From positions 496,001-560,000 of the forward strand of contig NZ_FPBP01000001.1 in NCBI RefSeq assembly GCF_900116705.1: DNA of 64,000 bases, written 5' to 3'. The translations under genes were made by a program, and so were the position numbers. The notes below the pieces were generated by a model. It made no database searches, was not told the DNA's origin, and was given only the letters and a program-made list of their open reading frames with translations. This DNA is from Halomonas korlensis (lineage in GTDB: Bacteria > Pseudomonadota > Gammaproteobacteria > Pseudomonadales > Halomonadaceae). Of this stretch, positions 1-64,000 are shown piece by piece; positions within the stretch are counted from its first letter, which is position 1, and the number at the start of each line of letters is the position of its first letter.

Positions 1-507
1 GATGCCATCACCAAGCAGATTAAGAAACTGATCAAGACGTTCGATATCCAGTTCGGACTGATCCATCCCGAATACTTCGTGGCGGCAGATGGCGAGATGT
101 ACTTCGGCGAGGTCGCCTATCGCCCGCCCGGTTTCAAGGCCTTCGAGCTCATCGAGCGCGCCTACGGGTTCAGTGCCTATCAGGCATCGATGCTGGTCTT
201 CGATCCCAAGAGCACCAAGGAGGAGGTCGAAGCCTTCTTCCCCCGCGAAGTGGTCGACGCGAAAGGCTATGCCGGGTGTTTTGGCGTGTATCCACGGCGT
301 CGTGTCGTCAGCAAGCTGGAGATGCCCAAGGAAACCATCGAGCACCCGTACTTCGAATCTCACGAGCTGGTGGCGCCGGCTGAAGAGACAGTGCCGGACC
401 GCTCGGCCTTCGGCACGCACTGGGGCCTCGTGTTCTTCTTCGGTGACGATCCAATCAAGATGCGGGATCTGCTCAAGGCGCAAGAGGAACTGGACTTCTA
501 CGTCTAG
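1..507 (+). CDS. ATP-grasp family protein, C-terminal part (5' end outside window)
   Basis: The frame is open from base 1, so this is the 3' part of a longer gene. It matches the C-terminal 40% of the full-length ATP-grasp protein at 50939-52162; 110 of 142 aligned residues are identical by eye and both end in EELDFYV. It carries the last ATP-grasp segment, GLIHPEYF then GEVAYRPPG. In most ATP-grasp enzymes the latter reads E-x-N-x-R, so the usual metal-ligand Asn is Ala here, as in the paralogue. ATP-grasp enzymes join a carboxylate to an amine or thiol via an acyl phosphate; the substrate is unknown. Unlike the paralogue, no cysteine-peptidase-like gene follows. The next gene is convergent. 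Confidence 0.85.
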   Translation, partial: DAITKQIKKLIKTFDIQFGLIHPEYFVAADGEMYFGEVAYRPPGFKAFELIERAYGFSAYQASMLVFDPKSTKEEVEAFFPREVVDAKGYAGCFGVYPRRRVVSKLEMPKETIEHPYFESHELVAPAEETVPDRSAFGTHWGLVFFFGDDPIKMRDLLKAQEELDFYV

Positions 508-550
508 AGACTCGTTCAAGATCGTCTCGTAACCAGACGAGATGTGACAA

Positions 551-574
551 CGGGCAGGGCCTATGCCCTGCCCG
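551..574. terminator. Hairpin between convergent genes
   Basis: A perfect 10-bp inverted repeat (CGGGCAGGGC / GCCCTGCCCG, loop CTAT) lies between the ATP-grasp gene end (507) and the convergent membrane-protein gene end (595). Neither side has a clear T run, so it is a stem-loop stop or 3'-end protector rather than a textbook intrinsic terminator. Confidence 0.5.
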
Positions 575-594
575 CTGCACGGCACCTGACGCCG

Positions 595-1755
595 CTATTC
601 ACCGCGCCGATCGAGGATACGATATGCGTGCGGTAACTCATCGCGCCTGTCCGCCGGGCTGAAGCGACCCGCCAGCCGATCGCCCGCGGCCATGGCGCTG
701 GCCATGGTCCTGGCTTCGAACGTCTCGATAAGTGCCTGGTGCGCACGGTCGATCTCGTCAAGCAAGTGAGCCTGCATGGCCGGTCGATGACGCGCCTCCT
801 GTAGCTTGAGGAGCGCATATTCACTGCCGGCGAAACCGGCCAGTGTCACAGCAGTCGTGGCCGCCCCTGCCAGCAACGCTCCTGGGCCGCTCGGCGCAGT
901 GGCAGCCGCCACCACGCCACCCGACGTCAGCGAGCGAGCGGTGCTCACTCCCAGGCGCGCCAGCAGGCCGCGCATCGCCATGCGACCGCCCTGCATCACA
1001 ACGGCAGCGCCGAGACGCCGGGCGAGGGCTCGCCCCGTCAACATGCCAAGGCTGGCACCCCCTGCCGTGGCCGCGCGCCAGCGCGTCATGTCCATTTCTT
1101 CGCTCAGCGATCGATTCAGCACCTCGTCGAGGTCGAGCACGTACACTGCTGTGGCCGGCCGAGCGTCTTCCTGCATGCTGACCTGACGAGGCGCATAGCG
1201 CTCGTAAAGCTGTTGTGTCAGTTGATCTACCAGACGCTGCTGCATGCCGGCCAGCTGCTTCGGATAAGCCCGCTGCAGCTCGGCCAGGGCTTGCTCGATG
1301 CCGCTCGGCGTGACCAGTCGCTCGTGAAGCTGGGCCTCAAGCCATGGCTCGACATCATCGACCAGCGTCATGCCCAGGCGCGCATAGCTACCCGATAGCG
1401 AAAAATACCAGTCCAGATAACCCGGCACCGCCGCCTCGAGAGGCGCGAAGGTTATCGCCAGACGCATTCTGATCCAGGGTCGCATACGCGCCATCAGCCG
1501 CGCCTCGATATCTTCTGTCACCTCCTGCATGTCGCGGTCCAGCGCGGCGTGCGTCTTGGCGTCCAGGGTCAACGGCTGTCCATTGACGATCACGCGGTAG
1601 AGCGGGTCATCGGTGCGCTGCTCCAGCAAGCGCTGACCCATGCCAAGCAACAGCATCAGCCCCAGGACTACCAGCAACGATAGCCCCCAGCGGCCCCAAG
1701 CGCGTGGCAGATCTTGGCCTGCGGTCCTCGAGGAGGAAATATCGCCACGGCTCAT
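595..1755 (-). CDS. Unrecognised membrane-anchored protein
   Basis: 386 residues; I do not recognise the family. One hydrophobic segment lies near residues 22-44. A largely helical region with many charged residues follows (about 60-220), then a Gly/Ala-rich hydrophobic stretch (about 225-320) that could cross the membrane two or more times. The C-terminus is charged. The start ATG overlaps the stop of the upstream membrane-protein gene (ATGA), which indicates translational coupling. It is the last gene of an operon that starts with an amidase. No catalytic motif was seen. Confidence 0.7.
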   Translation of the reverse strand: MSRGDISSSRTAGQDLPRAWGRWGLSLLVVLGLMLLLGMGQRLLEQRTDDPLYRVIVNGQPLTLDAKTHAALDRDMQEVTEDIEARLMARMRPWIRMRLAITFAPLEAAVPGYLDWYFSLSGSYARLGMTLVDDVEPWLEAQLHERLVTPSGIEQALAELQRAYPKQLAGMQQRLVDQLTQQLYERYAPRQVSMQEDARPATAVYVLDLDEVLNRSLSEEMDMTRWRAATAGGASLGMLTGRALARRLGAAVVMQGGRMAMRGLLARLGVSTARSLTSGGVVAAATAPSGPGALLAGAATTAVTLAGFAGSEYALLKLQEARHRPAMQAHLLDEIDRAHQALIETFEARTMASAMAAGDRLAGRFSPADRRDELPHAYRILDRRGE

Positions 1756-2603
1756 GATGACTCATGACCTCCCGACCGCTCGGCGTCCACATCGTCATGG
1801 CGCCCTTCTCGCCGCAGCACATCGGCACCGACCAACAGGCGGACATAGGCCCAGGCGAATGCACTCTGGGTCAGCAGTAACAGCACCCAACCCAACAAGG
1901 CGGCGGGGTTGGTGACCTGAAGGTTCTGCACGGCGTTCTGCATGACCCATATCTGAGTGATCTCGGCGGTGCTGCCCAGACGCACGAAGAACCCCAGCAG
2001 CGAGTCGTTCTCGCGACCCTGTAAATGGTCGAGCAACGCCTCTTCCCAGCTTAGTCCCACTAAATAGGGTTGGGGTAACCAGAGGGCGGCCATCACCAAC
2101 GCGATTATCAGCAAGCCAGCGGTGGGCAGCATCAACAGCCGGCGGGTTACCGCTGCCACGTGGCGCGCAATCACATGACGTGCCAGCCGTCGGCGCAGCA
2201 AGTGTCTCGCCACCACCATGACCACCGCCCCCAGGAGCAGCAGCGGCCAATAAACCAGCGGCAGCAGACGCAGCTCGACCAACAGCACCAGCGCCAGCCC
2301 CGCGCCCATCAGCTGATGACGCACCACCATCACTACGCCACCGCGCAACCAGCGATGCCAGGGAGACCCTTCACGCAGGTACTGCCCCAGCCAGGCACGG
2401 CGACGCAGCCGGGCCGATTCGAGACTGCCCGCCACGATCAATTGCGTGGCGATCACCCATACCGGCACAAAGAACGCCTCGGCGAAGGCGAGTCCCGTCA
2501 ATGACCACAGCAGCAGGACCCCGAGCACGAGCCCCAGATGCGCGTGCCGACCACACAGTTCAAGGAGTCGTTCCCATGACGGTGTCTGCAACCGTGGCAA
2601 CAT
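1752..2603 (-). CDS. Unrecognised polytopic membrane protein
   Basis: 283 residues with about six hydrophobic segments, including residues 23-60, 100-140, 155-175 and 235-260. A basic Arg-rich loop sits between the early segments and a charged tail (RREGRHDDVDAERSGG) follows the last. No family recognised. It begins 15 bp after the amidase stop and overlaps the next gene by 4 bp, so the three genes form one transcription unit. The close coupling to the 386-residue protein suggests that the two membrane proteins act together. Confidence 0.7.
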   Translation of the reverse strand: MLPRLQTPSWERLLELCGRHAHLGLVLGVLLLWSLTGLAFAEAFFVPVWVIATQLIVAGSLESARLRRRAWLGQYLREGSPWHRWLRGGVVMVVRHQLMGAGLALVLLVELRLLPLVYWPLLLLGAVVMVVARHLLRRRLARHVIARHVAAVTRRLLMLPTAGLLIIALVMAALWLPQPYLVGLSWEEALLDHLQGRENDSLLGFFVRLGSTAEITQIWVMQNAVQNLQVTNPAALLGWVLLLLTQSAFAWAYVRLLVGADVLRREGRHDDVDAERSGGHESS

Positions 2604-2618
2604 GGACGCGTCGACCGC

Positions 2619-3878
2619 TTATCCAGCCGGGGATCGCATCAGGGTTCGCGCGATCGACAACAAGCGGTCGTCGCCATAGCGATCGCCGATCAGCTGGACG
2701 CCTACCGGCAATCCTTGCTCGCCCTGGCCGATCGGCAGATTGAGGCAAGGCACCCCCAGCAGGGTCCAGGCACGACAGAATAGCGGATCGCCGGTGGCAT
2801 CCAGCCCCCTTGGCGCCACCCCTGGCGCGCTGGCGGCGAGAACCACGTCGACCTCTTCCTCGAAGCTGCGGGAAAGCACCTGGCGCAGCTCGGCCGTGGC
2901 GATCTGACCCTCTCGGTAACGCGCGTAGGTAAGCGCCTGGCCTTGCTGGATCAGCTCGACCAGTGTTGGTCCCATCTGATGGGCATGGCGCTGATACTCG
3001 CTGGCCAGGCTCTGGGCAGCCTCATAGGCCAAGACGACCTTCTGGTGCTCGACCAGGGCATCGAAGCGGATATCGAGCGGCAGGGCGAAAACGCTGGCAC
3101 CGGCCTGCTCGAACCTTTCGTGTGCCTGGCGAAGTGCCTGGATCACATCGGCACTCAGTGTCTCGTCACCGGGCAGGCTGCGCACCCCGACGCGAATACC
3201 CGAAAGATCCGGCAGCGCTTCGATGGCCGGGGCCCGCGTCAGCGTCGAATAGGTGGTGCAGATATCTTCGATATGCCTGGCGAACCAGCCCAGGGTATCC
3301 AGCGACGGGGCAAAGGGCTTGATCCCGGCCATGCTGACCGTGCCGAAGGTCGGCTTGAAGCCATAGATACCACAGTAACTCGCCGGGCGAATGATGCTGC
3401 CCGCGGTCTGGGTGCCGAGTGCCAGGGGCGCCATGCCATCGGCCACCGCCGCCGCGGAGCCGCTCGAGGACCCTCCCGGTGTGCGCGAGATATCGTGGGG
3501 GTTGCGGGTCTTGCCGGGCGTGAAATAGGCGAACTCGGTGGATACGGTCTTGCCCATCATCAGCGCCCCCTGCTGCTGCAGGAGCGTCACCACCGCCGCG
3601 TCGACCAGAGCGCCATCGCTCTTCAGGTAGCCCCCGGTCCCCCAGGCAGTCGGCATATCACAGGTGTCGATGATGTCCTTGATGCCCACGGGAACACCAC
3701 GCAGCGCCCCCTCGGCAGGAACCTGCTCTACCTCGGGGCCGAGGAACTCCCACGCCTGGACTTCAGGTTCGCGTGCCGCGATACGCTCGCGGCAGGTTTG
3801 CCACCAGTCGAGCGGCTCTGCCTCGCCGGTGGCAAGGCGCGCCTGGAAGGCGTCGATACTCATTTCATGTAGCTGCAA
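2619..3878 (-). CDS. Amidase signature family hydrolase
   Basis: Amidase-signature enzyme that hydrolyses a C-N amide bond through a Ser-cisSer-Lys triad. Visible are the Lys motif GVPVGIKDIID, the Gly/Ser-rich signature GGSSSGSAAAVADG and the nucleophile segment TQTAGSIIRPASYCG. The family includes GatA, but no GatB or GatC lies nearby and the protein is short (about 419 residues), so a free-standing small-molecule amidase is likelier. The chosen start is a TTG at 3878, placed 6 nt after GGGGAG; an ATG at 3863 is the alternative. First gene of an operon with two membrane proteins. Confidence 0.85.
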   Translation of the reverse strand: MQLHEMSIDAFQARLATGEAEPLDWWQTCRERIAAREPEVQAWEFLGPEVEQVPAEGALRGVPVGIKDIIDTCDMPTAWGTGGYLKSDGALVDAAVVTLLQQQGALMMGKTVSTEFAYFTPGKTRNPHDISRTPGGSSSGSAAAVADGMAPLALGTQTAGSIIRPASYCGIYGFKPTFGTVSMAGIKPFAPSLDTLGWFARHIEDICTTYSTLTRAPAIEALPDLSGIRVGVRSLPGDETLSADVIQALRQAHERFEQAGASVFALPLDIRFDALVEHQKVVLAYEAAQSLASEYQRHAHQMGPTLVELIQQGQALTYARYREGQIATAELRQVLSRSFEEEVDVVLAASAPGVAPRGLDATGDPLFCRAWTLLGVPCLNLPIGQGEQGLPVGVQLIGDRYGDDRLLSIARTLMRSPAG

Positions 3879-4036
3879 GTCACTCTCCCCTATGGTGGCA
3901 TCCCGGCGGCACCGGTCATGCCCAAGGTAGTGCAAGACAGGGCTGGATGGTGTCTCGACGCGGCCGGAGTTATGGTGGTCGCCAATGGAAGAGTCACAAG
4001 GTGCCTCCCCGTGTGCCGGAAAGGCAAGGGGGCGAC

Positions 4037-5116
4037 TCAGGGCAGAATGACGGTAAGGCCAGGCACCACCCTATCCGGATTCTCGATGATGTGCTGGTTG
4101 GCCTGGTAAATAGTTGGCCAGCGCCTGGCATCACCGTAGTAGCGCCGAGCCACATTACCCAAGGTCTCTCCCGATTCTACGGTGTAGATCGTTCCCCCTT
4201 GTACCCGTGTCACCAGGGACTGTTCACGCCGCAGGTCCGACACGATGGCATCGTACTCGGCTTGCGGATCGTCGGCGTCGCTGCGACTGCGGCGCAGCGC
4301 TTCGTGGGCGGTGTGGAGTCGAGAAGCCTGTTTGGACGCGGCCGCTTGGGCACTATCGAGGTCAAGCTCGCCCCCTTCTGAGGCGGGGAGCAGAGCGCGA
4401 AGCTGCTCGACTTCGGTCTGCAGGGGAGTCACGGTGTCGCTGCGCACCTCGGCCAGTTCGGCATCCAACTCGTTGCGCTCGGTGCGGACCTGGGACAGTT
4501 CGGCATCCAGCTCGTCACGCTCGGAGCGAACTTCGGCCAGTTCGACATCCGATGCTTCGCGCAATTGCGCGAGATCCGCCTCCAGGCCGTTTATGCGTTC
4601 TTCCAGCGCCGCTATATCCGACTCGCGTGCTTGCCTTGTTTCCTCGCTACGCTCTAGCTCATCGCGGGCTTCCGCGAGTTCCTGCTGGATGCTGTCGCGC
4701 TCGGCTTCCAGGGATTGACGCTGCGCGAGGGCGTCCTTCACCTCTGCCTGTGCTTGCTCCGCCTCAGACCTTGCAGCCGCGATGGCATCCTCGGCCTGCT
4801 CGCGCTGCTGTTCAGCTTCCGATACCCGGGATTCGAGTGCTTCCCGTTCAGATTCGCTGTCAGCAAGCCGATCCTCAAGGGCCACAAGCGCCGTGTTCGT
4901 TCGTTCGAGCTCGTCCTCAAGGTTGCGATAATCACTCGTCAACTTTTGCAGGCGAACATCGGGCTCGGCCACTTCGGTAGATTCACCGGTATTCTGCTCG
5001 GGTTCGGCGAGTAGATAACTGGGCAGGACAGCAAGTGAGATTGCCGATGCCATGGCTATCGCCAGGGGGGTTCGGCGTGGTTTGCTTCGGCACGTCTGGG
5101 ACAGGGTGTCGCTCAT
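4037..5116 (-). CDS. Secreted coiled-coil protein with C-terminal LysM domain
   Basis: 359 residues. An N-terminal basic segment plus hydrophobic stretch (AIAMASAISLAVLPSYLLA) looks like a signal peptide. Residues 45-285 are a long Glu/Arg/Ala-rich coiled coil with repeated motifs (SEVRSERDELDAELSQ-like). The C-terminus is a LysM module (YTVESGETLGNVARRYYGD ... PDRVVPGLTVILP), which binds peptidoglycan glycan chains. The ATG at 5116 follows AGGAGA by 6 nt and fits the signal peptide. A role as a periplasmic or envelope scaffold on peptidoglycan is inferred from architecture only. Confidence 0.85.
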   Translation of the reverse strand: MSDTLSQTCRSKPRRTPLAIAMASAISLAVLPSYLLAEPEQNTGESTEVAEPDVRLQKLTSDYRNLEDELERTNTALVALEDRLADSESEREALESRVSEAEQQREQAEDAIAAARSEAEQAQAEVKDALAQRQSLEAERDSIQQELAEARDELERSEETRQARESDIAALEERINGLEADLAQLREASDVELAEVRSERDELDAELSQVRTERNELDAELAEVRSDTVTPLQTEVEQLRALLPASEGGELDLDSAQAAASKQASRLHTAHEALRRSRSDADDPQAEYDAIVSDLRREQSLVTRVQGGTIYTVESGETLGNVARRYYGDARRWPTIYQANQHIIENPDRVVPGLTVILP

Positions 5117-5461
5117 GTAGGTCTCCTGTGGCTGACTAGGGACATCAGACGACAAATGCCGACAAACATCGGCAAGAGGTGCGAGCTTTGGGCAGGGTGG
5201 GGGGAGTGCGCCACAGCGCCGCAATGCGTCGTCAACCACTCGAGTCTAGATAATTGCTACCGCTTTCGCTGCATTAGTAAATTACGCTCGTTGGGATTAG
5301 ATCTCTCAGAGCTTGGTGTCAACAAATGCATCTTTGCGAAGTGCGCCCGAGCCACTCTCGGTCAATTAACACTTCGGATCAGGCGTAACGCTGGTTCGAG
5401 GGACTGGTCAGGCTTTCAAGGCTTGAACCTCGAGGCTTGGGAACACCCTGGGGTTATCGAA
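5117..5461. other. Intergenic region, 345 bp
   Basis: Spacer downstream of the TauE/SafE gene and upstream of the LysM gene, both minus strand. It is more AT-rich than its surroundings around 5240-5350. I see no convincing ORF, RNA gene or strong terminator. It should contain the promoter of the LysM gene, but no -35/-10 pair stands out. Confidence 0.4.
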
Positions 5462-6250
5462 TCACACCACCAGCCTCAACCCGATCGCCAGGATTAACAA
5501 CGAAAACAGTCTTTTCAGCAGTGTCGAGGGTAAATAGTGCGCCGCCATGACGCCCAGCCTGGCGCTGGGTACGCTGCATACCACCATCCCTAGAAACGCT
5601 GGCCAGTAGAGATATCCCGTGGCATAGGCCGGCAGCGTCGCTTCATCCAGCCCCGTGACCAAAAAGGTCAAGGCGCCGAACACGGCGATGGGAAAACCGC
5701 ACGCGGCCGAGGTGCCGATGGCACGTTTCAACGTGGCACCCGAGCGTACCAGCCAGGGCACACTGAGTACCCCGCCCCCCACGCCGAACAATGCCGAAAA
5801 GGCGCCGATCACCGTGCCGGCAACGCCCATGGCCCAACGGTCGGCGCCTTCTTCCGAAGTAGGCGGCATTTTCGTTACCATCATCCGCACGGCAACGACA
5901 ATCAGAAAAAGCCCAAATAACAGCTCGAGCATGGCGGCCTGGATAAGACTCGCGATGACGCCGCCCAGCACGGCGCCTGCGATCAGGCCCGGCAGCATGC
6001 CAGCCAGCATGTTTCGCGATACCGCACCCTTCAGCCAGTGACCGAACGCCGAAGAAGCACCGGTGACGGCAATCGTGGCAAGCGACGTCCCGATCGCCAT
6101 ATGAATCACCAGCGACTCGTCGATGCCCTGGGCCTTGAGTCCGAAGATCAGTGCCGGGACGATCACGACGCCGCCGCCAATGCCGAACAGTCCCGCAATA
6201 AAGCCCGCCACAGCGCCGACCGAGAAGAGGAACATGAGACTTGCGAGCAT
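5462..6250 (-). CDS. TauE/SafE-family membrane exporter
   Basis: 262 residues, about eight hydrophobic segments, with the two family Gly-rich repeats: GLFGIGGGVVIVPALI near the N-terminus and ALFGVGGGVLSVPWLV in the second half. The family exports sulfur-containing organic anions such as sulfite or sulfoacetate, but substrates are rarely known and cannot be read here. It starts 72 bp after the SDR stop on the same strand and may be co-transcribed with it. Confidence 0.9.
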   Translation of the reverse strand: MLASLMFLFSVGAVAGFIAGLFGIGGGVVIVPALIFGLKAQGIDESLVIHMAIGTSLATIAVTGASSAFGHWLKGAVSRNMLAGMLPGLIAGAVLGGVIASLIQAAMLELLFGLFLIVVAVRMMVTKMPPTSEEGADRWAMGVAGTVIGAFSALFGVGGGVLSVPWLVRSGATLKRAIGTSAACGFPIAVFGALTFLVTGLDEATLPAYATGYLYWPAFLGMVVCSVPSARLGVMAAHYLPSTLLKRLFSLLILAIGLRLVV

Positions 6251-6322
6251 CGAGGACGCCTGGTCTGGAAGATGAAGGGGGAGCCGCCGAGAGCCCCACC
6301 ATGCTGGACAGACTCGGTGACC

Positions 6323-7090
6323 TCACTGCATCCGAATTCCGCCGTCCAGGCGAATGACCTCTCCATTGAGCATGGCATTGGTGATGATCTGCTCGGCCAG
6401 GCGGGCGAACTCTTCGGGCTTACCGAGCCGCTTGGGGAAAGGCACTGCCGCGGCCAGGGCCTGGGCGGCTTCATCGGGGATCGCACTCATCATCGGCGTC
6501 TCGAACACGCCGGGGGCAATGGCCATGACACGCACGCCGTGTCGCGACAACTCGCGGGCCGCTGGGAGACTCATGCCCACCACCCCGGCCTTGGAAGCGC
6601 TATAGGCGCACTGCCCCACCTGACCGTCAAAGGCGGCCACCGAAGCCGTATTGATGAGCACCCCGCGTTCGCCGTCCTCGCCCGCCGGGTTCTTGGCCAT
6701 GGCGACGGCGGCCAGTCGCATCACGTTGAAGGTGCCGACCAGATTGATTTGCACGGTGCGGCTGTAGGCGTCGAGGTCGGCGGGATTGCCCTCGCGGTCG
6801 ACCAGCTTGGCCACGCTGACCACGCCGGCGCAGTGCACCACGCCCGCGAGGCCGCGCTCGCCACCGAGCTCGAGGGCGACATTAATGGCCGCCTGGATGT
6901 CCTCCCCCGAGGTGACGTCGCCGCGCACCGCACGGGCAGCAACGCCCAGACGCTCGGCATGGGCGTCGACGGCGTCGCTGAGGTCGCAAAGCACGACCCG
7001 GCCACCGCCGGCGACCAGCCGCTCGGCGGTGGCCGCCCCCAGCCCGGAGGCGGCCCCGGTGATCAGGAAGGTGTTGTCCTTCACTTGCAT
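6323..7090 (-). CDS. SDR dehydrogenase, 3-hydroxyacyl-CoA dehydrogenase type II-like
   Basis: 255-residue classical short-chain dehydrogenase. The NAD-binding motif TGAASGLG, the catalytic Ser region NTASVAAFDGQ and the YSASK Tyr-Lys pair are all present. The overall sequence resembles the HSD10 (type 2 3-hydroxyacyl-CoA dehydrogenase) subgroup. It starts 20 bp after the acyl-CoA synthetase gene, and a thiolase lies divergently. The set could perform activation, 3-hydroxyacyl oxidation and thiolysis of a short or branched acyl-CoA. The exact substrate is inferred only. Confidence 0.88.
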   Translation of the reverse strand: MQVKDNTFLITGAASGLGAATAERLVAGGGRVVLCDLSDAVDAHAERLGVAARAVRGDVTSGEDIQAAINVALELGGERGLAGVVHCAGVVSVAKLVDREGNPADLDAYSRTVQINLVGTFNVMRLAAVAMAKNPAGEDGERGVLINTASVAAFDGQVGQCAYSASKAGVVGMSLPAARELSRHGVRVMAIAPGVFETPMMSAIPDEAAQALAAAVPFPKRLGKPEEFARLAEQIITNAMLNGEVIRLDGGIRMQ

Positions 7091-7110
7091 GTTGGATTCC
7101 TCGGGGCTCG

Positions 7111-8769
7111 TCAGTTGGCCGTCTCGGCGGCGTTGGCGCGTAGCTTGAAGCGCTGGATCTTGCCACTTGGGGTCTTGGGCAGCATGTCGATGAACTCGAT
7201 CACCCGCGGGTAGGCGTGGGTGGAGAGCCGCTCGCGCACCAACTGACGGATCTCCTCGGCCAGCGCATCGCTTGGCTCGTAGCCCTCGCGCAGCACCACG
7301 TAGGACTTGATGATCGCGCCGCGGACCTCGTCGGGCTGGCCCACCGCCGCGGACTCGGCCACCGCCGGGTGGGTCATCACGCTGTTCTCGACGTCGGTGG
7401 GGCCCACCCGGTAGCCGGCGGTGGTGATGATATCGTCGTCACGGCCGGCGAACTGGAAGGTGCCATCCGCGTTCTTGATCACCACGTCACCGGTCAGGTA
7501 GTAGCCTTCGGCGAAGGGATGCTTCTCCTGCCAGGTGTAGCCGGCGAAGAAATGCGCCGGGGAGTTCTTGATGTCCACCGCCAGCACGCCCGGCTCGCCC
7601 GGGGGCAACTCCTCGTACTCGGCGTCGAGGATCGCCAGACGGTAGCCGGGCATCGGCACGCCCATGGCGCCGACATGCTTGGGATGGACCAGGGCATGGT
7701 GGTTATTACAGGTCATGCCGGTCTCGGTCTGACCGTAGTGATCCATGACCGTGCAACCCAGCGAGCGCTCCACCCAGTTCACCACCTCGGTGTTGAGCGG
7801 TTCACCGGCGGAGCTCGCCGCACGCAGCTCCAGGGCCTGATGGGCATCGTCGAACAGGCCGGAGGCCTTCATCAGACGATAGGCGGTGGGTGCGGCGGCG
7901 AAGTTGGTAATGCGGTGACGCTTCATGAAGGCCAACGCCCCTTCGGCACTGAAGCCCGCCTCACAGAAGTGGGTGGTCACGCCCAGCAGCAACGGCCCGG
8001 CAATGGCGTAGTAAAGACCGTAGGCCCAGCCCGGGTCGGCCATGTTCCAGAAACGGTCGGACTCGCGCAGGTCGACAGCCAGCTCCATGTAAAGCGCGAA
8101 GGCCGGCATCGCGGCCAGTGACACCGCCACGCCCTTGGGCTTGCCCACGGTGCCGGAAGTGAACATCTGCAGGAAGGGCTCGTCGCGACCCAGTCGCGGC
8201 GGAGCGCCCCGGATGGGGGCATGGGCCAGGGCATCCTTCCAGTCCAGGTCGTCGCCGTGCTCGACGCTGGGCCCGCCCACGGCCAGCACCGGCGGGCACT
8301 GGGTCAGGCCATCGAACTTGAAGCGGTTGGCGTGATCGGTAATCACTAGCTTGGTATCGGCGCGCCCCAAGCGGTAGTCCACGGCGTCCGGGCCGAAGGC
8401 GGTGAACAGCGGCTGGTAGACGGCGCCGATGCGCCAGGTGGCCAGTACCGCCACCAACAGCTGCGGCGAACGGGGCAGCATGCAGGCAATACGGTCGCCA
8501 ACACCGAGGCCACGTTCGGCAAACCAGCCGGCGAGTCTCTCGCTATCGGCATCGAGTTCGGCGTAGGTTAATGTGTTGACGTTGCCCTGGGTGTCCTCGT
8601 GAACCAGGGCCGGCACCTCGCCGCGGCCGGCGCGCAGGTGACGCCCACAACAGGACTCGAAGGCGTTGGCCTTGCCATCTCGGTGATCATCGAGCCGAGC
8701 GATCACCTCGTCAATGGAGAAGGTTTCCAGGTAGGTACGGTACTCGGAAAGATTCGCTGGGGTGCTCAT
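7111..8769 (-). CDS. AMP-forming acyl-CoA synthetase
   Basis: About 552-residue ANL-superfamily adenylating enzyme that makes an acyl-AMP and then an acyl-CoA. The P-loop-like motif TSGTVGKPKGVAVS, the A5 motif DHYGQTETGM, the hinge YLTGDVVIKN ... GRDDDIITTAGYRVGP and the C-terminal lysine motif PKTPSGKIQRFKLR are complete. It resembles acetyl/medium-chain synthetases rather than FadD; a separate FadD lies at 35353. The ATG at 8769 is preferred to an upstream TTG because the latter adds an unconserved-looking N-terminus. It is divergent from the thiolase across 286 bp. Confidence 0.88.
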   Translation of the reverse strand: MSTPANLSEYRTYLETFSIDEVIARLDDHRDGKANAFESCCGRHLRAGRGEVPALVHEDTQGNVNTLTYAELDADSERLAGWFAERGLGVGDRIACMLPRSPQLLVAVLATWRIGAVYQPLFTAFGPDAVDYRLGRADTKLVITDHANRFKFDGLTQCPPVLAVGGPSVEHGDDLDWKDALAHAPIRGAPPRLGRDEPFLQMFTSGTVGKPKGVAVSLAAMPAFALYMELAVDLRESDRFWNMADPGWAYGLYYAIAGPLLLGVTTHFCEAGFSAEGALAFMKRHRITNFAAAPTAYRLMKASGLFDDAHQALELRAASSAGEPLNTEVVNWVERSLGCTVMDHYGQTETGMTCNNHHALVHPKHVGAMGVPMPGYRLAILDAEYEELPPGEPGVLAVDIKNSPAHFFAGYTWQEKHPFAEGYYLTGDVVIKNADGTFQFAGRDDDIITTAGYRVGPTDVENSVMTHPAVAESAAVGQPDEVRGAIIKSYVVLREGYEPSDALAEEIRQLVRERLSTHAYPRVIEFIDMLPKTPSGKIQRFKLRANAAETAN

Positions 8770-9055
8770 GGGGTGTCTACACTCTCGAGGTTTGTGCTTG
8801 TTGTCGGCCAAGACTGTGGCAAGAGCCGGCGCCGGCGTGCAGGCTCACCAGGCGGGTCGGCTCCTTGCGGCGCGGTGATACATTCATTACATTCATCGAC
8901 GGTCACCCCAGCAGCTTGGTTGCCTCGAGAGAACCATAGCCCTGACGAGAGGTCAACGCGACGTGCCGGGCATGATTTTCCAGGTATGCTCGCCTTACAG
9001 CCACACGCAGCATTTCGCCACGACCGCCATCTGCGGCCACCTCGGGAGTTCCCCT

Positions 9056-10243
9056 ATGAACCATTCCAACGATATCGTCTTTCTCTCGGCCGCCCGCACG
9101 CCGATGGGCGCCATGCTCGGCAGTCTGGCGAGCCTCAGCGCTCCGGAACTTGGTGCCGCAGCGATTCGCGCGGCCATCGAGCGCGCCGGCATCGAGGCCT
9201 CCGCCATCGACGAGGGCATCATGGGCTGCGTATTGCCCGGCGGGGTCAAGCAGGGCCCGGCCCGCCAGGCGATGCGCCAGGCCGGTATCCCGGATGGCAT
9301 CGGCGCCACCACCATCAACAAGTTATGCGGCTCGGGCATGAAGGCCGCCATGCTGGCTCACGACCTGATTCGTGCCGGCAGCGGCGAGATACTGCTGGCC
9401 GGCGGTATGGAATCGATGTCCAACGCGCCGCACGTGCTGACCAAGGCACGCACCGGCTACCGACTCGGCCATGGCGAGCTCAAGGATCACATGTTCCTTG
9501 ACGGCCTGGAGGATGCCGAGACCGGCAAGCTGATGGGCGTGTTCGCTCAGGACGTGGCAAGCGAGCGCGACTACGGCCGTGAGCGTCTGGATGATTTCGC
9601 CATCGCCTCGCTGGAGCGTGCCATGGCCGCCACCCAGGCAGGCCACCTGGACGCCGAGATGGTGCCGGTCACCGTCACCAGCCGTCAGGGCGAGAGCGTG
9701 GTTGACCATGACGAGCAGCCCTTCCAGGCCAAGCTCGACAAGATCCGTTCGCTGCGCCCGGCCTTTGCCAAGGACGGCACCATCACCGCCGCCAATTCGA
9801 GCTCCATCTCCGATGGTGCCTCGGCGTTGATACTCGCCAGCCGGGCCGCCGCCGACCGCGTCGGCGCCAGGCCGCTGGCGCGCATGCTGGGCCACAGCAC
9901 CCACTCGCGCCACCCCAGCGAGTTCACCATCGCCCCGGTCGGCGCCATCGACAAGCTGATGAAGTCGCTCGAGTGGCGCGTGGACGACGTCGACCTGTTT
10001 GAGATCAACGAGGCCTTCGCCGTGGTCACCCTGATGGCCATGGACGACCTCGGCCTGCCCCACGACAAGGTCAATGTCTTCGGCGGCGCCTGTGCCCAGG
10101 GCCATCCCATCGGCTCCACCGGCTCGCGCATTATCGCCACCCTGATCCACGCCCTGCGCACCAAGGGCGGCAAGCGCGGTATCGCCAGCCTGTGTATCGG
10201 TGGTGGTGAGGCCACCGCGGTGGCCATCGAACTTGTGGATTAG
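9056..10243 (+). CDS. Thiolase (acetyl-CoA acetyltransferase family)
   Basis: 395 residues. The family signatures are present: the nucleophilic Cys in NKLCGSGMKA, the segment VDLFEINEAFAVV, GGACAQGHPIGSTGSRI, and the C-terminal Cys motif CIGGGEATAVAIE. The family condenses two acetyl-CoA or cleaves 3-ketoacyl-CoA; the neighbouring acyl-CoA synthetase and SDR favour the degradative direction. The start ATG follows GGGAG closely. A biosynthetic role in the PHA route is possible, since a phasin occurs at 62.7 kb. Confidence 0.92.
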   Translation: MNHSNDIVFLSAARTPMGAMLGSLASLSAPELGAAAIRAAIERAGIEASAIDEGIMGCVLPGGVKQGPARQAMRQAGIPDGIGATTINKLCGSGMKAAMLAHDLIRAGSGEILLAGGMESMSNAPHVLTKARTGYRLGHGELKDHMFLDGLEDAETGKLMGVFAQDVASERDYGRERLDDFAIASLERAMAATQAGHLDAEMVPVTVTSRQGESVVDHDEQPFQAKLDKIRSLRPAFAKDGTITAANSSSISDGASALILASRAAADRVGARPLARMLGHSTHSRHPSEFTIAPVGAIDKLMKSLEWRVDDVDLFEINEAFAVVTLMAMDDLGLPHDKVNVFGGACAQGHPIGSTGSRIIATLIHALRTKGGKRGIASLCIGGGEATAVAIELVD

Positions 10244-10286
10244 AAACTGATCGGCTGATCCACTCTCACATCGTCAGGCCTCGACG

Positions 10287-10320
10287 ACGCCCGCCTCCTC
10301 CTGATGGACGCGGGCGTTTT
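10287..10320 (+). terminator. Intrinsic terminator of the thiolase gene
   Basis: Stem ACGCCCGC / GCGGGCGT (8 bp) followed by TTTT, 44 bp after the thiolase stop. It abuts the convergent fetB stop codon. Confidence 0.8.
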
Positions 10321-11123
10321 CATGAGCGGGGAATGGAAAGCCGATCCAGCCGCAGCCGCTCACGACCATCGAACAACCGGCGACTACCCGCGGCCACCGC
10401 GGCCAGGGTGCCGAAGCCGGTCCCCAGGGTGATAGTGAACATCACCAGTATCTGATACTTCACCGCCAGTGCCGGCGGGCTGCCGGCCAGTATCTGCCCG
10501 GTCATCATTCCTGGCAGGCTGACCACCCCGGCGGCGGCCATGGCATTGATCATCGGCATCAGGCCGCTGCGCATCGCCTCACGGCGGATGTCGCCGACCG
10601 CCTCCTGCCAGCGCTGGCCCAGCATCAGGCGGTTCTCGATCACCGCCCGCTGGCGCCAGGCGGTATCGGTGAGGCGATCCAGCGCCAGCGCCACCCCGGT
10701 CATGGTGTTGCCGAGCATCATGCCCAGCAGCGGAATGGCGTACTGGGGGTGATACCAGGGTTCGGGGCCGATGATCACCGTCAGGGTCAACACGGTTACC
10801 GTGAACGAGGAAAGAAACATCGCCAGCGTACCGATGCCGAAGGCCCAGCCGCCAAGCAGCCGGCGCTTCTGTCGGGCCATCACCTCGCGCCCGGCGATCA
10901 ACAGCATGGCCAGTGCCATCAACACCACCCAGTGCAGCCGCTCTGTCGCAAACAGCGCCTCGAGCACCAGACCGACCAGCGCCAGTTGGATCACGGTCCG
11001 CGCCGCGGCGATCAGCAGGCTGCGGCTCATGCCCAATCGAGCCGCCGCCGTGCAGCCGGCGAGCGCCACTACCATCAGCGCCGCCAGCGCCAGCTGCCAC
11101 CAGGAGAGCGCGATCACGTCCAT
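10320..11123 (-). CDS. fetB: FetB-like ABC exporter permease (iron export family)
   Basis: 267 residues, about seven hydrophobic segments. It matches the UPF0014/FetB (YbbM) family: MLGNTMTGVALALDRL and the late motif SLPGMMTGQILAGSPPALAVKYQ. In E. coli FetAB exports iron and protects against oxidative stress. The ATG at 11123 overlaps the end of the ATPase gene by 10 bp, so the two are translationally coupled. An upstream in-frame start would add residues inside the ATPase gene and is not preferred. Confidence 0.88.
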   Translation of the reverse strand: MDVIALSWWQLALAALMVVALAGCTAAARLGMSRSLLIAAARTVIQLALVGLVLEALFATERLHWVVLMALAMLLIAGREVMARQKRRLLGGWAFGIGTLAMFLSSFTVTVLTLTVIIGPEPWYHPQYAIPLLGMMLGNTMTGVALALDRLTDTAWRQRAVIENRLMLGQRWQEAVGDIRREAMRSGLMPMINAMAAAGVVSLPGMMTGQILAGSPPALAVKYQILVMFTITLGTGFGTLAAVAAGSRRLFDGRERLRLDRLSIPRS

Positions 11124-11749
11124 GCGCCCTGCTCCTCTTCCACCAGGCGACCAGCGTGGATCCAAAGGTGGCGCCTCGCCACCCGCTCGATCTGCGACCG
11201 GTCGTGGGCGACCCAGATCACCGGCCAGCCCCGCTCGCGGATGCGCGCCACGAGCCAGGCCTCCACCCGGCGGGTGGTGGCGTCGTCCAGGTTGGCGGTG
11301 GGCTCGTCGAGCAACAACGCGGCGGGTTCTCGGCTCACGGCCCGCAGCAGCGCCAGGCGCTGCTTCTCCCCCGACGAGAGCCGGCTCACCTGCCAGCCGA
11401 GCACCTCGAGGCCGAACCCCAGCGCCTCGAGATCGGCCGGCGCGGCGTCGGAGAAATGCTCTGCCACGCTATCGGCCCACCAGTGGCTCTCCGCCGGCAC
11501 CAGCATCACCCGCGCGCGCCACTCATGCCCGGGCAGGGAGGATTGGGCCTGGCTGCCCAGCCATACCTCGCCGCCATGGGGCTCCAGGTCGGCCACGGCG
11601 CGCAGCAGGCGGCTCTTGCCGGAGCCACTGGGGCCCGAGAGGCAATGGACCTCGCCGGGGTCGACCTCAAGGTTGATCTCGGCAAGATCGCCGATCCCCA
11701 GTCCATCGAGTCGCAGGGAGTCGGTGGCGGACGGTGCGGTGACGGACAA
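11114..11749 (-). CDS. fetA: FetA-like ABC exporter ATPase
   Basis: 211-residue ABC ATPase with Walker A GPSGSGKSRLL, signature LSSGEKQRLALLRAV, Walker B ALLLDEPTANLDD and the H-loop WVAHD. It pairs with the FetB-like permease directly downstream. The start is a TTG at 11749, a few nt after GGGAGG; no better start is seen. It is divergent from the arsenic island, with the first ArsR-like operator about 90 bp away on the other side. Confidence 0.87.
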   Translation of the reverse strand: MSVTAPSATDSLRLDGLGIGDLAEINLEVDPGEVHCLSGPSGSGKSRLLRAVADLEPHGGEVWLGSQAQSSLPGHEWRARVMLVPAESHWWADSVAEHFSDAAPADLEALGFGLEVLGWQVSRLSSGEKQRLALLRAVSREPAALLLDEPTANLDDATTRRVEAWLVARIRERGWPVIWVAHDRSQIERVARRHLWIHAGRLVEEEQGAWT

Positions 11750-11828
11750 GGAGCCTCCCGGTGACGGTGGCGTGGCATGCGGGACCGATCATAGCAGTAT
11801 GCACAGGGGTGCCGCATGGGTTGCTCGA

Positions 11829-11857
11829 TTATAGACATATGGAAAGTCATATATATT
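11829..11857 (+). promoter_or_regulatory. Candidate ArsR operator A with embedded promoter
   Basis: The 20-bp inverted repeat ACATATG-GAAAGT-CATATAT occupies 11835-11854. A -35-like TTATAG sits directly 5' (11829-11834) and a -10-like TATATT at 11852-11857 leaves a 17-bp spacer. Operator B at the arsH promoter has the same geometry. It drives only the short ORF at 11895. Confidence 0.65.
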
Positions 11858-11894
11858 GAGCCATACATCTCCACTCCGACCGAAGGATCTTGCC

Positions 11895-12062
11895 ATGACG
11901 CCCCACTTATTGGTTTTCCTGGGCTCGGCCCGCGACAGTACCCCCATCACGTTTCGCCCACCTTCAACCAGGTTCCCTCGCAACGTAACGCTCCGTCGAA
12001 CGGCTGAACGACCGGCTCAGGAGTGGTTTAGGGTGTCGGTTTCAGAGGGTCGATCTGCTTGA
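11895..12062 (+). pseudogene. Short ORF, possible 5' remnant of an FMN-reductase-like gene
   Basis: 55 codons with a good RBS (GAAGGA, 7 nt spacing) behind operator A. The first 17 residues, MTPHLLVFLGSARDSTP, resemble the N-terminus of NAD(P)H-dependent FMN reductases as I remember them. The rest matches nothing known to me and is Arg/Pro-rich, as expected of out-of-frame or deleted sequence. I read it as a decayed ars-regulated flavoprotein gene with its promoter intact. It could instead be a real small protein or leader peptide. Confidence 0.4.
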
Positions 12063-12087
12063 TCATATATGGAAAAACATATATTTT
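12059..12087 (+). promoter_or_regulatory. ArsR operator B and arsH promoter (candidate)
   Basis: Perfect inverted repeat ATATATG-GAAAAA-CATATAT at 12065-12084. A -35 TTGATC (12059-12064) lies directly upstream and a -10 TATTTT (12082-12087) gives a 17-bp spacer, so a bound repressor would cover the promoter. arsH starts 74 bp downstream. ArsR-family repressors bind inverted repeats in the promoter and leave when As(III) binds. Confidence 0.75.
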
Positions 12088-12160
12088 TGTATCACATCCG
12101 TTAACCTCGTTGCGGCTAAAAGCTCTCTCTATCCGATGTTGCACATCGACAGGAAATCCC

Positions 12161-12880
12161 ATGTCATCACTGCACGATCTGCCGAATATCGACCACGCGC
12201 TGTTTCGGATACCGGAATCGCAATGTCTGGGCCTTCCCGACGGGCCGGCCCATGCGCCGCGCATCCTGTTGCTCTATGGATCTCTCCGGCAGCGCTCCTT
12301 CAGCCGTCTAGTGGTAGAGGAAGCCGCCCGGCTGCTGCGCGCCATGGGAGCCGAGACGCGGGTCTTCGATCCCCGCGGCCTGCCGCTGCCGGACAGCGAG
12401 GAGGCCAGCCACCCCAAGGTGGCGGAGCTGCGTGCGCTGGCCCAGTGGGCGGAGGGGATGGTGTGGTGTTCGCCGGAGCGCCACGGCGCCATGACCGGCA
12501 TCATGAAGGCGCAGATCGACTGGATCCCGCTGGCGCTGGGGGCGGTGCGCCCGACCCAAGGCAAGACACTGGCGGTGATGCAGGTGTCTGGCGGATCTCA
12601 ATCGTTCAATACCGTCAACCAACTGCGCGTGCTGGGCCGCTGGATGCGCATGCTGACTATCCCCAACCAGTCATCGGTACCCAAGGCCTTCATGGAATTC
12701 GACGATCACGACCGCATGAAGCCCTCACCCTATTACGACCGCATCGTCGATGTCATGGAGGAGCTGGTGAAGTTTACCCTGCTGGTGCGCGGCCGCAGCG
12801 AGGCGCTCACCGACCGCTACTCCGAACGCAAGGAGTCGGCCGAGCAGCTCTCCGCCCGGGTCAACCAGCGCGCCATCTGA
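12161..12880 (+). CDS. arsH: ArsH, NADPH-dependent FMN organoarsenical oxidase
   Basis: 239-residue flavodoxin-fold protein with the FMN-phosphate loop [12 protein letters not shown] and the ArsH-typical segment [20 protein letters not shown]. ArsH oxidises trivalent methylated or aromatic arsenicals to less toxic pentavalent forms and has NADPH:FMN reductase activity. It is the first intact gene of the plus-strand arsenic arm, behind operator B. The start ATG follows AGGAA by 5 nt. acr3 begins 13 bp after its stop. Confidence 0.93.
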
Positions 12881-12893
12881 CAGGAGTCAGGCC

Positions 12894-13973
12894 ATGAGCA
12901 CACATCAGGAATCCTGGTCACCCAGCACCACGGAGGGCATGGGGCTCTTCGAGCGCTTCCTCTCGGTGTGGGTGGCGCTGGCCATCATCGCCGGGATACT
13001 GCTCGGACAGTTCGCCCCGGCCATTCCCGAGGCCCTGTCGCGCTTCGAGTACGCCCAGGTGTCGATCCCGGTGGCGGTGCTGATCTGGGCGATGATCTTT
13101 CCGATGATGGCGCAGATCGACTTCTCCTCGATCCTCGGCGTGCGCCGTCAGCCCAAGGGACTGGTCATTACCACCACAGTCAACTGGCTGATCAAGCCGT
13201 TCACCATGTTCGCCATCGCCTGGTTCTTCCTGACGGTGGTGTTCGCCCCACTGATTCCCGCCGAGAAGGCCAGCGAATACCTGGCCGGGGCCATCTTGCT
13301 GGGTGCCGCCCCCTGCACCGCCATGGTCTTCGTGTGGAGCTACCTGACCCGCGGCGATGCCGCCTACACCCTGGTACAGGTGGCGGTAAACGACTTGATC
13401 ATGCTGTTCGCCTTCGCGCCCATCGTGGTCTTCCTGCTCGGTGTCTCCAACATCCAGGTGCCCTGGGATACTGTCGCGCTGTCGGTAGTGCTCTACATCG
13501 TCATCCCGCTGGGCGCCGGCGTCTTGACCCGCCAGACCGTCATCCAGCGGCGCGGCATCGAGTGGTTCGACAACGTCTTTATGAAGAAGGTGGGGCCGAT
13601 CACCCCCATCGGTCTAATCATCACCCTGGTGCTGCTGTTCGCCTTCCAGGGCGACGTGATCATCGCCAACCCCCTGCATATCGTGCTGATCGCCATCCCG
13701 TTGATCCTCCAGACCTTCCTGATCTTCTTCATCGCCTACGGCTGGGCCAAGGCGTGGAAGGTGCCCCACAACGTGGCGGCTCCCGGGGCGATGATCGGTG
13801 CCAGCAACTTCTTCGAGCTGGCCGTGGCCGCCGCCATCGCGCTGTTCGGCATGCAGTCCGGTGCGGCCCTGGCCACAGTGGTGGGCGTGCTGGTGGAGGT
13901 CCCGCTGATGCTGGCGCTGGTGCGCATCGCCAACGCCACCCGAAGCCGCTTCCCGGGACCGTCAGCATCCTGA
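12894..13973 (+). CDS. acr3: Acr3 arsenite efflux transporter
   Basis: 359 residues with about ten hydrophobic segments. It belongs to the ACR3/BASS-type arsenite antiporter family: the conserved Cys in ILLGAAPCTAMVFVWS and the late motif APGAMIGASNFFELAVA are present. It expels arsenite from the cytoplasm. The RBS AGGAG lies 7 nt before the ATG, and it is coupled closely to arsH. Some annotations call this type arsB, but the sequence is of the ACR3 class, not the E. coli ArsB class. Confidence 0.95.
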   Translation: MSTHQESWSPSTTEGMGLFERFLSVWVALAIIAGILLGQFAPAIPEALSRFEYAQVSIPVAVLIWAMIFPMMAQIDFSSILGVRRQPKGLVITTTVNWLIKPFTMFAIAWFFLTVVFAPLIPAEKASEYLAGAILLGAAPCTAMVFVWSYLTRGDAAYTLVQVAVNDLIMLFAFAPIVVFLLGVSNIQVPWDTVALSVVLYIVIPLGAGVLTRQTVIQRRGIEWFDNVFMKKVGPITPIGLIITLVLLFAFQGDVIIANPLHIVLIAIPLILQTFLIFFIAYGWAKAWKVPHNVAAPGAMIGASNFFELAVAAAIALFGMQSGAALATVVGVLVEVPLMLALVRIANATRSRFPGPSAS

Positions 13974-14034
13974 TAACCCTGCGATGTCGGCAAGCGGCCT
14001 TGCCAACACAACCGCTCGGGGCGAGGATGACGAG

Positions 14035-15252
14035 ATGACACCCTTGCCCTGGCAACGCCATCCCCTCGCGCTTATCGTCCTCGCCCAGTTGTGCGGCACC
14101 TCGTTGTGGTTCTCCGTCAATGGTGTCGGTCTGTCGCTTTCCCGCGACCTCGGGCTGTCCGAGGCCGACCTGGGCCGACTGACCCTGACCGTGCAGGCGG
14201 GGTTCATCATCGGCACGCTCGCCATTGCCGCGACCGGCCTGGCCGACCGTTTCCGCGCCAGCCGGATCTTCGCTGCTGCCTGCCTGGCCGGCGCTCTGAC
14301 CAATGCCGGCTTCGTGGTTGCTGCAGCGTCCCCTCCCCTGGACCTGCTGCTGCGCTTTCTGACCGGCATCTGCCTGGCCGGCATCTACCCGCTGGGCATG
14401 AAGCTGGTCATCGGCTGGACACCGAAGCATACCGGGGCGGCACTGGCCTGGCTGGTCGGGATGCTGACCCTGGGCACCGCCCTGCCGCATCTGCTGCGTG
14501 GCGCGACCCTGGGCATGCCCTGGGAGTGGCCGCTGCTCGGTGCATCGGGGCTGGCTTTGCTGGGCGGTGCGCTCATCTTCATGCTCGGCGACGGCCCCCA
14601 CCTGCCTCCGCCGAGTGGACGCTCCCGGCTGTTGGAAGGCGTCGCCGGCCTGCGCGACGCACGCTTTCGCGCCGTGGCCGGGGGCTACTTTGGCCACTGC
14701 TGGGAACTCTATGCCTTCTGGATGCTGACGCCCTTTCTGGTCGCGCGGGAAGTCCAACGCCTTGCGGCGTCCTCCGGTCTGATCGCCTGGCTGTCGTTCG
14801 GCGTAATTGCGCTGGGGCTCGCGGGGTGCGTGGGGGGCGGCGAGCTGAGCCGGCGCCTGGGCAGCCTGTGGGTGGCAAAGCGCGCCCTGATAACCTCGGG
14901 CCTGATCTGCCTGGCTTACCCCTTGCTTGCCTGGGCGCCGCCGGGGGCGCTGCTTGGCCTGCTCGCGCTATGGGGACTGAGCGTGATCGCCGATTCGCCG
15001 CAATTCTCGGCACTTGCAGCCGCCACCGCACAGCGGGAGCGGGTCGGCTCGACGCTTGCCATCATGAACGCTGTGGGGTTCGCCCTGACCATTCCCGCCA
15101 TTGCACTGACCAGCTCGCTCTGGTCGCTGCAGGGCATCTGGGTCGTGTGGTGGCTGTTGCCCGGGCCAATGCTGGGTCTGTGGGTGATGCGCAGCGTTTC
15201 CGCTGATTTACCGGCCGCCGCCCCTCGACAGCCCCATGCCATACGGGATTGA
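14035..15252 (+). CDS. MFS transporter in the arsenic operon
   Basis: About 405 residues, twelve hydrophobic segments, with MFS-like loops (GLADRFRASRIF; FLTGICLAGIYPLGMKL). It follows acr3 by 61 bp on the same strand, so an arsenical export role (for instance ArsK-like export of trivalent organoarsenicals) is plausible but rests on position. The ATG at 14035 has GAGGA upstream. A longer in-frame start at 13984 would add 17 unhydrophobic residues. Confidence 0.8.
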   Translation: MTPLPWQRHPLALIVLAQLCGTSLWFSVNGVGLSLSRDLGLSEADLGRLTLTVQAGFIIGTLAIAATGLADRFRASRIFAAACLAGALTNAGFVVAAASPPLDLLLRFLTGICLAGIYPLGMKLVIGWTPKHTGAALAWLVGMLTLGTALPHLLRGATLGMPWEWPLLGASGLALLGGALIFMLGDGPHLPPPSGRSRLLEGVAGLRDARFRAVAGGYFGHCWELYAFWMLTPFLVAREVQRLAASSGLIAWLSFGVIALGLAGCVGGGELSRRLGSLWVAKRALITSGLICLAYPLLAWAPPGALLGLLALWGLSVIADSPQFSALAAATAQRERVGSTLAIMNAVGFALTIPAIALTSSLWSLQGIWVVWWLLPGPMLGLWVMRSVSADLPAAAPRQPHAIRD

Positions 15253-15286
15253 TGTCGATCAAGAACAACGCCGGTCACGCTAGGAA

Positions 15287-15306
15287 ATATATGCATATGC
15301 ATATGT
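15287..15306 (+). promoter_or_regulatory. Candidate ArsR operator C
   Basis: ATATATG-CATATG-CATATGT: the same 7-6-7 inverted repeat as operators A and B, placed 41 bp before the permease relic and its thioredoxin-like partner. A TTGACG follows at 15308 but no good -10 is paired with it, so the exact promoter is unclear. Confidence 0.6.
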
Positions 15307-15347
15307 CTTGACGGGATCCTCACCACGCTCCGTGAGACGAGGCACTG

Positions 15348-15923
15348 ATGCCGGATACCCCTACCCCTAGTGCCACCTTCACTTCCCGGCTGATTACCCT
15401 GGCTCGGGAAAACCCCGACCAGGTGCGTTGGATCAGCGCCGTAGTGAGCATCTTCCTGCTGGTCTACTTTCTGCCCGCCGGCACGATGCGGTTCGACAAC
15501 GCTGTGCTGGAGGGCATCCGGCTGACCCACTGGTACGCCCAGGAGCACGTAATCTTGTGCCTGCTACCGTCCTTCGTGATCGCCGGTGCCATGGCCGCCT
15601 ACCTTAGCCAGGGGGCGGTGATGCGCTATCTGGGACCCTCGGCGCCCAAGCGAGTGGCCTTTGGCATAGCCATCTACGCCTTCAAGTGGCATATCAGTGC
15701 ACTGCTCGCTGGGCTCTTTGCCCTGCTGCTGATACGCCGTTGGGGATGGCCGCTGCGCCAGGTGACGATGCTGGCTGGCGCGGTGGTGCTGGCTGCCCTG
15801 CTGGCGGGACCAGCGCTGTCGCTCCCCAATATGCTGGTGATTCGCACCATCATGGGCACCCAGAAGACAGTGGTCTAGCTGGTGGTGATCATGTCGACTC
15901 TGACCGGCTATCTCTATGGGTAA
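15348..15923 (+). pseudogene. Degraded ArsP-like permease (internal deletions and amber stop)
   Basis: The first 176 codons read through to a TAG at 15876; the same frame then continues for 14 codons (LVVIMSTLTGYLYG) to a TAA at 15921. The N-terminal part (HWYAQEHVILCLLPSFVIAG, YLSQGAVMRYLGP) and the C-terminal part (LLAGPALSLPNMLVIRTIMG) match the two ends of the DUF318/ArsP permease family as I know it. The middle, with the family's Cys-rich CSCT-type motif and several membrane segments, is missing; the intact family is nearly twice as long. ArsP exports trivalent methyl or aromatic arsenicals. The relic is very likely non-functional. Confidence 0.7.
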
Positions 15924-15977
15924 CTGTGGCCATGACGCCCAACAATCGCGACTCGACGATTCCAAGAGGAACGCACC

Positions 15978-16193
15978 ATGAAACTGAGCATCTACGGCAA
16001 GGGCTGCAAGAAATGCGAGCAGCTGACCGCCAACGCCCAGCAGGCCGCCGTGGCCCTGGGTCTCGCGGTGGAGATCGAGAAGGTCACCGACATGAACGCC
16101 ATCATCGACAAGGGGGTGATGCGCACCCCGGCGCTGGGCATCGAGGGCAAGGTAGCCAGCAGCGAGGAGCTTCAGACGCTGCTCAAGGGCTGA
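15978..16193 (+). CDS. Small thioredoxin-fold protein (redox-active disulfide family)
   Basis: 71 residues, start MKLSIYGKGCKKCEQL, with a CxxC active-site pair and the cis-Pro segment VMRTPALGIEG. It matches the small Trx_3/TM0996-type family that often sits beside DUF318/ArsP permeases. AGAGGAA-like RBS upstream. It is intact although the adjacent permease is broken. A role as reductant or arsenical carrier to the permease is inferred from family context. Confidence 0.85.
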   Translation: MKLSIYGKGCKKCEQLTANAQQAAVALGLAVEIEKVTDMNAIIDKGVMRTPALGIEGKVASSEELQTLLKG

Positions 16194-16279
16194 GCACGAT
16201 AGCCTTCGAGAATTGACTGGCCACGGACTGCCTGCCCCGCTTGAGCCACCGCTTCCCTGCCACGGGCGGCGGCGCCATC

Positions 16280-16612
16280 TCACCTTTCAGGCGGTGCTGG
16301 GTCATCTACCAGTCCCGCGGCTCGCAGCCGCTCCCTCAGGCGCTGGTTCTCCTCGATCAGGTCGGCGGCCAGGGCGGCGAGCTCGGGCGCTGCCTCGAAG
16401 TCGCGCTCCAGCTGACACATTCGGCGGGCACGAGTCAGGTCATGACTGGTGAAGCGCCAGCTCGCCACATAGGGCGAGCCATCGGCCAGCAGGCCGCTCT
16501 CGATGCGTTCGATGACCCAGTCGGTGTCTACCGAGCAGGCACGCGCCAGGTCCTCGAGGGTCAGGGTCACCTCGTCGATCAGTTCACCGCTGACGATATG
16601 CTGCCGGGTCAT
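16280..16612 (-). CDS. cbpM: CbpM, modulator of the CbpA co-chaperone
   Basis: 110 residues, MerR-like helical fold, with a C-terminal coiled region (ELAALAADLIEENQRLRERL). In E. coli CbpM binds the J-domain of CbpA and blocks its DnaK-stimulating activity. It follows cbpA after 3 bp, the standard cbpA-cbpM arrangement, so the two are co-translated. Confidence 0.88.
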   Translation of the reverse strand: MTRQHIVSGELIDEVTLTLEDLARACSVDTDWVIERIESGLLADGSPYVASWRFTSHDLTRARRMCQLERDFEAAPELAALAADLIEENQRLRERLRAAGLVDDPAPPER

Positions 16613-16615
16613 GGC

Positions 16616-17557
16616 CTAGCCTCCCCTGCGTTGGCGCGGATTGAAAGCCAGTTCATCCGCCATGGTGGAATAGAGTTGCCGGGCCCTGTCGGTATCGGCC
16701 GGTGGCAGCACGACCTCGAGTTCTACATAGAGATCCCCCGGCGCCGGCCCCGGGATACCGCGTCCCTTCAGGCGCAGGCGACGACCGGTCTGTGATCCGG
16801 CAGGTACCTTGAGCTTCACCGGGCCGGAAGGGGTCGGGGTTTCGATGCTGGCCCCCAGGGCGGCTTCCCAAGGCGTCACCGGCACCCGTTGATGCACGTC
16901 CCGCCCCTCGACCCGATATTGCGAATCCGGCGTGAAGTGGATCTCGAGAAACAGGTCACCCGCTGGGCCACCCCCGATTCCGGGGCTGCCCTGCCCCGTC
17001 AGGCGGATATGCTGGCCTTCCTTGACGCCCTTGGGGATACGCACACTCAGGGTGTGTTCCCGGGAAACCACACGGCCTTGCGCGTCGACCTGCGGCACTT
17101 GCAGGGTAATCGCCCGGGTCGCGCCCTGGTAGGCATCCGCAAGGTCGATGAAGACCTTGGCGTGACGATCCTCGCCGCGCATCTGATAGCCACGGCTCCC
17201 TCGCCCTGACCGGCCGCCTTGGCCAAACAGGTTGGCGAAGAAGTCACTGAACTCACCGAGATCGGCCTCCTCGAAACCACGACCGCTGAATTCGAAGCCC
17301 GCATCCCAGTCCGGTGGCGGTTGGAAATCCTGTCCTGACCGATATTGCTGAGCCAACTGGTCATAGGCAAGACGCTTGTCGGGATCGGACAGCACCGCCT
17401 TGGCCTCGTTGATCTCCTGCATCCGCTGTGCGGCTTCGGGCTCCTTGCTAACATCCGGATGAAACTTGCGCGCCAGCTTGCGATAGGCCTTCTTGATCTC
17501 CTCGGCCGTCGCGGTCTTCGTCACCCCGAGCAGTTGGTAGTAATCCTTGAATTCCAC
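16616..17557 (-). CDS. cbpA: CbpA, DnaJ-class co-chaperone
   Basis: About 313 residues. J-domain at residues 4-70 with the HPD motif in KFHPDVSKEP, then a Gly/Phe-rich linker (FFANLFGQGGRSGRGSRG) and two C-terminal beta domains ending at LPPADTDRARQLY. The DnaJ zinc finger is absent, as expected for CbpA. Start is a GTG at 17557, 9 nt after GGAG; the longer in-frame extension lacks an RBS. It sits inside the arsenic island, downstream of arsR on the same strand, an unusual place that may link it to arsenic-caused protein damage. Confidence 0.9.
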   Translation of the reverse strand: MEFKDYYQLLGVTKTATAEEIKKAYRKLARKFHPDVSKEPEAAQRMQEINEAKAVLSDPDKRLAYDQLAQQYRSGQDFQPPPDWDAGFEFSGRGFEEADLGEFSDFFANLFGQGGRSGRGSRGYQMRGEDRHAKVFIDLADAYQGATRAITLQVPQVDAQGRVVSREHTLSVRIPKGVKEGQHIRLTGQGSPGIGGGPAGDLFLEIHFTPDSQYRVEGRDVHQRVPVTPWEAALGASIETPTPSGPVKLKVPAGSQTGRRLRLKGRGIPGPAPGDLYVELEVVLPPADTDRARQLYSTMADELAFNPRQRRGG

Positions 17558-17731
17558 TTGTGAAAGCTCCGGCAGTGGCCATGACCTTCCAGAAGCGCGG
17601 TGACAACCGTGCCACTCCTGAAAGGAACCAGCGGTTCGAATCAAGGCTAGTCGAAAATGGTGACGAGTGGGTGGAGAGCAGGTAGAAGAAGGAGAAGGGA
17701 ATAGGAGGAGCAGTGAAAAGCCGACTACACC

Positions 17732-18082
17732 TCAGCACATCGCCAGGCGACGATCAGGCCGATTGCCCATGCCGGCCAGGCGGACCTGAAGGCTCGACAG
17801 GCGCTCGGTCTGGCCCTTGTCAGCAGCCAGCAACACATCGTTGACCCACTTTGGCACCGTGTCGGAGAGGCGATAGTAGACCCATTGGCCCTCACGACGA
17901 TCGTTGAGCAAGCCGCAGTTGCGCAGTTGGGCCAAGTGACGAGACACCTTGGGCTGGGAGACCTCCAGAGCGTGGGTCAGCTCGCAGACGCAGAGCTCCC
18001 CCTCGTGCAGGATCAGCAGGGTCAGCAACAGGCGAGTCTCGTCACTCAGACACTTGAACAGGCGCAGCGGATCCAGCGACAT
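17732..18082 (-). CDS. arsR: ArsR, arsenic-responsive repressor
   Basis: 116-residue winged-helix repressor. The As(III)-binding motif ELCVCELTHAL of classical ArsR (two cysteines in CVC) lies at the start of the recognition helix, followed by VSQPKVSRHLAQLRNCGLL. The start ATG at 18082 follows AAGGAA by 6 nt. It starts 60 bp after arsJ on the same strand, so it is probably the third gene of gap-arsJ-arsR. It is the only ArsR in the window and the likely ligand of the four matching inverted repeats. Confidence 0.94.
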   Translation of the reverse strand: MSLDPLRLFKCLSDETRLLLTLLILHEGELCVCELTHALEVSQPKVSRHLAQLRNCGLLNDRREGQWVYYRLSDTVPKWVNDVLLAADKGQTERLSSLQVRLAGMGNRPDRRLAMC

Positions 18083-18142
18083 CGGGTTTTCCTTGAACGG
18101 GTCTTGTGACCATTCTACGCAACTGTCCACCAGAGGCGAAGT

Positions 18143-19375
18143 TCAGGCCTTTGCCGTTACCTCCCGCGGCAGAGCCAGCGCCATCAGCGCACTCACGGCT
18201 ACCAACGCCGAGGAGACCAGCAGGCAGGCGGCGAGGCCCTGGGCCATGTAGAGCCACCCCGACAACAGGGTACCCAACAGGCGCCCCATGGCGTTGGCCA
18301 TGTAGTAGAAGCCAACGTCCATCGACACCCCATCGGTGCGCGCATAGTGGACGATCAGGTAGCTGTGCCAGCTCGAATTGATGGCGAACAGCACCCCGAA
18401 GACAAGCAGTCCTGCCACCAGCCAGCCCACCTCGGCCAGGGGTAATAACGCCAGCAGCGCCGGCAGGCCGGCAAGCGCCAGCGCCCAGAACACCGTGACG
18501 CCGCGCGCCCCACCCTTGATCAACCCCGTCAGGCGCGGCGCCTGGGTCTGGACGCCGCCGTAGCCGATCACCCAGATCGCCAGCAGTCCGCCGACTGTCC
18601 AGTGGCTCCAGCCGTGCTGGTCGTAGAGGAACACCGGCAAGGCGACCACGAACCACACGTCCCGCGAGGCGAACAGGCAGAGCCGCGCCGCCGACAGCAC
18701 GTTGATCGCCCGCGACTTGGAGAACACCTCGGAGAACTTGGGCTTGACCTTCTGACGGCCTAAATCGGCCTTGAGCCGCCACATCGACAGTCCCAGCACC
18801 ACCGCCAGCAACGCGGCCATGATCACCATCGCGCCACGAAAACCGATCAGCGTCAGCAGCACGCCGCCGAGGAAGAAGCCGGCGCCCTTCAGCGCATTCT
18901 TCGAGCCGGTGAGTATCGCCACCCAGCGGTAGAGCGCGCTCTGGGCACTGGCACTGTCCTTGGGCACCAGCACCTTGACCGCGCTCTTGGCGCTCATCTT
19001 GTTGAGGTCCTTGGCGATACCCGAGAGTGCCTGGGCGGCCATTACCCAGGGCACGGTCAACGCCGCAGATGGCACCATCAGCATCGCCAGGGCCAGGATT
19101 TGCAGCGCCAGGCCAGCGTTCATGGTGCGATTGAGGCCCAGCCTCGCGCCCAGCCAGCCGCCGACCAGATTGGTGACCACACCGAAAGCCTCGTAGAAGA
19201 GGAACAGCATGGCCACTTGCAACGGCGAGTAGCCGAGCTGGTGAAAGTGCAGCACCACCAGCATGCGCAGGGCGCCATCGGTGAGCGTGAAGGCCCAGTA
19301 GTTGCCGGTGATTAGCAGGTACTGGCGTACCTCGAAGGGCAGCCCCTTGAGACGGGCAACGAGCGATTCAACCAC
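18143..19375 (-). CDS. arsJ: ArsJ, 1-arseno-3-phosphoglycerate exporter (MFS)
   Basis: 410 residues, about twelve membrane segments. N-terminal [19 protein letters not shown] and the segment [16 protein letters not shown] are hallmarks of ArsJ as I know it. ArsJ exports 1-arseno-3-phosphoglycerate, made when the paired GAPDH uses arsenate in place of phosphate; outside the cell it falls apart to arsenate. GTG start at 19375, overlapping the GAPDH stop by 8 bp. The pairing with a dedicated GAPDH supports the call strongly. Confidence 0.94.
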
Positions 19376-20396
19376 GCCCCACCTTCAGCGCCAGCTCGGC
19401 GGTGCGGTTGGCATAACCCCACTCGTTGTCGTACCAGGCATAGAGCTTGAGCTGGGTGCCGTTGATGACCATCGTCGAGAGCGCGTCGATGATCGAGCTG
19501 CGCGGGTCGGTGCGGTAGTCGATGGACACCAGCGGGCGCTCCTCATAGCCGAGGATGCCGGCGAGCTCGCCCTCGGCGGCGGCCTTGAGCGCCGCATTGA
19601 CCTCCTCCACCGTCACCTCGCGCTCGAGCTCGAAGACCATATCGGTGAGCGAGGCGTTGGCCAGCGGCACGCGGACGGCATGACCGTTCAGCTTGCCGGT
19701 CAGCTCGGGAAAGATCGCCGTGATCGCCTTGGCCGAGCCGGTGGTGGTCGGAATCAGGCTCATCCCGCAGGCCCGCGATCGGCGTAAATCGGGTTTTCGG
19801 GGAGAGCTGGGGGCATCAAGGATGACTTGGGTGTTGGTGATGTCGTGCACCGTGGTCATCGAGCCGTGGCGAATCCCGTAGGTCTCGTGGATCACCTTGA
19901 CCACCGGCGCCAGGCAGTTGGTGGTGCAGCTCGCCGCAGTGACGACGCGGTGCCGCACCGGATCGTACAAGTCGTCATTGACGCCTATCACCACATTGAG
20001 CACGTCTTCGTCCTTGAGAGGCGCGCTGACCACCACCCGCGCCACGCCCTGATCGAAATAAGACGCTAGCTGCGCGCTCTTCTTGACGGTGCCCGAAGCC
20101 TCGATCACCACGTCGCACTGCGCCCAGTCGCTGTCACCGAGGCCGCGATTGGCGCTGAAGGCGATCGCATGGCCATCGATCACAATGGCGTCACCCTCGG
20201 CACGGATACCCTGCCCCGGCGACCACCGGCCGTGCACCGAGTCGAACTCAAGCAGATGCGCAAAGGTGGCGGCATCGCCACCCGGATCGTTGACGCGTGT
20301 CAGTTCAACATCGCCAGCCTCGACGCGGGGCCAGAGGCTGCGCAGCGCCAGGCGGCCGATGCGCCCGAAGCCGTTGATGCCGATATGAAGGGCCAT
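19368..20396 (-). CDS. Arsenic-island glyceraldehyde-3-phosphate dehydrogenase
   Basis: 342 residues. NAD-binding [14 protein letters not shown], active-site [10 protein letters not shown] and [13 protein letters not shown] are intact. It oxidises glyceraldehyde 3-phosphate; with arsenate it forms 1-arseno-3-phosphoglycerate for ArsJ. It is coupled to arsJ by an 8-bp overlap. A short segment after NTQVILDAP ([15 protein letters not shown]) differs slightly from housekeeping GAPDHs. The ATG at 20396 is preceded by AGGAGA at 5 nt; operator D lies 26 bp upstream. Confidence 0.93.
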
Positions 20397-20421
20397 GGTG
20401 CTCTCCTGGTAGGCGTTTTTG

Positions 20422-20441
20422 ATATCTGGGATCCCATATAT
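20422..20441 (-). promoter_or_regulatory. Candidate ArsR operator D at the gap-arsJ promoter
   Basis: On the minus strand it reads ATATATG-GGATCC-CAGATAT: the same 7-6-7 architecture with one mismatch in the second arm. A TTGACT at 20454-20459 could be the -35, with the operator over the poor -10 region (TGGGAT, 20431-20436). It lies just upstream of the GAPDH gene. Confidence 0.65.
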
Positions 20442-20482
20442 ACCCGGAGAGAAAGTCAATCCTGTGACAGCCATACAAGACG

Positions 20483-20506
20483 ACGGGGAGGACAAGGCCT
20501 CCCCGT
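20483..20506 (-). terminator. Hairpin downstream of pstB
   Basis: A 9-bp perfect stem (ACGGGGAGG / CCTCCCCGT, 6-nt loop) lies 28 bp after the pstB stop and 42 bp upstream of operator D. The T tract after it is weak (CGTCTTGT), so termination may be partial. Confidence 0.55.
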
Positions 20507-20533
20507 ATACATCATTAGGCGCACAGATAGACC

Positions 20534-21409
20534 TCAGCCATAGCGTCCGGTGATGTAATCCTCGGCCTTCTTGGTATGCGGGTTGGAAAACATCGTCCGG
20601 GTGTCGTTGTACTCAATGATCTCGCCCAGATGGAAAAACGCCGTGTAGTCGGCCACGCGGGCGGCCTGCTGCATGTTGTGGGTCACGGTAATGATCGTGA
20701 ACTGCTTCTTGAGCTTGTCCATCAGGTCTTCGATGGTCGCGGTGGAGATCGGGTCCAGCGCCGAGGTGGGCTCGTCCATCAGGATGACATCGGGCTGCAC
20801 GGCGATCGCCCGCGCGATGCACAGGCGCTGCTGCTGGCCACCGGAAAGCGAGGTGCCCGGCTGGTGCAGCTTGTCCTTGACCTCGTTCCATAGGCCGGCC
20901 TCTCGCAGGGCATGCTCCACCAGTTCGTCCTGTTCGGCCTTGCGGCTGACCAGGTCGTGCATACGCGGGGCGTAGGCGACATTCTCGAAGATCGACTTGG
21001 GAAACGGGTTGGGCTTCTGGAAGACCATGCCCACGCGCTTGCGTAGCGCCACTTCGTCCATCTTGGCGGCATTGACATCGCGGCCGTCCATTTCGACCAG
21101 CCCCTCGAGCCGCACACCAGGAATCAGGTCGTTCATGCGATTGAGGCAACGCAGAAAGGTCGATTTCCCGCAGCCGGAAGGCCCAATCAGGGCCGTCACG
21201 TTCTTCTGGAAGATATCGATATTCAGCTTATTCAGTGCCTGGCTCTCGCCATACCAGAGGCTGAGGTCGCGGATGCGAATGCTCAGCTCATGGCCGGCAT
21301 GGGGATTGCGGGTCACCGGCTGGCCGGCTTCTTGAGAGGAACTTTCATGGCGTGACCTTTCGTGACCTGACATGGGCGCGGGTCTCCGCTCGTCAACGTG
21401 CATGTTCAT
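20534..21409 (-). CDS. pstB: PstB, phosphate ABC transporter ATPase
   Basis: 291 residues with Walker [21 protein letters not shown]-loop [12 protein letters not shown], signature [15 protein letters not shown] and Walker [14 protein letters not shown]. It powers high-affinity phosphate uptake through PstCA. The N-terminal 40 residues before [13 protein letters not shown] are a polar extension, longer than in E. coli, so the true start may lie further in. Last gene of pstSCAB; no phoU follows in this window. Confidence 0.95.
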
Positions 21410-21452
21410 CAGTGGATATCCTTTATCGGTACGGTGACTGTCGGTGCAGTCG

Positions 21453-22619
21453 CTACCAGCGACGCTCGAATTTCTTGCGCAGGATCACCGCCGTGGCATT
21501 GAGAAAAATCAGGATCGACAGCAGCACCAGGATCCCGCCGGCGGTCTTCTCGACGAAGGCGCGCTCCGGCTCGCCCGCCCAGGTGAAGACCTGTGCCGGC
21601 AGCACCGTGGCCGCCTGGGTAAAGGACGCACTCACATCCGGAATGAAGGCCACCATGCCGACGATGATCAGCGGTGCGGTTTCGCCCATGGCCTGAGCCA
21701 GGCCGATGATCGACCCCGTCATGATCCCCGGCATGGCCAATGGCAACACATGGTCACGCACCACCTGCCAGCGCGAGCAGCCCACGCCGAAGGCGGCATG
21801 GCGGATCGAATCGGGTACGCTGCGCAATGCCGTGCGCGTGGCGATGATGATCACCGGCAGGGTCATCAGCGCCAATGTCATGCCACCCACCAGTGGGGAT
21901 GAGCGCGGCACGCCGAAAAAATTGATGAATATCGCCAGGCCCAGCAGACCGAACAGGATCGAGGGTATCGCCGCCAGGTTGTTGATATTGATCTCGATGA
22001 GCTGCGTCAGACGATTGTCGGGCGCAAACTCCTCGAGGTAGAGCGCCGTCATCACCCCGATCGGAAAGGCGATCGCCAGCGTAACCAGCATGGTCAGGAT
22101 GGTGCCCACGACCGCGGAAAGAATGCCCGCCCGCTCCGCCATCTTGGAATCGCCATTGGTAAAGAAGGTGGTATTGAACTTCAGCGCCACCTGGCCACTG
22201 TCGACGAGCTCGTCGATGGCGGCTTGCTCGGCCTCGTTCAGCTGATTACGGTGCCCCTTGAGGTACTGATCCACCTCGCTGTTGGCCAGCACCCAGCGCT
22301 GCTCGGTGGTGCCCAGCAAGTCGGGATTGTCGCGGATCATGCCCGGAATCAGACGCTCGAAGCTGCGGCTGACCAGGGGCGCGATCTCGCGATCCATCGC
22401 CGCTCGCCCCATCCGCTGGGCGTCCTCGTTGTAGTCGAGCTCGACCTGGACGTAGGCCTGCTGGAATGCCGGCAGCCCCTTGTTGAGCATATCGGCGAAG
22501 AAAAGCACCAGGAAAAGACCGGCCAGCCCCAGCGAGCCCATGGAGATCCACTTCAGCCGTGCCGACCTGCGGTGACGGCCCTTGAGCTGGGCGCTGATGT
22601 CGTCGAAGGATTGACTCAT
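21453..22619 (-). CDS. pstA: PstA, phosphate ABC transporter permease
   Basis: About 388 residues. The EAA-type loop near the C-terminus ([22 protein letters not shown]) and the membrane core fit PstA. Between the first membrane segment (about 29-52) and the core there is a large hydrophilic insert of about 115 residues, absent in E. coli PstA, which would sit in the periplasm. ATG at 22619 is chosen for GAGGA at 8 nt; an ATG at 22637 overlapping the pstC stop is the alternative. Confidence 0.93.
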
Positions 22620-22636
22620 CTGCGGGTTCCTCGGCA

Positions 22637-23893
22637 TTACAGGTTGTTGACGCGATATTTATCGCGAAAGCGACGAATCATGATGACCGACACCAGGTTG
22701 AGACTCAGCGTGACGGCGAACAATACCAGCCCCAGCGCGAAGGCCGAGAGCGTCTCGGCGCTTTCAAACTCAAGATCACCGGTCAAGGCGGCAACGATGC
22801 GCACCGTGACGGTGGTCATGTCTTCCAGCGGGTTGGCGGTCAGGTTGGGGCGCATGCCGGCCGCCATCACCACGATCATGGTTTCGCCCAACGCCCGCGA
22901 CACCGCCAGCAGCGAGGCGGAGATGATTCCCGGCAACGCCGCCGGAATGACCACGTCGCGAATCGTCTCGCCCTTGGTCATGCCCAGCGCCAGGGAGCCC
23001 TGACGCATGCTGTCGGGAACCGAATTGATCACATCGTCGGAGAGCGACGAGATGAAGGGGATGATCATGATCCCCATGACCACTCCCGGCGCCACGGCGT
23101 TATTGAATGACGCATCAAGACCCAGAAAACCCGCCACGTTGACGATGATCGGCGCCACGGTGATCGCGGCAAAGAAGCCGTAGACCACGGTCGGAATGCC
23201 GGCCAGCACTTCCAGAGTTGGCTTGGCGAGGGTGCGCACGCGCGATGGCGCAAACTCGGACATGTAAATGGCCGACAGCAGCCCGATCGGAATCGCGACC
23301 AGCATGGCGATGCCGGTAATCATGAAGGTACCGGCGAACAGCGGCACCGAGCCGAACTGGGCAGCACTGCTCGCCTCGTCACCTCGACCGGCAGCGGCCA
23401 GGAAACTGGCGCCCGGATTCCACACCGTCCCGGTGATGAACTCCCAGAAGCTGTGCATCTGGAAAAAGCGCAAGGCCTCGAAGACGATGGAAAAAAGGAT
23501 CCCGAACGTGGTGAAGATCGAGATCATGGCCGCAGCGACCAAGATCCAGCGAATCACTCGCTCGATGGCCTGGCGGGCATGGAAATCAGGGCGTACTTGC
23601 ATCATGCCGACCAACAAGCCGGCTGCGGCGACCACCAGGCTCGCCGCCAGCAGATAAGGCGTGGGAATCTCGGCGCCCAGCATCAGCATCAGGAAGGCAC
23701 CGACTGCGCTGACCACCAGCGCCGGGCCGGCCGTGGCGAGCACGGCAAACCAGGCGTACTGGTCGGGCTGGGCAACCATCGCGGTGCCTTCGGCACGCAC
23801 GCGCGCTGCCTTGGCACGACCCAGGAAGAAGGCTACCAGACCCAGCAGCAGCACGGCGCCGCTGAATAGTGCAAGGAGTTGATTGGTCTGCAT
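22637..23893 (-). CDS. pstC: PstC, phosphate ABC transporter permease
   Basis: About 418 residues. The PstC core runs from RVIRWILVAAAMISI, with motifs PTVVYGFFAAITVAPI and ALGMTKGETIRDVVIPAALPGI. About 100 extra N-terminal residues carry two or three further membrane segments compared with E. coli PstC. The ATG at 23893 starts MQTNQLLALF after a GAGA-type RBS. It is separated from pstS by 108 bp that holds a strong hairpin, and it overlaps the pstA region. Confidence 0.93.
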   Translation of the reverse strand: MQTNQLLALFSGAVLLLGLVAFFLGRAKAARVRAEGTAMVAQPDQYAWFAVLATAGPALVVSAVGAFLMLMLGAEIPTPYLLAASLVVAAAGLLVGMMQVRPDFHARQAIERVIRWILVAAAMISIFTTFGILFSIVFEALRFFQMHSFWEFITGTVWNPGASFLAAAGRGDEASSAAQFGSVPLFAGTFMITGIAMLVAIPIGLLSAIYMSEFAPSRVRTLAKPTLEVLAGIPTVVYGFFAAITVAPIIVNVAGFLGLDASFNNAVAPGVVMGIMIIPFISSLSDDVINSVPDSMRQGSLALGMTKGETIRDVVIPAALPGIISASLLAVSRALGETMIVVMAAGMRPNLTANPLEDMTTVTVRIVAALTGDLEFESAETLSAFALGLVLFAVTLSLNLVSVIMIRRFRDKYRVNNL

Positions 23894-23939
23894 AGGATTC
23901 TCTTGATGAATGTCGATGGCAGCCGAGCTGCCGGAATGT

Positions 23940-23974
23940 GATTCGGCCGGCAGCCTGAAGCTGTCGGCCGAATC
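23940..23974 (-). repeat. Long intercistronic stem-loop between pstS and pstC
   Basis: Arms GATTCGGCCG / CGGCCGAATC pair perfectly, followed by one G-T pair and an inner CAGC / GCTG, giving a 15-bp stem with a CTGAA loop. There is no T run after it. Such a hairpin after the binding-protein gene would protect pstS mRNA and lower pstCAB expression. Confidence 0.7.
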
Positions 23975-24001
23975 AGGCATCCCTGCCCGTCATGTCACGA
24001 C

Positions 24002-25030
24002 CTACTGCAGATCGGAAGGCTGCAGGCTGGCGCGCTCCTCAACCTTGCGACGCGTCTCTTCACGCTCGGCTTCGGGCAGCGGAATCAGGCCGAGGTCCAT
24101 CAGATAGCCCCCCTCACCGATCATGGTTTCGGAGACAAACATGTCGACATAGTCGTACAGCGGCGGTACCTCGTCAGCATGCTGATTCTTGACGTAGAAC
24201 CACAGCGAACGGGCAATCGGATAATCACCGGCACTGATCGCCTCGACTTCGGGTTCGACGCCGTTAATGCTGGAGGCGATCAGCGTATTGGGGTTCTCGA
24301 CCAGGAAAGAATAGCCGAAGATGCCGAAGGCGCCGGTATCTTCGCTGAGGCGCTGAACGATCAGGTTGTCGTTCTCGCCGGCATCGATGTAGACGCCGTC
24401 GGAGCGAATGTCAGTGTAGCCTTCGCCGCCGTAGGCCTCCATGTCCTCGGAAGGAACTTCCATGGCGAGTTCTTCGAAGGCGTCGCGGGTGCCGGAGGTG
24501 CTCGGCGGACCGTAGATGGAGATCTCGCGATCCGGCAGCTCTGAATCGATGTCGCTCCAGTTGGTGTAGGGGTTGTCGACCAGCTCGCCATCGACCGGTA
24601 CCTGGGCGGCCACGGCCAGGAAGAGCTGCTCGAGGGTAAGATCCATCGCCTCGTTGGTGCTGGACTGGGCGAATACGATGCCATCGGAGCCGATCTTGAC
24701 TTCGGTGACGTCGTTGACGCCGTTTTCTTCGCAGCGCTCGAGCTCGGAGGCCTTGATACGACGCGAGGCATTGGAGATGTCCGGGGTGCCTTCGCCAACG
24801 CCGTTACAGAACAGGCGAATGCCACCGCCTGAACCGGTCGACTCGATGACCGGGGTCGGATACTCGGTAATCGCGCCGAACTCCTCAGTCACATAGCTGG
24901 CGAACGGGTAGACGGTGCTGGAGCCCACGATGCGAATCTGATCGCGTGCCTGGGCAACACCGACGACGCCGATCACGGCGGCAGCAATGGCCGTGGTCTT
25001 TAACGTACGGCTCTTGAGGATGCGGTTCAT
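24002..25030 (-). CDS. pstS: PstS, periplasmic phosphate-binding protein
   Basis: 342 residues with a signal peptide (MNRILKSRTLKTTAIAAAVI to VAQA). Phosphate-binding segments IRIVGSSTVYPFA, ESTGSGGGIRLFC and SIYGPPSTSGTRDAF match the longer PstS type of Pseudomonas and Halomonas. It delivers phosphate to PstCA. The ATG at 25030 has AGGAGT at 7 nt, and the PhoB box at 25094-25110 lies 64 bp further upstream. A longer in-frame start would destroy the signal peptide. Confidence 0.95.
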   Translation of the reverse strand: MNRILKSRTLKTTAIAAAVIGVVGVAQARDQIRIVGSSTVYPFASYVTEEFGAITEYPTPVIESTGSGGGIRLFCNGVGEGTPDISNASRRIKASELERCEENGVNDVTEVKIGSDGIVFAQSSTNEAMDLTLEQLFLAVAAQVPVDGELVDNPYTNWSDIDSELPDREISIYGPPSTSGTRDAFEELAMEVPSEDMEAYGGEGYTDIRSDGVYIDAGENDNLIVQRLSEDTGAFGIFGYSFLVENPNTLIASSINGVEPEVEAISAGDYPIARSLWFYVKNQHADEVPPLYDYVDMFVSETMIGEGGYLMDLGLIPLPEAEREETRRKVEERASLQPSDLQ

Positions 25031-25093
25031 GCGGGTCACTCCTGTCGATGAAAGGTGTCTGGCCTTCGCAGGACACACATTGCCGCAGGAAAG

Positions 25094-25110
25094 TGACAGC
25101 TTCATGACAG
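25094..25110 (-). promoter_or_regulatory. PhoB box of pstS
   Basis: CTGTCATGAAGCTGTCA on the minus strand: two 7-bp direct repeats (CTGTCAT, CTGTCAC on extension) separated by 4 bp, the classical Pho box. It means pstSCAB is induced by PhoB under phosphate limitation. Confidence 0.85.
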
Positions 25111-25149
25111 GCAAAACGAAATTCTCGTCTCCGGCATGACCGCCAACGA

Positions 25150-26334
25150 TCAGTCGGTACTCGCCCGGCCCGCCAACCAACGCAGCCCGATATTACCGAC
25201 CAGCGCCGTCGCCAGCATGGTCAGCACCATCGGCCAGGCGCTGTCGATCTCGAAGGCGCCGACCACCACCCCGGCGAGAGCACCACAGGTAAACTGGATG
25301 CTGCCCAGCAGCGCCGTAGCCGTGGCACTCATGTGGCTGAAATGCTCAAGTACCGAGGAGATGGCGTTGGGCGCAATGAGCCCGATCACGCCCATGAACA
25401 GCATGATCAACGGCACCACCGTGACCAGGCTGTCCTGCCCGGTCGCCACCAGGCCCACCAGGCAAAGCGCGGTGAGAAACTGCACGGCGAGGCCCAGCCG
25501 CATGTTCTGCTGGGGACTGCGGCGATGCAGCAGACGAATATTCAGGCGATTTGAGGCAGCCATGACCACCACATTGCCGCCGAACACCAGCGGATAGACA
25601 GCGGGCGACAAGCCGTAATATTCCAGATAGAGAAACGGTGAGGCCGTCACGAAGGCGAACATGCCGGCGAAGGCCGAGGCCACTGCACAGATGTACCCCA
25701 TGGCCTCGCGATGTCTGAGGACGCTTGCATAGTTACGCAGGATCTGGCGCGGCGAGGCGACAGGCGAATCGGCTGGCCGCGTCTCGGGCATCCGGGTTCC
25801 CATCAGCCACATCAGAAAGGCGGCATAGACGGCGAGAAAGACGAAGATCAACCACCAATCGGCGAGGTAGAGCAGTCCGCTGCCCACGGCCGGTGCTACC
25901 AGGGGAGCGAGCATCATGATCATCGCCATCGTCGACATCACCCTGGCCGCTTCACGCCCCCTGAAACAGTCACGCACGATGGCCGCCGAGTTGACCACGC
26001 ATGCCCCGCCGCCTAGGCCTTGCAGGAATCGCCATGTCCAGAGTTGATGCAGGCTCGTTACTTGAGTAATCGCCAGGCTGACCACCAGGAAGAACCCCAG
26101 CCCGATAAGGAGAACCGGCTTGCGGCCCAGGCGATCCGACAAGGGACCACCGGTCAACTGGCCGAGAGCGAAGCCTACCAGGAAGACGCTGATCGAGAGT
26201 TCAGTGTGATGCACGCTGGCCCCGACACTCTCGGCCAGCGCCGCCATGGCGGGCAGGTAGGCATCGATGGCAAAGGGCGCCAGCGCGGTATTGGCCGCCA
26301 CCAGCAACGCGACGCGGCGGGCGTTCAGGGGCAA
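25150..26334 (-). CDS. Bcr/CflA-family MFS drug exporter
   Basis: 394 residues, twelve membrane segments. N-terminal PFAIDAYLPAMAALAESVG and MFS motif A GPLSDRLGRKPVL identify the Bcr/CflA drug:proton antiporter group (bicyclomycin, chloramphenicol and similar compounds; also cysteine export in some). It is divergent from the transaldolase across 144 bp, and its stop lies 40 bp before the Pho box of pstS. Confidence 0.88.
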   Translation of the reverse strand: MPLNARRVALLVAANTALAPFAIDAYLPAMAALAESVGASVHHTELSISVFLVGFALGQLTGGPLSDRLGRKPVLLIGLGFFLVVSLAITQVTSLHQLWTWRFLQGLGGGACVVNSAAIVRDCFRGREAARVMSTMAMIMMLAPLVAPAVGSGLLYLADWWLIFVFLAVYAAFLMWLMGTRMPETRPADSPVASPRQILRNYASVLRHREAMGYICAVASAFAGMFAFVTASPFLYLEYYGLSPAVYPLVFGGNVVVMAASNRLNIRLLHRRSPQQNMRLGLAVQFLTALCLVGLVATGQDSLVTVVPLIMLFMGVIGLIAPNAISSVLEHFSHMSATATALLGSIQFTCGALAGVVVGAFEIDSAWPMVLTMLATALVGNIGLRWLAGRASTD

Positions 26335-26478
26335 ATGACCTCCTCGGCAAGCATTGTGACAGGGGACATTAGATAGGCCGCTAATTGTACGTCATTCCCC
26401 TTCGCCTGTCGGCGCCTATCGGCCGTCACCTGCCCTTGCTACCATCAACCCTTTCCCGCCAACGAGAAGAGCCTTTTC

Positions 26479-27417
26479 ATGGAAGACGACCTGCTGTCCC
26501 AACTCAAGCAGATGACCACGGTGGTAGCCGACACCGGAGATATCGAGGCAATCCGTCGATTCCAGCCCACCGATGCCACGACCAACCCATCGCTGATCCT
26601 GCAGGCTGCCCAACAGGACACACGGCGCCAACGCCTCGCCGAGATCGCCCGTCAGGCCGCCGACATCGATGATGCCCTCGATGCCGTGGCCGTGGAGATC
26701 GGCAGCGAGATCAGTGCCTTGGTGCCGGGTTACGTCTCAACCGAAGTCAGCGCTCGGCTCTCCTTCGACACCGACGCGACCCTGGCACGTGCGCACTCGT
26801 TGATCGAGCGTTATGCCCGCCATGACGTGGCCCCCGAGCGTATCCTGATCAAGGTCGCCTCCACCTGGGAAGGCATTCGCGCTGCCCGCCAGCTCGAACG
26901 CGAAGGCATTCATACCAATCTTACCCTGCTGTTCGGCCTGACACAGGCGCGCGCCTGCGCCGATGCCGGGGTGACGCTGGTGTCGCCGTTCGTCGGGCGT
27001 ATCCTCGACTGGTACAAGGCCCAGGAGCCTGAAGCCGACTTCAGCGGCGAACGCGATCCGGGGGTGCAGTCGGTGAAAGCCATCTACGAACACTACAAGG
27101 GGCACGGCTACCAGACCATCGTCATGGGGGCAAGCTTTCGCAACGCCGGCGAGATCGTGGCGCTGGCCGGGTGCGACCGACTGACCATTTCCCCCCAACT
27201 GTTGGGTGAACTGGCAGAGACTCGCGCGCCACTGACGCGTCAGCTGGTACCGCTTGACGCCGAAACGCGAGCGCCCGAACCCCAGGATGAAGGTGATTTC
27301 CGCTGGGCGATGAACGAGGACGCCATGGCGACCGAGAAGCTGGCCGAAGGCATCCGTAAATTCATGGCGGATCAGCGCAAGCTGGAAACCCTGCTGGGCA
27401 CGTTGCGCAGAGAATGA
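26479..27417 (+). CDS. talB: Transaldolase
   Basis: 312 residues. [16 protein letters not shown] and TNPSLIL near the N-terminus and the Schiff-base Lys in [13 protein letters not shown] match class I transaldolase B. It transfers a dihydroxyacetone unit between sugar phosphates in the non-oxidative pentose phosphate pathway. No other pathway gene is adjacent. Confidence 0.95.
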
Positions 27418-27467
27418 GAAGAACCTAGCCTCTCCCCGTCAGTGCGACAATGCGTCAGGACGATGCG

Positions 27468-27977
27468 TCAGCGAGGGGGAGAGGCCACTTCCTGGGACTC
27501 GAGCATTTCGACCAACGGCTGAAATTCTTCGCGGTTGTGTTCGCTCATGCGCATGAGGATTCGATGGGCCTCCAGAATGCGCTGACGAAGCCCATCCTCA
27601 TCGGCCGGAATCTCGTCCAGCACGCTCAGCTCGCTGGGTTCGGTGATCGGCGCTTCCACCAGCGTGAAATAACGGGAAAACCCCATGACATCCAGCATCC
27701 GCTGGACATCGGGGTTATCGGCAACGATGGTCGGCGGCTGTTCCAGCCTACCCTGCACTGCCATCGCAACTTTGGCGAGAAAGCCAAGGGCGGTGGAATC
27801 CACATTAGTGGTCTTGCGCAAGTCGATCATCACCGCCTTGAGCCCCGGCACGTCGGCGAGTCGCTTGGCCTGATTATCCAGCGTGGCAGACAGGGTCAAG
27901 CGCACGTCACCGCAGAGTCGAAGCACGAAGACGCCAGAATCGAACGCAGCTTTTATACGGCCTTCATGAATTTGCAT
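27468..27977 (-). CDS. STAS-domain anti-sigma-factor antagonist
   Basis: 169 residues. The STAS fold covers about residues 1-105, with the phosphorylatable loop DLRKTTNVDSTALGFLAKV (Asp-Ser pair, as in SpoIIAA). A charged helical extension of about 60 residues follows. ATG at 27977 lies inside the end of the upstream SpoIIE-type phosphatase gene (14-bp overlap), so it is probably its substrate. No anti-sigma kinase is in this window. Confidence 0.88.
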   Translation of the reverse strand: MQIHEGRIKAAFDSGVFVLRLCGDVRLTLSATLDNQAKRLADVPGLKAVMIDLRKTTNVDSTALGFLAKVAMAVQGRLEQPPTIVADNPDVQRMLDVMGFSRYFTLVEAPITEPSELSVLDEIPADEDGLRQRILEAHRILMRMSEHNREEFQPLVEMLESQEVASPPR

Positions 27978-29157
27978 CGCCAAATCCGCTTAACATCATG
28001 ATCGTCAGATCGTCGGGGAGTTTTTCACGCCCCGAACCACTCTCGGCGACACTTTCATCGTCATCAGAGAGATCCTCAAGGAGCAAGTTACTACGCAGGT
28101 CTTCCAGTGTTTCACTGTCCAGTACCCGCGTCTCGAGCTCCTTGAGGCGCTTGTCGAGCGTCTCGCCCGGCAAGCATTCCAATATTCCATCCGAACACAA
28201 CCAAAGTCGAAAGTTCTTGGGCAACTCACACCCCAGCTCGGGATAGGTAACACCGGGGAACAACCCCACCGGCATCCCCTCACCTGGCAGCGAATGAACC
28301 GTACCGTTTGCCACCATCATCGGCATGGGTAGCTGCGCGCCAAGCGAATAGTGAAGATAGCGACGTTGCTGGTCAATTACCCCGACGAAAAGGGTGGCAT
28401 GCTTGCCGATACCTGTATCGATCAGTTCGCGGTTAAGCTCTCCCAGCCAGTGGGGCGCCAACGTCTCGGGGCGGCTGCCATCCCATTCGTTCTGCCATCG
28501 GTTGGAGAGGTATTTCAGCAGCACGGTCACGAAGGCCGATGACGCTCCATGGCCCGACACATCGGCAAAATAAAACAGCGTATAGCGCTCATTGAAGCGC
28601 TGAAAGTCCAGAAAGTCACCGGAAAGATACAATGAGGGAGCCAGCCAATAGTCGCAGGTGATCTGACCCACGGTCTGCGGCCGTGGTGGTAGCAGCTTGC
28701 GCTGTATCTGACCGCCGGCTTGCTGATCAAGGCGAAGCATCGCCAGGTGCGTCTCCAGGTTGTCGTTCAGCTCGGCCAGGTGTTCCCGATCACGCGCCCG
28801 CTCCAGGGCTAGCTCGCGTAGTTCGATGGCCTTGTGGATCATCCGCCGCAGCAAGTGGCCATGACGCAACGGTTCGACAATGTAATCCACCAGGCCCGCA
28901 TCCACGGCCTTCAACAGGTCGGTATCGAGTCGATCATCACTGACTACCAATGTCGGCAAGCGAAGGGCCAAGGTTGCCCAGTCGCGGCTCGGTACCGCCC
29001 TGACGTGCGCGACCACCAAGGCGGTTTCCGCCGGCAACTCCTCGACATTGTCAACGGCGAAGACGGCCAGGCCATCTCCGGCAATGGTCTCGGCCAACGC
29101 ATCCCTGTCCCTACCAGGAAAATCGATCACACCGATCAGCTGCTTGGAAGGCTGCAT
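27964..29157 (-). CDS. Response-regulator-like SpoIIE/PP2C phosphatase
   Basis: 397 residues. Residues 1-115 have receiver-like spacing, but where the phosphorylated Asp should follow beta-3 the sequence reads TALVVAHVRAV, with no Asp, so the domain looks degenerate. A short coiled coil follows (about 115-145), then a SpoIIE/PP2C domain with SGDFLDFQRF, FYFADVSGHGASSAF and LWLCSDGILE. It would dephosphorylate the STAS protein next door. mlaA lies 12 bp upstream. The order mlaA, regulator phosphatase, STAS also occurs in pseudomonads. Confidence 0.87.
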   Translation of the reverse strand: MQPSKQLIGVIDFPGRDRDALAETIAGDGLAVFAVDNVEELPAETALVVAHVRAVPSRDWATLALRLPTLVVSDDRLDTDLLKAVDAGLVDYIVEPLRHGHLLRRMIHKAIELRELALERARDREHLAELNDNLETHLAMLRLDQQAGGQIQRKLLPPRPQTVGQITCDYWLAPSLYLSGDFLDFQRFNERYTLFYFADVSGHGASSAFVTVLLKYLSNRWQNEWDGSRPETLAPHWLGELNRELIDTGIGKHATLFVGVIDQQRRYLHYSLGAQLPMPMMVANGTVHSLPGEGMPVGLFPGVTYPELGCELPKNFRLWLCSDGILECLPGETLDKRLKELETRVLDSETLEDLRSNLLLEDLSDDDESVAESGSGREKLPDDLTIMMLSGFGDANS

Positions 29158-29169
29158 TCCGTCATTGCC

Positions 29170-29931
29170 TCATTCGTCGAAGGCATCATCGAAATCGGAA
29201 TCATCGAAATCAAAGTCTTCTCCGGCGAAGGGATCATCACCCTGTTCGCCGTCGCTGACTTCGAAGCGACGTTGCTGCAGCCAGGTATCGCGGATGAAGC
29301 TGTAGCGGTCCCCGCGAATCAACGCTTCCTGATCCAGCAAGCCGGCACGAGCATCAATGATCCGCAGCGCTGTCAGGGCGAGGCGCACCGAATCATCTTC
29401 CACGTAGGTCAACGGATAGGTATACATGTCGACCGGCAGACCTGCCGTGTCACGCACCGTGCTCGGACCCAGCAGCGGCAACACCAGGTACGGGCCGGAC
29501 TCAAGGCCCCAAGCCCCCAAAGTCTGTCCGAAATCTTCATCGCGACCGGTAATGTCCATGCGGGTGGCGACGTCCCATAGCCCGACGATCCCCACGGTGC
29601 TGTTGATCAGAAATCGCGAGGTGGCAACGCCGGCGTTGCCGGGCTTGCCCTGAAGTACGCTGTTCAACGCGGTACGAATCTCACCGAGATTGGAAAAGAA
29701 GTTACCTACCCCGGTCTCGACCGGGGCCGGCGTGATGAAGCGATAGCCACGTGCCACCGGCTTGAGGGCATAGCGGTCCAGGGTGTCATTGAACACGAAG
29801 ACCTTGCGGTTGAAGCCTTCCCAGGGGTCATCGGGATGGCGCTCTTCCACCTGCCCGCTTGTCGCACAACCGCTCAATAATGACAGGGCCAGCACACCCG
29901 GCACGGTGATTCGTAGAAGACGATGTTTCAT
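29170..29931 (-). CDS. mlaA: MlaA/VacJ outer-membrane lipoprotein
   Basis: 253 residues. The lipobox LSLLSGC sits about 20 residues in, then DDPWEGFNRKVFVFND and FFSNLGEIRTALNSVLQGK, typical of MlaA. MlaA sits in the outer membrane with a porin and removes phospholipids from the outer leaflet for return by MlaFEDB. The C-terminus is very acidic (about 25 residues rich in Asp). The ATG at 29931 has an AGGA upstream and gives the lipoprotein signal; longer starts do not. Confidence 0.93.
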   Translation of the reverse strand: MKHRLLRITVPGVLALSLLSGCATSGQVEERHPDDPWEGFNRKVFVFNDTLDRYALKPVARGYRFITPAPVETGVGNFFSNLGEIRTALNSVLQGKPGNAGVATSRFLINSTVGIVGLWDVATRMDITGRDEDFGQTLGAWGLESGPYLVLPLLGPSTVRDTAGLPVDMYTYPLTYVEDDSVRLALTALRIIDARAGLLDQEALIRGDRYSFIRDTWLQQRRFEVSDGEQGDDPFAGEDFDFDDSDFDDAFDE

Positions 29932-29969
29932 GGGCTTTCCTGTCTGACTGCGGAACGGAATCATGATAC

Positions 29970-31091
29970 TCATTGGCGACGCAGCACAACGCTGCCGGCA
30001 CTGTAGCCCGCGCCGAAGGAACAGACCACCCCGAGCGCGCCGGGGCGCAGGTCGTGTCGATGTAGATGCAGGGCGATGATCGACCCTGCCGAACTGGTGT
30101 TGGCGTAGCGGTCGAGAATGATCGGTGCCTTGTCGGGAGGAGGGTCCGCCCCCAGCACGCGCCGCGCGATCAGATCGTTCATGTGACGGTTGGCCTGATG
30201 CAGCCACAGCCGCGACAGGTCCGCCCCCTGAATTTCCAGGCTCGCCAGATGCCCGTCGATCAATGAGGCCACCAGCGGGCAGACCTCCTTGAAGACACGC
30301 CGCCCTTCCTGCACGAACAGCTTGTCGCTTGCCAGCGGGTCGGTGTCGGTGACCCGGTTCAAAAAACCAGTATTATTACGAATGGCATTGGAAAAGCGAG
30401 TCACCAGGCGGGTACCAAGGATCTCGAAGCGGCTCTCGGCAGTCGCGATGGCGGCATTTTCCAGAACTACGGCGGTACAGGCATCACCAAAGATGAAATG
30501 ACTGTCGCGATCGCGGAAATTCAGGTGCGCCGAGCAGATTTCCGGACTGACCACCAAGGCCCGTTTCACGCTGCCACAGCGGATGGCATTGGCGGCAGCA
30601 TCGATGGCGAAGGTCGCCGAGGAGCAGGCGACGTTCATGTCGAAGGCGTAGCCACCGGCACCCAGCGCCGCCTGCAGCTCGACGGCCACTGCCGGGTAGG
30701 CGCGCTCAAGATTCGAGCAACCAACAATCACCAGCTCGATGTCAGCCGCCTGCACCCCTGCAGCCTCGAGGGCCTGTGACGCGGCCTTCATGCCCATCTC
30801 GCACTGAATCGAAGGTTCGTCATTGGAGCGCTGCGGAAGTCTGGGGCGCATGCGCTCAGGGTCGAGAATGCCCTCGGCATCGAGTACGTAACGATTATGG
30901 ATGCCCGACGCCTTGACGATGAAGTCCGTGCTGGAAGGCGCGATGGCCTCCCGCTCGCCAGCGGTGATAGCGGCGCCGTGGCGCGCATTCTCGGCGTCGG
31001 CCCAAGCATTGAACGAGGCGACCAGCGTGTCATTGTCGATGGCATGCTCGGGCGTAAACAGCCCCGTCCCGGTGATGGCTACCTTGATCAT
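29970..31091 (-). CDS. 3-oxoacyl-ACP synthase III-like protein
   Basis: 373 residues, thiolase fold of the KAS III (FabH-like) group. Catalytic Cys in NVACSSATFAI, His in LWLHQANRHM and Asn in DRYANTSSAGS are all in place. The family condenses an acyl-CoA or acyl-ACP with malonyl-ACP. No other fatty-acid synthesis gene is close, so it may be an accessory or starter-selective type. Start ATG overlaps the hrpA stop by 4 bp and follows GAGGAGG. Confidence 0.9.
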   Translation of the reverse strand: MIKVAITGTGLFTPEHAIDNDTLVASFNAWADAENARHGAAITAGEREAIAPSSTDFIVKASGIHNRYVLDAEGILDPERMRPRLPQRSNDEPSIQCEMGMKAASQALEAAGVQAADIELVIVGCSNLERAYPAVAVELQAALGAGGYAFDMNVACSSATFAIDAAANAIRCGSVKRALVVSPEICSAHLNFRDRDSHFIFGDACTAVVLENAAIATAESRFEILGTRLVTRFSNAIRNNTGFLNRVTDTDPLASDKLFVQEGRRVFKEVCPLVASLIDGHLASLEIQGADLSRLWLHQANRHMNDLIARRVLGADPPPDKAPIILDRYANTSSAGSIIALHLHRHDLRPGALGVVCSFGAGYSAGSVVLRRQ

Positions 31092-34000
31092 GCCGTCCTC
31101 CTCGTGATGTCCGCCCAGTGTTTCTCCAGCCGCTTGGTGGATACCGGCATTCGCGTGCCCAGCTGCTGGGCGAACAGCGAGACGCGCAGCTCCTGGATCC
31201 ACCAGCCGAACTCGACCAGCGCCGGGTCCTCCACCTCGCCGCGCCGCTCACTGGCGCGTCGTGCGTCGAGACGTGCTTCCAGCGCCTGGATTTCCTGCAT
31301 GTGCATCTGGTCGCGCATGCGCTCGCGGGGTGCCTTCTCCAGGCGAATCAGCGCCGCTTCCATGTAGCGCGGGTATTCCTCCAGCCATTCTCCGGCACGA
31401 GCGACGAAACCGGGGTATACCAGGCGCTGCATCTGGGCCTTGAGATCACTGTACACCAACGTCAACGCCAGGTTCAGGTTGCCCTTCAGCGCCTTGGTCA
31501 CCGCCAGGTGGCCCTTGAGCGCGGCCTCGAGATGGGTGACCAGTGATTCGGCGCGCGGTCGCAAATCACCCTGCGTGTCGGCGAGGCGACGCTCCAGTTC
31601 GACACGCGAGCGCGGCAGGGGATCCACGGCTACGACCTGTCGAAATACCGCATCCACCACATCCTCGACGAGCTGACGCTTGCTGCCCACCTTGGCGAAC
31701 AGCAAGGCGCAGGTCGAAAGCCCCGCGAGGCGTTCGATGGCGCGGACCTGGTCACTCTGCTGCGCCATCGCGGCGCGCACCACGCCCTGGCGATGCGCCT
31801 CGCGCGCCTTGTCGGGATGGTCGAACAACTCGACGCGGAAGGCTTCACCGGCAGGCACCAGTGCCGGGAAGGCCTCCACGCGGATGCCGGCCTGAGTAGT
31901 CACGCGGGATTCAGGCAATGGCGTCTCGGGCAGGGTAGCGATCTCGCTCGCGCCACTGGCCTCCTGCGCCAGGGCGCGGGCGCCCTCGCCCGCCGCCTGT
32001 TCGAACTGTCGCTCCAGCTCGCGGACGTCACGTCCCTGCCCCAGCGTCTTGCCCCGATGGTCCACCACGCGCAGGTTCATCACCAGATGCGGTTCGAGCT
32101 GGTCGAGACGCCAGTCGTCGGGATGCAGGCGTACCCCGGTGCGACGCCGCAGGAATTCACCAAGCGCCTCGGTGAGCGGCACGTCATCGGGCGTCATGGC
32201 CTCGAGTGCGGCATCGACCCAGTCGGGAATCGGCACGACCTGGCGACGAATCGCCTTGGGCAACGACTTCATCAGCGCAATACACTTCTCGCGCAACAAC
32301 CCCGGTACCAACCACTCCAGGCGCGCCAGCGGCAGCTGGGGCAGCATTGCGGCAGGCACAGTGAGCGTCACGCCGTCATCGATGGCGCCGAGCTCGAAGT
32401 GATAGCTGAGCGGATAGCGCACCCCATTCAGGTTGAGCTCATCGGGGTAGTCGGTTTCGGTGATCTCCCCTGCTTCGCGAGCCAAAAGGGCCGCCCGGTC
32501 GAACTTGAGGATGTCGGGGTTCTCACGCTCGGCCTTGCGTCGCCAGGCCTCGAAGCCTTTGCCGTTGACGATATCGGCGGGGATACGCTCATCGTAAAAA
32601 GCGAACAGGGTATCTTCGTCGACCAGGATGTCGCGCTTGCGGGCACGGTCCTCGAGGTCCTCGACTTCCTCGATGAGCGCGCGGTTATGCGCAAAGAATT
32701 CACCCTTGGTACGGAATTCGCCCTCGACCAGCGCCCGACGGATGAACAGCTCCCGCGACTCCTGCGGCGCGATGGGCCCATAGTGCACCTTGCGCCCGAC
32801 GATGATCGGCAGGCCGAACAGGGTGACCTGTTCACTCGCCACTACCTGAGCGCGCTTCATCTCCCAATGCGGCTCGGCGTAGGAGCGCTTCACCAGATGC
32901 CCGGCGATCGGCTCGATCCACGACGGGTCGATCCTTGCCACCGTGCGGGCGAAAAGCTTGGAGGTTTCTACCAGCTCGACGGCCATCAGCCATTTCGGCG
33001 CTTTCCTGGCCAGCCCCGAGCCCGGATGGATCACGAACTTGCGGTTACGCGCGCCCAGGTATTCACGGTTTTCGAGCAGGGTCCCCAGGTGCGAGAGCAG
33101 CCCGGTGAGCAGCGCCTTGTGAAGTTGTACGGCGCTCTCGCGACGCTGCGTAGCGAGTGCTGCCGCATCTCGCTCGCCTTGTTCACCGTCGCCGAGCTGC
33201 GGGGATGGCGACGGCGGCGGCACCTCGATCTCCATCTCGCGCAGTAACTGGCGTAGCTGGCGAAAAGTATCGTGCCACTCGCGCAGGCGCAGGTAATTGA
33301 GGTAATGGTCCTTGCACCAACGACGCAGGCGATTGCCGGAAAGCTCCTCACGGGCGGCCTCGAAGCCGTTCCAGAGGTTGAGCAGCGCCACGAAGTCGGA
33401 GTCCGGGTCGTGCCAGCGGCGGTGGGCCTGGTCGGCCGCTTCCCGCTTGTCGGAGGGCCGGTCACGCGGGTCCTGTACCGCCAAGGCCGAGACAACGATC
33501 AACACCTCGCGAAGCCCGCCCTGGTCGGCGCCGGCAAGCACCATTCGTGCCAGCCGGGGATCGATGGGCAGCCTTGCCAACTTGCGTCCGGTAGGGGTCA
33601 GGCGGTTGTCCGCATCCACCGCCCCGAGTTCGAACAGCAGGCGAAAGCCATCGGTCACGAAGCGTGAATCCGGCGGGTCGACGAAGGGAAACGCCTCGAT
33701 GTCACCAAGCTTCAGCGACAGCATCGACAGGATGACCGAGGCCAGGTTGGTGCGGCGAATCTCCGGGTCGGTGAATTCGGGCCGGGAGAGAAAATCCTCT
33801 TCATCGTAAAGGCGAATACACACGCCTTCGGCCACCCGGCCGCAGCGGCCCTTGCGCTGGTCGGCGCTGGCCTGGCTGATCGGCTCCACCGGAAGGCGCT
33901 GGATCTTGGTCTTGTAACTGTAGCGGCTGATGCGCACCAGGCCAGGATCGATCACGTAGCGGATCCCCGGCACCGTCAACGACGTCTCGGCCACGTTGGT

Positions 34001-35128
34001 GGACAACACAATGCGTCGACCGGCATGCGGCGCGAAGACGCGATTCTGCTCGGCATTGGAGAGTCGGGCATAGAGCGGAAGGATTTCGGTGCCCTTGAGG
34101 TCGGCGCGGCGCAGGGTATCGGCGGCCTCGCGGATCTCCCGCTCCCCTGGCAGGAACACCAGAATGTCACGCGGTCCATGGAACCAGCGCTTCTCGCGCT
34201 CGATAGCCTCGACTTCTTCCACCGCCCGGAGAATCCCCTCCTGAAGGGTGCGATCCTCCTCGTCATCGGCTTCTCGTACCAAAGGCCGATAGCGCGTCTC
34301 GACCGGATAGGTGCGCCCGGAGACCTCCACCACCGGCGCCGGGCGCGGCGTACCATCGGGCCCTGGCAGGGCGAAATGCGCGGCGAAGCGCTCCACATCG
34401 ATGGTCGCCGAGGTGATGATCACCTTGAGATCCGGGCGGCGTGCCGTCAGTCGCTTGAGATAACCCAGCAGGAAGTCAATGTTGAGGCTGCGTTCGTGAG
34501 CCTCGTCGATAATGATCGTTTCGTAGCGAGTCAGGTCAGGGTCATGGCGGGTCTCGGCCAGCAGGATGCCATCGGTCATCAGCTTGACCAGGGTGTCGTC
34601 GCCGGTCTGGTCGGTAAAACGCACCTGGTAGCCCACCTGGCCGCCCAGGGGCACCTGCATTTCCTCGGCCAGCCGCGTAGCCACCGAACGTGCCGCCAGG
34701 CGGCGCGGCTGGGTATGCCCGATCAACCCGCGACGCCCCAGCCCCAGCTCCAGGCAGAGCTTGGGCAACTGGGTCGTCTTGCCGGAGCCGGTCTCCCCCG
34801 CCACCACTACGACTTGATGCTCACGCAATGCATCGAGAATGTCGGCACGCCGCTCGGCTACCGGCAATGCCTCGGGGTACGCCAGGGTTACCGGGATGGC
34901 TGCACGTCGTTCCGCAATTTCCCGTGAGCGCTGAAATGCCCCGCTGAGTTGGGCGAGGCCTCGATCCACCGGCTTATTTTCCTTCAGCCGCCGGGAGAGG
35001 CCTCGCAGACGCTTCTCGAGCGTCAAGCGATCACGCAGCATGGTGCCGTCGAGTTCCAGGCGCAGCGCCTGAAGTGCCTCGGCACCCGATAGATGGGGAC
35101 GTTCATGTGGTCGAATGGCGGTCGTCAC
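31088..35128 (-). CDS. hrpA: HrpA, DEAH-box ATP-dependent RNA helicase
   Basis: 1346 residues, full length for HrpA (E. coli 1300). Motifs: I GETGSGKTTQLPK, II DEAHERSLN, III TSATID, VI QRKGRCGRV, followed by the helicase-associated and OB-like domains and the long C-terminal region. In E. coli HrpA resolves stalled ribosomes or processes mRNA. GTG start with a weak RBS; no better start in the first 30 codons. Confidence 0.95.
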   Translation of the reverse strand: MTTAIRPHERPHLSGAEALQALRLELDGTMLRDRLTLEKRLRGLSRRLKENKPVDRGLAQLSGAFQRSREIAERRAAIPVTLAYPEALPVAERRADILDALREHQVVVVAGETGSGKTTQLPKLCLELGLGRRGLIGHTQPRRLAARSVATRLAEEMQVPLGGQVGYQVRFTDQTGDDTLVKLMTDGILLAETRHDPDLTRYETIIIDEAHERSLNIDFLLGYLKRLTARRPDLKVIITSATIDVERFAAHFALPGPDGTPRPAPVVEVSGRTYPVETRYRPLVREADDEEDRTLQEGILRAVEEVEAIEREKRWFHGPRDILVFLPGEREIREAADTLRRADLKGTEILPLYARLSNAEQNRVFAPHAGRRIVLSTNVAETSLTVPGIRYVIDPGLVRISRYSYKTKIQRLPVEPISQASADQRKGRCGRVAEGVCIRLYDEEDFLSRPEFTDPEIRRTNLASVILSMLSLKLGDIEAFPFVDPPDSRFVTDGFRLLFELGAVDADNRLTPTGRKLARLPIDPRLARMVLAGADQGGLREVLIVVSALAVQDPRDRPSDKREAADQAHRRWHDPDSDFVALLNLWNGFEAAREELSGNRLRRWCKDHYLNYLRLREWHDTFRQLRQLLREMEIEVPPPSPSPQLGDGEQGERDAAALATQRRESAVQLHKALLTGLLSHLGTLLENREYLGARNRKFVIHPGSGLARKAPKWLMAVELVETSKLFARTVARIDPSWIEPIAGHLVKRSYAEPHWEMKRAQVVASEQVTLFGLPIIVGRKVHYGPIAPQESRELFIRRALVEGEFRTKGEFFAHNRALIEEVEDLEDRARKRDILVDEDTLFAFYDERIPADIVNGKGFEAWRRKAERENPDILKFDRAALLAREAGEITETDYPDELNLNGVRYPLSYHFELGAIDDGVTLTVPAAMLPQLPLARLEWLVPGLLREKCIALMKSLPKAIRRQVVPIPDWVDAALEAMTPDDVPLTEALGEFLRRRTGVRLHPDDWRLDQLEPHLVMNLRVVDHRGKTLGQGRDVRELERQFEQAAGEGARALAQEASGASEIATLPETPLPESRVTTQAGIRVEAFPALVPAGEAFRVELFDHPDKAREAHRQGVVRAAMAQQSDQVRAIERLAGLSTCALLFAKVGSKRQLVEDVVDAVFRQVVAVDPLPRSRVELERRLADTQGDLRPRAESLVTHLEAALKGHLAVTKALKGNLNLALTLVYSDLKAQMQRLVYPGFVARAGEWLEEYPRYMEAALIRLEKAPRERMRDQMHMQEIQALEARLDARRASERRGEVEDPALVEFGWWIQELRVSLFAQQLGTRMPVSTKRLEKHWADITRRTA

Positions 35129-35221
35129 GTCAGGTTCGAGGACTCCAAAAAGTGAAGAATAAGATGAAAATGCGTAAGGCAGCGAAGAGGGGGTGAATCC
35201 TGACTAGCGACAGCCAACCAA

Positions 35222-35263
35222 TAAAACCCCATCGCCCGCCCCGGGGTGCCGGGACGGGCGATG
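35222..35263 (-). terminator. Intrinsic terminator downstream of fadD
   Basis: Stem CATCGCCCG / CGGGCGATG (9 bp, 16-nt GC-rich loop) with GGGGTTTTATT after it on the minus strand, about 90 bp after the fadD stop. It separates fadD from hrpA. Confidence 0.8.
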
Positions 35264-35352
35264 TATTGTAGCGCCGCCAGGCGTTTGGCGCCTAATTACC
35301 CTCATTGATCCTGCTGATAGGTACCCTTGGCCCAGGCTATGGCGACGCGCAC

Positions 35353-37029
35353 TCAGCTACCGGCGTTCCCCGTGGACTCATCGCGCAACTGCCGTCGCAG
35401 CACCTTGCCCACATTGGTCTTGGGCAGCTCACTGCGAAATTCAACGAGCTTCGGCACCTTGTAGCCGGCGAGTTCCTTCTTGCACCAGGCGCGAATCGCC
35501 TCGGCATCGAGCGTCTCGTCCCTGGCCACCACGAAAAGCTTGATCGACTCGCCATTCGTCTCGTCCGGCACGCCGACCGCCGCCGACTCGACGACTCCCG
35601 GGTGGGCCGCTACCACGTCCTCGATCTCATTGGGATAGACGTTGAACCCCGACACCAGGATCATGTCCTTCTTGCGATCGACGATGCGGATATAACCATC
35701 TTCCTGCAGCACGGCGATATCGCCGGTACGCAACCAGTCATCGGCATCAAGGGTCTGGGCGGTGTCTTCCTCTCGATTCCAGTAGCCCTTCATCACCTGC
35801 GGTCCCTTGACGCAAAGCTCACCGGGCTCCCCAAACGCCACATCCTGGCCTTCGGCGTCCACCGCCTTGACCGAGGTGCCGGCTACCGGCTTGCCGATGG
35901 TGCCGAGCTGGATGGCCTCGACGGGATTGAAACTCACGATGGGTGAAGTCTCGGTTAGCCCGTAACCCTCGGCGATGGCGCAGCCCGTGACCTCTTCCCA
36001 GCGCTGCGCTACCGCCTTGGTCAGGGCCATGCCGCCGGAAATGGTGAGATGAAGCGCCGAAAAATCGAGACGGCGAAAGTCCTCGCGATTACACAGGGCG
36101 TTGAACAGGGTGTTCAGACCAATGAAGCCAGTGAATCGAAGCTTGGCGAGCTGCTTGACGAAGCCATCGAGATCGCGGGGATTGGTGATCAGCACCGAAT
36201 GGTTGCCGGTTTCCATCATGAACAGGCAATTCACCGTGAAGGTGTAGATATGGTAGACCGGCAACGGCGCGATGATGGTTTCCGCCCCATCGGTAAGGGC
36301 CGGTCCGATGGCCTGGCGCGCCTGGAGCATATTGGCCACCAGGTTGCGATGAGTGAGCATGGTGCCCTTGGCAAGCCCGGTGGTACCACCGGTGTACTGC
36401 AGGGCGGCGACCTGCTCTGCCTGCCACTGCGCCTCGCGATGCACGCGCGCGGCGCCGCGCTTGAGTGTCGCTCGAAATGATGTCGCGCCGGGCAGCGAGT
36501 AGGCCGGCACCAGCTTCTTCACGTACTTGACCACGGCATTGATCAGCTGGCGTTTCACAAAGGGATGCAAGTCGCCAAGCGCGGTGACCACCACATGCTC
36601 GATCTCGGTACGCTCGACGATCCGCTCGAGCTTGTCGGCCATGTTCGCCAGGATAATGATCGCGCGTGCACCGGAATCCTTGAACTGGTGGGCCATCTCG
36701 CGATCGGTGTAGAGCGGATTGGTGTTCACGACTACCAGGCCGGCACGCAGGGCGCCGAAAACCGCTACGGGAAACTGCAGCACGTTGGGCAGTTGAATGG
36801 CAATGCGATCCCCGGGCTGCAGGCTGGTGTCGTGCTGAAGCCAGGAGGCAAAGTTCGCGGAGAGACGGTCGAGTTCGGTATAGCTGATCGTCTGGCCCAT
36901 GCAACTGAAGGCCGGCTTGTTGCCGAAGCGCTCGACCGAGGCGTGGAAGACATCCATTACCGAGGTATAGTGATCCAGCCCTTCCAGTTCAGGACCGGTG
37001 AGTACCGGGGCGTTGGCGTGCTGGCTCAT
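35353..37029 (-). CDS. fadD: Long-chain fatty-acid-CoA ligase
   Basis: 558 residues. ATP/AMP signature YTGGTTGLAKGTMLTH, GYGLTETSP, WLRTGDIAVLQEDGY and the FACS motif DRKKDMILVSGFNVYPNEIE, ending with the lysine motif PKTNVGKVLRRQLR. It activates long-chain fatty acids on the inner face of the membrane for beta-oxidation. The ATG at 37029 follows GAGGAG by 8 nt. A palindrome 59 bp upstream suggests control by a fatty-acid-responsive repressor. Confidence 0.94.
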   Translation of the reverse strand: MSQHANAPVLTGPELEGLDHYTSVMDVFHASVERFGNKPAFSCMGQTISYTELDRLSANFASWLQHDTSLQPGDRIAIQLPNVLQFPVAVFGALRAGLVVVNTNPLYTDREMAHQFKDSGARAIIILANMADKLERIVERTEIEHVVVTALGDLHPFVKRQLINAVVKYVKKLVPAYSLPGATSFRATLKRGAARVHREAQWQAEQVAALQYTGGTTGLAKGTMLTHRNLVANMLQARQAIGPALTDGAETIIAPLPVYHIYTFTVNCLFMMETGNHSVLITNPRDLDGFVKQLAKLRFTGFIGLNTLFNALCNREDFRRLDFSALHLTISGGMALTKAVAQRWEEVTGCAIAEGYGLTETSPIVSFNPVEAIQLGTIGKPVAGTSVKAVDAEGQDVAFGEPGELCVKGPQVMKGYWNREEDTAQTLDADDWLRTGDIAVLQEDGYIRIVDRKKDMILVSGFNVYPNEIEDVVAAHPGVVESAAVGVPDETNGESIKLFVVARDETLDAEAIRAWCKKELAGYKVPKLVEFRSELPKTNVGKVLRRQLRDESTGNAGS

Positions 37030-37087
37030 GGGGTCATCTCCTCGGTCTCGTCGGTGCCGCGACGTTATTATTCTGCTGCTGCACACA

Positions 37088-37111
37088 GATTTAAAACTTA
37101 CGTTTTAAATC
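37088..37111 (-). promoter_or_regulatory. Palindrome upstream of fadD, candidate PsrA/FadR-type operator
   Basis: Perfect 10-bp inverted repeat GATTTAAAAC-TTAC-GTTTTAAATC, overlapping the last codons of the yafJ-like gene. Its core AAAAC-N4-GTTTT resembles the PsrA box (GAAAC-N4-GTTTC) that controls fatty-acid genes in Pseudomonas. No T run follows on either side, so a terminator is less likely. Confidence 0.55.
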
Positions 37112-37877
37112 TCGCATAAATCTCGCCTTGCCGCCAGACCAGCAGTTCGCCGGGCGTCATGCGTACCCAATCCTCGTTATCGGTCAAAGGCTCGGTGGCC
37201 AGTACCGACACCACGTCATCGGGCGTGGTGTGCTCGGCAAAATTCACTTTCAGCTCGGCATCCGACAGGCTGGCACGCCCGAAGGGGGCCCGGCGGGTGA
37301 TATGCGCCAGCTTGGTGGAACAGAACGTGTAAAGGTATTCGCCATCGGCCAGCAGGAGATTGAAGACACCAAGTTCCCGCAACTGCTCGCAGAGGCGATG
37401 CAGCAGTCGCCACAGCCCTTCACGATCGCCCGGGGGGTCAGGAAAGGCCCGCCTGAGTTCCCCCATCAGCCAGCAGAAGGCGTGTTCGCTGTCGGTATCG
37501 CCTACCGGCTGGTAAACACCGAGCGGCAGCGTCTGCCATCCGGTGAGCTGGCCATTGTGCGCATAACACCAGGGCTGGCCCCACATCTCCCTGACGAAGG
37601 GATGGGTATTGGCCAGGCGGACACCCCCCACATTGGCCTGGCGGATATGGCTGATGACGATCTCCGACTTGATCGGGTAGTCGCGGATCAAGCGAGCGAT
37701 GGGGGATTCCACCGAAGGGTGCGGGTCGCGAAACTCGCGATAGCCGCCCTCCTCGTAGAAAGCGATCCCCCAACCATCGCGATGGGGTCCGGTCCCGCCG
37801 CCCCGATGCAGGAAGCCGGAGAAGCTGAAGCAGATATCGGTGGGCACATTAGCACTCATGCCCAACAGCTCACACAT
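37098..37877 (-). CDS. yafJ: Class II glutamine amidotransferase (YafJ-like)
   Basis: 259 residues. The N-terminal nucleophile is Cys2 ([12 protein letters not shown]), with [15 protein letters not shown] and the NGQL oxyanion motif in [12 protein letters not shown], typical of class II GATases. There is no synthase domain, so ammonia or another amide is handled alone; the substrate is unknown. It overlaps the VWA gene by 8 bp and is the last gene of that operon. Confidence 0.9.
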
Positions 37878-39801
37878 AGGGCTCCTCCCGGTGGGAACCA
37901 GGACGTGACTTCGATACCGCGCGTGACCGTGACGCTGGACGCGAGCCTTTTCGGGGCTGCGAATCGAGTCCGGAAACCGGCCGAGTCCGACGCCTTAGCC
38001 GCATGGCGACCCCGGCTGCCAGCAACACGAGGACCCCTATCAGGGCTGCCATCCGCCACCACGGGTCCTGTTTGCCCTGTTCCGCCACGTGCTCGAGCCC
38101 AGGCCAGCCTTCCTCCCACAACGCCCAGGCACGGCGCGGCAGCTCGTTGACGATAGCCACGAAGCGGTCGGCAGCATTATCCGACGATGCGCCGGGGTCT
38201 TCGGCTGACGCCTCTTCTTCGAGGCGCTCGGCCGCGAGTGTCGGCCCGATCTCGTTCGCCAGGTCGATACCGACCCGGGCCTCGGGATTGAGCAACAGGC
38301 GTGGCAGGCGAATCTCTTGAGTTTCACCGTCGAGGGTGATTCGAGCGGTCACCAACAGCGGCAGACGGACATTGTCGTCTATTTCCGGTAACGGCAGGTG
38401 CCAGCGATTCGGACCCACCGCCTCGGCTTGCAGCGTCTGCCCTTGAAGCTCGGCGGAAAGCTCGGTGTTATTGCGGTCGAGGCGCGGATGCTCGGCCACC
38501 AGCAGCACTCGGTTGGCGCCTGGCTGATGTGCCAGGCCGATGGCTGGCAGGACATTTACCGCCTGGATACGTTGGCGGTGAAAGTTCTCGCCTTCGGCAC
38601 GAATCACCAACTTGGAGTTGCCGGTAAGGGCTGGTGGTGGCAGTACCCCAGCGAAACGGCCGTCGCGCGGCTGAAGCTGGATGGCGGTCTGCACGTCGCC
38701 CTGCGAGTCGTGCAGCTCCATGAACACGTCAAGCTTTTCGGCAGACTCGTTAGCGGGCTCGCCATCGCGCTCGAGCCAGGCCTGGACGGGCACTTCGAAC
38801 CCCAGGTAGAGCGTGGTCGGCAAATCATTGGTGCGCAATGCCAGCGGCGAACTCACAGTGATACGACTCTCCCCCCCCGTCTGGCCTTCGAGGCGCCACT
38901 CGCCGGGCTGCGGATCAGGGACACGAATCAGGTCAAAGCGCGGCTCCACCTGCCAGCGCATCTCGTCGGCGTGCTGCTCGGCGCGATAGGTGGTGCCGTC
39001 AGGCGCCACCAGGGTGATAGGCTCATCATCGGGTTCGTGAAAGAGCAGCGCCGAAAAGGACTCGACATCGGGATCGATGGTGAAGCGCCCGTCGATCAGC
39101 GGGACCTGATCGGCGGGAAAAATGCGCTCGAAGATATCCAGGAAGGCGCCGAGCAAACTCTCGGGGGAACCCACCGTGGTCGACAGCCCCCCCGTCAATT
39201 GGGAAACCCGCTCCATCAGCGCCAGATCGACCTGGTCGGAGAAGGCCACCGCGTGAACGACTACCCCTTGCTCGGCAAACGACGGGGCCAGCTCCTCGAC
39301 AAGACGTTGGCGAGACTGGTTATCGATCTCGGGCTTGGCACCGCGTGAAGACGGCAGGTCGATCACGCCGTCGGTCAGCAGCACCAGGTGGCGCCACCCG
39401 TTGGCCTGAGCCGTTGCCGCCTCGCGCAGGGCGGCCTCGATATCGGTATGCGGCTGGTTGGATTGCAAGGCCGGCGACAATGCCAGCGCCTCGTCGCGCC
39501 AGCCGGCATCCACGCGGCCCAGCGGCAAGGGATTATCGACCTGTTCGCCGAAGGTCCAGACCCCCGCACTGACGCCCCAGGGCAGCAGGGAAACCAGCAG
39601 CTCCATGGCGCTGGTGCTGAGCTGCTCGGGATCGTTCTCTCGCATGCTGCCCGAGACATCGATGATTACCCGCACATCGGGGCGCTCCTCGATGGCCTGG
39701 GCATGCCCTGCCTGAGCCGCGAGACACAACGCCAGGCCTACCGTCCCTAGTATGAGGCATCGCACGTATTGTCTGCCTTGCCCTAGCATCCACCCAGCCA
39801 T
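37870..39801 (-). CDS. Membrane-anchored VWA-domain protein
   Basis: 643 residues. Signal peptide (about residues 15-35), then a von Willebrand A domain with a complete MIDAS ([12 protein letters not shown]; later LLTDGVIDL). A long beta-rich region (about 240-540) follows, then one membrane segment near 588-608 and a basic Arg/Ser-rich cytoplasmic tail. The bulk lies in the periplasm. AAGGAG sits 6 nt before the ATG. The stop overlaps yafJ. Function unknown; the design suggests metal-dependent protein contacts at the envelope. Confidence 0.85.
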
Positions 39802-39811
39802 CCAAGGCTCC

Positions 39812-40240
39812 TTAACCGATCATCGGCTCGCGTCGCTTGCCAGTCCGCTCAGGCGAGGCGTTCCGGTCTGGCGCCCGCGTGTCGTGCCTGTGGTCGACTC
39901 GGCGTCCCCGCCACCAGACAGCAACGCCTGCCGCGCCTCCGGCCAAGGCACCTACCATCACCAGTATGGCTGCCGGCACCATCGACGCAGCGTTGCGTTC
40001 CAGCATGGCAACCCCTGCCACCATCACCGCCGGGGCGAAGCCGGTGTAGTATTCCCCTTCCTCGAGCAGTGGCAGGCGAAAACGCGACGGCATCCACATC
40101 ACGCCGGCCACCATCCAGGTAATGATTAACCGCGGCAGGCGGGGCAGGAAGGCCAATCCCAGGTAGCCCGCCCCCAGCACCACCAGAGACAGGACGATGT
40201 ATGTCAGCCATAGTAGGGCCATCGAATCCGAGAGCAGCAT
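39812..40240 (-). CDS. Small unrecognised membrane protein
   Basis: 142 residues with about four hydrophobic segments (MALLWLTYIVLSLVVLGAGY; LIITWMVAGVMWMP; YYTGFAPAVMVAGVAML; VPAAILVMVGALAGGAAG) and a basic, polar tail. No family recognised. Its TAA is 10 bp before the VWA start and runs into that gene's RBS, so it leads the operon with VWA and yafJ. GAGG lies 5 nt before the ATG. Confidence 0.7.
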   Translation of the reverse strand: MLLSDSMALLWLTYIVLSLVVLGAGYLGLAFLPRLPRLIITWMVAGVMWMPSRFRLPLLEEGEYYTGFAPAVMVAGVAMLERNAASMVPAAILVMVGALAGGAAGVAVWWRGRRVDHRHDTRAPDRNASPERTGKRREPMIG

Positions 40241-40317
40241 CGATACCTCGCAACAGGAGCCGTCAGTCACGCTCCTCATGAATATTGATTTACACTGAGT
40301 ATGGTACATCCCGCGAC

Positions 40318-42438
40318 ATGAAAGCACAGCCGCCCCGTCACAACTCTTCCCTGCCTTCCACCTCTCCGGTGGCCCGTTTCCGTCGCCCTGAAGACGGCGA
40401 CTGGCACTGGCTGGAACAGCGCGACGACCCTGAGGTCACGGCCTTTCTCGAGGCCGCCAATCGCGAATTCGCCGACTGGTTCGCCCCTCTGGAGGGCCTG
40501 GTCGAGCGGCTCTATCATGGCCATCTGGCCCGTCGGGAGCTCGCCGTCCACGGCCTGCGCACTCCGCTGGACCATTACACCGTCTGGAGTGAAATAGCCA
40601 CGCATGCCGATTATCCGCTGTGGTGGCGACACCCCAACGGCCAGGAAGACGCTGCCGAGTGTTTTCTGGACCTCGAGGAGCGTTCCAGGGCACAGGACTT
40701 CTTCGAGATCGGCGACATGGCCCTCTCCCCCGACGAAGAGTGGCTGGCCTGGACGGAAGACACCCGTGGCGATGAAACCTTCACGCTCTATCTGAAGCGC
40801 TTGCCCGCAGGCGAGCCCGTGATGCTTCTCGACGAGATCGGCCCCGAACTCACCTGGGCCGAGGACGGGTACACCCTGCTTTTCACTCGCTACGACACGA
40901 CCCAACGCCCCGACAGCATCTGGCGCCTGCCGCTTGCCATTGGGGGCGTCTTCCCGCCGGCCGCCGACGAACCGGTGCTGATACTGCGCGAGGACGACCC
41001 GGAATTCTGGGTCGGCTTCGGCAAGACCCGATCGCGAGAGTGGCTGATACTCGAGAGCGCCTCGAAAGATACCAGCGAATGCCACCTGCTGCCGGCCCGC
41101 TCCCCGGCCTCGCCGCCGCGCCTTTTCCGGGCCCGTGAGCGCGGCGTCGAGGTCGGTGTCGACCACCGGCCAGGGCACTTCTATGTGCTGCATAACCGCA
41201 ACGCGCCGCACTTTTGTCTCGAGGTCGTGGATGAGTGGCGCATTACGGAGTTTTCCGCCCTTGACGCAGATCCCAGCGTGCATTGGCGACCGCTCATTGC
41301 GCATCGAAAGGACGCCACGCTGGAAGGCATCGACGCTTTCGCCTGGGGTCTAGTCGTTACCGAACGCGATCATCAGGAGGCCCAGGTCCACGTCAGGGTC
41401 ATCGAGCTCGATGGTGCATTGAGCATTCACCGCGACGAACGCCTGCCGCTGCCGGAAACGCCATGCAGCCTGTCACTGGGAGATTTGCCGCATTTCGACA
41501 CGCGCTGCCTGCACCTGCGCGAGGAATCCTTCACCCTGCCGGTGAGCTGGATCACGCACGATCTCGACAGCGGCGAACGTCGCCTGCTCAAGCAGCAGGC
41601 GCTCCATGGCGACCTCACCCCCGACCACTTGGTGTGTGAACGGCTCTGGGCGATTGCTCACGACGGCGAGCGCATCCCTGTCTCGGTGGTCATGCGCGCC
41701 GACCTGGCCGGACATCCCCTGCCGACGCTGCTCTACGGCTACGGCGCCTATGGCGAAGTATTGGACCCCTGGTTCTCGATCGCGCGCCTGGAACTGCTGG
41801 CGCGCGGCGTGGCATTTGCCGTGGCGCATGTACGCGGCGGCGGCGACCGCGGCGAGCCCTGGTATTTGGCCGGCAAGCTCGAGCACAAGGAAAACAGCTT
41901 TCGTGACTTTCTGGCCGCCCGCAACGCCCTGGTCGAAGCCGGCATCAGTGATGGTGATCGCATTACGGCCTATGGCGCCAGCGCTGGCGGCCTGCTGGTG
42001 GGCGCCAGCCTCAACCTGGCCCCCGAGGCCTTCTGTGCCGCGGTGCTCGACGTTCCATTCGTCGACGTCCTGCGCACCATGGAGAACCCCGACCTGCCCC
42101 TGACCACCGCCGAATACACGGAATGGGGCAACCCGGACGATCCCGGCGCCAGGAAACGGATCCGCGATTATTCTCCGCTGGACAATCTTTCAGCGCAGCC
42201 CTGGCCGACGGTGTTCCTGCAGGGCAGCTGGCACGACACCCGTGTGCCGTATTGGGAACCGGCCAAGCTCTACGCGCGACTCACCGAACTCGGCACGGCT
42301 CGCGGCCCGGTGATGCTGCGCACCGACATGGCGGCCGGGCACGGTGGCGCCTCCGGGCGCTTCAAGGCCTGGCACGACAACGCCCGACAGGATGCCTATA
42401 TCCTCTGGTCGCTGGGGGTAGAGTCTCGCGACGAATAA
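40318..42438 (+). CDS. ptrB: Oligopeptidase B (prolyl oligopeptidase family)
   Basis: About 706 residues. N-terminal beta-propeller (about 1-430), C-terminal alpha/beta hydrolase with nucleophile motif YGASAGGLLVGASLN, Asp region QGSWHDTRVPYWEP and catalytic His in MAAGHGGASG. YGYGAYG and VRGGGDRGEPWY are family hallmarks. It cleaves small peptides after basic residues in the cytoplasm. The ATG at 40318 has only a weak RBS; a TTG at 40285 is possible. Confidence 0.93.
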   Translation: MKAQPPRHNSSLPSTSPVARFRRPEDGDWHWLEQRDDPEVTAFLEAANREFADWFAPLEGLVERLYHGHLARRELAVHGLRTPLDHYTVWSEIATHADYPLWWRHPNGQEDAAECFLDLEERSRAQDFFEIGDMALSPDEEWLAWTEDTRGDETFTLYLKRLPAGEPVMLLDEIGPELTWAEDGYTLLFTRYDTTQRPDSIWRLPLAIGGVFPPAADEPVLILREDDPEFWVGFGKTRSREWLILESASKDTSECHLLPARSPASPPRLFRARERGVEVGVDHRPGHFYVLHNRNAPHFCLEVVDEWRITEFSALDADPSVHWRPLIAHRKDATLEGIDAFAWGLVVTERDHQEAQVHVRVIELDGALSIHRDERLPLPETPCSLSLGDLPHFDTRCLHLREESFTLPVSWITHDLDSGERRLLKQQALHGDLTPDHLVCERLWAIAHDGERIPVSVVMRADLAGHPLPTLLYGYGAYGEVLDPWFSIARLELLARGVAFAVAHVRGGGDRGEPWYLAGKLEHKENSFRDFLAARNALVEAGISDGDRITAYGASAGGLLVGASLNLAPEAFCAAVLDVPFVDVLRTMENPDLPLTTAEYTEWGNPDDPGARKRIRDYSPLDNLSAQPWPTVFLQGSWHDTRVPYWEPAKLYARLTELGTARGPVMLRTDMAAGHGGASGRFKAWHDNARQDAYILWSLGVESRDE

Positions 42439-42456
42439 CGTCAGCTTTCGCAGGCG

Positions 42457-42906
42457 TCAGCCATCGATCGGCAAAATGGCAATGATATGGTCCTCGAGCT
42501 GCTCCTCGGGGACCTCACGTTGGGAGACGGCAAAGCTGCGCACGCTGATACCCTTGCGGTGCATGCGCTCGGGACCGCCGGCGATCAACGGGTGCCAGCC
42601 GGCAAGCTTTCTACCCTCGGCGATGCGCCGGTAGGCGCAGGAACGCGGCAACCAGCGAAATTCCTCGACACGCTGCGGGGAGAGCTGGGTGCAATCCGGC
42701 ACCTTGTCGAACCGGTTGGCGTAGTCGCCGCATCGGCAACTACCGATGTCCAGCAGCTCACAGGCCACGTTGAGCACCGCCAGATCACCGCTCTGCTCGT
42801 CCTGAAATTTCAGCAGGCAGCACTGGCCGCAACCATCGCAGAGCGCCTCCCACTCCTGCGAGGTAAGCTCGTCGAGGTCGAAACGCTCCCAGAACCGGTC
42901 TCTCAT
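42457..42906 (-). CDS. ycgN: YcgN-family cysteine cluster protein
   Basis: 149 residues with the Cys cluster CDGCGQCCLLK ... CELLDIGSCRCGDY ... CTQL ... CAYR of the YcgN/UPF0153-like group, likely binding Zn or an Fe-S centre. Function unknown in E. coli too. It lies downstream of ycgL after a 110-bp spacer filled by tandem repeats, and is the end of the dnaX-ybaB-recR-rnd-ycgL run. Confidence 0.9.
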   Translation of the reverse strand: MRDRFWERFDLDELTSQEWEALCDGCGQCCLLKFQDEQSGDLAVLNVACELLDIGSCRCGDYANRFDKVPDCTQLSPQRVEEFRWLPRSCAYRRIAEGRKLAGWHPLIAGGPERMHRKGISVRSFAVSQREVPEEQLEDHIIAILPIDG

Positions 42907-42937
42907 GGTCTCTCCTGCGCTACGCGGGCGCGGCTGG

Positions 42938-43013
42938 GCACCGGGCGCGATTCAGCGAGTTTCGCGCGGCACCGGGCGCGATTTAGTGAGTTTCGCGCGG
43001 CACCGGGCGCGAT
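42938..43013. repeat. 31-bp tandem repeat between ycgL and ycgN
   Basis: Two full units (42938-42968, 42969-42999) and a partial third (43000-43013). The units differ at two bases (ttcagcgag versus tttagtgag). Each junction can form a hairpin from TCGCGC / GCGCGA arms around GGCACCGG. There are no spacers between units. Confidence 0.85.
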
Positions 43014-43016
43014 AAA

Positions 43017-43328
43017 CTAGTAACGCGCCTGTGTCGGCATATTGTAAAGGTCGAGCAGATAGTCGTCCTTGGCCGGCGGCATCTGCAGGTAGTATCCCTT
43101 CTCGCGGATGGCCGCCATGACGTCCGCCGCCTTCGCCCGGCCCAGCGTCTTGTCCGGGGTGAGGATCAGTGTCATGGCCGGAAGCGGCCTGCCGAAGTGC
43201 TCGAGCAATGACTCGGGCACATTCACCAGCCCCTGGCGCTTGTCGACATAAAGGTAAAGGCCTTCCTTGCGCGGGCTCTTGAAGACCTCGCACAACAGCT
43301 TGTCGCCGCGCATCCGGTCATCGCTCAT
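43017..43328 (-). CDS. ycgL: YcgL-domain protein
   Basis: 103 residues. LLCEVFKSPRKEGLYLYVDK and REKGYYLQMPP are YcgL family segments. Function unknown. ATG at 43328 is embedded in the rnd stop (TGATG), so translation is coupled to RNase D, an arrangement conserved in related gammaproteobacteria. Confidence 0.9.
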   Translation of the reverse strand: MSDDRMRGDKLLCEVFKSPRKEGLYLYVDKRQGLVNVPESLLEHFGRPLPAMTLILTPDKTLGRAKAADVMAAIREKGYYLQMPPAKDDYLLDLYNMPTQARY

Positions 43329-44452
43329 CAAGACACCGCCTCCAGCGCCGACACCATGTCGGCGTTGAGCCGCTCGCCTCGCCAGCCACCGGGCAACGGC
43401 AGCGCGTCTTCACCAAGATTCGCCATTACCAGCGCCTCGACGTCCCGGCGTCGCAGCAGCACTTCCGGGGCCAGACCGAGATCCTCGGCCTCGGCATTCA
43501 CCACTCGCTTTACGGCCTTGACGCGTTTCTTGAACTCAGGCGCCAGGGGCGATGGCAGGGCGGGAGGCAATTGCTCCTCGTCAGCATGCCGTGCCTCGCG
43601 TACCAGGCGCAGCAGCTCATCGCCCTCCCGCTTGATCAAGGCCGGCTTGAGATCCTCGACCTGGGCCAGCTCGTAGCGATTCTCGGGGAGTTTTTCGGCG
43701 ATGGCGTACAGCAGCCGGTCGTTGATCAGCCAGCCCCTGGGTAGATCGCGGCGCCGCGCCTCGCCTTCCCGCCAGATAGTGAGCCGTCGAAACGCCTCGA
43801 TCTGACGCGGCGACAGGCGCCACAGTTGACGATGGCGCAAATACCACTGGCCATCGGCCGCCTCGCTACGCGTCGCCTGGGCGACCAGTTCGCCACAGTC
43901 GGCCTCGAGCCAGTCCATGCGCTGCAGCTGCTCGAGCCGCTCACGCTGGCGATGCCAGACCTCCAGCAGATAGACCACATCCAGGGCGGCGTACTGTTTC
44001 TGGGTCTCGCTAAGGGGACGCAACAGCCAATTGGAGCGCGTCTCGTCCTTGGGCAGGGTTTCGCCGACCCAGAATTCCACCAGCTTCTGGTAGCCCATGG
44101 AAGGCACTTCCCCGAGCAGGGACTGTGCGACCTGGGTATCGATCAGCGGCGCCATCGCGACCCCTGCCCAGTGGGCAAAGACTTCGAGATCCTCGCTCGA
44201 GGCATGCAGCAGCTTGACGGGGCCCGAGGCCAGCAAGCGACGAAACGCCTCGGTGCAGTCGACGGCCTGCGGGTCGACCAGATAGGCCGGTCCATCGGCG
44301 GCAAACTGGATCAGTGCCGGTACTGGATGGAAGGTATTCTCGCGGAAGAACTCGGTATCCAGGGCGATGACGTCGGCACCGGCCACTTCCATGCAAGCCG
44401 CGTCCAGGGCCTCGGCGGTGTCGATCCAGCGAATCTCGGGGGTCAAGGGCAT
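43328..44452 (-). CDS. rnd: Ribonuclease D
   Basis: 374 residues. DEDDy exonuclease motifs: I ALDTEFFRE, II SSEDLEVF, III YAALDVVYLLEV. HRDC domains follow (about 205-370). It trims the 3' ends of tRNA and other stable RNAs. Lies 23 bp after recR and overlaps ycgL by one base. Confidence 0.94.
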   Translation of the reverse strand: MPLTPEIRWIDTAEALDAACMEVAGADVIALDTEFFRENTFHPVPALIQFAADGPAYLVDPQAVDCTEAFRRLLASGPVKLLHASSEDLEVFAHWAGVAMAPLIDTQVAQSLLGEVPSMGYQKLVEFWVGETLPKDETRSNWLLRPLSETQKQYAALDVVYLLEVWHRQRERLEQLQRMDWLEADCGELVAQATRSEAADGQWYLRHRQLWRLSPRQIEAFRRLTIWREGEARRRDLPRGWLINDRLLYAIAEKLPENRYELAQVEDLKPALIKREGDELLRLVREARHADEEQLPPALPSPLAPEFKKRVKAVKRVVNAEAEDLGLAPEVLLRRRDVEALVMANLGEDALPLPGGWRGERLNADMVSALEAVS

Positions 44453-44475
44453 AAGGGGTCCGGCAAAAAAGGAAA

Positions 44476-45081
44476 TCAGTCGCTCTGAAACGGCAAGCGA
44501 CCGTTGAAGGCACGGCTCAGCGTACCGCCGTCGACGTACTCGAGCTCGCCCCCCATGGGGACACCATACGCCAGCCGCGAGAGTTTCACGCCCAGGGGAG
44601 CGAGCTGGGTTGCAATGTAGTGGGCGGTCGCCTCGCCTTCAACGGTCGGGTTGGTAGCCAGGATCAACTCCTCGACGCCCCCTTCGGCGACGCGTGTCTC
44701 GAGCTGGTCGAGCCCGATATCTTCCGGGCCGATGCCGTCAAGCGGGGAAAGATGGCCATGCAGCACGAAGTAACGCCCGCGATAACCGCCGGCGTCCTCG
44801 ATGGCCAGCTGATCGGCGGGAGATTCCACCACACAGAGCACGGCATCGTCACGCCGTGCACTTTCGCACAATGTGCAGATGTCCTGCTCGGTTAGGGTTC
44901 GGCAGCGACGACAATACCCGACTTCCTCGACCGCCATCGCCAACACGTCAGCCAGGCGCTTGCCGCCCTCACGATCGCGCTCGAGCAGATGCATGGCCAT
45001 GCGCTGCGCGGTCTTGGGTCCTACACCCGGCAACACTCGCAGCGACTCCATCAACCGATCCACCAGGGGGGAAAAGCTCAT
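44476..45081 (-). CDS. recR: RecR recombination mediator
   Basis: 201 residues. Helix-hairpin-helix [17 protein letters not shown], zinc finger [16 protein letters not shown] and Toprim segment [12 protein letters not shown]. RecR with RecFO loads RecA at gaps. It sits 21 bp after ybaB, the classical dnaX-ybaB-recR order. Confidence 0.97.
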
Positions 45082-45102
45082 TGGCGTCCCATGTCAGGCA
45101 AC

Positions 45103-45429
45103 CTAGAACGGCAACTTGAAGCCGGGCGGCAGGTTCAGGCCAGCGGTCGCCTCTTCCATCTTCTCCTTGGAACTGGCCTCGACCTTACGTACGGCATCAT
45201 TGACGGCGGCAGCCAGCAAGTCCTCGAGCAGCTCCTTGTCCTCTTCCATGACGCTGGGGTCAATATCGACCTTGCTGACATCGTGACGGCCATTCATGGT
45301 GACCTTGATCATGCCGGCCCCCGCCTCGCCCAGCACTTCGGCCTTGGCGACCTCTTCCTGGACGCGCTGCATCTTCTCCTGCATTTCCTGGGCCTGTTTC
45401 ATCAGGTTACCCATTCCACCTTTCATCAT
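45103..45429 (-). CDS. ybaB: YbaB/EbfC nucleoid-associated protein
   Basis: 108 residues. [20 protein letters not shown] at the N-terminus and the C-terminal [11 protein letters not shown] are family hallmarks. Small DNA-binding dimer. The first ATG (45429) follows AGAGGA by 7 nt. Co-transcribed with dnaX and recR. Confidence 0.95.
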
Positions 45430-45518
45430 GGCGGATTCCTCTCTGGTTGATGTGATATTGCGCGAGCGCGTGAACCTGCTCGTCATAGCCGCTAGCGGGT
45501 CAACCATCGGTACAAAGG

Positions 45519-47441
45519 CTAGGCCTGGGCGTCGACCGGCTTGACGGTGGATTGTATCAGGCGTGCCCCAAAGGTCTTCTGCAATTCTTGGATATGCGGG
45601 TCGCAAGTCAGGGCTTCAACTGCCTCGGCCAATCGCTGGGCGGCAAGTCGGTCGGCTTGCTGCTTGGGAGTCTCGACCGACTCGGGCAGCGGCCCCACCT
45701 CGACGACCAGGCGACGCTCGAAACCCAGCGAGGACAAGGCCTGCTCCATGCGCTGTAGATGGACATCCGCCTGCATCGCCGCAAGCGATGGGTCGAGGCG
45801 CAACCATAGCCGCTCGCCATCGTCCTGTTCGACCACACAGTTGGCCGCAAGGTTTCGGGTCAAACCGCCAAGGCCCAGCGAATCGAAACGCGCCAACCAG
45901 TCTTTATGCGTGATCCGCCCGGCCGCCTCGGCTACCGGGGCAGCCGTAGGCGGGGCGGGCTCCGGCTGGGGCGAGGGTGTCGGCTCACAGGCCATAGGCT
46001 GCGCAGCCACGGTCTCAGGCTCGACAGGCTCCGGTGATGCCGCTGCCTCCTCGGGCGGCTCTTCTGCGATCCTTTCTTCTTTCATGACCTGCTCGGCCAT
46101 CGACGCGTCGCGACCGGCCGTGGCGTTTGTCATCGGGGCGCCGGTCGGCTCGCTGTCGAGCCACGGGGGGGGGGCTTCGGCGGGCGGAGGGGGTTGAGCA
46201 GGGGCTGGTTCGATCGACGACGGCATAGCCGAACCTGCCGGCTCGGGCGCCTGCGTCATGCTCGGGTTATGACTCTCGACTCCATCACGTTCGGGTGCAC
46301 CACTGAGCGGCAGCGGGGTCTTCGGCGGCTGGGGCACCCCCTGGGGGCGAAAGGCCAGCATGCGCAGCAGCGTCATTTCCAGGGCCGCGCGCAAATCCGG
46401 CGCATGCTCCATGTCGCCGCGCCCCTGGATACCGATCTGGTAATAGAGTTGGACATCCTCCGCGGTAAAGCGGCTGGCCAATGACAACAGCGTCTCGCGG
46501 TCGCCGTGGGCGTTATCCAGGGCATCGGGCACCATCTGCGCGACGGCCAGGCGGTGCAGCATGCCGGTGACATCGTCGAGCACCGCGGCGAAATCCGGCC
46601 CCTGCTCGGCCAGTTGGCCGACTTCCGCCAATACGCGGGCGGCATTGACCTCGGCCATCGCCTCCATCAGGGCCAGCACGTGTCGATGATCCAGCGTGCC
46701 CAGCATGGCGGCCACGTCGGCGTGGCGCACCTCACCTTGGCCGAAGGCGATGGCCTGGTCGGTCAGGCTCATGGCATCGCGCATGGAGCCTTCGGCGGCC
46801 TTGCCCAGCAGCCAGAGGGCGCTTTCGTCGAAATCGACCCCTTCGGACCCAAGCACGGCGGTCAGATGGCCGACGATCCGTTCGGGCGGCATGTGCTTGA
46901 GGGTGAACTGCAGGCAGCGGGACAGCACTGTGGGCGGCAATTTCTGCGGGTCAGTGGTCGCCAGCAGGAACTTCACGTGCGGGGGCGGCTCCTCGAGTGT
47001 CTTGAGCAGCGCATTGAAACTGTGGGTGGAGAGCATGTGCACCTCGTCGATGAGGTACACCTTGTAGCGCCCCTGGGTGGGAGCGTACTGCACGTTGTCC
47101 AGCAGTTCGCGCGTGTCTTCCACCTTGGTGCGCGATGCGGCATCCACCTCGATGAGATCGACGAAGCGCCCCTCATCGATGGAACGACAACTGTCGCACT
47201 GGCCACACGGCGTCGAGGTTACGCCATCGTCGCCCCGCCCGTTCGCCGTGCAGTTGAGGCATTTCGCCAGAATGCGCGCCAGGGTCGTCTTGCCGACGCC
47301 ACGAGTGCCGGTGAACAGGTAGGCGTGATGCAACCGCCCCTGGTCGAGCGCATTGACCAGCGCCCGACGAACATGATCCTGGCCGACCAGTTCATGAAAG
47401 GTACGCGGTCGCCACTTGCGGGCCAGAACCTGGTAGCTCAT
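45519..47441 (-). CDS. dnaX: DNA polymerase III subunits gamma and tau
   Basis: 640 residues. Walker [14 protein letters not shown], zinc-binding CLNC ... CGQCDSC, DEVHMLS and sensor 1 [11 protein letters not shown]; a Pro/Glu/Ala-rich linker (about 375-505) leads to the tau C-terminal domain. It is the clamp-loader motor that ties polymerase to helicase. The coding strand has a run of ten C at codons 423-426, near where E. coli gamma ends; loss of one C leads to TGA after codon 436. Confidence 0.96.
46165..46174 (-). other. Homopolymer C10 within dnaX, candidate slippage site
   Basis: Ten consecutive C on the coding strand (second base of codon 423 to second base of codon 426). Dropping one C gives an 11-codon new frame ending in TGA, a product of 436 residues, close to the 431 of E. 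coli gamma. Confidence 0.45.
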
Positions 47442-47622
47442 GCAGCGCGGATCCTTGCAGTTGAACGAACAGCAGTGGGAGGGAAGGCGGCCCGAAATCG
47501 ACGGGCTGCCCCGACATCAATCGACTGATCCGATATTGATGGCTGAAGATACCCGTTCATTCTAGCGACTGGGGCAAGCCCCGGAAAGCCGGCATTCCGC
47601 CACCGGCACGCTGCGGCGTCAG

Positions 47623-48936
47623 TCATTCGCGACAGACACGATTGCGACCCGACATCTTGGCCTGGTAAAGCGCCTTGTCGGCCTGCGCCCATATCAAGTG
47701 AAATCTTGCACAACCGGGTGAGACCGTGGACACGCCCGCGCTGAGGGTGGCGTGAAAGAGGCGACCCTCCTCATCGTCGAAGGTCATGGCGGCAAAGTCC
47801 TGGCGCAGCGTTTCGGCGATGCGCTCGGCGCCGTCACCCAGGGTCGAAGGCAGAATCAGCAGAAATTCCTCTCCGCCGGTGCGTCCGGCGATATCAGTGG
47901 CACGCAGGCGTTTCTCGAAGATACTGGCCAACGCCTTGAGAACGCGATCGCCCACCATGTGGCCTCGCACATCATTGACCTGCTTGAAATAATCCAGGTC
48001 GATCACGACGAGTGAGAAAGGGGTACCGTAACGATGGAAACGCGCGAGTTCTTCTTCCAGGCAGTGTATGAGATGACGTCGGTTATAAAGCCCGGTGAGC
48101 GCATCGGTTACCGACTGCTGGCGTAATTCCTGCTCCAGCCGTTTACGCTCCTCGATCGTCGTGATCAAACCGTGCCACAAGGTGCCGCCATCGCTGGTGC
48201 GCTCGGGAATCGCCCGACCCTCGACCCACAGCCAGCGGCCACCGCTATAGGCACGGTACTCGCAGACCCAGTTGTCCAGCGTCTCGGCAGACTGCTGAAT
48301 GGTTCGCAAGACTTCATCGAGGTCATCATGATGGATGGCGGCAAAGACGATGGACGCATCGCGCTGGACCTCCTCAGGGGTCACGCCATAAAAGTCGTAA
48401 ACTCGCTCGCTGATGAACGGGAAGTGGAACCGACCCTCGGCGTCCAGCAGAAAGGTATGAATGACGCCAGGGACCGAGCGCGCCAGTTTCTCCCAACGCA
48501 GGCGCTGCTCGTATCGCTCGGTGATGTCCTCAAGGATGCCCATCAGGCGCTGCGGTGCATGCCCGTATCGATCAGAGGAAGGCTCGCTGCGTTGATGCAC
48601 CCATATCCAGGTTCCGTCATCGCGGCGCAGGCGGTACTTCTGATCAAAATGAGCCGGTGTCGCACCCGGCGAGTCGAGGCTGTTATTCTCGACGTGCGTG
48701 ACAGCCGCTGCAAAAACGTCGCGCTCCTCCGGGTGCACACGCTCGGTCAAGGAGCGGACACTCAAGCATCCGGTGTAATCGATGGGTAATCCGATGATCT
48801 TGATGACTTGCTCGTCGCCGCGAAAGGCGCCCTGGGCAATGTCCCACTCCCACACACCGACCCCGGTCAGTGATACGACCGTTTTGAGGGCACGCGTGAT
48901 CGTGAGGTGATCTGCATTCCCTGAGTCATTTTCCAT
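47623..48936 (-). CDS. PAS-PAS-GGDEF diguanylate cyclase
   Basis: 437 residues. Two PAS domains with PAC tails (about 15-135 and 145-265), then a GGDEF domain with active site RTGGEEFLLIL and the inhibitory RxxD site (RATD) five residues before it. It makes cyclic di-GMP from two GTP and should be feedback-inhibited. No membrane segment, so it senses a cytoplasmic cue. No EAL partner nearby. Confidence 0.92.
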   Translation of the reverse strand: MENDSGNADHLTITRALKTVVSLTGVGVWEWDIAQGAFRGDEQVIKIIGLPIDYTGCLSVRSLTERVHPEERDVFAAAVTHVENNSLDSPGATPAHFDQKYRLRRDDGTWIWVHQRSEPSSDRYGHAPQRLMGILEDITERYEQRLRWEKLARSVPGVIHTFLLDAEGRFHFPFISERVYDFYGVTPEEVQRDASIVFAAIHHDDLDEVLRTIQQSAETLDNWVCEYRAYSGGRWLWVEGRAIPERTSDGGTLWHGLITTIEERKRLEQELRQQSVTDALTGLYNRRHLIHCLEEELARFHRYGTPFSLVVIDLDYFKQVNDVRGHMVGDRVLKALASIFEKRLRATDIAGRTGGEEFLLILPSTLGDGAERIAETLRQDFAAMTFDDEEGRLFHATLSAGVSTVSPGCARFHLIWAQADKALYQAKMSGRNRVCRE

Positions 48937-49166
48937 TAGTGTCGGACCCCAGCTCAGGTTCGCAGCCTATAAGTGTGGCTTGTTGGCAATATCACCACCA
49001 TGTCCCGACATGGCGAGCGAATCAACGGCGAACCGCCTGGCCGCATTCCGTCGCCAGAGCACGCGACCGGCTCAATGCTTGACGGTAGTACAAATTCTCG
49101 CTTGTCGCTTGATTAGCCGATTCACACAGGATGACAATCGCGACTCATGACGAAACGGAGCCCACG

Positions 49167-50621
49167 ATGACGCTGACGCCCCCCTTGATGGCCGCTCTTT
49201 CGGCACTGGTTGCGTTCATTCTCGCCTATGCACTGGCCAGCGTCCTTGGCGGACGTCGACGCGACACCGAACGCCGTCGCCATCAAGCCATGGTAGCGGA
49301 ACAGCGCGAAGCATTGGCGACCCTCGCCGCCCAGCACGACAATGCCTGCGACACCCGCGACCGTTATGAGCACTGGTGGCGAGAGGAGAAAACCGCTCGG
49401 GAACGGGACGCCAAGGATCTGTCGGACTTGCAGTCCCGCCATGCCGAGCTTATGACGACCCTTGAACAGAAACAGCAACATTTCACCGCACAGCTCAACT
49501 GGGTTCGTGAAAACCGTGACCAGCTCAAGCAGGAATTCGAGAACCTCGCCAACGAAATCCTCGAGCGCAAGGGCAAGGCATTTTCCGAATTGTCACAGAA
49601 GAATATCAGCGGGCTCTTGCAACCCATCCAGACCGAGATGAAGGGCTTTCGCGAAAAGGTCGAATCGATTCATCGCTTCGACATCGAGCAGCGCGCCAGC
49701 CTGCGTACGGAGCTCGTGCAACTGCAAAACCTCAACCGTGAAATCACCGACCAGGCCAGCAAGCTCACCCAAGCCCTCCAAGGGCAGAAGAAGCTACAGG
49801 GCAACTGGGGTGAGCTGATGTTGGAGAATGTGCTGGAAGGCGCTGGCTTGCGACTCGGTCACGACTATACCCGTGAGCAGAGCTTCAACACCGACGAGGG
49901 TCGCCGCCGTCCCGATGCCGTGGTCTACCTTCCCCAGCAAAAGCACCTGGTGATCGATGCCAAGACCTCGCTCTCGGCCTATGTCCGCTACGTCAACGCA
50001 GATGACGACGAATCCCGCCATCGGTCTCTGGCCGAGCACGCCCGGGCGGTAGGCGCGCGCATCAACGAGCTTGCCGACAAGCATTACTACGACCTCCCGG
50101 GACTGAACTCTCCCGAAGTGGTCGTGATGTTCATCCCCATCGAGTCGGCTTATGTCGAAGCACTGAAATTCGACACGACGCTCTACCAGCGAGCCATCGA
50201 GCAAAATGTGCTGGTCGCCACGCCCACTACCCTGCTGACCAGCCTGAACATCGTGCGCCAGCTGTGGCGCTTCGAGGACCAGAGCCGGCACAGTGCCGAG
50301 CTGGCGCGGCGCGCCGAAAAGTTCTATAACAAGCTACGATTGTTCCTGGAAAGCATGCAGGACGTCGGTCAAAAGATCGACGGCGCGCGCGAGAGCTACG
50401 ACCAAGCCATGAATCGATTGATCAGCGGCCGTGGCAATCTGATCAAGCAAACGGCGGAGTTCAGTGAACTTGGTGTTGCCGTCAAGAAGGAATTGCCGGC
50501 GGAACTGGTCGATCGCGCCAGGCTGGAACTGTCTGCCGAACGAGCGTCGACCGCTGCAACGTCCTCTGACGAGGCGAGGGAGAAGGCAGGGATAGCGAGA
50601 AGGCGAGAATCGAGGGCTTGA
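49167..50621 (+). CDS. rmuC: RmuC-family DNA recombination protein
   Basis: 484 residues. One N-terminal membrane segment (MAALSALVAFILAYALASV), a long coiled coil (about 35-190), then the RmuC nuclease-like core with QGNWGELMLENVLEGAGL, RPDAVVYLPQQKHLVIDAK (a PD-(D/E)xK-like pattern) and MFIPIESAYVEAL. RmuC limits DNA inversions. The ATG at 49167 has GGAG at 6 nt; an upstream GTG/ATG-type start would break the membrane anchor. Confidence 0.9.
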   Translation: MTLTPPLMAALSALVAFILAYALASVLGGRRRDTERRRHQAMVAEQREALATLAAQHDNACDTRDRYEHWWREEKTARERDAKDLSDLQSRHAELMTTLEQKQQHFTAQLNWVRENRDQLKQEFENLANEILERKGKAFSELSQKNISGLLQPIQTEMKGFREKVESIHRFDIEQRASLRTELVQLQNLNREITDQASKLTQALQGQKKLQGNWGELMLENVLEGAGLRLGHDYTREQSFNTDEGRRRPDAVVYLPQQKHLVIDAKTSLSAYVRYVNADDDESRHRSLAEHARAVGARINELADKHYYDLPGLNSPEVVVMFIPIESAYVEALKFDTTLYQRAIEQNVLVATPTTLLTSLNIVRQLWRFEDQSRHSAELARRAEKFYNKLRLFLESMQDVGQKIDGARESYDQAMNRLISGRGNLIKQTAEFSELGVAVKKELPAELVDRARLELSAERASTAATSSDEAREKAGIARRRESRA

Positions 50622-50624
50622 AAT

Positions 50625-50738
50625 GGAGGCGGCCCCGCCAGCCACATCCCGGCACACGCGTCCACCACTACCGTTGCTCCCTTCCGGGCCTGGCGGGGTT
50701 TGCGGTCTAGCGTTGCGGGAGGACCAACAGGGCCACCA
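50625..50738 (-). ncRNA. ffs: 4.5S RNA, signal recognition particle RNA
   Basis: On the minus strand the sequence matches the E. coli 4.5S RNA pattern: CTGTTGGTCCTCCCGCAACGC near the 5' end, the conserved GGCCCGGAAGGGAGCA apical region with the GGAA tetraloop, and GACGCGTGTGCCGGGATGTG before the 3' end. The two ends pair (GGTGGCCC with GGGCCGCC). About 114 nt, the usual length. With Ffh it targets nascent membrane proteins to the inner membrane. Confidence 0.95.
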
Positions 50739-50798
50739 TCGAAGACGCTTTGAGCGTCACTGCTCAGCAAGACGCCTATTGTCTGCCGAGCGGTGCGC

Positions 50799-50827
50799 AC
50801 TATAGCAATGCTCGTGACGAACAACAA
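50799..50827 (-). promoter_or_regulatory. ffs: Candidate ffs promoter
   Basis: Minus strand TTGTTG, 17-bp spacer, TATAGT (50799-50804), then GCGC. The predicted transcript would start about 50 nt before the mature 5' end, and a 6-bp hairpin (GACGCT / AGCGTC, 50744-50758) lies in this leader just before it, perhaps a processing signal. Confidence 0.6.
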
Positions 50828-50938
50828 GAACCACTCACCTCATTCTTGCGGCGCAGAGGGCCGAGGATGAGAGTCGCTGCACCTTCGTGTATGGTGACGA
50901 ATCAACAATAAACGTTCACCCACCAGGAGAGGCACATC

Positions 50939-52162
50939 ATGAAGAAGGATCCAAACAAGGGTTATATCGCCCTGTTAGGCTGGAGCCTGAATGCCATCGA
51001 AGCTGCCGAAAACTTTGATCGCCGCTATGTCGTCGTAGCGCCTGAGTGGGCAGAAGAATACTGTCAGAAGCACGATATTCCCTATGTCCCCTGGAATTTC
51101 GAGCGCCTCAACGATCGCTCCATGGAAATTGCCGAAACCCTGCAGAAGATGGGCGTCGACGTTGCCATCCCGCTCTATGAAGAAACCGTAGAATGGGCCG
51201 GCGCCGTCAACTCGCTGCTGCTCGACAGCCCGCGCATTTATGGCCAGTCGCTGCTGATGCGCGACAAGGCGCTGATGAAGCGTCGCGCTCAGCTTGGTGG
51301 CATTCGCGTGGGCATTTTCGAAGAAGCCCACGACAAGGAAGACGTCGTCCGCTTCCTGAAGCGGGTCAATCAGACACTGTTGAAGCTGGATGGCGACCCC
51401 AACGACCCCATCCACCTCAAGGCCTTCGACAAGGCAGGCTGTCTGGGCCACCGAGTCATCCGCACGCCGGATGAGGTCGATACCATTCCCGAGGAAGAAT
51501 TCCCGGTACTGATGGAATCGCACCTCGATGGCTGGGAGTTCGCCGTCGAGGCCTGGATTCACAACGGCAAGATCGCCTTCCTGAATATTTCCGAGTACGT
51601 GACCCTGGGCTATTCCGTCTTCGTGCCCGCATCGCCGGAACTCGAGAAGTATCGCCCGCAGATCGTTGCCCAGATCGAGAAACTGATCAAGGCATTCGAT
51701 ATCGACTTCGGTCTGATCCATCCCGAATACTTCGTGACCAGCGACAACGAGATGTACTTCGGCGAAGTCGCCTATCGTCCGCCCGGTTTCAAGGTGTTCG
51801 AACTGCTGGAGCGGGTCTACGGCTTCAATGCCTACCAGGCCACCATGCTGGTATTTGATCCCAAGACGACCGAAGAAGAGGTCAAGGCCTTCTTCCCGAA
51901 GGAAATTGTCGATGCCAACGGCTATGCCGGCTGCTTCGGCGTGTATCCGCGACGTCGTGTGGTCAGCAAGCTGGAGATTCCCGAGGAAGTCGAGGATCAC
52001 CCCTACTTCGAGTCGCATGAGCTCAACGCGCCGGCCGAAGAGACCGTCACCAAGCGTACCGCCTTCGGTACCCACTGGGGCCTTATCTACTTCAAGGGCG
52101 AGGATGCCCACACCCTGCGCGACCTGTTGAAACACCAGGAAGAACTTGATTTTTATGTATAA
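50939..52162 (+). CDS. ATP-grasp family ligase of unknown substrate
   Basis: 407 residues. Residues 1-100 form a Rossmann-like pre-ATP-grasp domain (KGYIALLGWSLNAIEAAENF). The ATP-grasp domain shows DPIHLKAFDKAGCLGHRVI (Lys and Gly-rich loop), VLMESHLDGWEFAVEAWIHN and GLIHPEYFVTSDNEMYFGEV then AYRPPG. The usual Asn of the E-x-N-x-R metal motif is Ala, as in the left-edge paralogue. A conserved C-terminal part (about 290-407) includes CFGVYPRRRVVSKLE. It probably ligates a carboxylate to an amine. A 681-residue protein with a possible Cys peptidase domain follows after 46 bp. Confidence 0.87.
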   Translation: MKKDPNKGYIALLGWSLNAIEAAENFDRRYVVVAPEWAEEYCQKHDIPYVPWNFERLNDRSMEIAETLQKMGVDVAIPLYEETVEWAGAVNSLLLDSPRIYGQSLLMRDKALMKRRAQLGGIRVGIFEEAHDKEDVVRFLKRVNQTLLKLDGDPNDPIHLKAFDKAGCLGHRVIRTPDEVDTIPEEEFPVLMESHLDGWEFAVEAWIHNGKIAFLNISEYVTLGYSVFVPASPELEKYRPQIVAQIEKLIKAFDIDFGLIHPEYFVTSDNEMYFGEVAYRPPGFKVFELLERVYGFNAYQATMLVFDPKTTEEEVKAFFPKEIVDANGYAGCFGVYPRRRVVSKLEIPEEVEDHPYFESHELNAPAEETVTKRTAFGTHWGLIYFKGEDAHTLRDLLKHQEELDFYV

Positions 52163-52168
52163 ACAAGG

Positions 52169-52187
52169 GGCCATCAAGCTGATGGCC
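52169..52187 (+). repeat. Intercistronic hairpin in the ATP-grasp operon
   Basis: GGCCATCA-AGC-TGATGGCC, 8-bp perfect stem, 7 bp after the ATP-grasp stop and 22 bp before the next start. No T run, so it more likely shapes mRNA stability or sets the ratio between the two proteins than terminates. Confidence 0.6.
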
Positions 52188-52208
52188 ACCTGAGGAAAAG
52201 GAGTCGGC

Positions 52209-54254
52209 GTGACAACGTACGGACCCACGCAAGACGCCAATGAAACCCCGGCAGGCAACGACAAGCTCGTGGGTCTGCTGGCCAAACTCGACGAAGCCAC
52301 CACGCTTCTCACGAACTCTCGCGAGTTTGCCAAACCGGCAAAACTCCCGCGGGTGTTCGATACCGCTCGACGTGTCTTGCTACAGGAAGGCGGTGCCGCC
52401 GCCATCGAAGCACGCGCTCAGGCCCTGGAAGAAGCCGGTGTGTTTGTCGGCTCCGACTGGGAAACCCCTCAGTACCTGGTCCCCTCCCTGACGACACATT
52501 CGCTCAAGAGCACCGACACCAACACCGTGGTGATCGAAGTGCTCAGTGAACTGCGCCTGTTGGCGGTGGCCAAGGGCGATTATCTGCATCCGCTGATATC
52601 ATCCGAACAGGCCCATCACTATCTCACTCAGGTATTGGCGCTTAACCTGTCGCTGTTGTTTGGTACGCCGAGCGAGGCCGAGCGCGAATCGCAGGGCCGC
52701 CTGGCGCAGATTCCTCGCCATCTGTTTCATCACCTGGCCGACCGGATCGGCTACGAACACATCATCGATCGGCTGATTGACGAGATCTGGCGAATCCTGC
52801 AACAGCGCCCGATTCTGGTTGAGCCGGTCAAACAGATGATTACCCAGATCGCCATCTGCCAGGCCAACCCCGAGATCGACCTGGGTGTCAGCGGCCAGGG
52901 GGCCGACCGTCTGGTCAGCTCCCTTTTTGGTCCTACCCAGGCATGTCGGGAGGATCCTGGCGTTGAGGTCTATCGCGAACGCCTCGTGAGCATGGATAGC
53001 TCGGCACTGCAGAGCGAAGCCACCGGTTTTGCCCGTGCCATGCACGACACTGGCCTGGTATCGCCCTACCACACGGTGCTGCTGCGCCATCTGCTCGACC
53101 ACAGCGACCATCTGCTGTCCGAGGCGCTGGGGCTCTCCTCGACCGGCCGTGACTGCCTGCTCTGCTACCACGAGCTGGTCCATGCGCTGATACGGGCCGG
53201 CGTCCATCCGACCACCCCCCAAGCGGTCTATGGGCTGACGCTGACGCTCGAGCGCGGCATTCTCTATCAGCCGCCCGTGGCACCGGCGATGTGGCGCCAA
53301 CTGGGGTTGAGCCTCAGCGAGTGGTCGAAGGCACGCTTGAATCTGGCCTTTGGTGATTCCGTTTCGCCCCGCGCCCGCCTGGTGGAAGGCGTGCTCTGCG
53401 TCCTGGGTCTTCCGCTCGGCGTCGGCCAGGGCAACAACCCCACCTGTCAGTCGGCCCGCGCCCTTTCGATGTGGGCCTACAACGATCCGGACTATCTGCT
53501 GCAGATGGTGGCCTGGGCGGCGCGTGATGACGATATCATCATGCACTTCGAGGGCATGCCGCTTTCCTCCATGGCCAGCCTGTCCGGCGTCGCCACGGAA
53601 CTCCCCATGGACCTAGATCCGGTATCGCTGATCGTCGTCCCGCACCTGGATCGTATCTATGCCGAGATGGTCAGGCGCTGCATCGGCCGCGAAGGCGACC
53701 CGCACCGCTGGGTCAATCCTGAATTCCACGGCTGGTGGTCGGGACGCGGCTTTCGCATCAATGTCGACGTCGCCACCGGCCAACTGGACGAGCTCGATGC
53801 GTTTTTGCGCCACTTCTACGCCAGCTATCATCCCTACTACAACGGCAACCAGCCGCTGATCCATCCGCAACCCGCGGGCATTGCGGTCACCGACAGCGCG
53901 GCTCGCTTCATCGGCTGGCACGCCATTACGATACTGCGTGTGTCACTGGATCCTGACGATGTGATGCGGGTGTACTTCTTCAATCCCAACAATGACAGCG
54001 GTCAGGATTGGGGCGATGGCATTCAGGTCAGCACCGCACGTCATGGCGAACGCTTCGGCGAATCCTCGCTCCCCTTCGAGGAGTTTGCCTCACGGCTCTA
54101 TATCTTCCATTACGATCCGCTTGAGCGCGGTGAACTTGCCGAGATTACCCAACAAGAACTCGACCGCGTGATCGGCCATATCCATCGCAGCTGGGGAGCC
54201 AACCGGATTCCGCCCACGAACCTGCAAGCCTCGATGGGTCCGGAAGGCGCTTGA
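52209..54254 (+). CDS. Unrecognised protein with a cysteine-peptidase/transglutaminase-like C-terminus
   Basis: 681 residues; no family recognised. GTG start, 5 nt after AGGAG. Residues 1-390 are mainly helical. The C-terminal part has GQGNNPTCQSARALSMWAY (Cys413), FIGWHAITILRV (His571) and VYFFNPNNDSGQDWG (Asn592): the order and local patterns (Cys in a helix start, HA before a strand, NP after the next strand) match papain-like or transglutaminase-like folds. Activity may be peptide or amide cleavage, or acyl transfer. No signal peptide or membrane segment. It probably works with the ATP-grasp enzyme upstream. Confidence 0.75.
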   Translation: MTTYGPTQDANETPAGNDKLVGLLAKLDEATTLLTNSREFAKPAKLPRVFDTARRVLLQEGGAAAIEARAQALEEAGVFVGSDWETPQYLVPSLTTHSLKSTDTNTVVIEVLSELRLLAVAKGDYLHPLISSEQAHHYLTQVLALNLSLLFGTPSEAERESQGRLAQIPRHLFHHLADRIGYEHIIDRLIDEIWRILQQRPILVEPVKQMITQIAICQANPEIDLGVSGQGADRLVSSLFGPTQACREDPGVEVYRERLVSMDSSALQSEATGFARAMHDTGLVSPYHTVLLRHLLDHSDHLLSEALGLSSTGRDCLLCYHELVHALIRAGVHPTTPQAVYGLTLTLERGILYQPPVAPAMWRQLGLSLSEWSKARLNLAFGDSVSPRARLVEGVLCVLGLPLGVGQGNNPTCQSARALSMWAYNDPDYLLQMVAWAARDDDIIMHFEGMPLSSMASLSGVATELPMDLDPVSLIVVPHLDRIYAEMVRRCIGREGDPHRWVNPEFHGWWSGRGFRINVDVATGQLDELDAFLRHFYASYHPYYNGNQPLIHPQPAGIAVTDSAARFIGWHAITILRVSLDPDDVMRVYFFNPNNDSGQDWGDGIQVSTARHGERFGESSLPFEEFASRLYIFHYDPLERGELAEITQQELDRVIGHIHRSWGANRIPPTNLQASMGPEGA

Positions 54255-54260
54255 TCGATC

Positions 54261-54280
54261 CCGGCGGCGGCTGCCGCCGG
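54261..54280. terminator. Hairpin between convergent genes
   Basis: CCGGCGGC-GGCT-GCCGCCGG (8-bp stem, 4-nt loop) fills the 30-bp gap between two convergent stop codons. No T run; possible bidirectional stop or 3'-end stabiliser. Confidence 0.5.
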
Positions 54281-54284
54281 AGCC

Positions 54285-55319
54285 TCAATCGGCACCTACG
54301 GGATAACGATGCCGTAGCCAGCGCGCCCAGAGGGGCGCAAAGAGCATGAGCGCAACCATGCGCAGCAAATGGTGAAAGACCACGAATACCGGATCGACGC
54401 CCAGCGCCACGGCCAGTATCGCCATCTCGCCAATCCCTCCCGGGGCAAGCGCCAACAGCGCCACATCCCGCGGCACGCCCACCCAGTGATGGATGAGTTC
54501 GGCGAAGCCCGCCAACACCACCAAGGCCAGTAACGTGGCCACCGTGGCCATGCCCAGATAACGTCCCAGACGACCTTTCGACATCCCGCGAAACCGCGAG
54601 CCGATAGCGCTGCCCAGCACCCAGAGCATCAGGTTCATGCCCCAAGCGGGGAGTTCGAGGCTGGCGATATCAAAGCCCGAGAGCAGTGCTGCAAAGATCA
54701 GTGGCGCCAGCAGTGCTGGCGTGGGCAATCTTACACGGCGACCGAGGGGCAACAGTAGCGGCAAGGCCAATAACATCCACGGTGCCGCAAGGGTGCTCGG
54801 GCTCGCCATCGCCTGACCCCTGGGTCCCTCGAAGACCCAGAACAGCGGTGGCAGTATCAAAACCACCAACACCACCCGCAATGACTGCGCCACCGCGATG
54901 CGCCGCGGGTCGCCCCCGCAACTCTCACCCATCAGGATCATTGCCGTCATCGCACCGGGCGCCGAGGCAAACCAGGCGCTCACCGGATCGAAACCGCAAC
55001 GACGGTACCAGGCCGCGGCAATCGCCGTTGAGGCCGCCACCCCGGTCAGCAGCAAGGCCGCCGACAAGGGCCAATCGGCCACTCGCTGGGCCAGATCGGG
55101 CGTGACCTGGCTGCCCAACACCAGGCCCAGCACCCCGAGAAACGCTTCACGCAGCCGCTCAGGCACCGCGACTTGCATGCCCCTGGCCGACATCGCGATA
55201 TTGGCGACCAGAGGCCCCAGCATCCAGGCCAGCGGCAGCCCCAGGAAATGAAACAGCACCCCACCGACCGCCCCGACACCAAGCGACCTCGCCAGCGCGA
55301 CTCGAGTAGTCTGCTTCAT
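54285..55319 (-). CDS. AbrB-family membrane protein (ammonia-monooxygenase-like duplication)
   Basis: 344 residues, about ten hydrophobic segments arranged as two similar halves; ASAPGAMTAMILMGE in the first and ALAPGGIGEMAILAVALG in the second are the repeated AbrB motifs. Members are called putative regulators or transporters; real function is unclear. ATG at 55319 chosen because earlier in-frame starts add only polar residues. Divergent from tlyA. Confidence 0.85.
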   Translation of the reverse strand: MKQTTRVALARSLGVGAVGGVLFHFLGLPLAWMLGPLVANIAMSARGMQVAVPERLREAFLGVLGLVLGSQVTPDLAQRVADWPLSAALLLTGVAASTAIAAAWYRRCGFDPVSAWFASAPGAMTAMILMGESCGGDPRRIAVAQSLRVVLVVLILPPLFWVFEGPRGQAMASPSTLAAPWMLLALPLLLPLGRRVRLPTPALLAPLIFAALLSGFDIASLELPAWGMNLMLWVLGSAIGSRFRGMSKGRLGRYLGMATVATLLALVVLAGFAELIHHWVGVPRDVALLALAPGGIGEMAILAVALGVDPVFVVFHHLLRMVALMLFAPLWARWLRHRYPVGAD

Positions 55320-55420
55320 ATTCCACTGCACTTTCTGCTGCACTCGCGACGCCTTCGTTACTCGGCTAAACAATCCATTATGTCATAATGCCGTCCGCGC
55401 CACTCGCCTCAGGATCCGTC

Positions 55421-56188
55421 ATGCCACGCCTCGATCAGCTCCTCGTCGCACAGGGCCTGGCCCGCTCACGCACACGGGCCCAGCGGTTGATCCGCCATGG
55501 CCGGGTGAGCCTGGCCGATGGCCATCGCGTGCTGACCAAGCCGGGAGAAAAGCTGGCGGACGACACCCGGCTACGGGTCGTCGAGGACCCGGAAGATCGC
55601 TATGTATCACGCGCCGGGCTCAAGCTCGAGGCGTTGCTCGAAGACATCGGCCTGCGTCTGGATGACATGCAGGTACTGGACGTGGGGCAATCCACCGGGG
55701 GCTTCACCGATTGCGCGCTGCGCTACGGCGCACGTCATGTGATCGGGGTGGAGGTCGGTCATGGGCAACTCGACCCGCAACTTCGATGCGATCCGCGGGT
55801 AACCTGCATGGAGGGCATGAATGCCCGCACCATGGCCACCGATCCTCGCCTTCTCGACACCCTGTCACGCCATGGGGCGAGCGCGCCCGACCTCGCCGTC
55901 ATGGATGTCTCTTTCATTTCCCAGACGCTGATCCTGCCGGAGCTGGCTGCCTTGTTGTCTCCTGGCGGCGCGCTGCTGAGTCTGGTGAAACCGCAGTTCG
56001 AAGTCGGCCCCAGCGGCGTGAATGCCCGCGGCCTGGTCACCCAACCGACCCGTCGCCACCGTGAAGTGGCGCAGCGAATTCACCGTTGCTGTGAGGAAAA
56101 CGGCCTGAGCATCCAGCACTGGCAACCCAGCCCGCTGCTCGGTGGCGACGGCAACCAGGAATTCCTGCTTTACGCTCGACGCGAATAA
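55421..56188 (+). CDS. TlyA-family rRNA 2'-O-methyltransferase
   Basis: 255 residues. N-terminal S4 RNA-binding domain (PRLDQLLVAQGLARSRTRAQ), then an FtsJ-like methyltransferase domain with SAM motif VLDVGQSTGGFTDCAL and the catalytic K-D-K-E residues (SRAGLKL, VMDVSFIS, LVKPQFE). TlyA methylates ribose of rRNA cytidines; older annotations say hemolysin. The usual DVGAS is DVGQS here. ATG at 55421 has AGGAT at 5 nt. Confidence 0.91.
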   Translation: MPRLDQLLVAQGLARSRTRAQRLIRHGRVSLADGHRVLTKPGEKLADDTRLRVVEDPEDRYVSRAGLKLEALLEDIGLRLDDMQVLDVGQSTGGFTDCALRYGARHVIGVEVGHGQLDPQLRCDPRVTCMEGMNARTMATDPRLLDTLSRHGASAPDLAVMDVSFISQTLILPELAALLSPGGALLSLVKPQFEVGPSGVNARGLVTQPTRRHREVAQRIHRCCEENGLSIQHWQPSPLLGGDGNQEFLLYARRE

Positions 56189-56196
56189 GTCGGCGC

Positions 56197-59100
56197 TCAG
56201 CGCGAAGCGTCACCGGCCTCTACCTCGCCGGGATCGCCCTTGGCACCCGGGGGCGGATGCACAGGCCGGGGCATCGGCGCGTTTGGATCACTCTCTACCT
56301 TCTTCGCTTTGCCATCCGCACGGTGCAACCAGACGTCGAGCTGGTTAAAGGCGATATCGACATCATGGTCGGCAAACAGCTCACCGACCCGGCAATTTAT
56401 CTCATCGGTGGCAAACAGCCGGTCGCCCAGGCTGTTGACGAAGATGCGCAGCTCGAATTTCAGCGTGCTGTCGCCGTAGCTCATGAAGAACACCTGGGGC
56501 TCGGGGTCGGCCAGCACGCGGGGATTCTCGTCAGCCGCCCGGCGCAACAGCTGATGGACCAGACGATGATCCGAGCCGTAGGAGACACCATACGTCAGTA
56601 CGACACGCGTCACCGTATCGGAGAGCGACCAGTTGATCAGCTGGTCGGTCACGAAGGTCTTGTTGGGAATGATGATCTCCTTGCGATCGAAATCGGTCAC
56701 CGTGGTCGCGCGGATACGGATCTTGCTTACCGTCCCCGTCAGGTTGCCAAGCGTGATGGTGTCGCCGATACGCACCGGTCGCTCGAAGAGAATGATCAAC
56801 CCCGACACGAAATTGGCGAAGATCTCCTGCAGGCCGAAGCCCAGACCGACCCCCAGGGCCGCCACCAGCCACTGCAACTTGTTCCAGGAAATCCCCAGCG
56901 TGGAGAGCCCCAATACCAGCCCAGTACCGAGGATCGTATAGGAAAGCAGTGATGTGATGGCATAGGCACTACCTTGCTTGAGCTCGAGGCGTGACAGCAC
57001 CATCACCTCGAGCAGGCCCGGCAGATTGCGTGCCAGCATCAACGTCAAGGCAATGATCAGGAGTGACGTGAAGATATCCGCCACCGACAAGGTATCGGTG
57101 ATCAACTCGCTGCCTTCGCCTTCGCCACCGCCCCAGAGCGCCACGCCCTCAAGATACGCCAGCACCGAAAGAAGATCCGCCCAGACCAGATAGAGCAGCA
57201 AGACCATGCCGATCAGCAACAGCAGTTTCGACAGACGCAAGGACTGCTGGTTGATCTGCTCCATGTCCAACGGTGGCTCCTCTATCACCTCCAGGCCGCC
57301 ATCGGCCCCTTCCTGCGCCTGGACGCGACGCCTGGCGAGCGCACGCTTGAAGGCCAACCGCCGCGCGGCGACAGCCAGCCCCCGCACCACTGCAGCTTCT
57401 ACCAGTATCCACAGCCCCAGCAGGTAGAGGGTGATGACAAAATGCTCCACCAGACTCAGTGCCGTGTACTCGTAGCCGAAAATGATCAGGCCAGCCAAGG
57501 CGAGCGGCACCAGTGCGATGACCAGCCCCAGGACCAGCCTGAACAGCTTGATGCCGAAGAAAGGGGTGTGGGCAAGGATAAGCCTTGCCAGCAGCACGCA
57601 CATGGCTACCAGCCCCACAAGCAGCACGCCCAAGGCCACGGGTCGCTGATTCAGGCTGATGTCGCCGTCACGTGCCAAAATCGACACCAGCAGCACTGGC
57701 ACCAGCGCCACACCCAACCATTGCAGCAACCAGCGCAAGCGACGCACATAACCTGCCGGCCAATGGAAATGCTTGGTCGCCACGCCATCGGGCACCAGCA
57801 GCCGACGCGCCCAGGCGATGACCGCCCAGGCGGCAGCCAGGTGCCAGCAGGCCTGGCCAAGCTTGATCGCAATGCCTTGCCCTCCCGCCACGAATGCCAC
57901 GCCCAGCCCCGCCAACACCAGGGGTCCATGTAGCGCCAGCAATGCGTTCAATACGATCGCCTGCGGTGTGTGGGCCTGACTATCGCTGCGTAACCGGCCA
58001 ATCTGATCATGCAGCACCGCCAGACGTCGCTTGATACGCCCGCGGCTCCATAACAACAGCCCCGACACCACCAGGAAGGGCAGGCCGAAAAGCGCCTCAG
58101 GACGCGGGACCCGCCAATTCATCGGCAGGGCCCCGCGCCATTCGCCTTGTTGCCATTCATTGGCAAGCAAGGAAGGCAGCTGACCCAGCCAGGACAGGCC
58201 CAGCGGCCGACGATTGGCGACCCAGAACAGCTGCTCATCGATGGTGGCTCGCAACTCGTGAGAATTTTCCAACACTTGCTGCTGATTGAGCTGCAGCTCA
58301 ATCGCCACGCTCAACAAATTGCCATAGGTCTGCTCGAGCTGATCAACCAGTTCCCGGCGCGACTGGTAAAGGCGTGCCAGGGAAGCCACCAACTCGGGGG
58401 TAGCCTCCATGTCGGCCTCACGCAGCCGCTCTCGTGCTAACTGCTCACCCTGGCGTAAGGCGTCTCGCTGGCCGGCCAGGTCGAACTGGCGCAGACGCTG
58501 GTCGGCAATTTCGTCCTGAAGACCTCGGCGAGCCTCCACCTGGGGCAGCGCCCTACGCTGTTCGCGAAGTATGCGCGACAACAACAGGCTGCCCCGAATC
58601 GCACGAATCTGTTCGTTGAGGCTGCGCTGGAGCTGGCGGACCTTTTCGAGTTGACTGCGCACCAGCAGGCTCTCGCGGACCAGATCATTGCTGTGATCGC
58701 TGGCTTTCAACAGCTCAAGGCTGAGCTCGCGATTGGTTCGAAGAGCCTGCTCGAGCACGGGATGGCCGGCGGCGATCATCGGATCGTTGCGTGCCGCATC
58801 CGCGATAGCCTGCTCCGCGACCAGACGCCGCTTGCGGTCAATGACGCTTTGCAGAACCCCTAGCGTCATGCGCTGTCGCGCCACCTGGTGGGTCAGCAGA
58901 TCACGTTGCTGCTGAGCCAGTTCGCGCAATTGGGTATTGGTCGCCAGTTCTCGCTGATGAAGGCGCAGCTGCAGCTCCGCCAGATGTCGCGAGACACGCA
59001 GCTCCAGCAACCGGGCATCGTTTTCGTTAAGCGCGGTGGGCTCGAGATTGTCCAAGGCGCGACGAGCCTGCTCGGAGGCCTGCATTGCCTCGGCAATGGC

Positions 59101-59616
59101 TCGCTGAGCGCGTTCCGGCAGCGTCTGGGCTGCCAACAACTGTGCGTTGACCTCAGCCAACCGATCCTGCCGCTGCTGGAGTTCAGCCTCTGCTTCCTGT
59201 TGACGCGCCTCCAGTTGCTTCAGCGGCAAGTCATCGAGGTCGGTCGCGGAAATCAGGGCATCGCCGTCTTCTTCCGCAACGCGCTCACGCTCCAGACGCA
59301 ATACCTGTTCCGGCGCCCGTTCGACACGCTGGTTGAGGTTGGCGAGGCGCTCCTCGGCCTGGGAGATCTGCTCCAGCATCGAAAGCACGGCCTGGAGTGC
59401 CTGGATGTCCTGCAGTACGGCGTCAGTGGGCGTTTCTCCCTCCTCGGGCTGTAACTCGGCCAGACGTTGCGCCACTTGCTCACGCTCGGGCAGCGATTCG
59501 TCGGCCACCGCCAGGCCGGCCGTCCCGACGATCAATGCCAGCCAGAGAAACAGGTAGCCAGCAATACGCGCGACCCGCCGCCCGAATGAGGGTAATATAC
59601 ATCGCATTATTTTCAT
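56197..59616 (-). CDS. mscK: MscK/KefA mechanosensitive channel
   Basis: 1139 residues, full length for MscK. Signal peptide (residues 1-40), a periplasmic coiled-coil domain of about 430 residues, about eleven membrane segments, then the MscS core LGVGLGFGLQEIFANFVSGL and PVRIGDTITLGNLTGTVSKI. It opens under membrane tension and releases solutes on osmotic downshift, which fits a halophile. ATG at 59616 has AGGA at 6 nt. The stop is 8 bp from the convergent tlyA stop. The Pro-rich C-tail is unusual. Confidence 0.95.
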   Translation of the reverse strand: MKIMRCILPSFGRRVARIAGYLFLWLALIVGTAGLAVADESLPEREQVAQRLAELQPEEGETPTDAVLQDIQALQAVLSMLEQISQAEERLANLNQRVERAPEQVLRLERERVAEEDGDALISATDLDDLPLKQLEARQQEAEAELQQRQDRLAEVNAQLLAAQTLPERAQRAIAEAMQASEQARRALDNLEPTALNENDARLLELRVSRHLAELQLRLHQRELATNTQLRELAQQQRDLLTHQVARQRMTLGVLQSVIDRKRRLVAEQAIADAARNDPMIAAGHPVLEQALRTNRELSLELLKASDHSNDLVRESLLVRSQLEKVRQLQRSLNEQIRAIRGSLLLSRILREQRRALPQVEARRGLQDEIADQRLRQFDLAGQRDALRQGEQLARERLREADMEATPELVASLARLYQSRRELVDQLEQTYGNLLSVAIELQLNQQQVLENSHELRATIDEQLFWVANRRPLGLSWLGQLPSLLANEWQQGEWRGALPMNWRVPRPEALFGLPFLVVSGLLLWSRGRIKRRLAVLHDQIGRLRSDSQAHTPQAIVLNALLALHGPLVLAGLGVAFVAGGQGIAIKLGQACWHLAAAWAVIAWARRLLVPDGVATKHFHWPAGYVRRLRWLLQWLGVALVPVLLVSILARDGDISLNQRPVALGVLLVGLVAMCVLLARLILAHTPFFGIKLFRLVLGLVIALVPLALAGLIIFGYEYTALSLVEHFVITLYLLGLWILVEAAVVRGLAVAARRLAFKRALARRRVQAQEGADGGLEVIEEPPLDMEQINQQSLRLSKLLLLIGMVLLLYLVWADLLSVLAYLEGVALWGGGEGEGSELITDTLSVADIFTSLLIIALTLMLARNLPGLLEVMVLSRLELKQGSAYAITSLLSYTILGTGLVLGLSTLGISWNKLQWLVAALGVGLGFGLQEIFANFVSGLIILFERPVRIGDTITLGNLTGTVSKIRIRATTVTDFDRKEIIIPNKTFVTDQLINWSLSDTVTRVVLTYGVSYGSDHRLVHQLLRRAADENPRVLADPEPQVFFMSYGDSTLKFELRIFVNSLGDRLFATDEINCRVGELFADHDVDIAFNQLDVWLHRADGKAKKVESDPNAPMPRPVHPPPGAKGDPGEVEAGDASR

Positions 59617-59766
59617 CAACCTTCCTGGCGGTTTCGGCCGTATGAGGACCTGCCGATTCTCGGCTTACCGGAGTCGCAAGACAATGCATCAGCGGTTCGA
59701 CCAGTTGACTTGGTTGTACGGAATGGTAGAAACGTCGTTCATACGCCGCATGGGGTCGTCAATCCA

Positions 59767-60828
59767 ATGAATGTGACACGCTCATTCCCCCTGTTCGCCC
59801 TCTCGCTGGCCCTCGGGGCGCAGCCATTGGCAGCGCAGGCACAAGAGCCACCGCTCTCCGATGCAGAACGTGCCGCGATTCAGTCACGCATCGAAACGCT
59901 CAATAATGAGCTCGAGTCGCTGCGTCGCCAGCTGAGCGAGGAACAACGGGGCACCGACCCGGCCTCCGTTAAAGTCGCGCCTGCCTCACAGGTATCAGAC
60001 GTCTCACCCGCCCCTGAAGAGGAGCTGGCCAGTGTTCAGGAACGCCGTGAGCTTGAACGGGAATCCGCCAATAACCCCTTCTCGATCACGACTCACCGGC
60101 GCAATTATCTGCTGCCGCTTACCTATAACCTCAATCCCAACGACAAGGGCTTCAGCTCCGGCGACCCCGATCGTGCCGAGGTCAAGTTTCAATTCAGCGC
60201 CAAGTTCAATCTGGTCGACGACCTCTTCGGCGACGCAGGAGGGGATCTGTACTTCGCTTACACTCAGCGCAGCTGGTGGCAAGCCTACAACGCCGATTCC
60301 TCCTCGCCTTTTCGCGAGACGAACTACGAGCCGGAAGTCTTTATCGACTTCGATACCCGATGGTCACTGCTGGGCTGGACCAACATCTACAATCGGCTGG
60401 GCCTCAGTCACCAGTCCAACGGGCGTTCCAGCGAACAGTCACGCAGCTGGAATCGAGTCACCCTGCAGTCGACTTTCCTGAACGATGACTGGGCAGTGAC
60501 AGTGGCACCGCACTGGCGGATACCCGAGTCCGAGGATGAAGACGACAATCCCGATATCCATCATTACATGGGCTATGGTGACGTCACGGTGGCGCATCGC
60601 TTCAATACCGACCAGGAAGTCAGCATGCTGGTGCGGGGCAGCCCCCGCGACGGCAACATGGGAGCCCAGCTCGACTATTCCTGGCCCCTGTTCGGCAATG
60701 TGCGCGGACATGTGCAGTATTATTCAGGCTACGGCGACAGCCTGATCGATTACGATCATCGTACCCAGCGTCTCGGCATCGGCTTCAGCCTCAATCCGCT
60801 GTTTTCCGGTAACGGTCTCGACCAGTGA
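59767..60828 (+). CDS. pldA: Outer-membrane phospholipase A (PldA)
   Basis: 353 residues. Signal peptide to AAQAQE, a polar coiled-coil stretch (about 30-100) not found in E. coli PldA, then the 12-strand barrel. Active site LGLSHQSNGRSSEQSRSWNR holds the His-Ser pair and the downstream Asn. It hydrolyses phospholipids misplaced in the outer leaflet, complementing MlaA. Weak RBS; several starts lie within 20 codons upstream. Confidence 0.92.
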   Translation: MNVTRSFPLFALSLALGAQPLAAQAQEPPLSDAERAAIQSRIETLNNELESLRRQLSEEQRGTDPASVKVAPASQVSDVSPAPEEELASVQERRELERESANNPFSITTHRRNYLLPLTYNLNPNDKGFSSGDPDRAEVKFQFSAKFNLVDDLFGDAGGDLYFAYTQRSWWQAYNADSSSPFRETNYEPEVFIDFDTRWSLLGWTNIYNRLGLSHQSNGRSSEQSRSWNRVTLQSTFLNDDWAVTVAPHWRIPESEDEDDNPDIHHYMGYGDVTVAHRFNTDQEVSMLVRGSPRDGNMGAQLDYSWPLFGNVRGHVQYYSGYGDSLIDYDHRTQRLGIGFSLNPLFSGNGLDQ

Positions 60829-60929
60829 AGGTCTCTCATCGGAAAGTCTATTACTGAAGAGAAAGCGCATTGAACTCACCCCCGCTGCTGCTATGCTGAG
60901 CGTGTCATTCACCATCCAAGGAAGACCCC

Positions 60930-61262
60930 ATGGCTAACCGCCTGCCCCATGCCAGTGAATCTACCAAACAATTAAGAGAAGACCTGCAACACCTCACGCA
61001 GACCGTCGAAGAACTCGTGAATGCCACTGCCGACGACTCCCGGAGTAACATCAAGGAGTTGCGTAGCCGGGCCGAGACTCATCTGAAGAATACCCGTGCG
61101 CGTCTCGAAGCTCGTGGCGAGCGGCTTTATGGTGAAGCACGCGAAACCGTTACCGAGCAGGCCGATGTGCTGGACGATTACGTTCACAAGAACCCCTGGA
61201 CCAGCATCGGTGTCGGCACCGGGGTAGGTGTCCTTATCGGTATGCTCATCGGGCGGCGCTGA
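60930..61262 (+). CDS. YqjD/ElaB-type ribosome-membrane anchor (DUF883)
   Basis: 110 residues. Amphipathic helical body (KQLREDLQHLTQTVEELV; RSNIKELRSRAETHL) and a C-terminal glycine-rich membrane segment (NPWTSIGVGTGVGVLIGMLI). In E. coli YqjD binds ribosomes at the membrane in stationary phase. The stop overlaps the next start by one base; first gene of a yqjDEK-like trio. Confidence 0.9.
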   Translation: MANRLPHASESTKQLREDLQHLTQTVEELVNATADDSRSNIKELRSRAETHLKNTRARLEARGERLYGEARETVTEQADVLDDYVHKNPWTSIGVGTGVGVLIGMLIGRR

Positions 61263-61654
61263 TGGCATCGAGCCTGGGCCCGACGCAACGCCTGTTCACT
61301 GCCGGCAAGCGCTTGCTGAACAGTCTGCTGGCTACCGGCGAGACGCGTCTGCGCCTCGCGGTACTGGAACTCGAAGAAGAACGTGCGCGGCTCGTGACGC
61401 TGCTGTTGCTGGCCGGATTGAGCTTGATACTGCTGATGCTGGGTCTGGGCGCGTTGACCACGCTGATCATCGTGATCTTCTGGGAAAGCCATCGCCTGAC
61501 GGCCATCGCGGTCAGCGCGGTGGTACTGCTGCTCAGCGGCGCCGGCGTGGCGGCTTGGGTGATGCAACTGGCGCGTCGTCGTACGCTGCTGGCCAGCACA
61601 CTGGCTCACCTGGCAACCGACCGCGAGCTGTTGGAGTATCGGCGTGATACCTAG
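61262..61654 (+). CDS. YqjE-like membrane protein (phage holin family, DUF1469)
   Basis: 130 residues. Two membrane segments (LLLLAGLSLILLMLGLGALT and LTAIAVSAVVLLLSGAGVAA) after an amphipathic N-terminus. Second of the trio; TGATG overlap upstream and an 11-bp overlap with the next gene. Function unknown. Confidence 0.87.
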   Translation: MASSLGPTQRLFTAGKRLLNSLLATGETRLRLAVLELEEERARLVTLLLLAGLSLILLMLGLGALTTLIIVIFWESHRLTAIAVSAVVLLLSGAGVAAWVMQLARRRTLLASTLAHLATDRELLEYRRDT

Positions 61655-61976
61655 AGTGAAGGCGAGTCGCCCCCCTGTTATCACCAACGACGTACCCATC
61701 AGCCGTGCCGAGCGCAAGGCACGGCTGGAGGCCAGTATCGAACAGCAACGCATCGACATCCTGGTGGAAGCGAGCCGCTGGAAAGACGCGAGTCGTCCTC
61801 TGGACGATGCATGGCGAGGACTGATGCGTTTCAAGGGCCCGCTTTATGCAGTTGGGGGGTTCCTGCTGCTTCGTGGGTCGCGTAAACCCGGCGCGCTGGC
61901 GCGCCTCACCCACCGCGTGGAGGGCGGCGTCATCCTGTTCAATCGTGCACGTCACTTGCTGCGCATGCTTGATTGA
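61644..61976 (+). CDS. YqjK-like protein
   Basis: 110 residues, GTG start with GGAG 7 nt upstream, overlapping the yqjE-like gene by 11 bp. Basic N-terminus, amphipathic helix (RAERKARLEASIEQQRIDIL) and a short hydrophobic patch. YqjK by position and type; sequence similarity is weak. Confidence 0.7.
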   Translation: MIPRVKASRPPVITNDVPISRAERKARLEASIEQQRIDILVEASRWKDASRPLDDAWRGLMRFKGPLYAVGGFLLLRGSRKPGALARLTHRVEGGVILFNRARHLLRMLD

Positions 61977-62062
61977 TGCCGTGCCTGTTTTGCTAGCCGT
62001 GCTTCTTTCTCTAACTAAGCCCAAATGACCCATTACAGCCATCGTGCTGACAGGAGCCCGCC

Positions 62063-62518
62063 ATGGCCATTGCTCTCACCCTGCACCTGCTCGCTGCACT
62101 CATCTGGGTCGGTGGGATGTTTTTCGCCTGGCTGATTCTCAGGCCGGTTGCCGCGACATTGCTCGAGCCGCCCACCAGACTGACGCTGTGGCTTGGGGTA
62201 TTCCGGCGTTTCTTCCCCTGGGTATGGGGCACCATTCTCATTCTGCTCGTCAGCGGGTTCTGGATGCTCTTCGGGGTCTTTGGCGGGATGGCCGGCGCCG
62301 GTTGGCATGTCCACCTGATGCTGGTCACCGGTCTCGTCATGATGGCGATCTTTCTGCACATCTGGTTTGCCCCCTACTCGCGTCTGGGACGCGCCGTGGG
62401 TAAGGAAGACTGGGCAGCAGGCGCCAAGCAGCTCGGGCAGATACGCCAGCTTATCGGGCTCAACCTGATCCTTGGGCTCGTCACCGTGGCAGTGGCCTCA
62501 GGCGGGCGTTTTCTCTGA
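62063..62518 (+). CDS. CopD-like membrane protein
   Basis: 151 residues, four membrane segments. LHLLAALIWVGGMFFAW at the start and the histidines HVHLML, LHIWFAP fit the CopD/UPF0093-type four-helix family (copper or haem related). No copper genes nearby, so the ligand is uncertain. AGGAG 6 nt before the ATG. Confidence 0.82.
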   Translation: MAIALTLHLLAALIWVGGMFFAWLILRPVAATLLEPPTRLTLWLGVFRRFFPWVWGTILILLVSGFWMLFGVFGGMAGAGWHVHLMLVTGLVMMAIFLHIWFAPYSRLGRAVGKEDWAAGAKQLGQIRQLIGLNLILGLVTVAVASGGRFL

Positions 62519-62633
62519 TTCAGCTTGTCGCTTTCACTACGCCCTTCTCACGACTCGACGTTGCCCCCTGCCCCACCAAGGCTGAAACATTCAGCGGCAC
62601 ACTGATAGTAAAAATAGGTAAAAACAGGGCAGC

Positions 62634-62664
62634 AAAAGGGCCGCCTCCCTGGGGAAGGCGGCCC
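62634..62664 (-). terminator. Intrinsic terminator of the phasin gene
   Basis: Stem GGGCCGCCT / AGGCGGCCC (9 bp, loop CCCTGGGGA) followed on the minus strand by TTTTG. 35 bp after the phasin stop. Confidence 0.85.
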
Positions 62665-62699
62665 TGCAAGCGTCGAGCCGTGTCAACGAGTCACTTGTC

Positions 62700-63236
62700 T
62701 TAGCTGCTGGTCGACTTCTTGCTCTTGTCGGTCTGCCGCTGACTTTTCTGTGACGCATCGTCAGCTTCTTCCTGGCCCTTCTGGAGGGTACTCTCTACCT
62801 CTTCCTGGCCCTTCTGGAAGTTTTCCTGAAGCTGCTTCTGGCCCTTCTGCATGTTCTCTTCGAGCTGCTTGCGGCCCAGCTGCATGTTCTCCATCGTCAG
62901 CTGCTGAGTCTCCTTCAGGTATTCCTGGCTCAAGGAACGGATCCTGTCGGCATCTTCCTTCAAACGCTCGCTCATTTCCCGGACAGCCTGCTGCTGCTGC
63001 TCGATCACCTGCCGGAAACTTTCGGAATCTCTGACTTCAAGCCAGGAGCGAGATTGCGCCAGGCTGGTATCGGCAAACGCACGAACGGCATCGAACTGTG
63101 CCGAAAACAGTTGTTCAAAATAATCTGTGGTCAGTGCCCCGTAGGCACGCACCGGCTCGACGATGGAATTTTCGAACTGCTCGGTGGCTCGCTCAGTCGC
63201 CTGATTGGCGTCTGTCTTGGTCCTTTCAGCGCTCAT
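62700..63236 (-). CDS. Phasin-family protein (PHA granule associated)
   Basis: 178 residues. The phasin region (about 20-110) shows LTTDYFEQLFSAQFDAVRAF and the amphipathic run RQVIEQQQQAVREMSERL. It coats polyhydroxyalkanoate granules. The C-terminus has about four 11-residue repeats of the form MQKGQKQLQEN / FQKGQEEVEST / LQKGQEEADDA, predicted helical and low complexity. RBS GGAGAGG 4 nt before the ATG. No phaC in the window. Confidence 0.88.
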   Translation of the reverse strand: MSAERTKTDANQATERATEQFENSIVEPVRAYGALTTDYFEQLFSAQFDAVRAFADTSLAQSRSWLEVRDSESFRQVIEQQQQAVREMSERLKEDADRIRSLSQEYLKETQQLTMENMQLGRKQLEENMQKGQKQLQENFQKGQEEVESTLQKGQEEADDASQKSQRQTDKSKKSTSS

Positions 63237-63576
63237 CTAACCTCTCCTTGTCGTGTAGCAACTCAAGTAAAGTAACTACATTAGTGAACTAATCACACAG
63301 TGAAGTCACTACTAAAGCAAAATGTACTAACAGCATGCATCACCTCAAGAGGGCTGATGCTATCCGAGCCAACAATGTAGTAGAAGTATGAACCCCAAGC
63401 TGGCAACGCCATTCTTACTCATCGAAGCGATACCTGCCACTACACTAACTAAAGTATAATCGTTCGCCACCATTCTGTCCGTGCGGTACCACACCCAAAT
63501 GCTGCATAACAGCAAATATTTCGTTATATAGAGAGAACAAAGACTTCTTCAAGCCGCAGCGCAGTCATATTGATTG
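63237..63576. other. AT-rich intergenic region, 340 bp
   Basis: Clearly richer in A/T than the rest of the window. It holds two palindromes just upstream of the phasin gene: ATTAGT-GA-ACTAAT (63280-63293) and AGTGA-AG-TCACT (63299-63310), plausible operators. A plus-strand TATAAT at 63455-63460 faces no ORF. No gene seen. Confidence 0.5.
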
Positions 63577-64000
63577 CTAGAACGACTCCCCGCACGCGAC
63601 CCCCGATGCCCAGGCCCATTGAAAGTTGTGTCCGCCGAGCTCGCCGGTAACGTCCAGCACTTCACCAATGAAACGCAACTGGGGCAGCGACACGACTTCA
63701 AAGGTCCGCGATGAGATCGCTCGCGTATCGATCCCTCCCATCGTGACTTCGGCGGTTCGCCACCCTTCCGTTCCGGCAGGTTTGAGCCGCCAGGCTTTCA
63801 GCCGCTCGGCCCATTCTGAAAGCGCATGATTGGAGCGTTCGGCCAGCATGCCGTCGGCTCCGTACCACTCGATCAATGCCTGGGCGAGCCTCTTGGGCAA
63901 CTGCTCGGCAAGCCAGCCCGAGAGGCGGCGCCTGGGCGTTTGGCGACGCGCCGCTGTCAGCGCCTGGTAGGCATCGATACCGGGCAACAGGTTGATGATA
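63577..64000 (-). CDS. HI0933/YhiN-type FAD-dependent oxidoreductase, C-terminal part
   Basis: The frame stays open to base 64000, so the N-terminal FAD-binding part lies outside the window. The end shows VTMGGIDTRAISSRT, GEVLDVTGELGGHNFQWAWA and SGVACGESF, hallmarks of the HI0933/YhiN flavoprotein family. Physiological substrate unknown. Confidence 0.88.
   Translation of the reverse strand, partial: IINLLPGIDAYQALTAARRQTPRRRLSGWLAEQLPKRLAQALIEWYGADGMLAERSNHALSEWAERLKAWRLKPAGTEGWRTAEVTMGGIDTRAISSRTFEVVSLPQLRFIGEVLDVTGELGGHNFQWAWASGVACGESF

Follow-up and report, generated by a model that had tools for sequence, protein, structure and literature searches.

A candidate two-enzyme amide module of an ATP-grasp ligase and a papain-like protein in Halomonas korlensis and other Pseudomonadota

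The window analysed here is a 64,000 nt stretch of the Halomonas korlensis genome, and towards its right end lie the co-directional genes for an ATP-grasp ligase and a larger protein, BIG (Table 1). The original prediction described proteins of 407 and 681 residues whose genes are separated by 46 bp that include a hairpin, and this arrangement is confirmed by the open reading frames, with 46 bp from the ligase stop codon to the BIG start, and by the intervening stem. A second, type II, copy of the ligase enters the window at its left edge, and its BIG partner lies directly upstream, outside the window (contig C17:493183-495132), giving the gene order BIG>ATP.

Table 1. Positions of the genes and sequence elements of the ligase/BIG locus within the window.
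Feature	Position	Strand	Remarks
Second ATP-grasp ligase (type II), C-terminal part	1..507	+	78% identical to type-I ligase
Promoter -10-like element, TGTATGGT	50888..50895	+	43 bp upstream of ligase start
ATP-grasp ligase (type I), 407 aa	50939..52162	+	ATG start; ORF
Intergenic hairpin, GGCCATCA-AGC-TGATGGCC	52169..52187	+	Perfect 8-bp stem, 3-nt loop
BIG, 681 aa	52209..54254	+	GTG start, aaggagtc upstream; ORF

Judged by eye, 8 of the 18 upstream regions aligned contain the putative -10 element (TGTATGGT) unchanged, and six more contain it with one or two changes. The intergenic hairpin is not followed by a T-run, and so is not a typical terminator. A comparable stem is kept in close relatives, where a hairpin of nine pairs was predicted from 15 sequences (the window and 14 of 82 loci, picked for similar length and type), with two-sided changes in two pairs and a covariation term contributing 0.11 of -10.2 kcal/mol. 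The intergenic sequences differ at other loci among the 82, which include some genomes twice. These data are weak evidence for an RNA function of the hairpin. Neither protein has a hydrophobic segment resembling a signal peptide or membrane helix, the best 19-residue Kyte-Doolittle means for the two being 1.19 and 1.34, in agreement with the earlier proposal that both lack a signal peptide.

The ligase is a predicted member of the ATP-grasp superfamily, judged by the profile matches of its homologues. It scores 23 bits against the Pfam model ATP-grasp_4 (cut-off 27), and all 14 of its homologues match this model (best E 3.3e-6). LAL_C2 gives 12.6 bits against a cut-off of 29.4, while the NCBIfam model PRK07206 ('hypothetical protein') is reached at E 7e-8 yet with only 31.5 bits (cut-off 302). 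The RimK model is absent from the Pfam and NCBIfam matches of the ligase and its homologues. Matches to SANT_DAMP1_like (3 of 14 homologues, best E 0.0026) were taken as chance. The closest solved relatives found in the PDB are the L-amino acid ligases 4wd3 and 3vot (E 0.0008 to 0.0015). Residues Lys110, Lys161, Glu193, Glu200, His261, Glu263, Glu276 and Arg280 are invariant across 127 distinct ligase sequences (from 178 hits, after dropping those with less than 80% coverage or a stop in the aligned stretch), and Glu263, Glu276 and Arg280 align with the corresponding stretch of 4wd3. We take Glu263 and Glu276 to be predicted Mg-binding residues, and the lysines and Arg280 to belong to the set of an active ATP-grasp enzyme. 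The C-terminal tail is also conserved, with Asp404 and Tyr406 unvaried among the 124 sequences extending that far, Phe or Tyr at position 405 and Val or Ile at position 407. The structure model of the ligase was poor (pLDDT 51), and was set aside for claims about its fold.

Searches of BIG against Pfam and NCBIfam gave nothing significant, including any peptidase family, and the models for C1, C2, C39, C47, C70, BtrH_N, DUF3335 and CHAP were unmatched by 36 BIG homologues at E values up to 0.1. Against the PDB, the best E value was 2.1 by phmmer and 0.28 by profile search, the latter with designed helical proteins on top. No PADLOC model fits the ligase or BIG. Several other matches were taken as chance: DUF2891 (E 0.17), PqqD (2 of 36 homologues, E 0.011), ApbA_C (1 of 36, E 0.034) and two NCBIfam models (1 of 36 each, E 0.05).

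The AlphaFold2 model of BIG is confident (pLDDT 88) and is predicted to consist of an all-helical N-terminal region (about residues 15-400) and a papain-fold domain (about 402-636). In a structure search the latter matched calpain-3 (Z 8.4 over 201 residues, 4.4 A), staphopain (Z 7.5 over 134 residues, 3.6 A) and cathepsin B (Z 5.8), a top score of 8.4 being moderate and near the level that the tool labels as possibly just a common arrangement. Foldseek alone returned no E value below 0.03, its top papain-fold match (E 0.28) ranking under several unrelated ones, and against viral models its best match was a giant-virus papain-like peptidase at a non-significant E of 0.11. Armadillo proteins also appear in the Foldseek results, not significantly (E at least 0.2), a hint of helical repeats in the N-terminal region.

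The original prediction placed Cys413, His571 and Asn592 in motifs (including GWHAITILRV and FFNPNND) ordered as in papain or transglutaminase folds. All three residues are found there in the translation, and in the model Cys413 opens a helix (413-425), His571 lies within a strand (567-580) and Asn592 follows another (586-591), an arrangement shared with papain that lends indirect support to the three residues lying close together. Of the two folds, the transglutaminase fold was not seen among the 50 structure-search matches shown, and those covering the catalytic domain were papain-like. Together with Gln407, the three residues are kept by every one of 36 aligned homologues, at identities down to 42%, and by all 121 distinct BIG sequences, the window's own included (from 158 hits, filtered as for the ligase), so that no homologue lacking them was found; seven of the 45 loci sought for the conservation alignments (L050, L051, L055, L142, L152, L202 and L198) were missed. 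The surrounding motifs vary slightly, several homologues reading FYNPN where the window BIG reads FFNPN, and type II reading NYPTC rather than N-N/T-PTC. Gln407 and Cys413 are six residues apart, as are Gln19 and Cys25 of papain. The predicted fold and the Gln-Cys-His-Asn set thus support the assignment of BIG as papain-like (Pfam clan Peptidase_CA), as had been proposed.

Ligase and BIG matched in the identical 39 genomes in a draw of 58, the identical 8 in a draw of 274 and the identical 11 in a draw of 398. These draws overlap; for those of 274 and 398 the paired ligase and BIG draws had equal sizes and the same listed members, with few negatives named. Presence here means a match, and the BIG genes of two genomes (G002 and G032) are each in two pieces, possibly through a frameshift or assembly error. 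The ligase was also found in both of two further BIG-positive genomes from another class, and the pair spans at least two classes of Pseudomonadota. At 72 of 80 named loci the two genes are direct neighbours, the pair being retained while gene order varies, and one genome of the same genus (G001, 99% completeness) lacks both. The shared genomes and conserved neighbourhood bear out the suggestion of a functional pair; ligase and BIG look like an obligate pair, and that the examined relatives hold both or neither points to a small two-enzyme system. In a plasmid collection the pair was found on one 1.83-Mb Halomonas record, where the 15 other ligase matches were all below 60% identity and no further BIG was present. 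No substrate gene recurs next to the pair in the gene survey, which considered frames of at least 70 codons, so that a short peptide gene would escape notice. The pair had been put forward as undescribed, and none of the curated families searched covers BIG; no paper describing the pair was found among openly licensed PMC papers, which does not establish that it is unpublished.

Between types I and II the ligases are 77-80% identical and the BIG proteins 52-57%. In five genomes of Halomonadaceae there is one type-I BIG whose own ligase survives as a remnant, and a single intact ligase, of the other type, is encoded elsewhere. In this comparison ATP_BIG was the default label for otherwise unnamed entries, and the gene order of L173, L209 and L210 was left aside. 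In the tree, L142 and L152 were put back in, and L203, L052, L142, L141, L152 and L153 carry a long-branch warning. In some genomes of the 58-genome draw BIG copies outnumber ligases, copy numbers in the 398-genome draw being lower bounds with at most three candidates scored per genome.

The explanation we favour, at even chances, is a self-contained two-enzyme amide module, in which an amide formed by the ligase would be attacked by BIG via a Cys413 acyl-enzyme. The ligase would activate a carboxylate with ATP to give an acyl-phosphate, and would couple this to an amine, as in L-amino acid ligases. BIG, presumably cytosolic, would attack the resulting amide, or its conjugate, through Cys413, with His571 activating this cysteine, Asn592 orienting it and Gln407 in the oxyanion hole. 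Resolution of the acyl-enzyme by water, releasing the product (make-and-break, in line with the original suggestion of an amide-linked product or tag that is built and removed), appears slightly likelier than transfer of the acyl group to a second amine. The helical N-terminal part of BIG may select the substrate, and a single ligase could serve several BIG paralogues. The pairing, the co-occurrence, BIG's papain fold and the conserved catalytic residues are computational results; the ligase chemistry, the acyl-enzyme, the direction and the substrate we infer.

A sequential pathway fits nearly as well as make-and-break and is a tenable, if less probable, explanation. Here the ligase would make an aminoacyl or dipeptidyl intermediate, which BIG, as an acyltransferase or transpeptidase in the manner of BtrH or phytochelatin synthase, would hand on by way of a thioester at Cys413, each of several BIG paralogues serving a different acceptor. 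Cluster I of the papain-fold proteins is described as taking in enzymes that transfer acyl and peptidyl groups, BtrH and phytochelatin synthase (PMC10318531). Mixed partners would require just a shared intermediate, and genomes with more BIG than ligase copies also fit. So does the strict co-occurrence, since a pure eraser need not accompany its writer in every genome, and the same observation is compatible with a complex. However, at seven loci outside Halomonadaceae (L042, L047, L123, L124, L131, L132 and L133) no other gene recurs by the pair, which gives no sign of a longer pathway cluster.

A more far-reaching reading would be reversible amide tagging in Pseudomonadota, with one ATP-grasp writer and a set of several BIG erasers, every one having a helical recognition domain of its own and a papain-like site. 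An amino acid or peptide would be added to targets in the cell by the writer and taken off by the erasers, with targets controlled separately, roughly like one E1 with many deubiquitinases; this we consider unlikely. Still less probable is that BIG binds, cleaves or controls the ligase, its peptidase reaction not acting on the ligase product. A precedent exists in RimB, reported to stimulate poly-glutamate synthesis by RimK (PMC11957791). The conserved C-terminal tail of the ligase is what would be expected of a docking tail, but may be merely structural, and the mixed type I/II partners would demand a conserved interface. Synthesis of a small amide solute of halophiles, such as an amidated or carbamoylated glutamine derivative, is very improbable: many named carriers (best 80 of 586 relatives) belong to genera we take to be halophilic, and halophilic Ectothiorhodospira contain amide solutes, but the same-genus genome G001 is without both genes, no osmoregulatory gene was noticed recurring by the pair, and the word ATP-grasp is absent from the main texts of two Halomonas salt-response studies.

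Among known systems, RimK/RimB (with RloC/RloA) of Pseudomonas likewise encode an ATP-grasp ligase with a peptidase, and RimB is reported to strip the glutamates added by RimK (PMC12239564, PMC11957791). RimB is a retropepsin-like aspartic protease whereas BIG is papain-like, and the window ligase matches ATP-grasp_4 and L-amino acid ligases, not RimK. If the pair does prove to be a write-and-erase system, it would be a papain-based counterpart to RimK/RimB. Glutathionylspermidine synthetase/amidase combines an ATP-grasp-type synthetase with a papain-like (CHAP) amidase, each undoing the other, but is one fused protein with a ligase of another family, whereas the window pair consists of two genes; Pfam and NCBIfam models of the GSP synthetase and CHAP domains were unmatched in the ligase, BIG and their homologues. 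The L-amino acid ligases 4wd3 and BL00235 (3vot) are the nearest solved ligase relatives, yet very distant, and are not known to have a papain-like partner.

BtrJ, the ATP-grasp ligase of the butirosin pathway, and BtrH operate with a carrier protein and within a large cluster. They bring together an ATP-grasp ligase and a papain-fold acyltransferase in one pathway, as the window pair may do, BtrH being described as such an enzyme (PMC10318531, PMC2922099), but the BtrH_N model is unmatched by BIG. The 'New_papain' family is presented as papain-like predicted transacylases whose operons may include ATP-grasp ligases, the peptide-synthesis operons centring on a paralogous methionyl-tRNA synthetase, a cupin and a monooxygenase (PMC2922099). 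DUF3335 papain-like proteins fused to GNAT have a suggested role in peptide ligation (PMC10318531, citing Iyer et al. 2009), whereas BIG leaves PF11814 unmatched and has, in place of any GNAT model match, a helical region some 400 residues long. Against the curated families searched, BIG appears to be a papain-fold family that has yet to be catalogued. The pair is an apparent obligate ligase/papain module of Pseudomonadota, and in its working most likely resembles RimK/RimB or BtrJ/BtrH, while matching neither family.

Two co-directional genes of the 4.04 Mb Halomonas korlensis genome, encoding an ATP-grasp ligase and a larger protein (BIG), are separated by a 46 bp gap that holds a hairpin, as stated in the original prediction. 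Of 18 upstream regions aligned, eight contain the sequence TGTATGGT (50888-50895), located 5′ of the ligase gene, exactly and six more nearly so (by eye); it is likely to be a promoter element common to relatives.

Features of the ligase/BIG pair (window positions)
Feature	Position	Strand	Basis
ATP-grasp ligase, 407 aa	50939-52162	+	Pfam ATP-grasp_4 match of 23 bits, under the cut-off of 27; closest relatives of solved structure: two L-amino acid ligases
BIG, 681 aa	52209-54254	+	papain-like by model and conserved residues
Intergenic hairpin	52169-52187	+	

Scans of BIG with Pfam, NCBIfam and PADLOC models turned up nothing significant. An AlphaFold2 model built from 36 aligned sequences (mean pLDDT 88.2, pTM 0.84) is mainly helical over residues 15-400; Cys413 opens helix 413-425, His571 lies within strand 567-580 and Asn592 directly follows strand 586-591. 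On a second look with a structural aligner, residues ~374-637 or 402-636 aligned to calpains (best Z 8.4, 201 residues, 4.4 Å; the aligner itself rates a Z of about 8 as moderate). Other papain-fold matches were staphopains (Z 7.5, 134 residues, 3.6 Å), a Parabacteroides cysteine protease (Z 6.4), Der p 1, cathepsin B, bleomycin hydrolase and ZUP1, and the remaining rows among the best 50 align to the N-terminal helices. Foldseek found nothing significant with this model, the best papain-fold row (E 0.28) ranking below several unrelated ones. Gln407, Cys413, His571 and Asn592 are invariant in 36/36 BIG sequences (down to 42% identity) and also in 121/121, and the Gln407 to Cys413 spacing is six, as in papain. 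The agreement of predicted fold and invariant residues strengthens the earlier proposal, made from Cys413, His571 and Asn592, and BIG is predicted to be papain-like.

Eight ligase residues (Lys110, Lys161, Glu193, Glu200, His261, Glu263, Glu276 and Arg280) are conserved in all 127 ligase sequences, from which the enzyme looks active, and its C-terminal tail is strongly conserved. The structure model was poor (pLDDT 51), so no claim about the fold is drawn from it. The close ligases found are at least 74% identical to that of the window, whereas BIG identity between pair types falls to 42-60%. Three ligases of the second pair type (type II) share a similar N-terminal extension of ~30 residues around DPTxDSVRGTETPKDPNKGY (L035:11200-11290, L043:12297-12387 and the L050 ligase start), which the window's own (type I) ligase lacks.

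The closest named BIG homologues (best 80 of 586 relatives) belong to Halomonas and related genera. Among these 80 loci, a full ligase gene lies directly 5′ of BIG in 72, bearing out the expectation of a conserved neighbourhood; a mere ligase remnant adjoins BIG in four, no ligase was found beside it at the cut-off used in three, and one is cut by a contig end. BIG precedes the ligase at the genome's own type II locus (L035) and at L041, L049, L050 and L051. The pair is divergent at L043 and, from coordinates, in G507 and G488, convergent in G227, and separated by 1.4 kb in G316. Flanking genes (frames of at least 70 codons) vary among seven non-Halomonadaceae loci inspected, which leaves just the two genes as the unit. 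The plasmid collection has a copy of the pair in Halomonas sp. PA16-9 (NZ_CP040452.1:1212713-1215981, on a record of 1.83 Mb), for which no annotated feature is given.

With thresholds of E 1e-3 for BIG and E 1e-60 for the ligase, both genes were positive in the same 39/58 relatives, 8/274 genomes of a class draw and 11/398 of a phylum draw (BIG by profile). These draws overlap; their union, by own count, has 54 positive genomes, and no genome showed either gene alone. In two genomes (G002, G032) the BIG match is split into two pieces. The chance of identical sets, were genomes independent, is about 1e-15, 1e-15 and 1e-21, respectively, values that overstate the case because genomes share kinship. 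A fourth draw, of 289 genomes from the class to which G342 belongs, had BIG in three, and the ligase, searched for in those three, adjoins it in all. From gene content the pairing looks obligate. The pair is dispensable, since a genome of the same genus (G001, 99% completeness) lacks both genes.

A type II ligase (78% identical to that of type I) spans the window start (1-507; L035:9189-12504), with its BIG just upstream. Because this BIG adjoins the 1-507 ligase, the genome has two full pairs, ~50 kb apart and differing in gene order. A lone third BIG (L036) lies on contig C11, giving three BIG copies to two ligases; G055 has five long BIG copies and one fragment to two ligases. All seven genomes without a full ligase beside BIG carry an intact type II ligase (78-79%) elsewhere. 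Five of these seven genomes (L107, L109, L110, L111 and L121) have a single BIG match each, a type I gene with a ligase-gene remnant just 5′ of it, and one full ligase, of type II; in trees these BIGs fall in clade I and the ligases in clade II. In all but L107, only about the last 40-105 codons of the type I ligase gene are recognisable before the intact BIG; further upstream is a gene from a different family on the minus strand. The straightforward interpretation is that such genomes once had two pairs and lost one gene from each; L107, as a metagenome bin, may lack some sequence. In the BIG tree, four of these five group together, and L121 branches outside L105, which retains its own ligase, so the tree requires two or more losses. 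In G003, G005 and G028 the type II ligase adjoins mere pieces of a second BIG.

Near four type II/III BIG loci (L035:4897-8302, L044:5286-8629, L050:12235-15674 and L051), a barely related ATP-grasp protein lies beside an S15/CocE-like hydrolase (Pfam check at L035, and at L044 for the ATP-grasp protein), possibly a second ligase-hydrolase pair. At L045, a lone BIG is followed in the same orientation (11035-13801) by a beta-lactamase-fold hydrolase and a gene matching GCS2 (glutamate-cysteine ligase family), possibly another amide-forming enzyme.

ATP-grasp enzymes form an acyl-phosphate and then an amide, while papain-like sites open an amide via a cysteine acyl-enzyme that is resolved by water or another amine. 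The ligase would form an amide through an acyl-phosphate, and the BIG cysteine would open an amide as an acyl-enzyme. Since neither gene was seen alone and some type I BIGs have only a type II ligase intact, the two proteins are most likely linked through a common product or intermediate. Making and breaking of an amide is slightly preferred, with a precedent in RimK/RimB, where ligase-added residues are removed by a protease that also stimulates the ligase (PMC12239564, PMC11957791). A sequential pathway, with BIG acting as an acyltransferase alongside the ligase, is a close rival, for which BtrH and phytochelatin synthase, papain-fold transferases according to PMC10318531, are precedents.

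The pair lacks the defining features of RimK/RimB, glutathionylspermidine synthetase/amidase, BtrH and DUF3335. The BIG family and its ligase pairing are absent from the Pfam, NCBIfam and PADLOC libraries searched, and no description was found in openly licensed PMC papers. ATP-grasp ligases that team up with a peptidase or a papain-fold enzyme are already known as a kind of system. An earlier prediction, in PMC2922099, is of an unnamed papain-like family encoded in operons for peptide synthesis, some of which include ATP-grasp genes.
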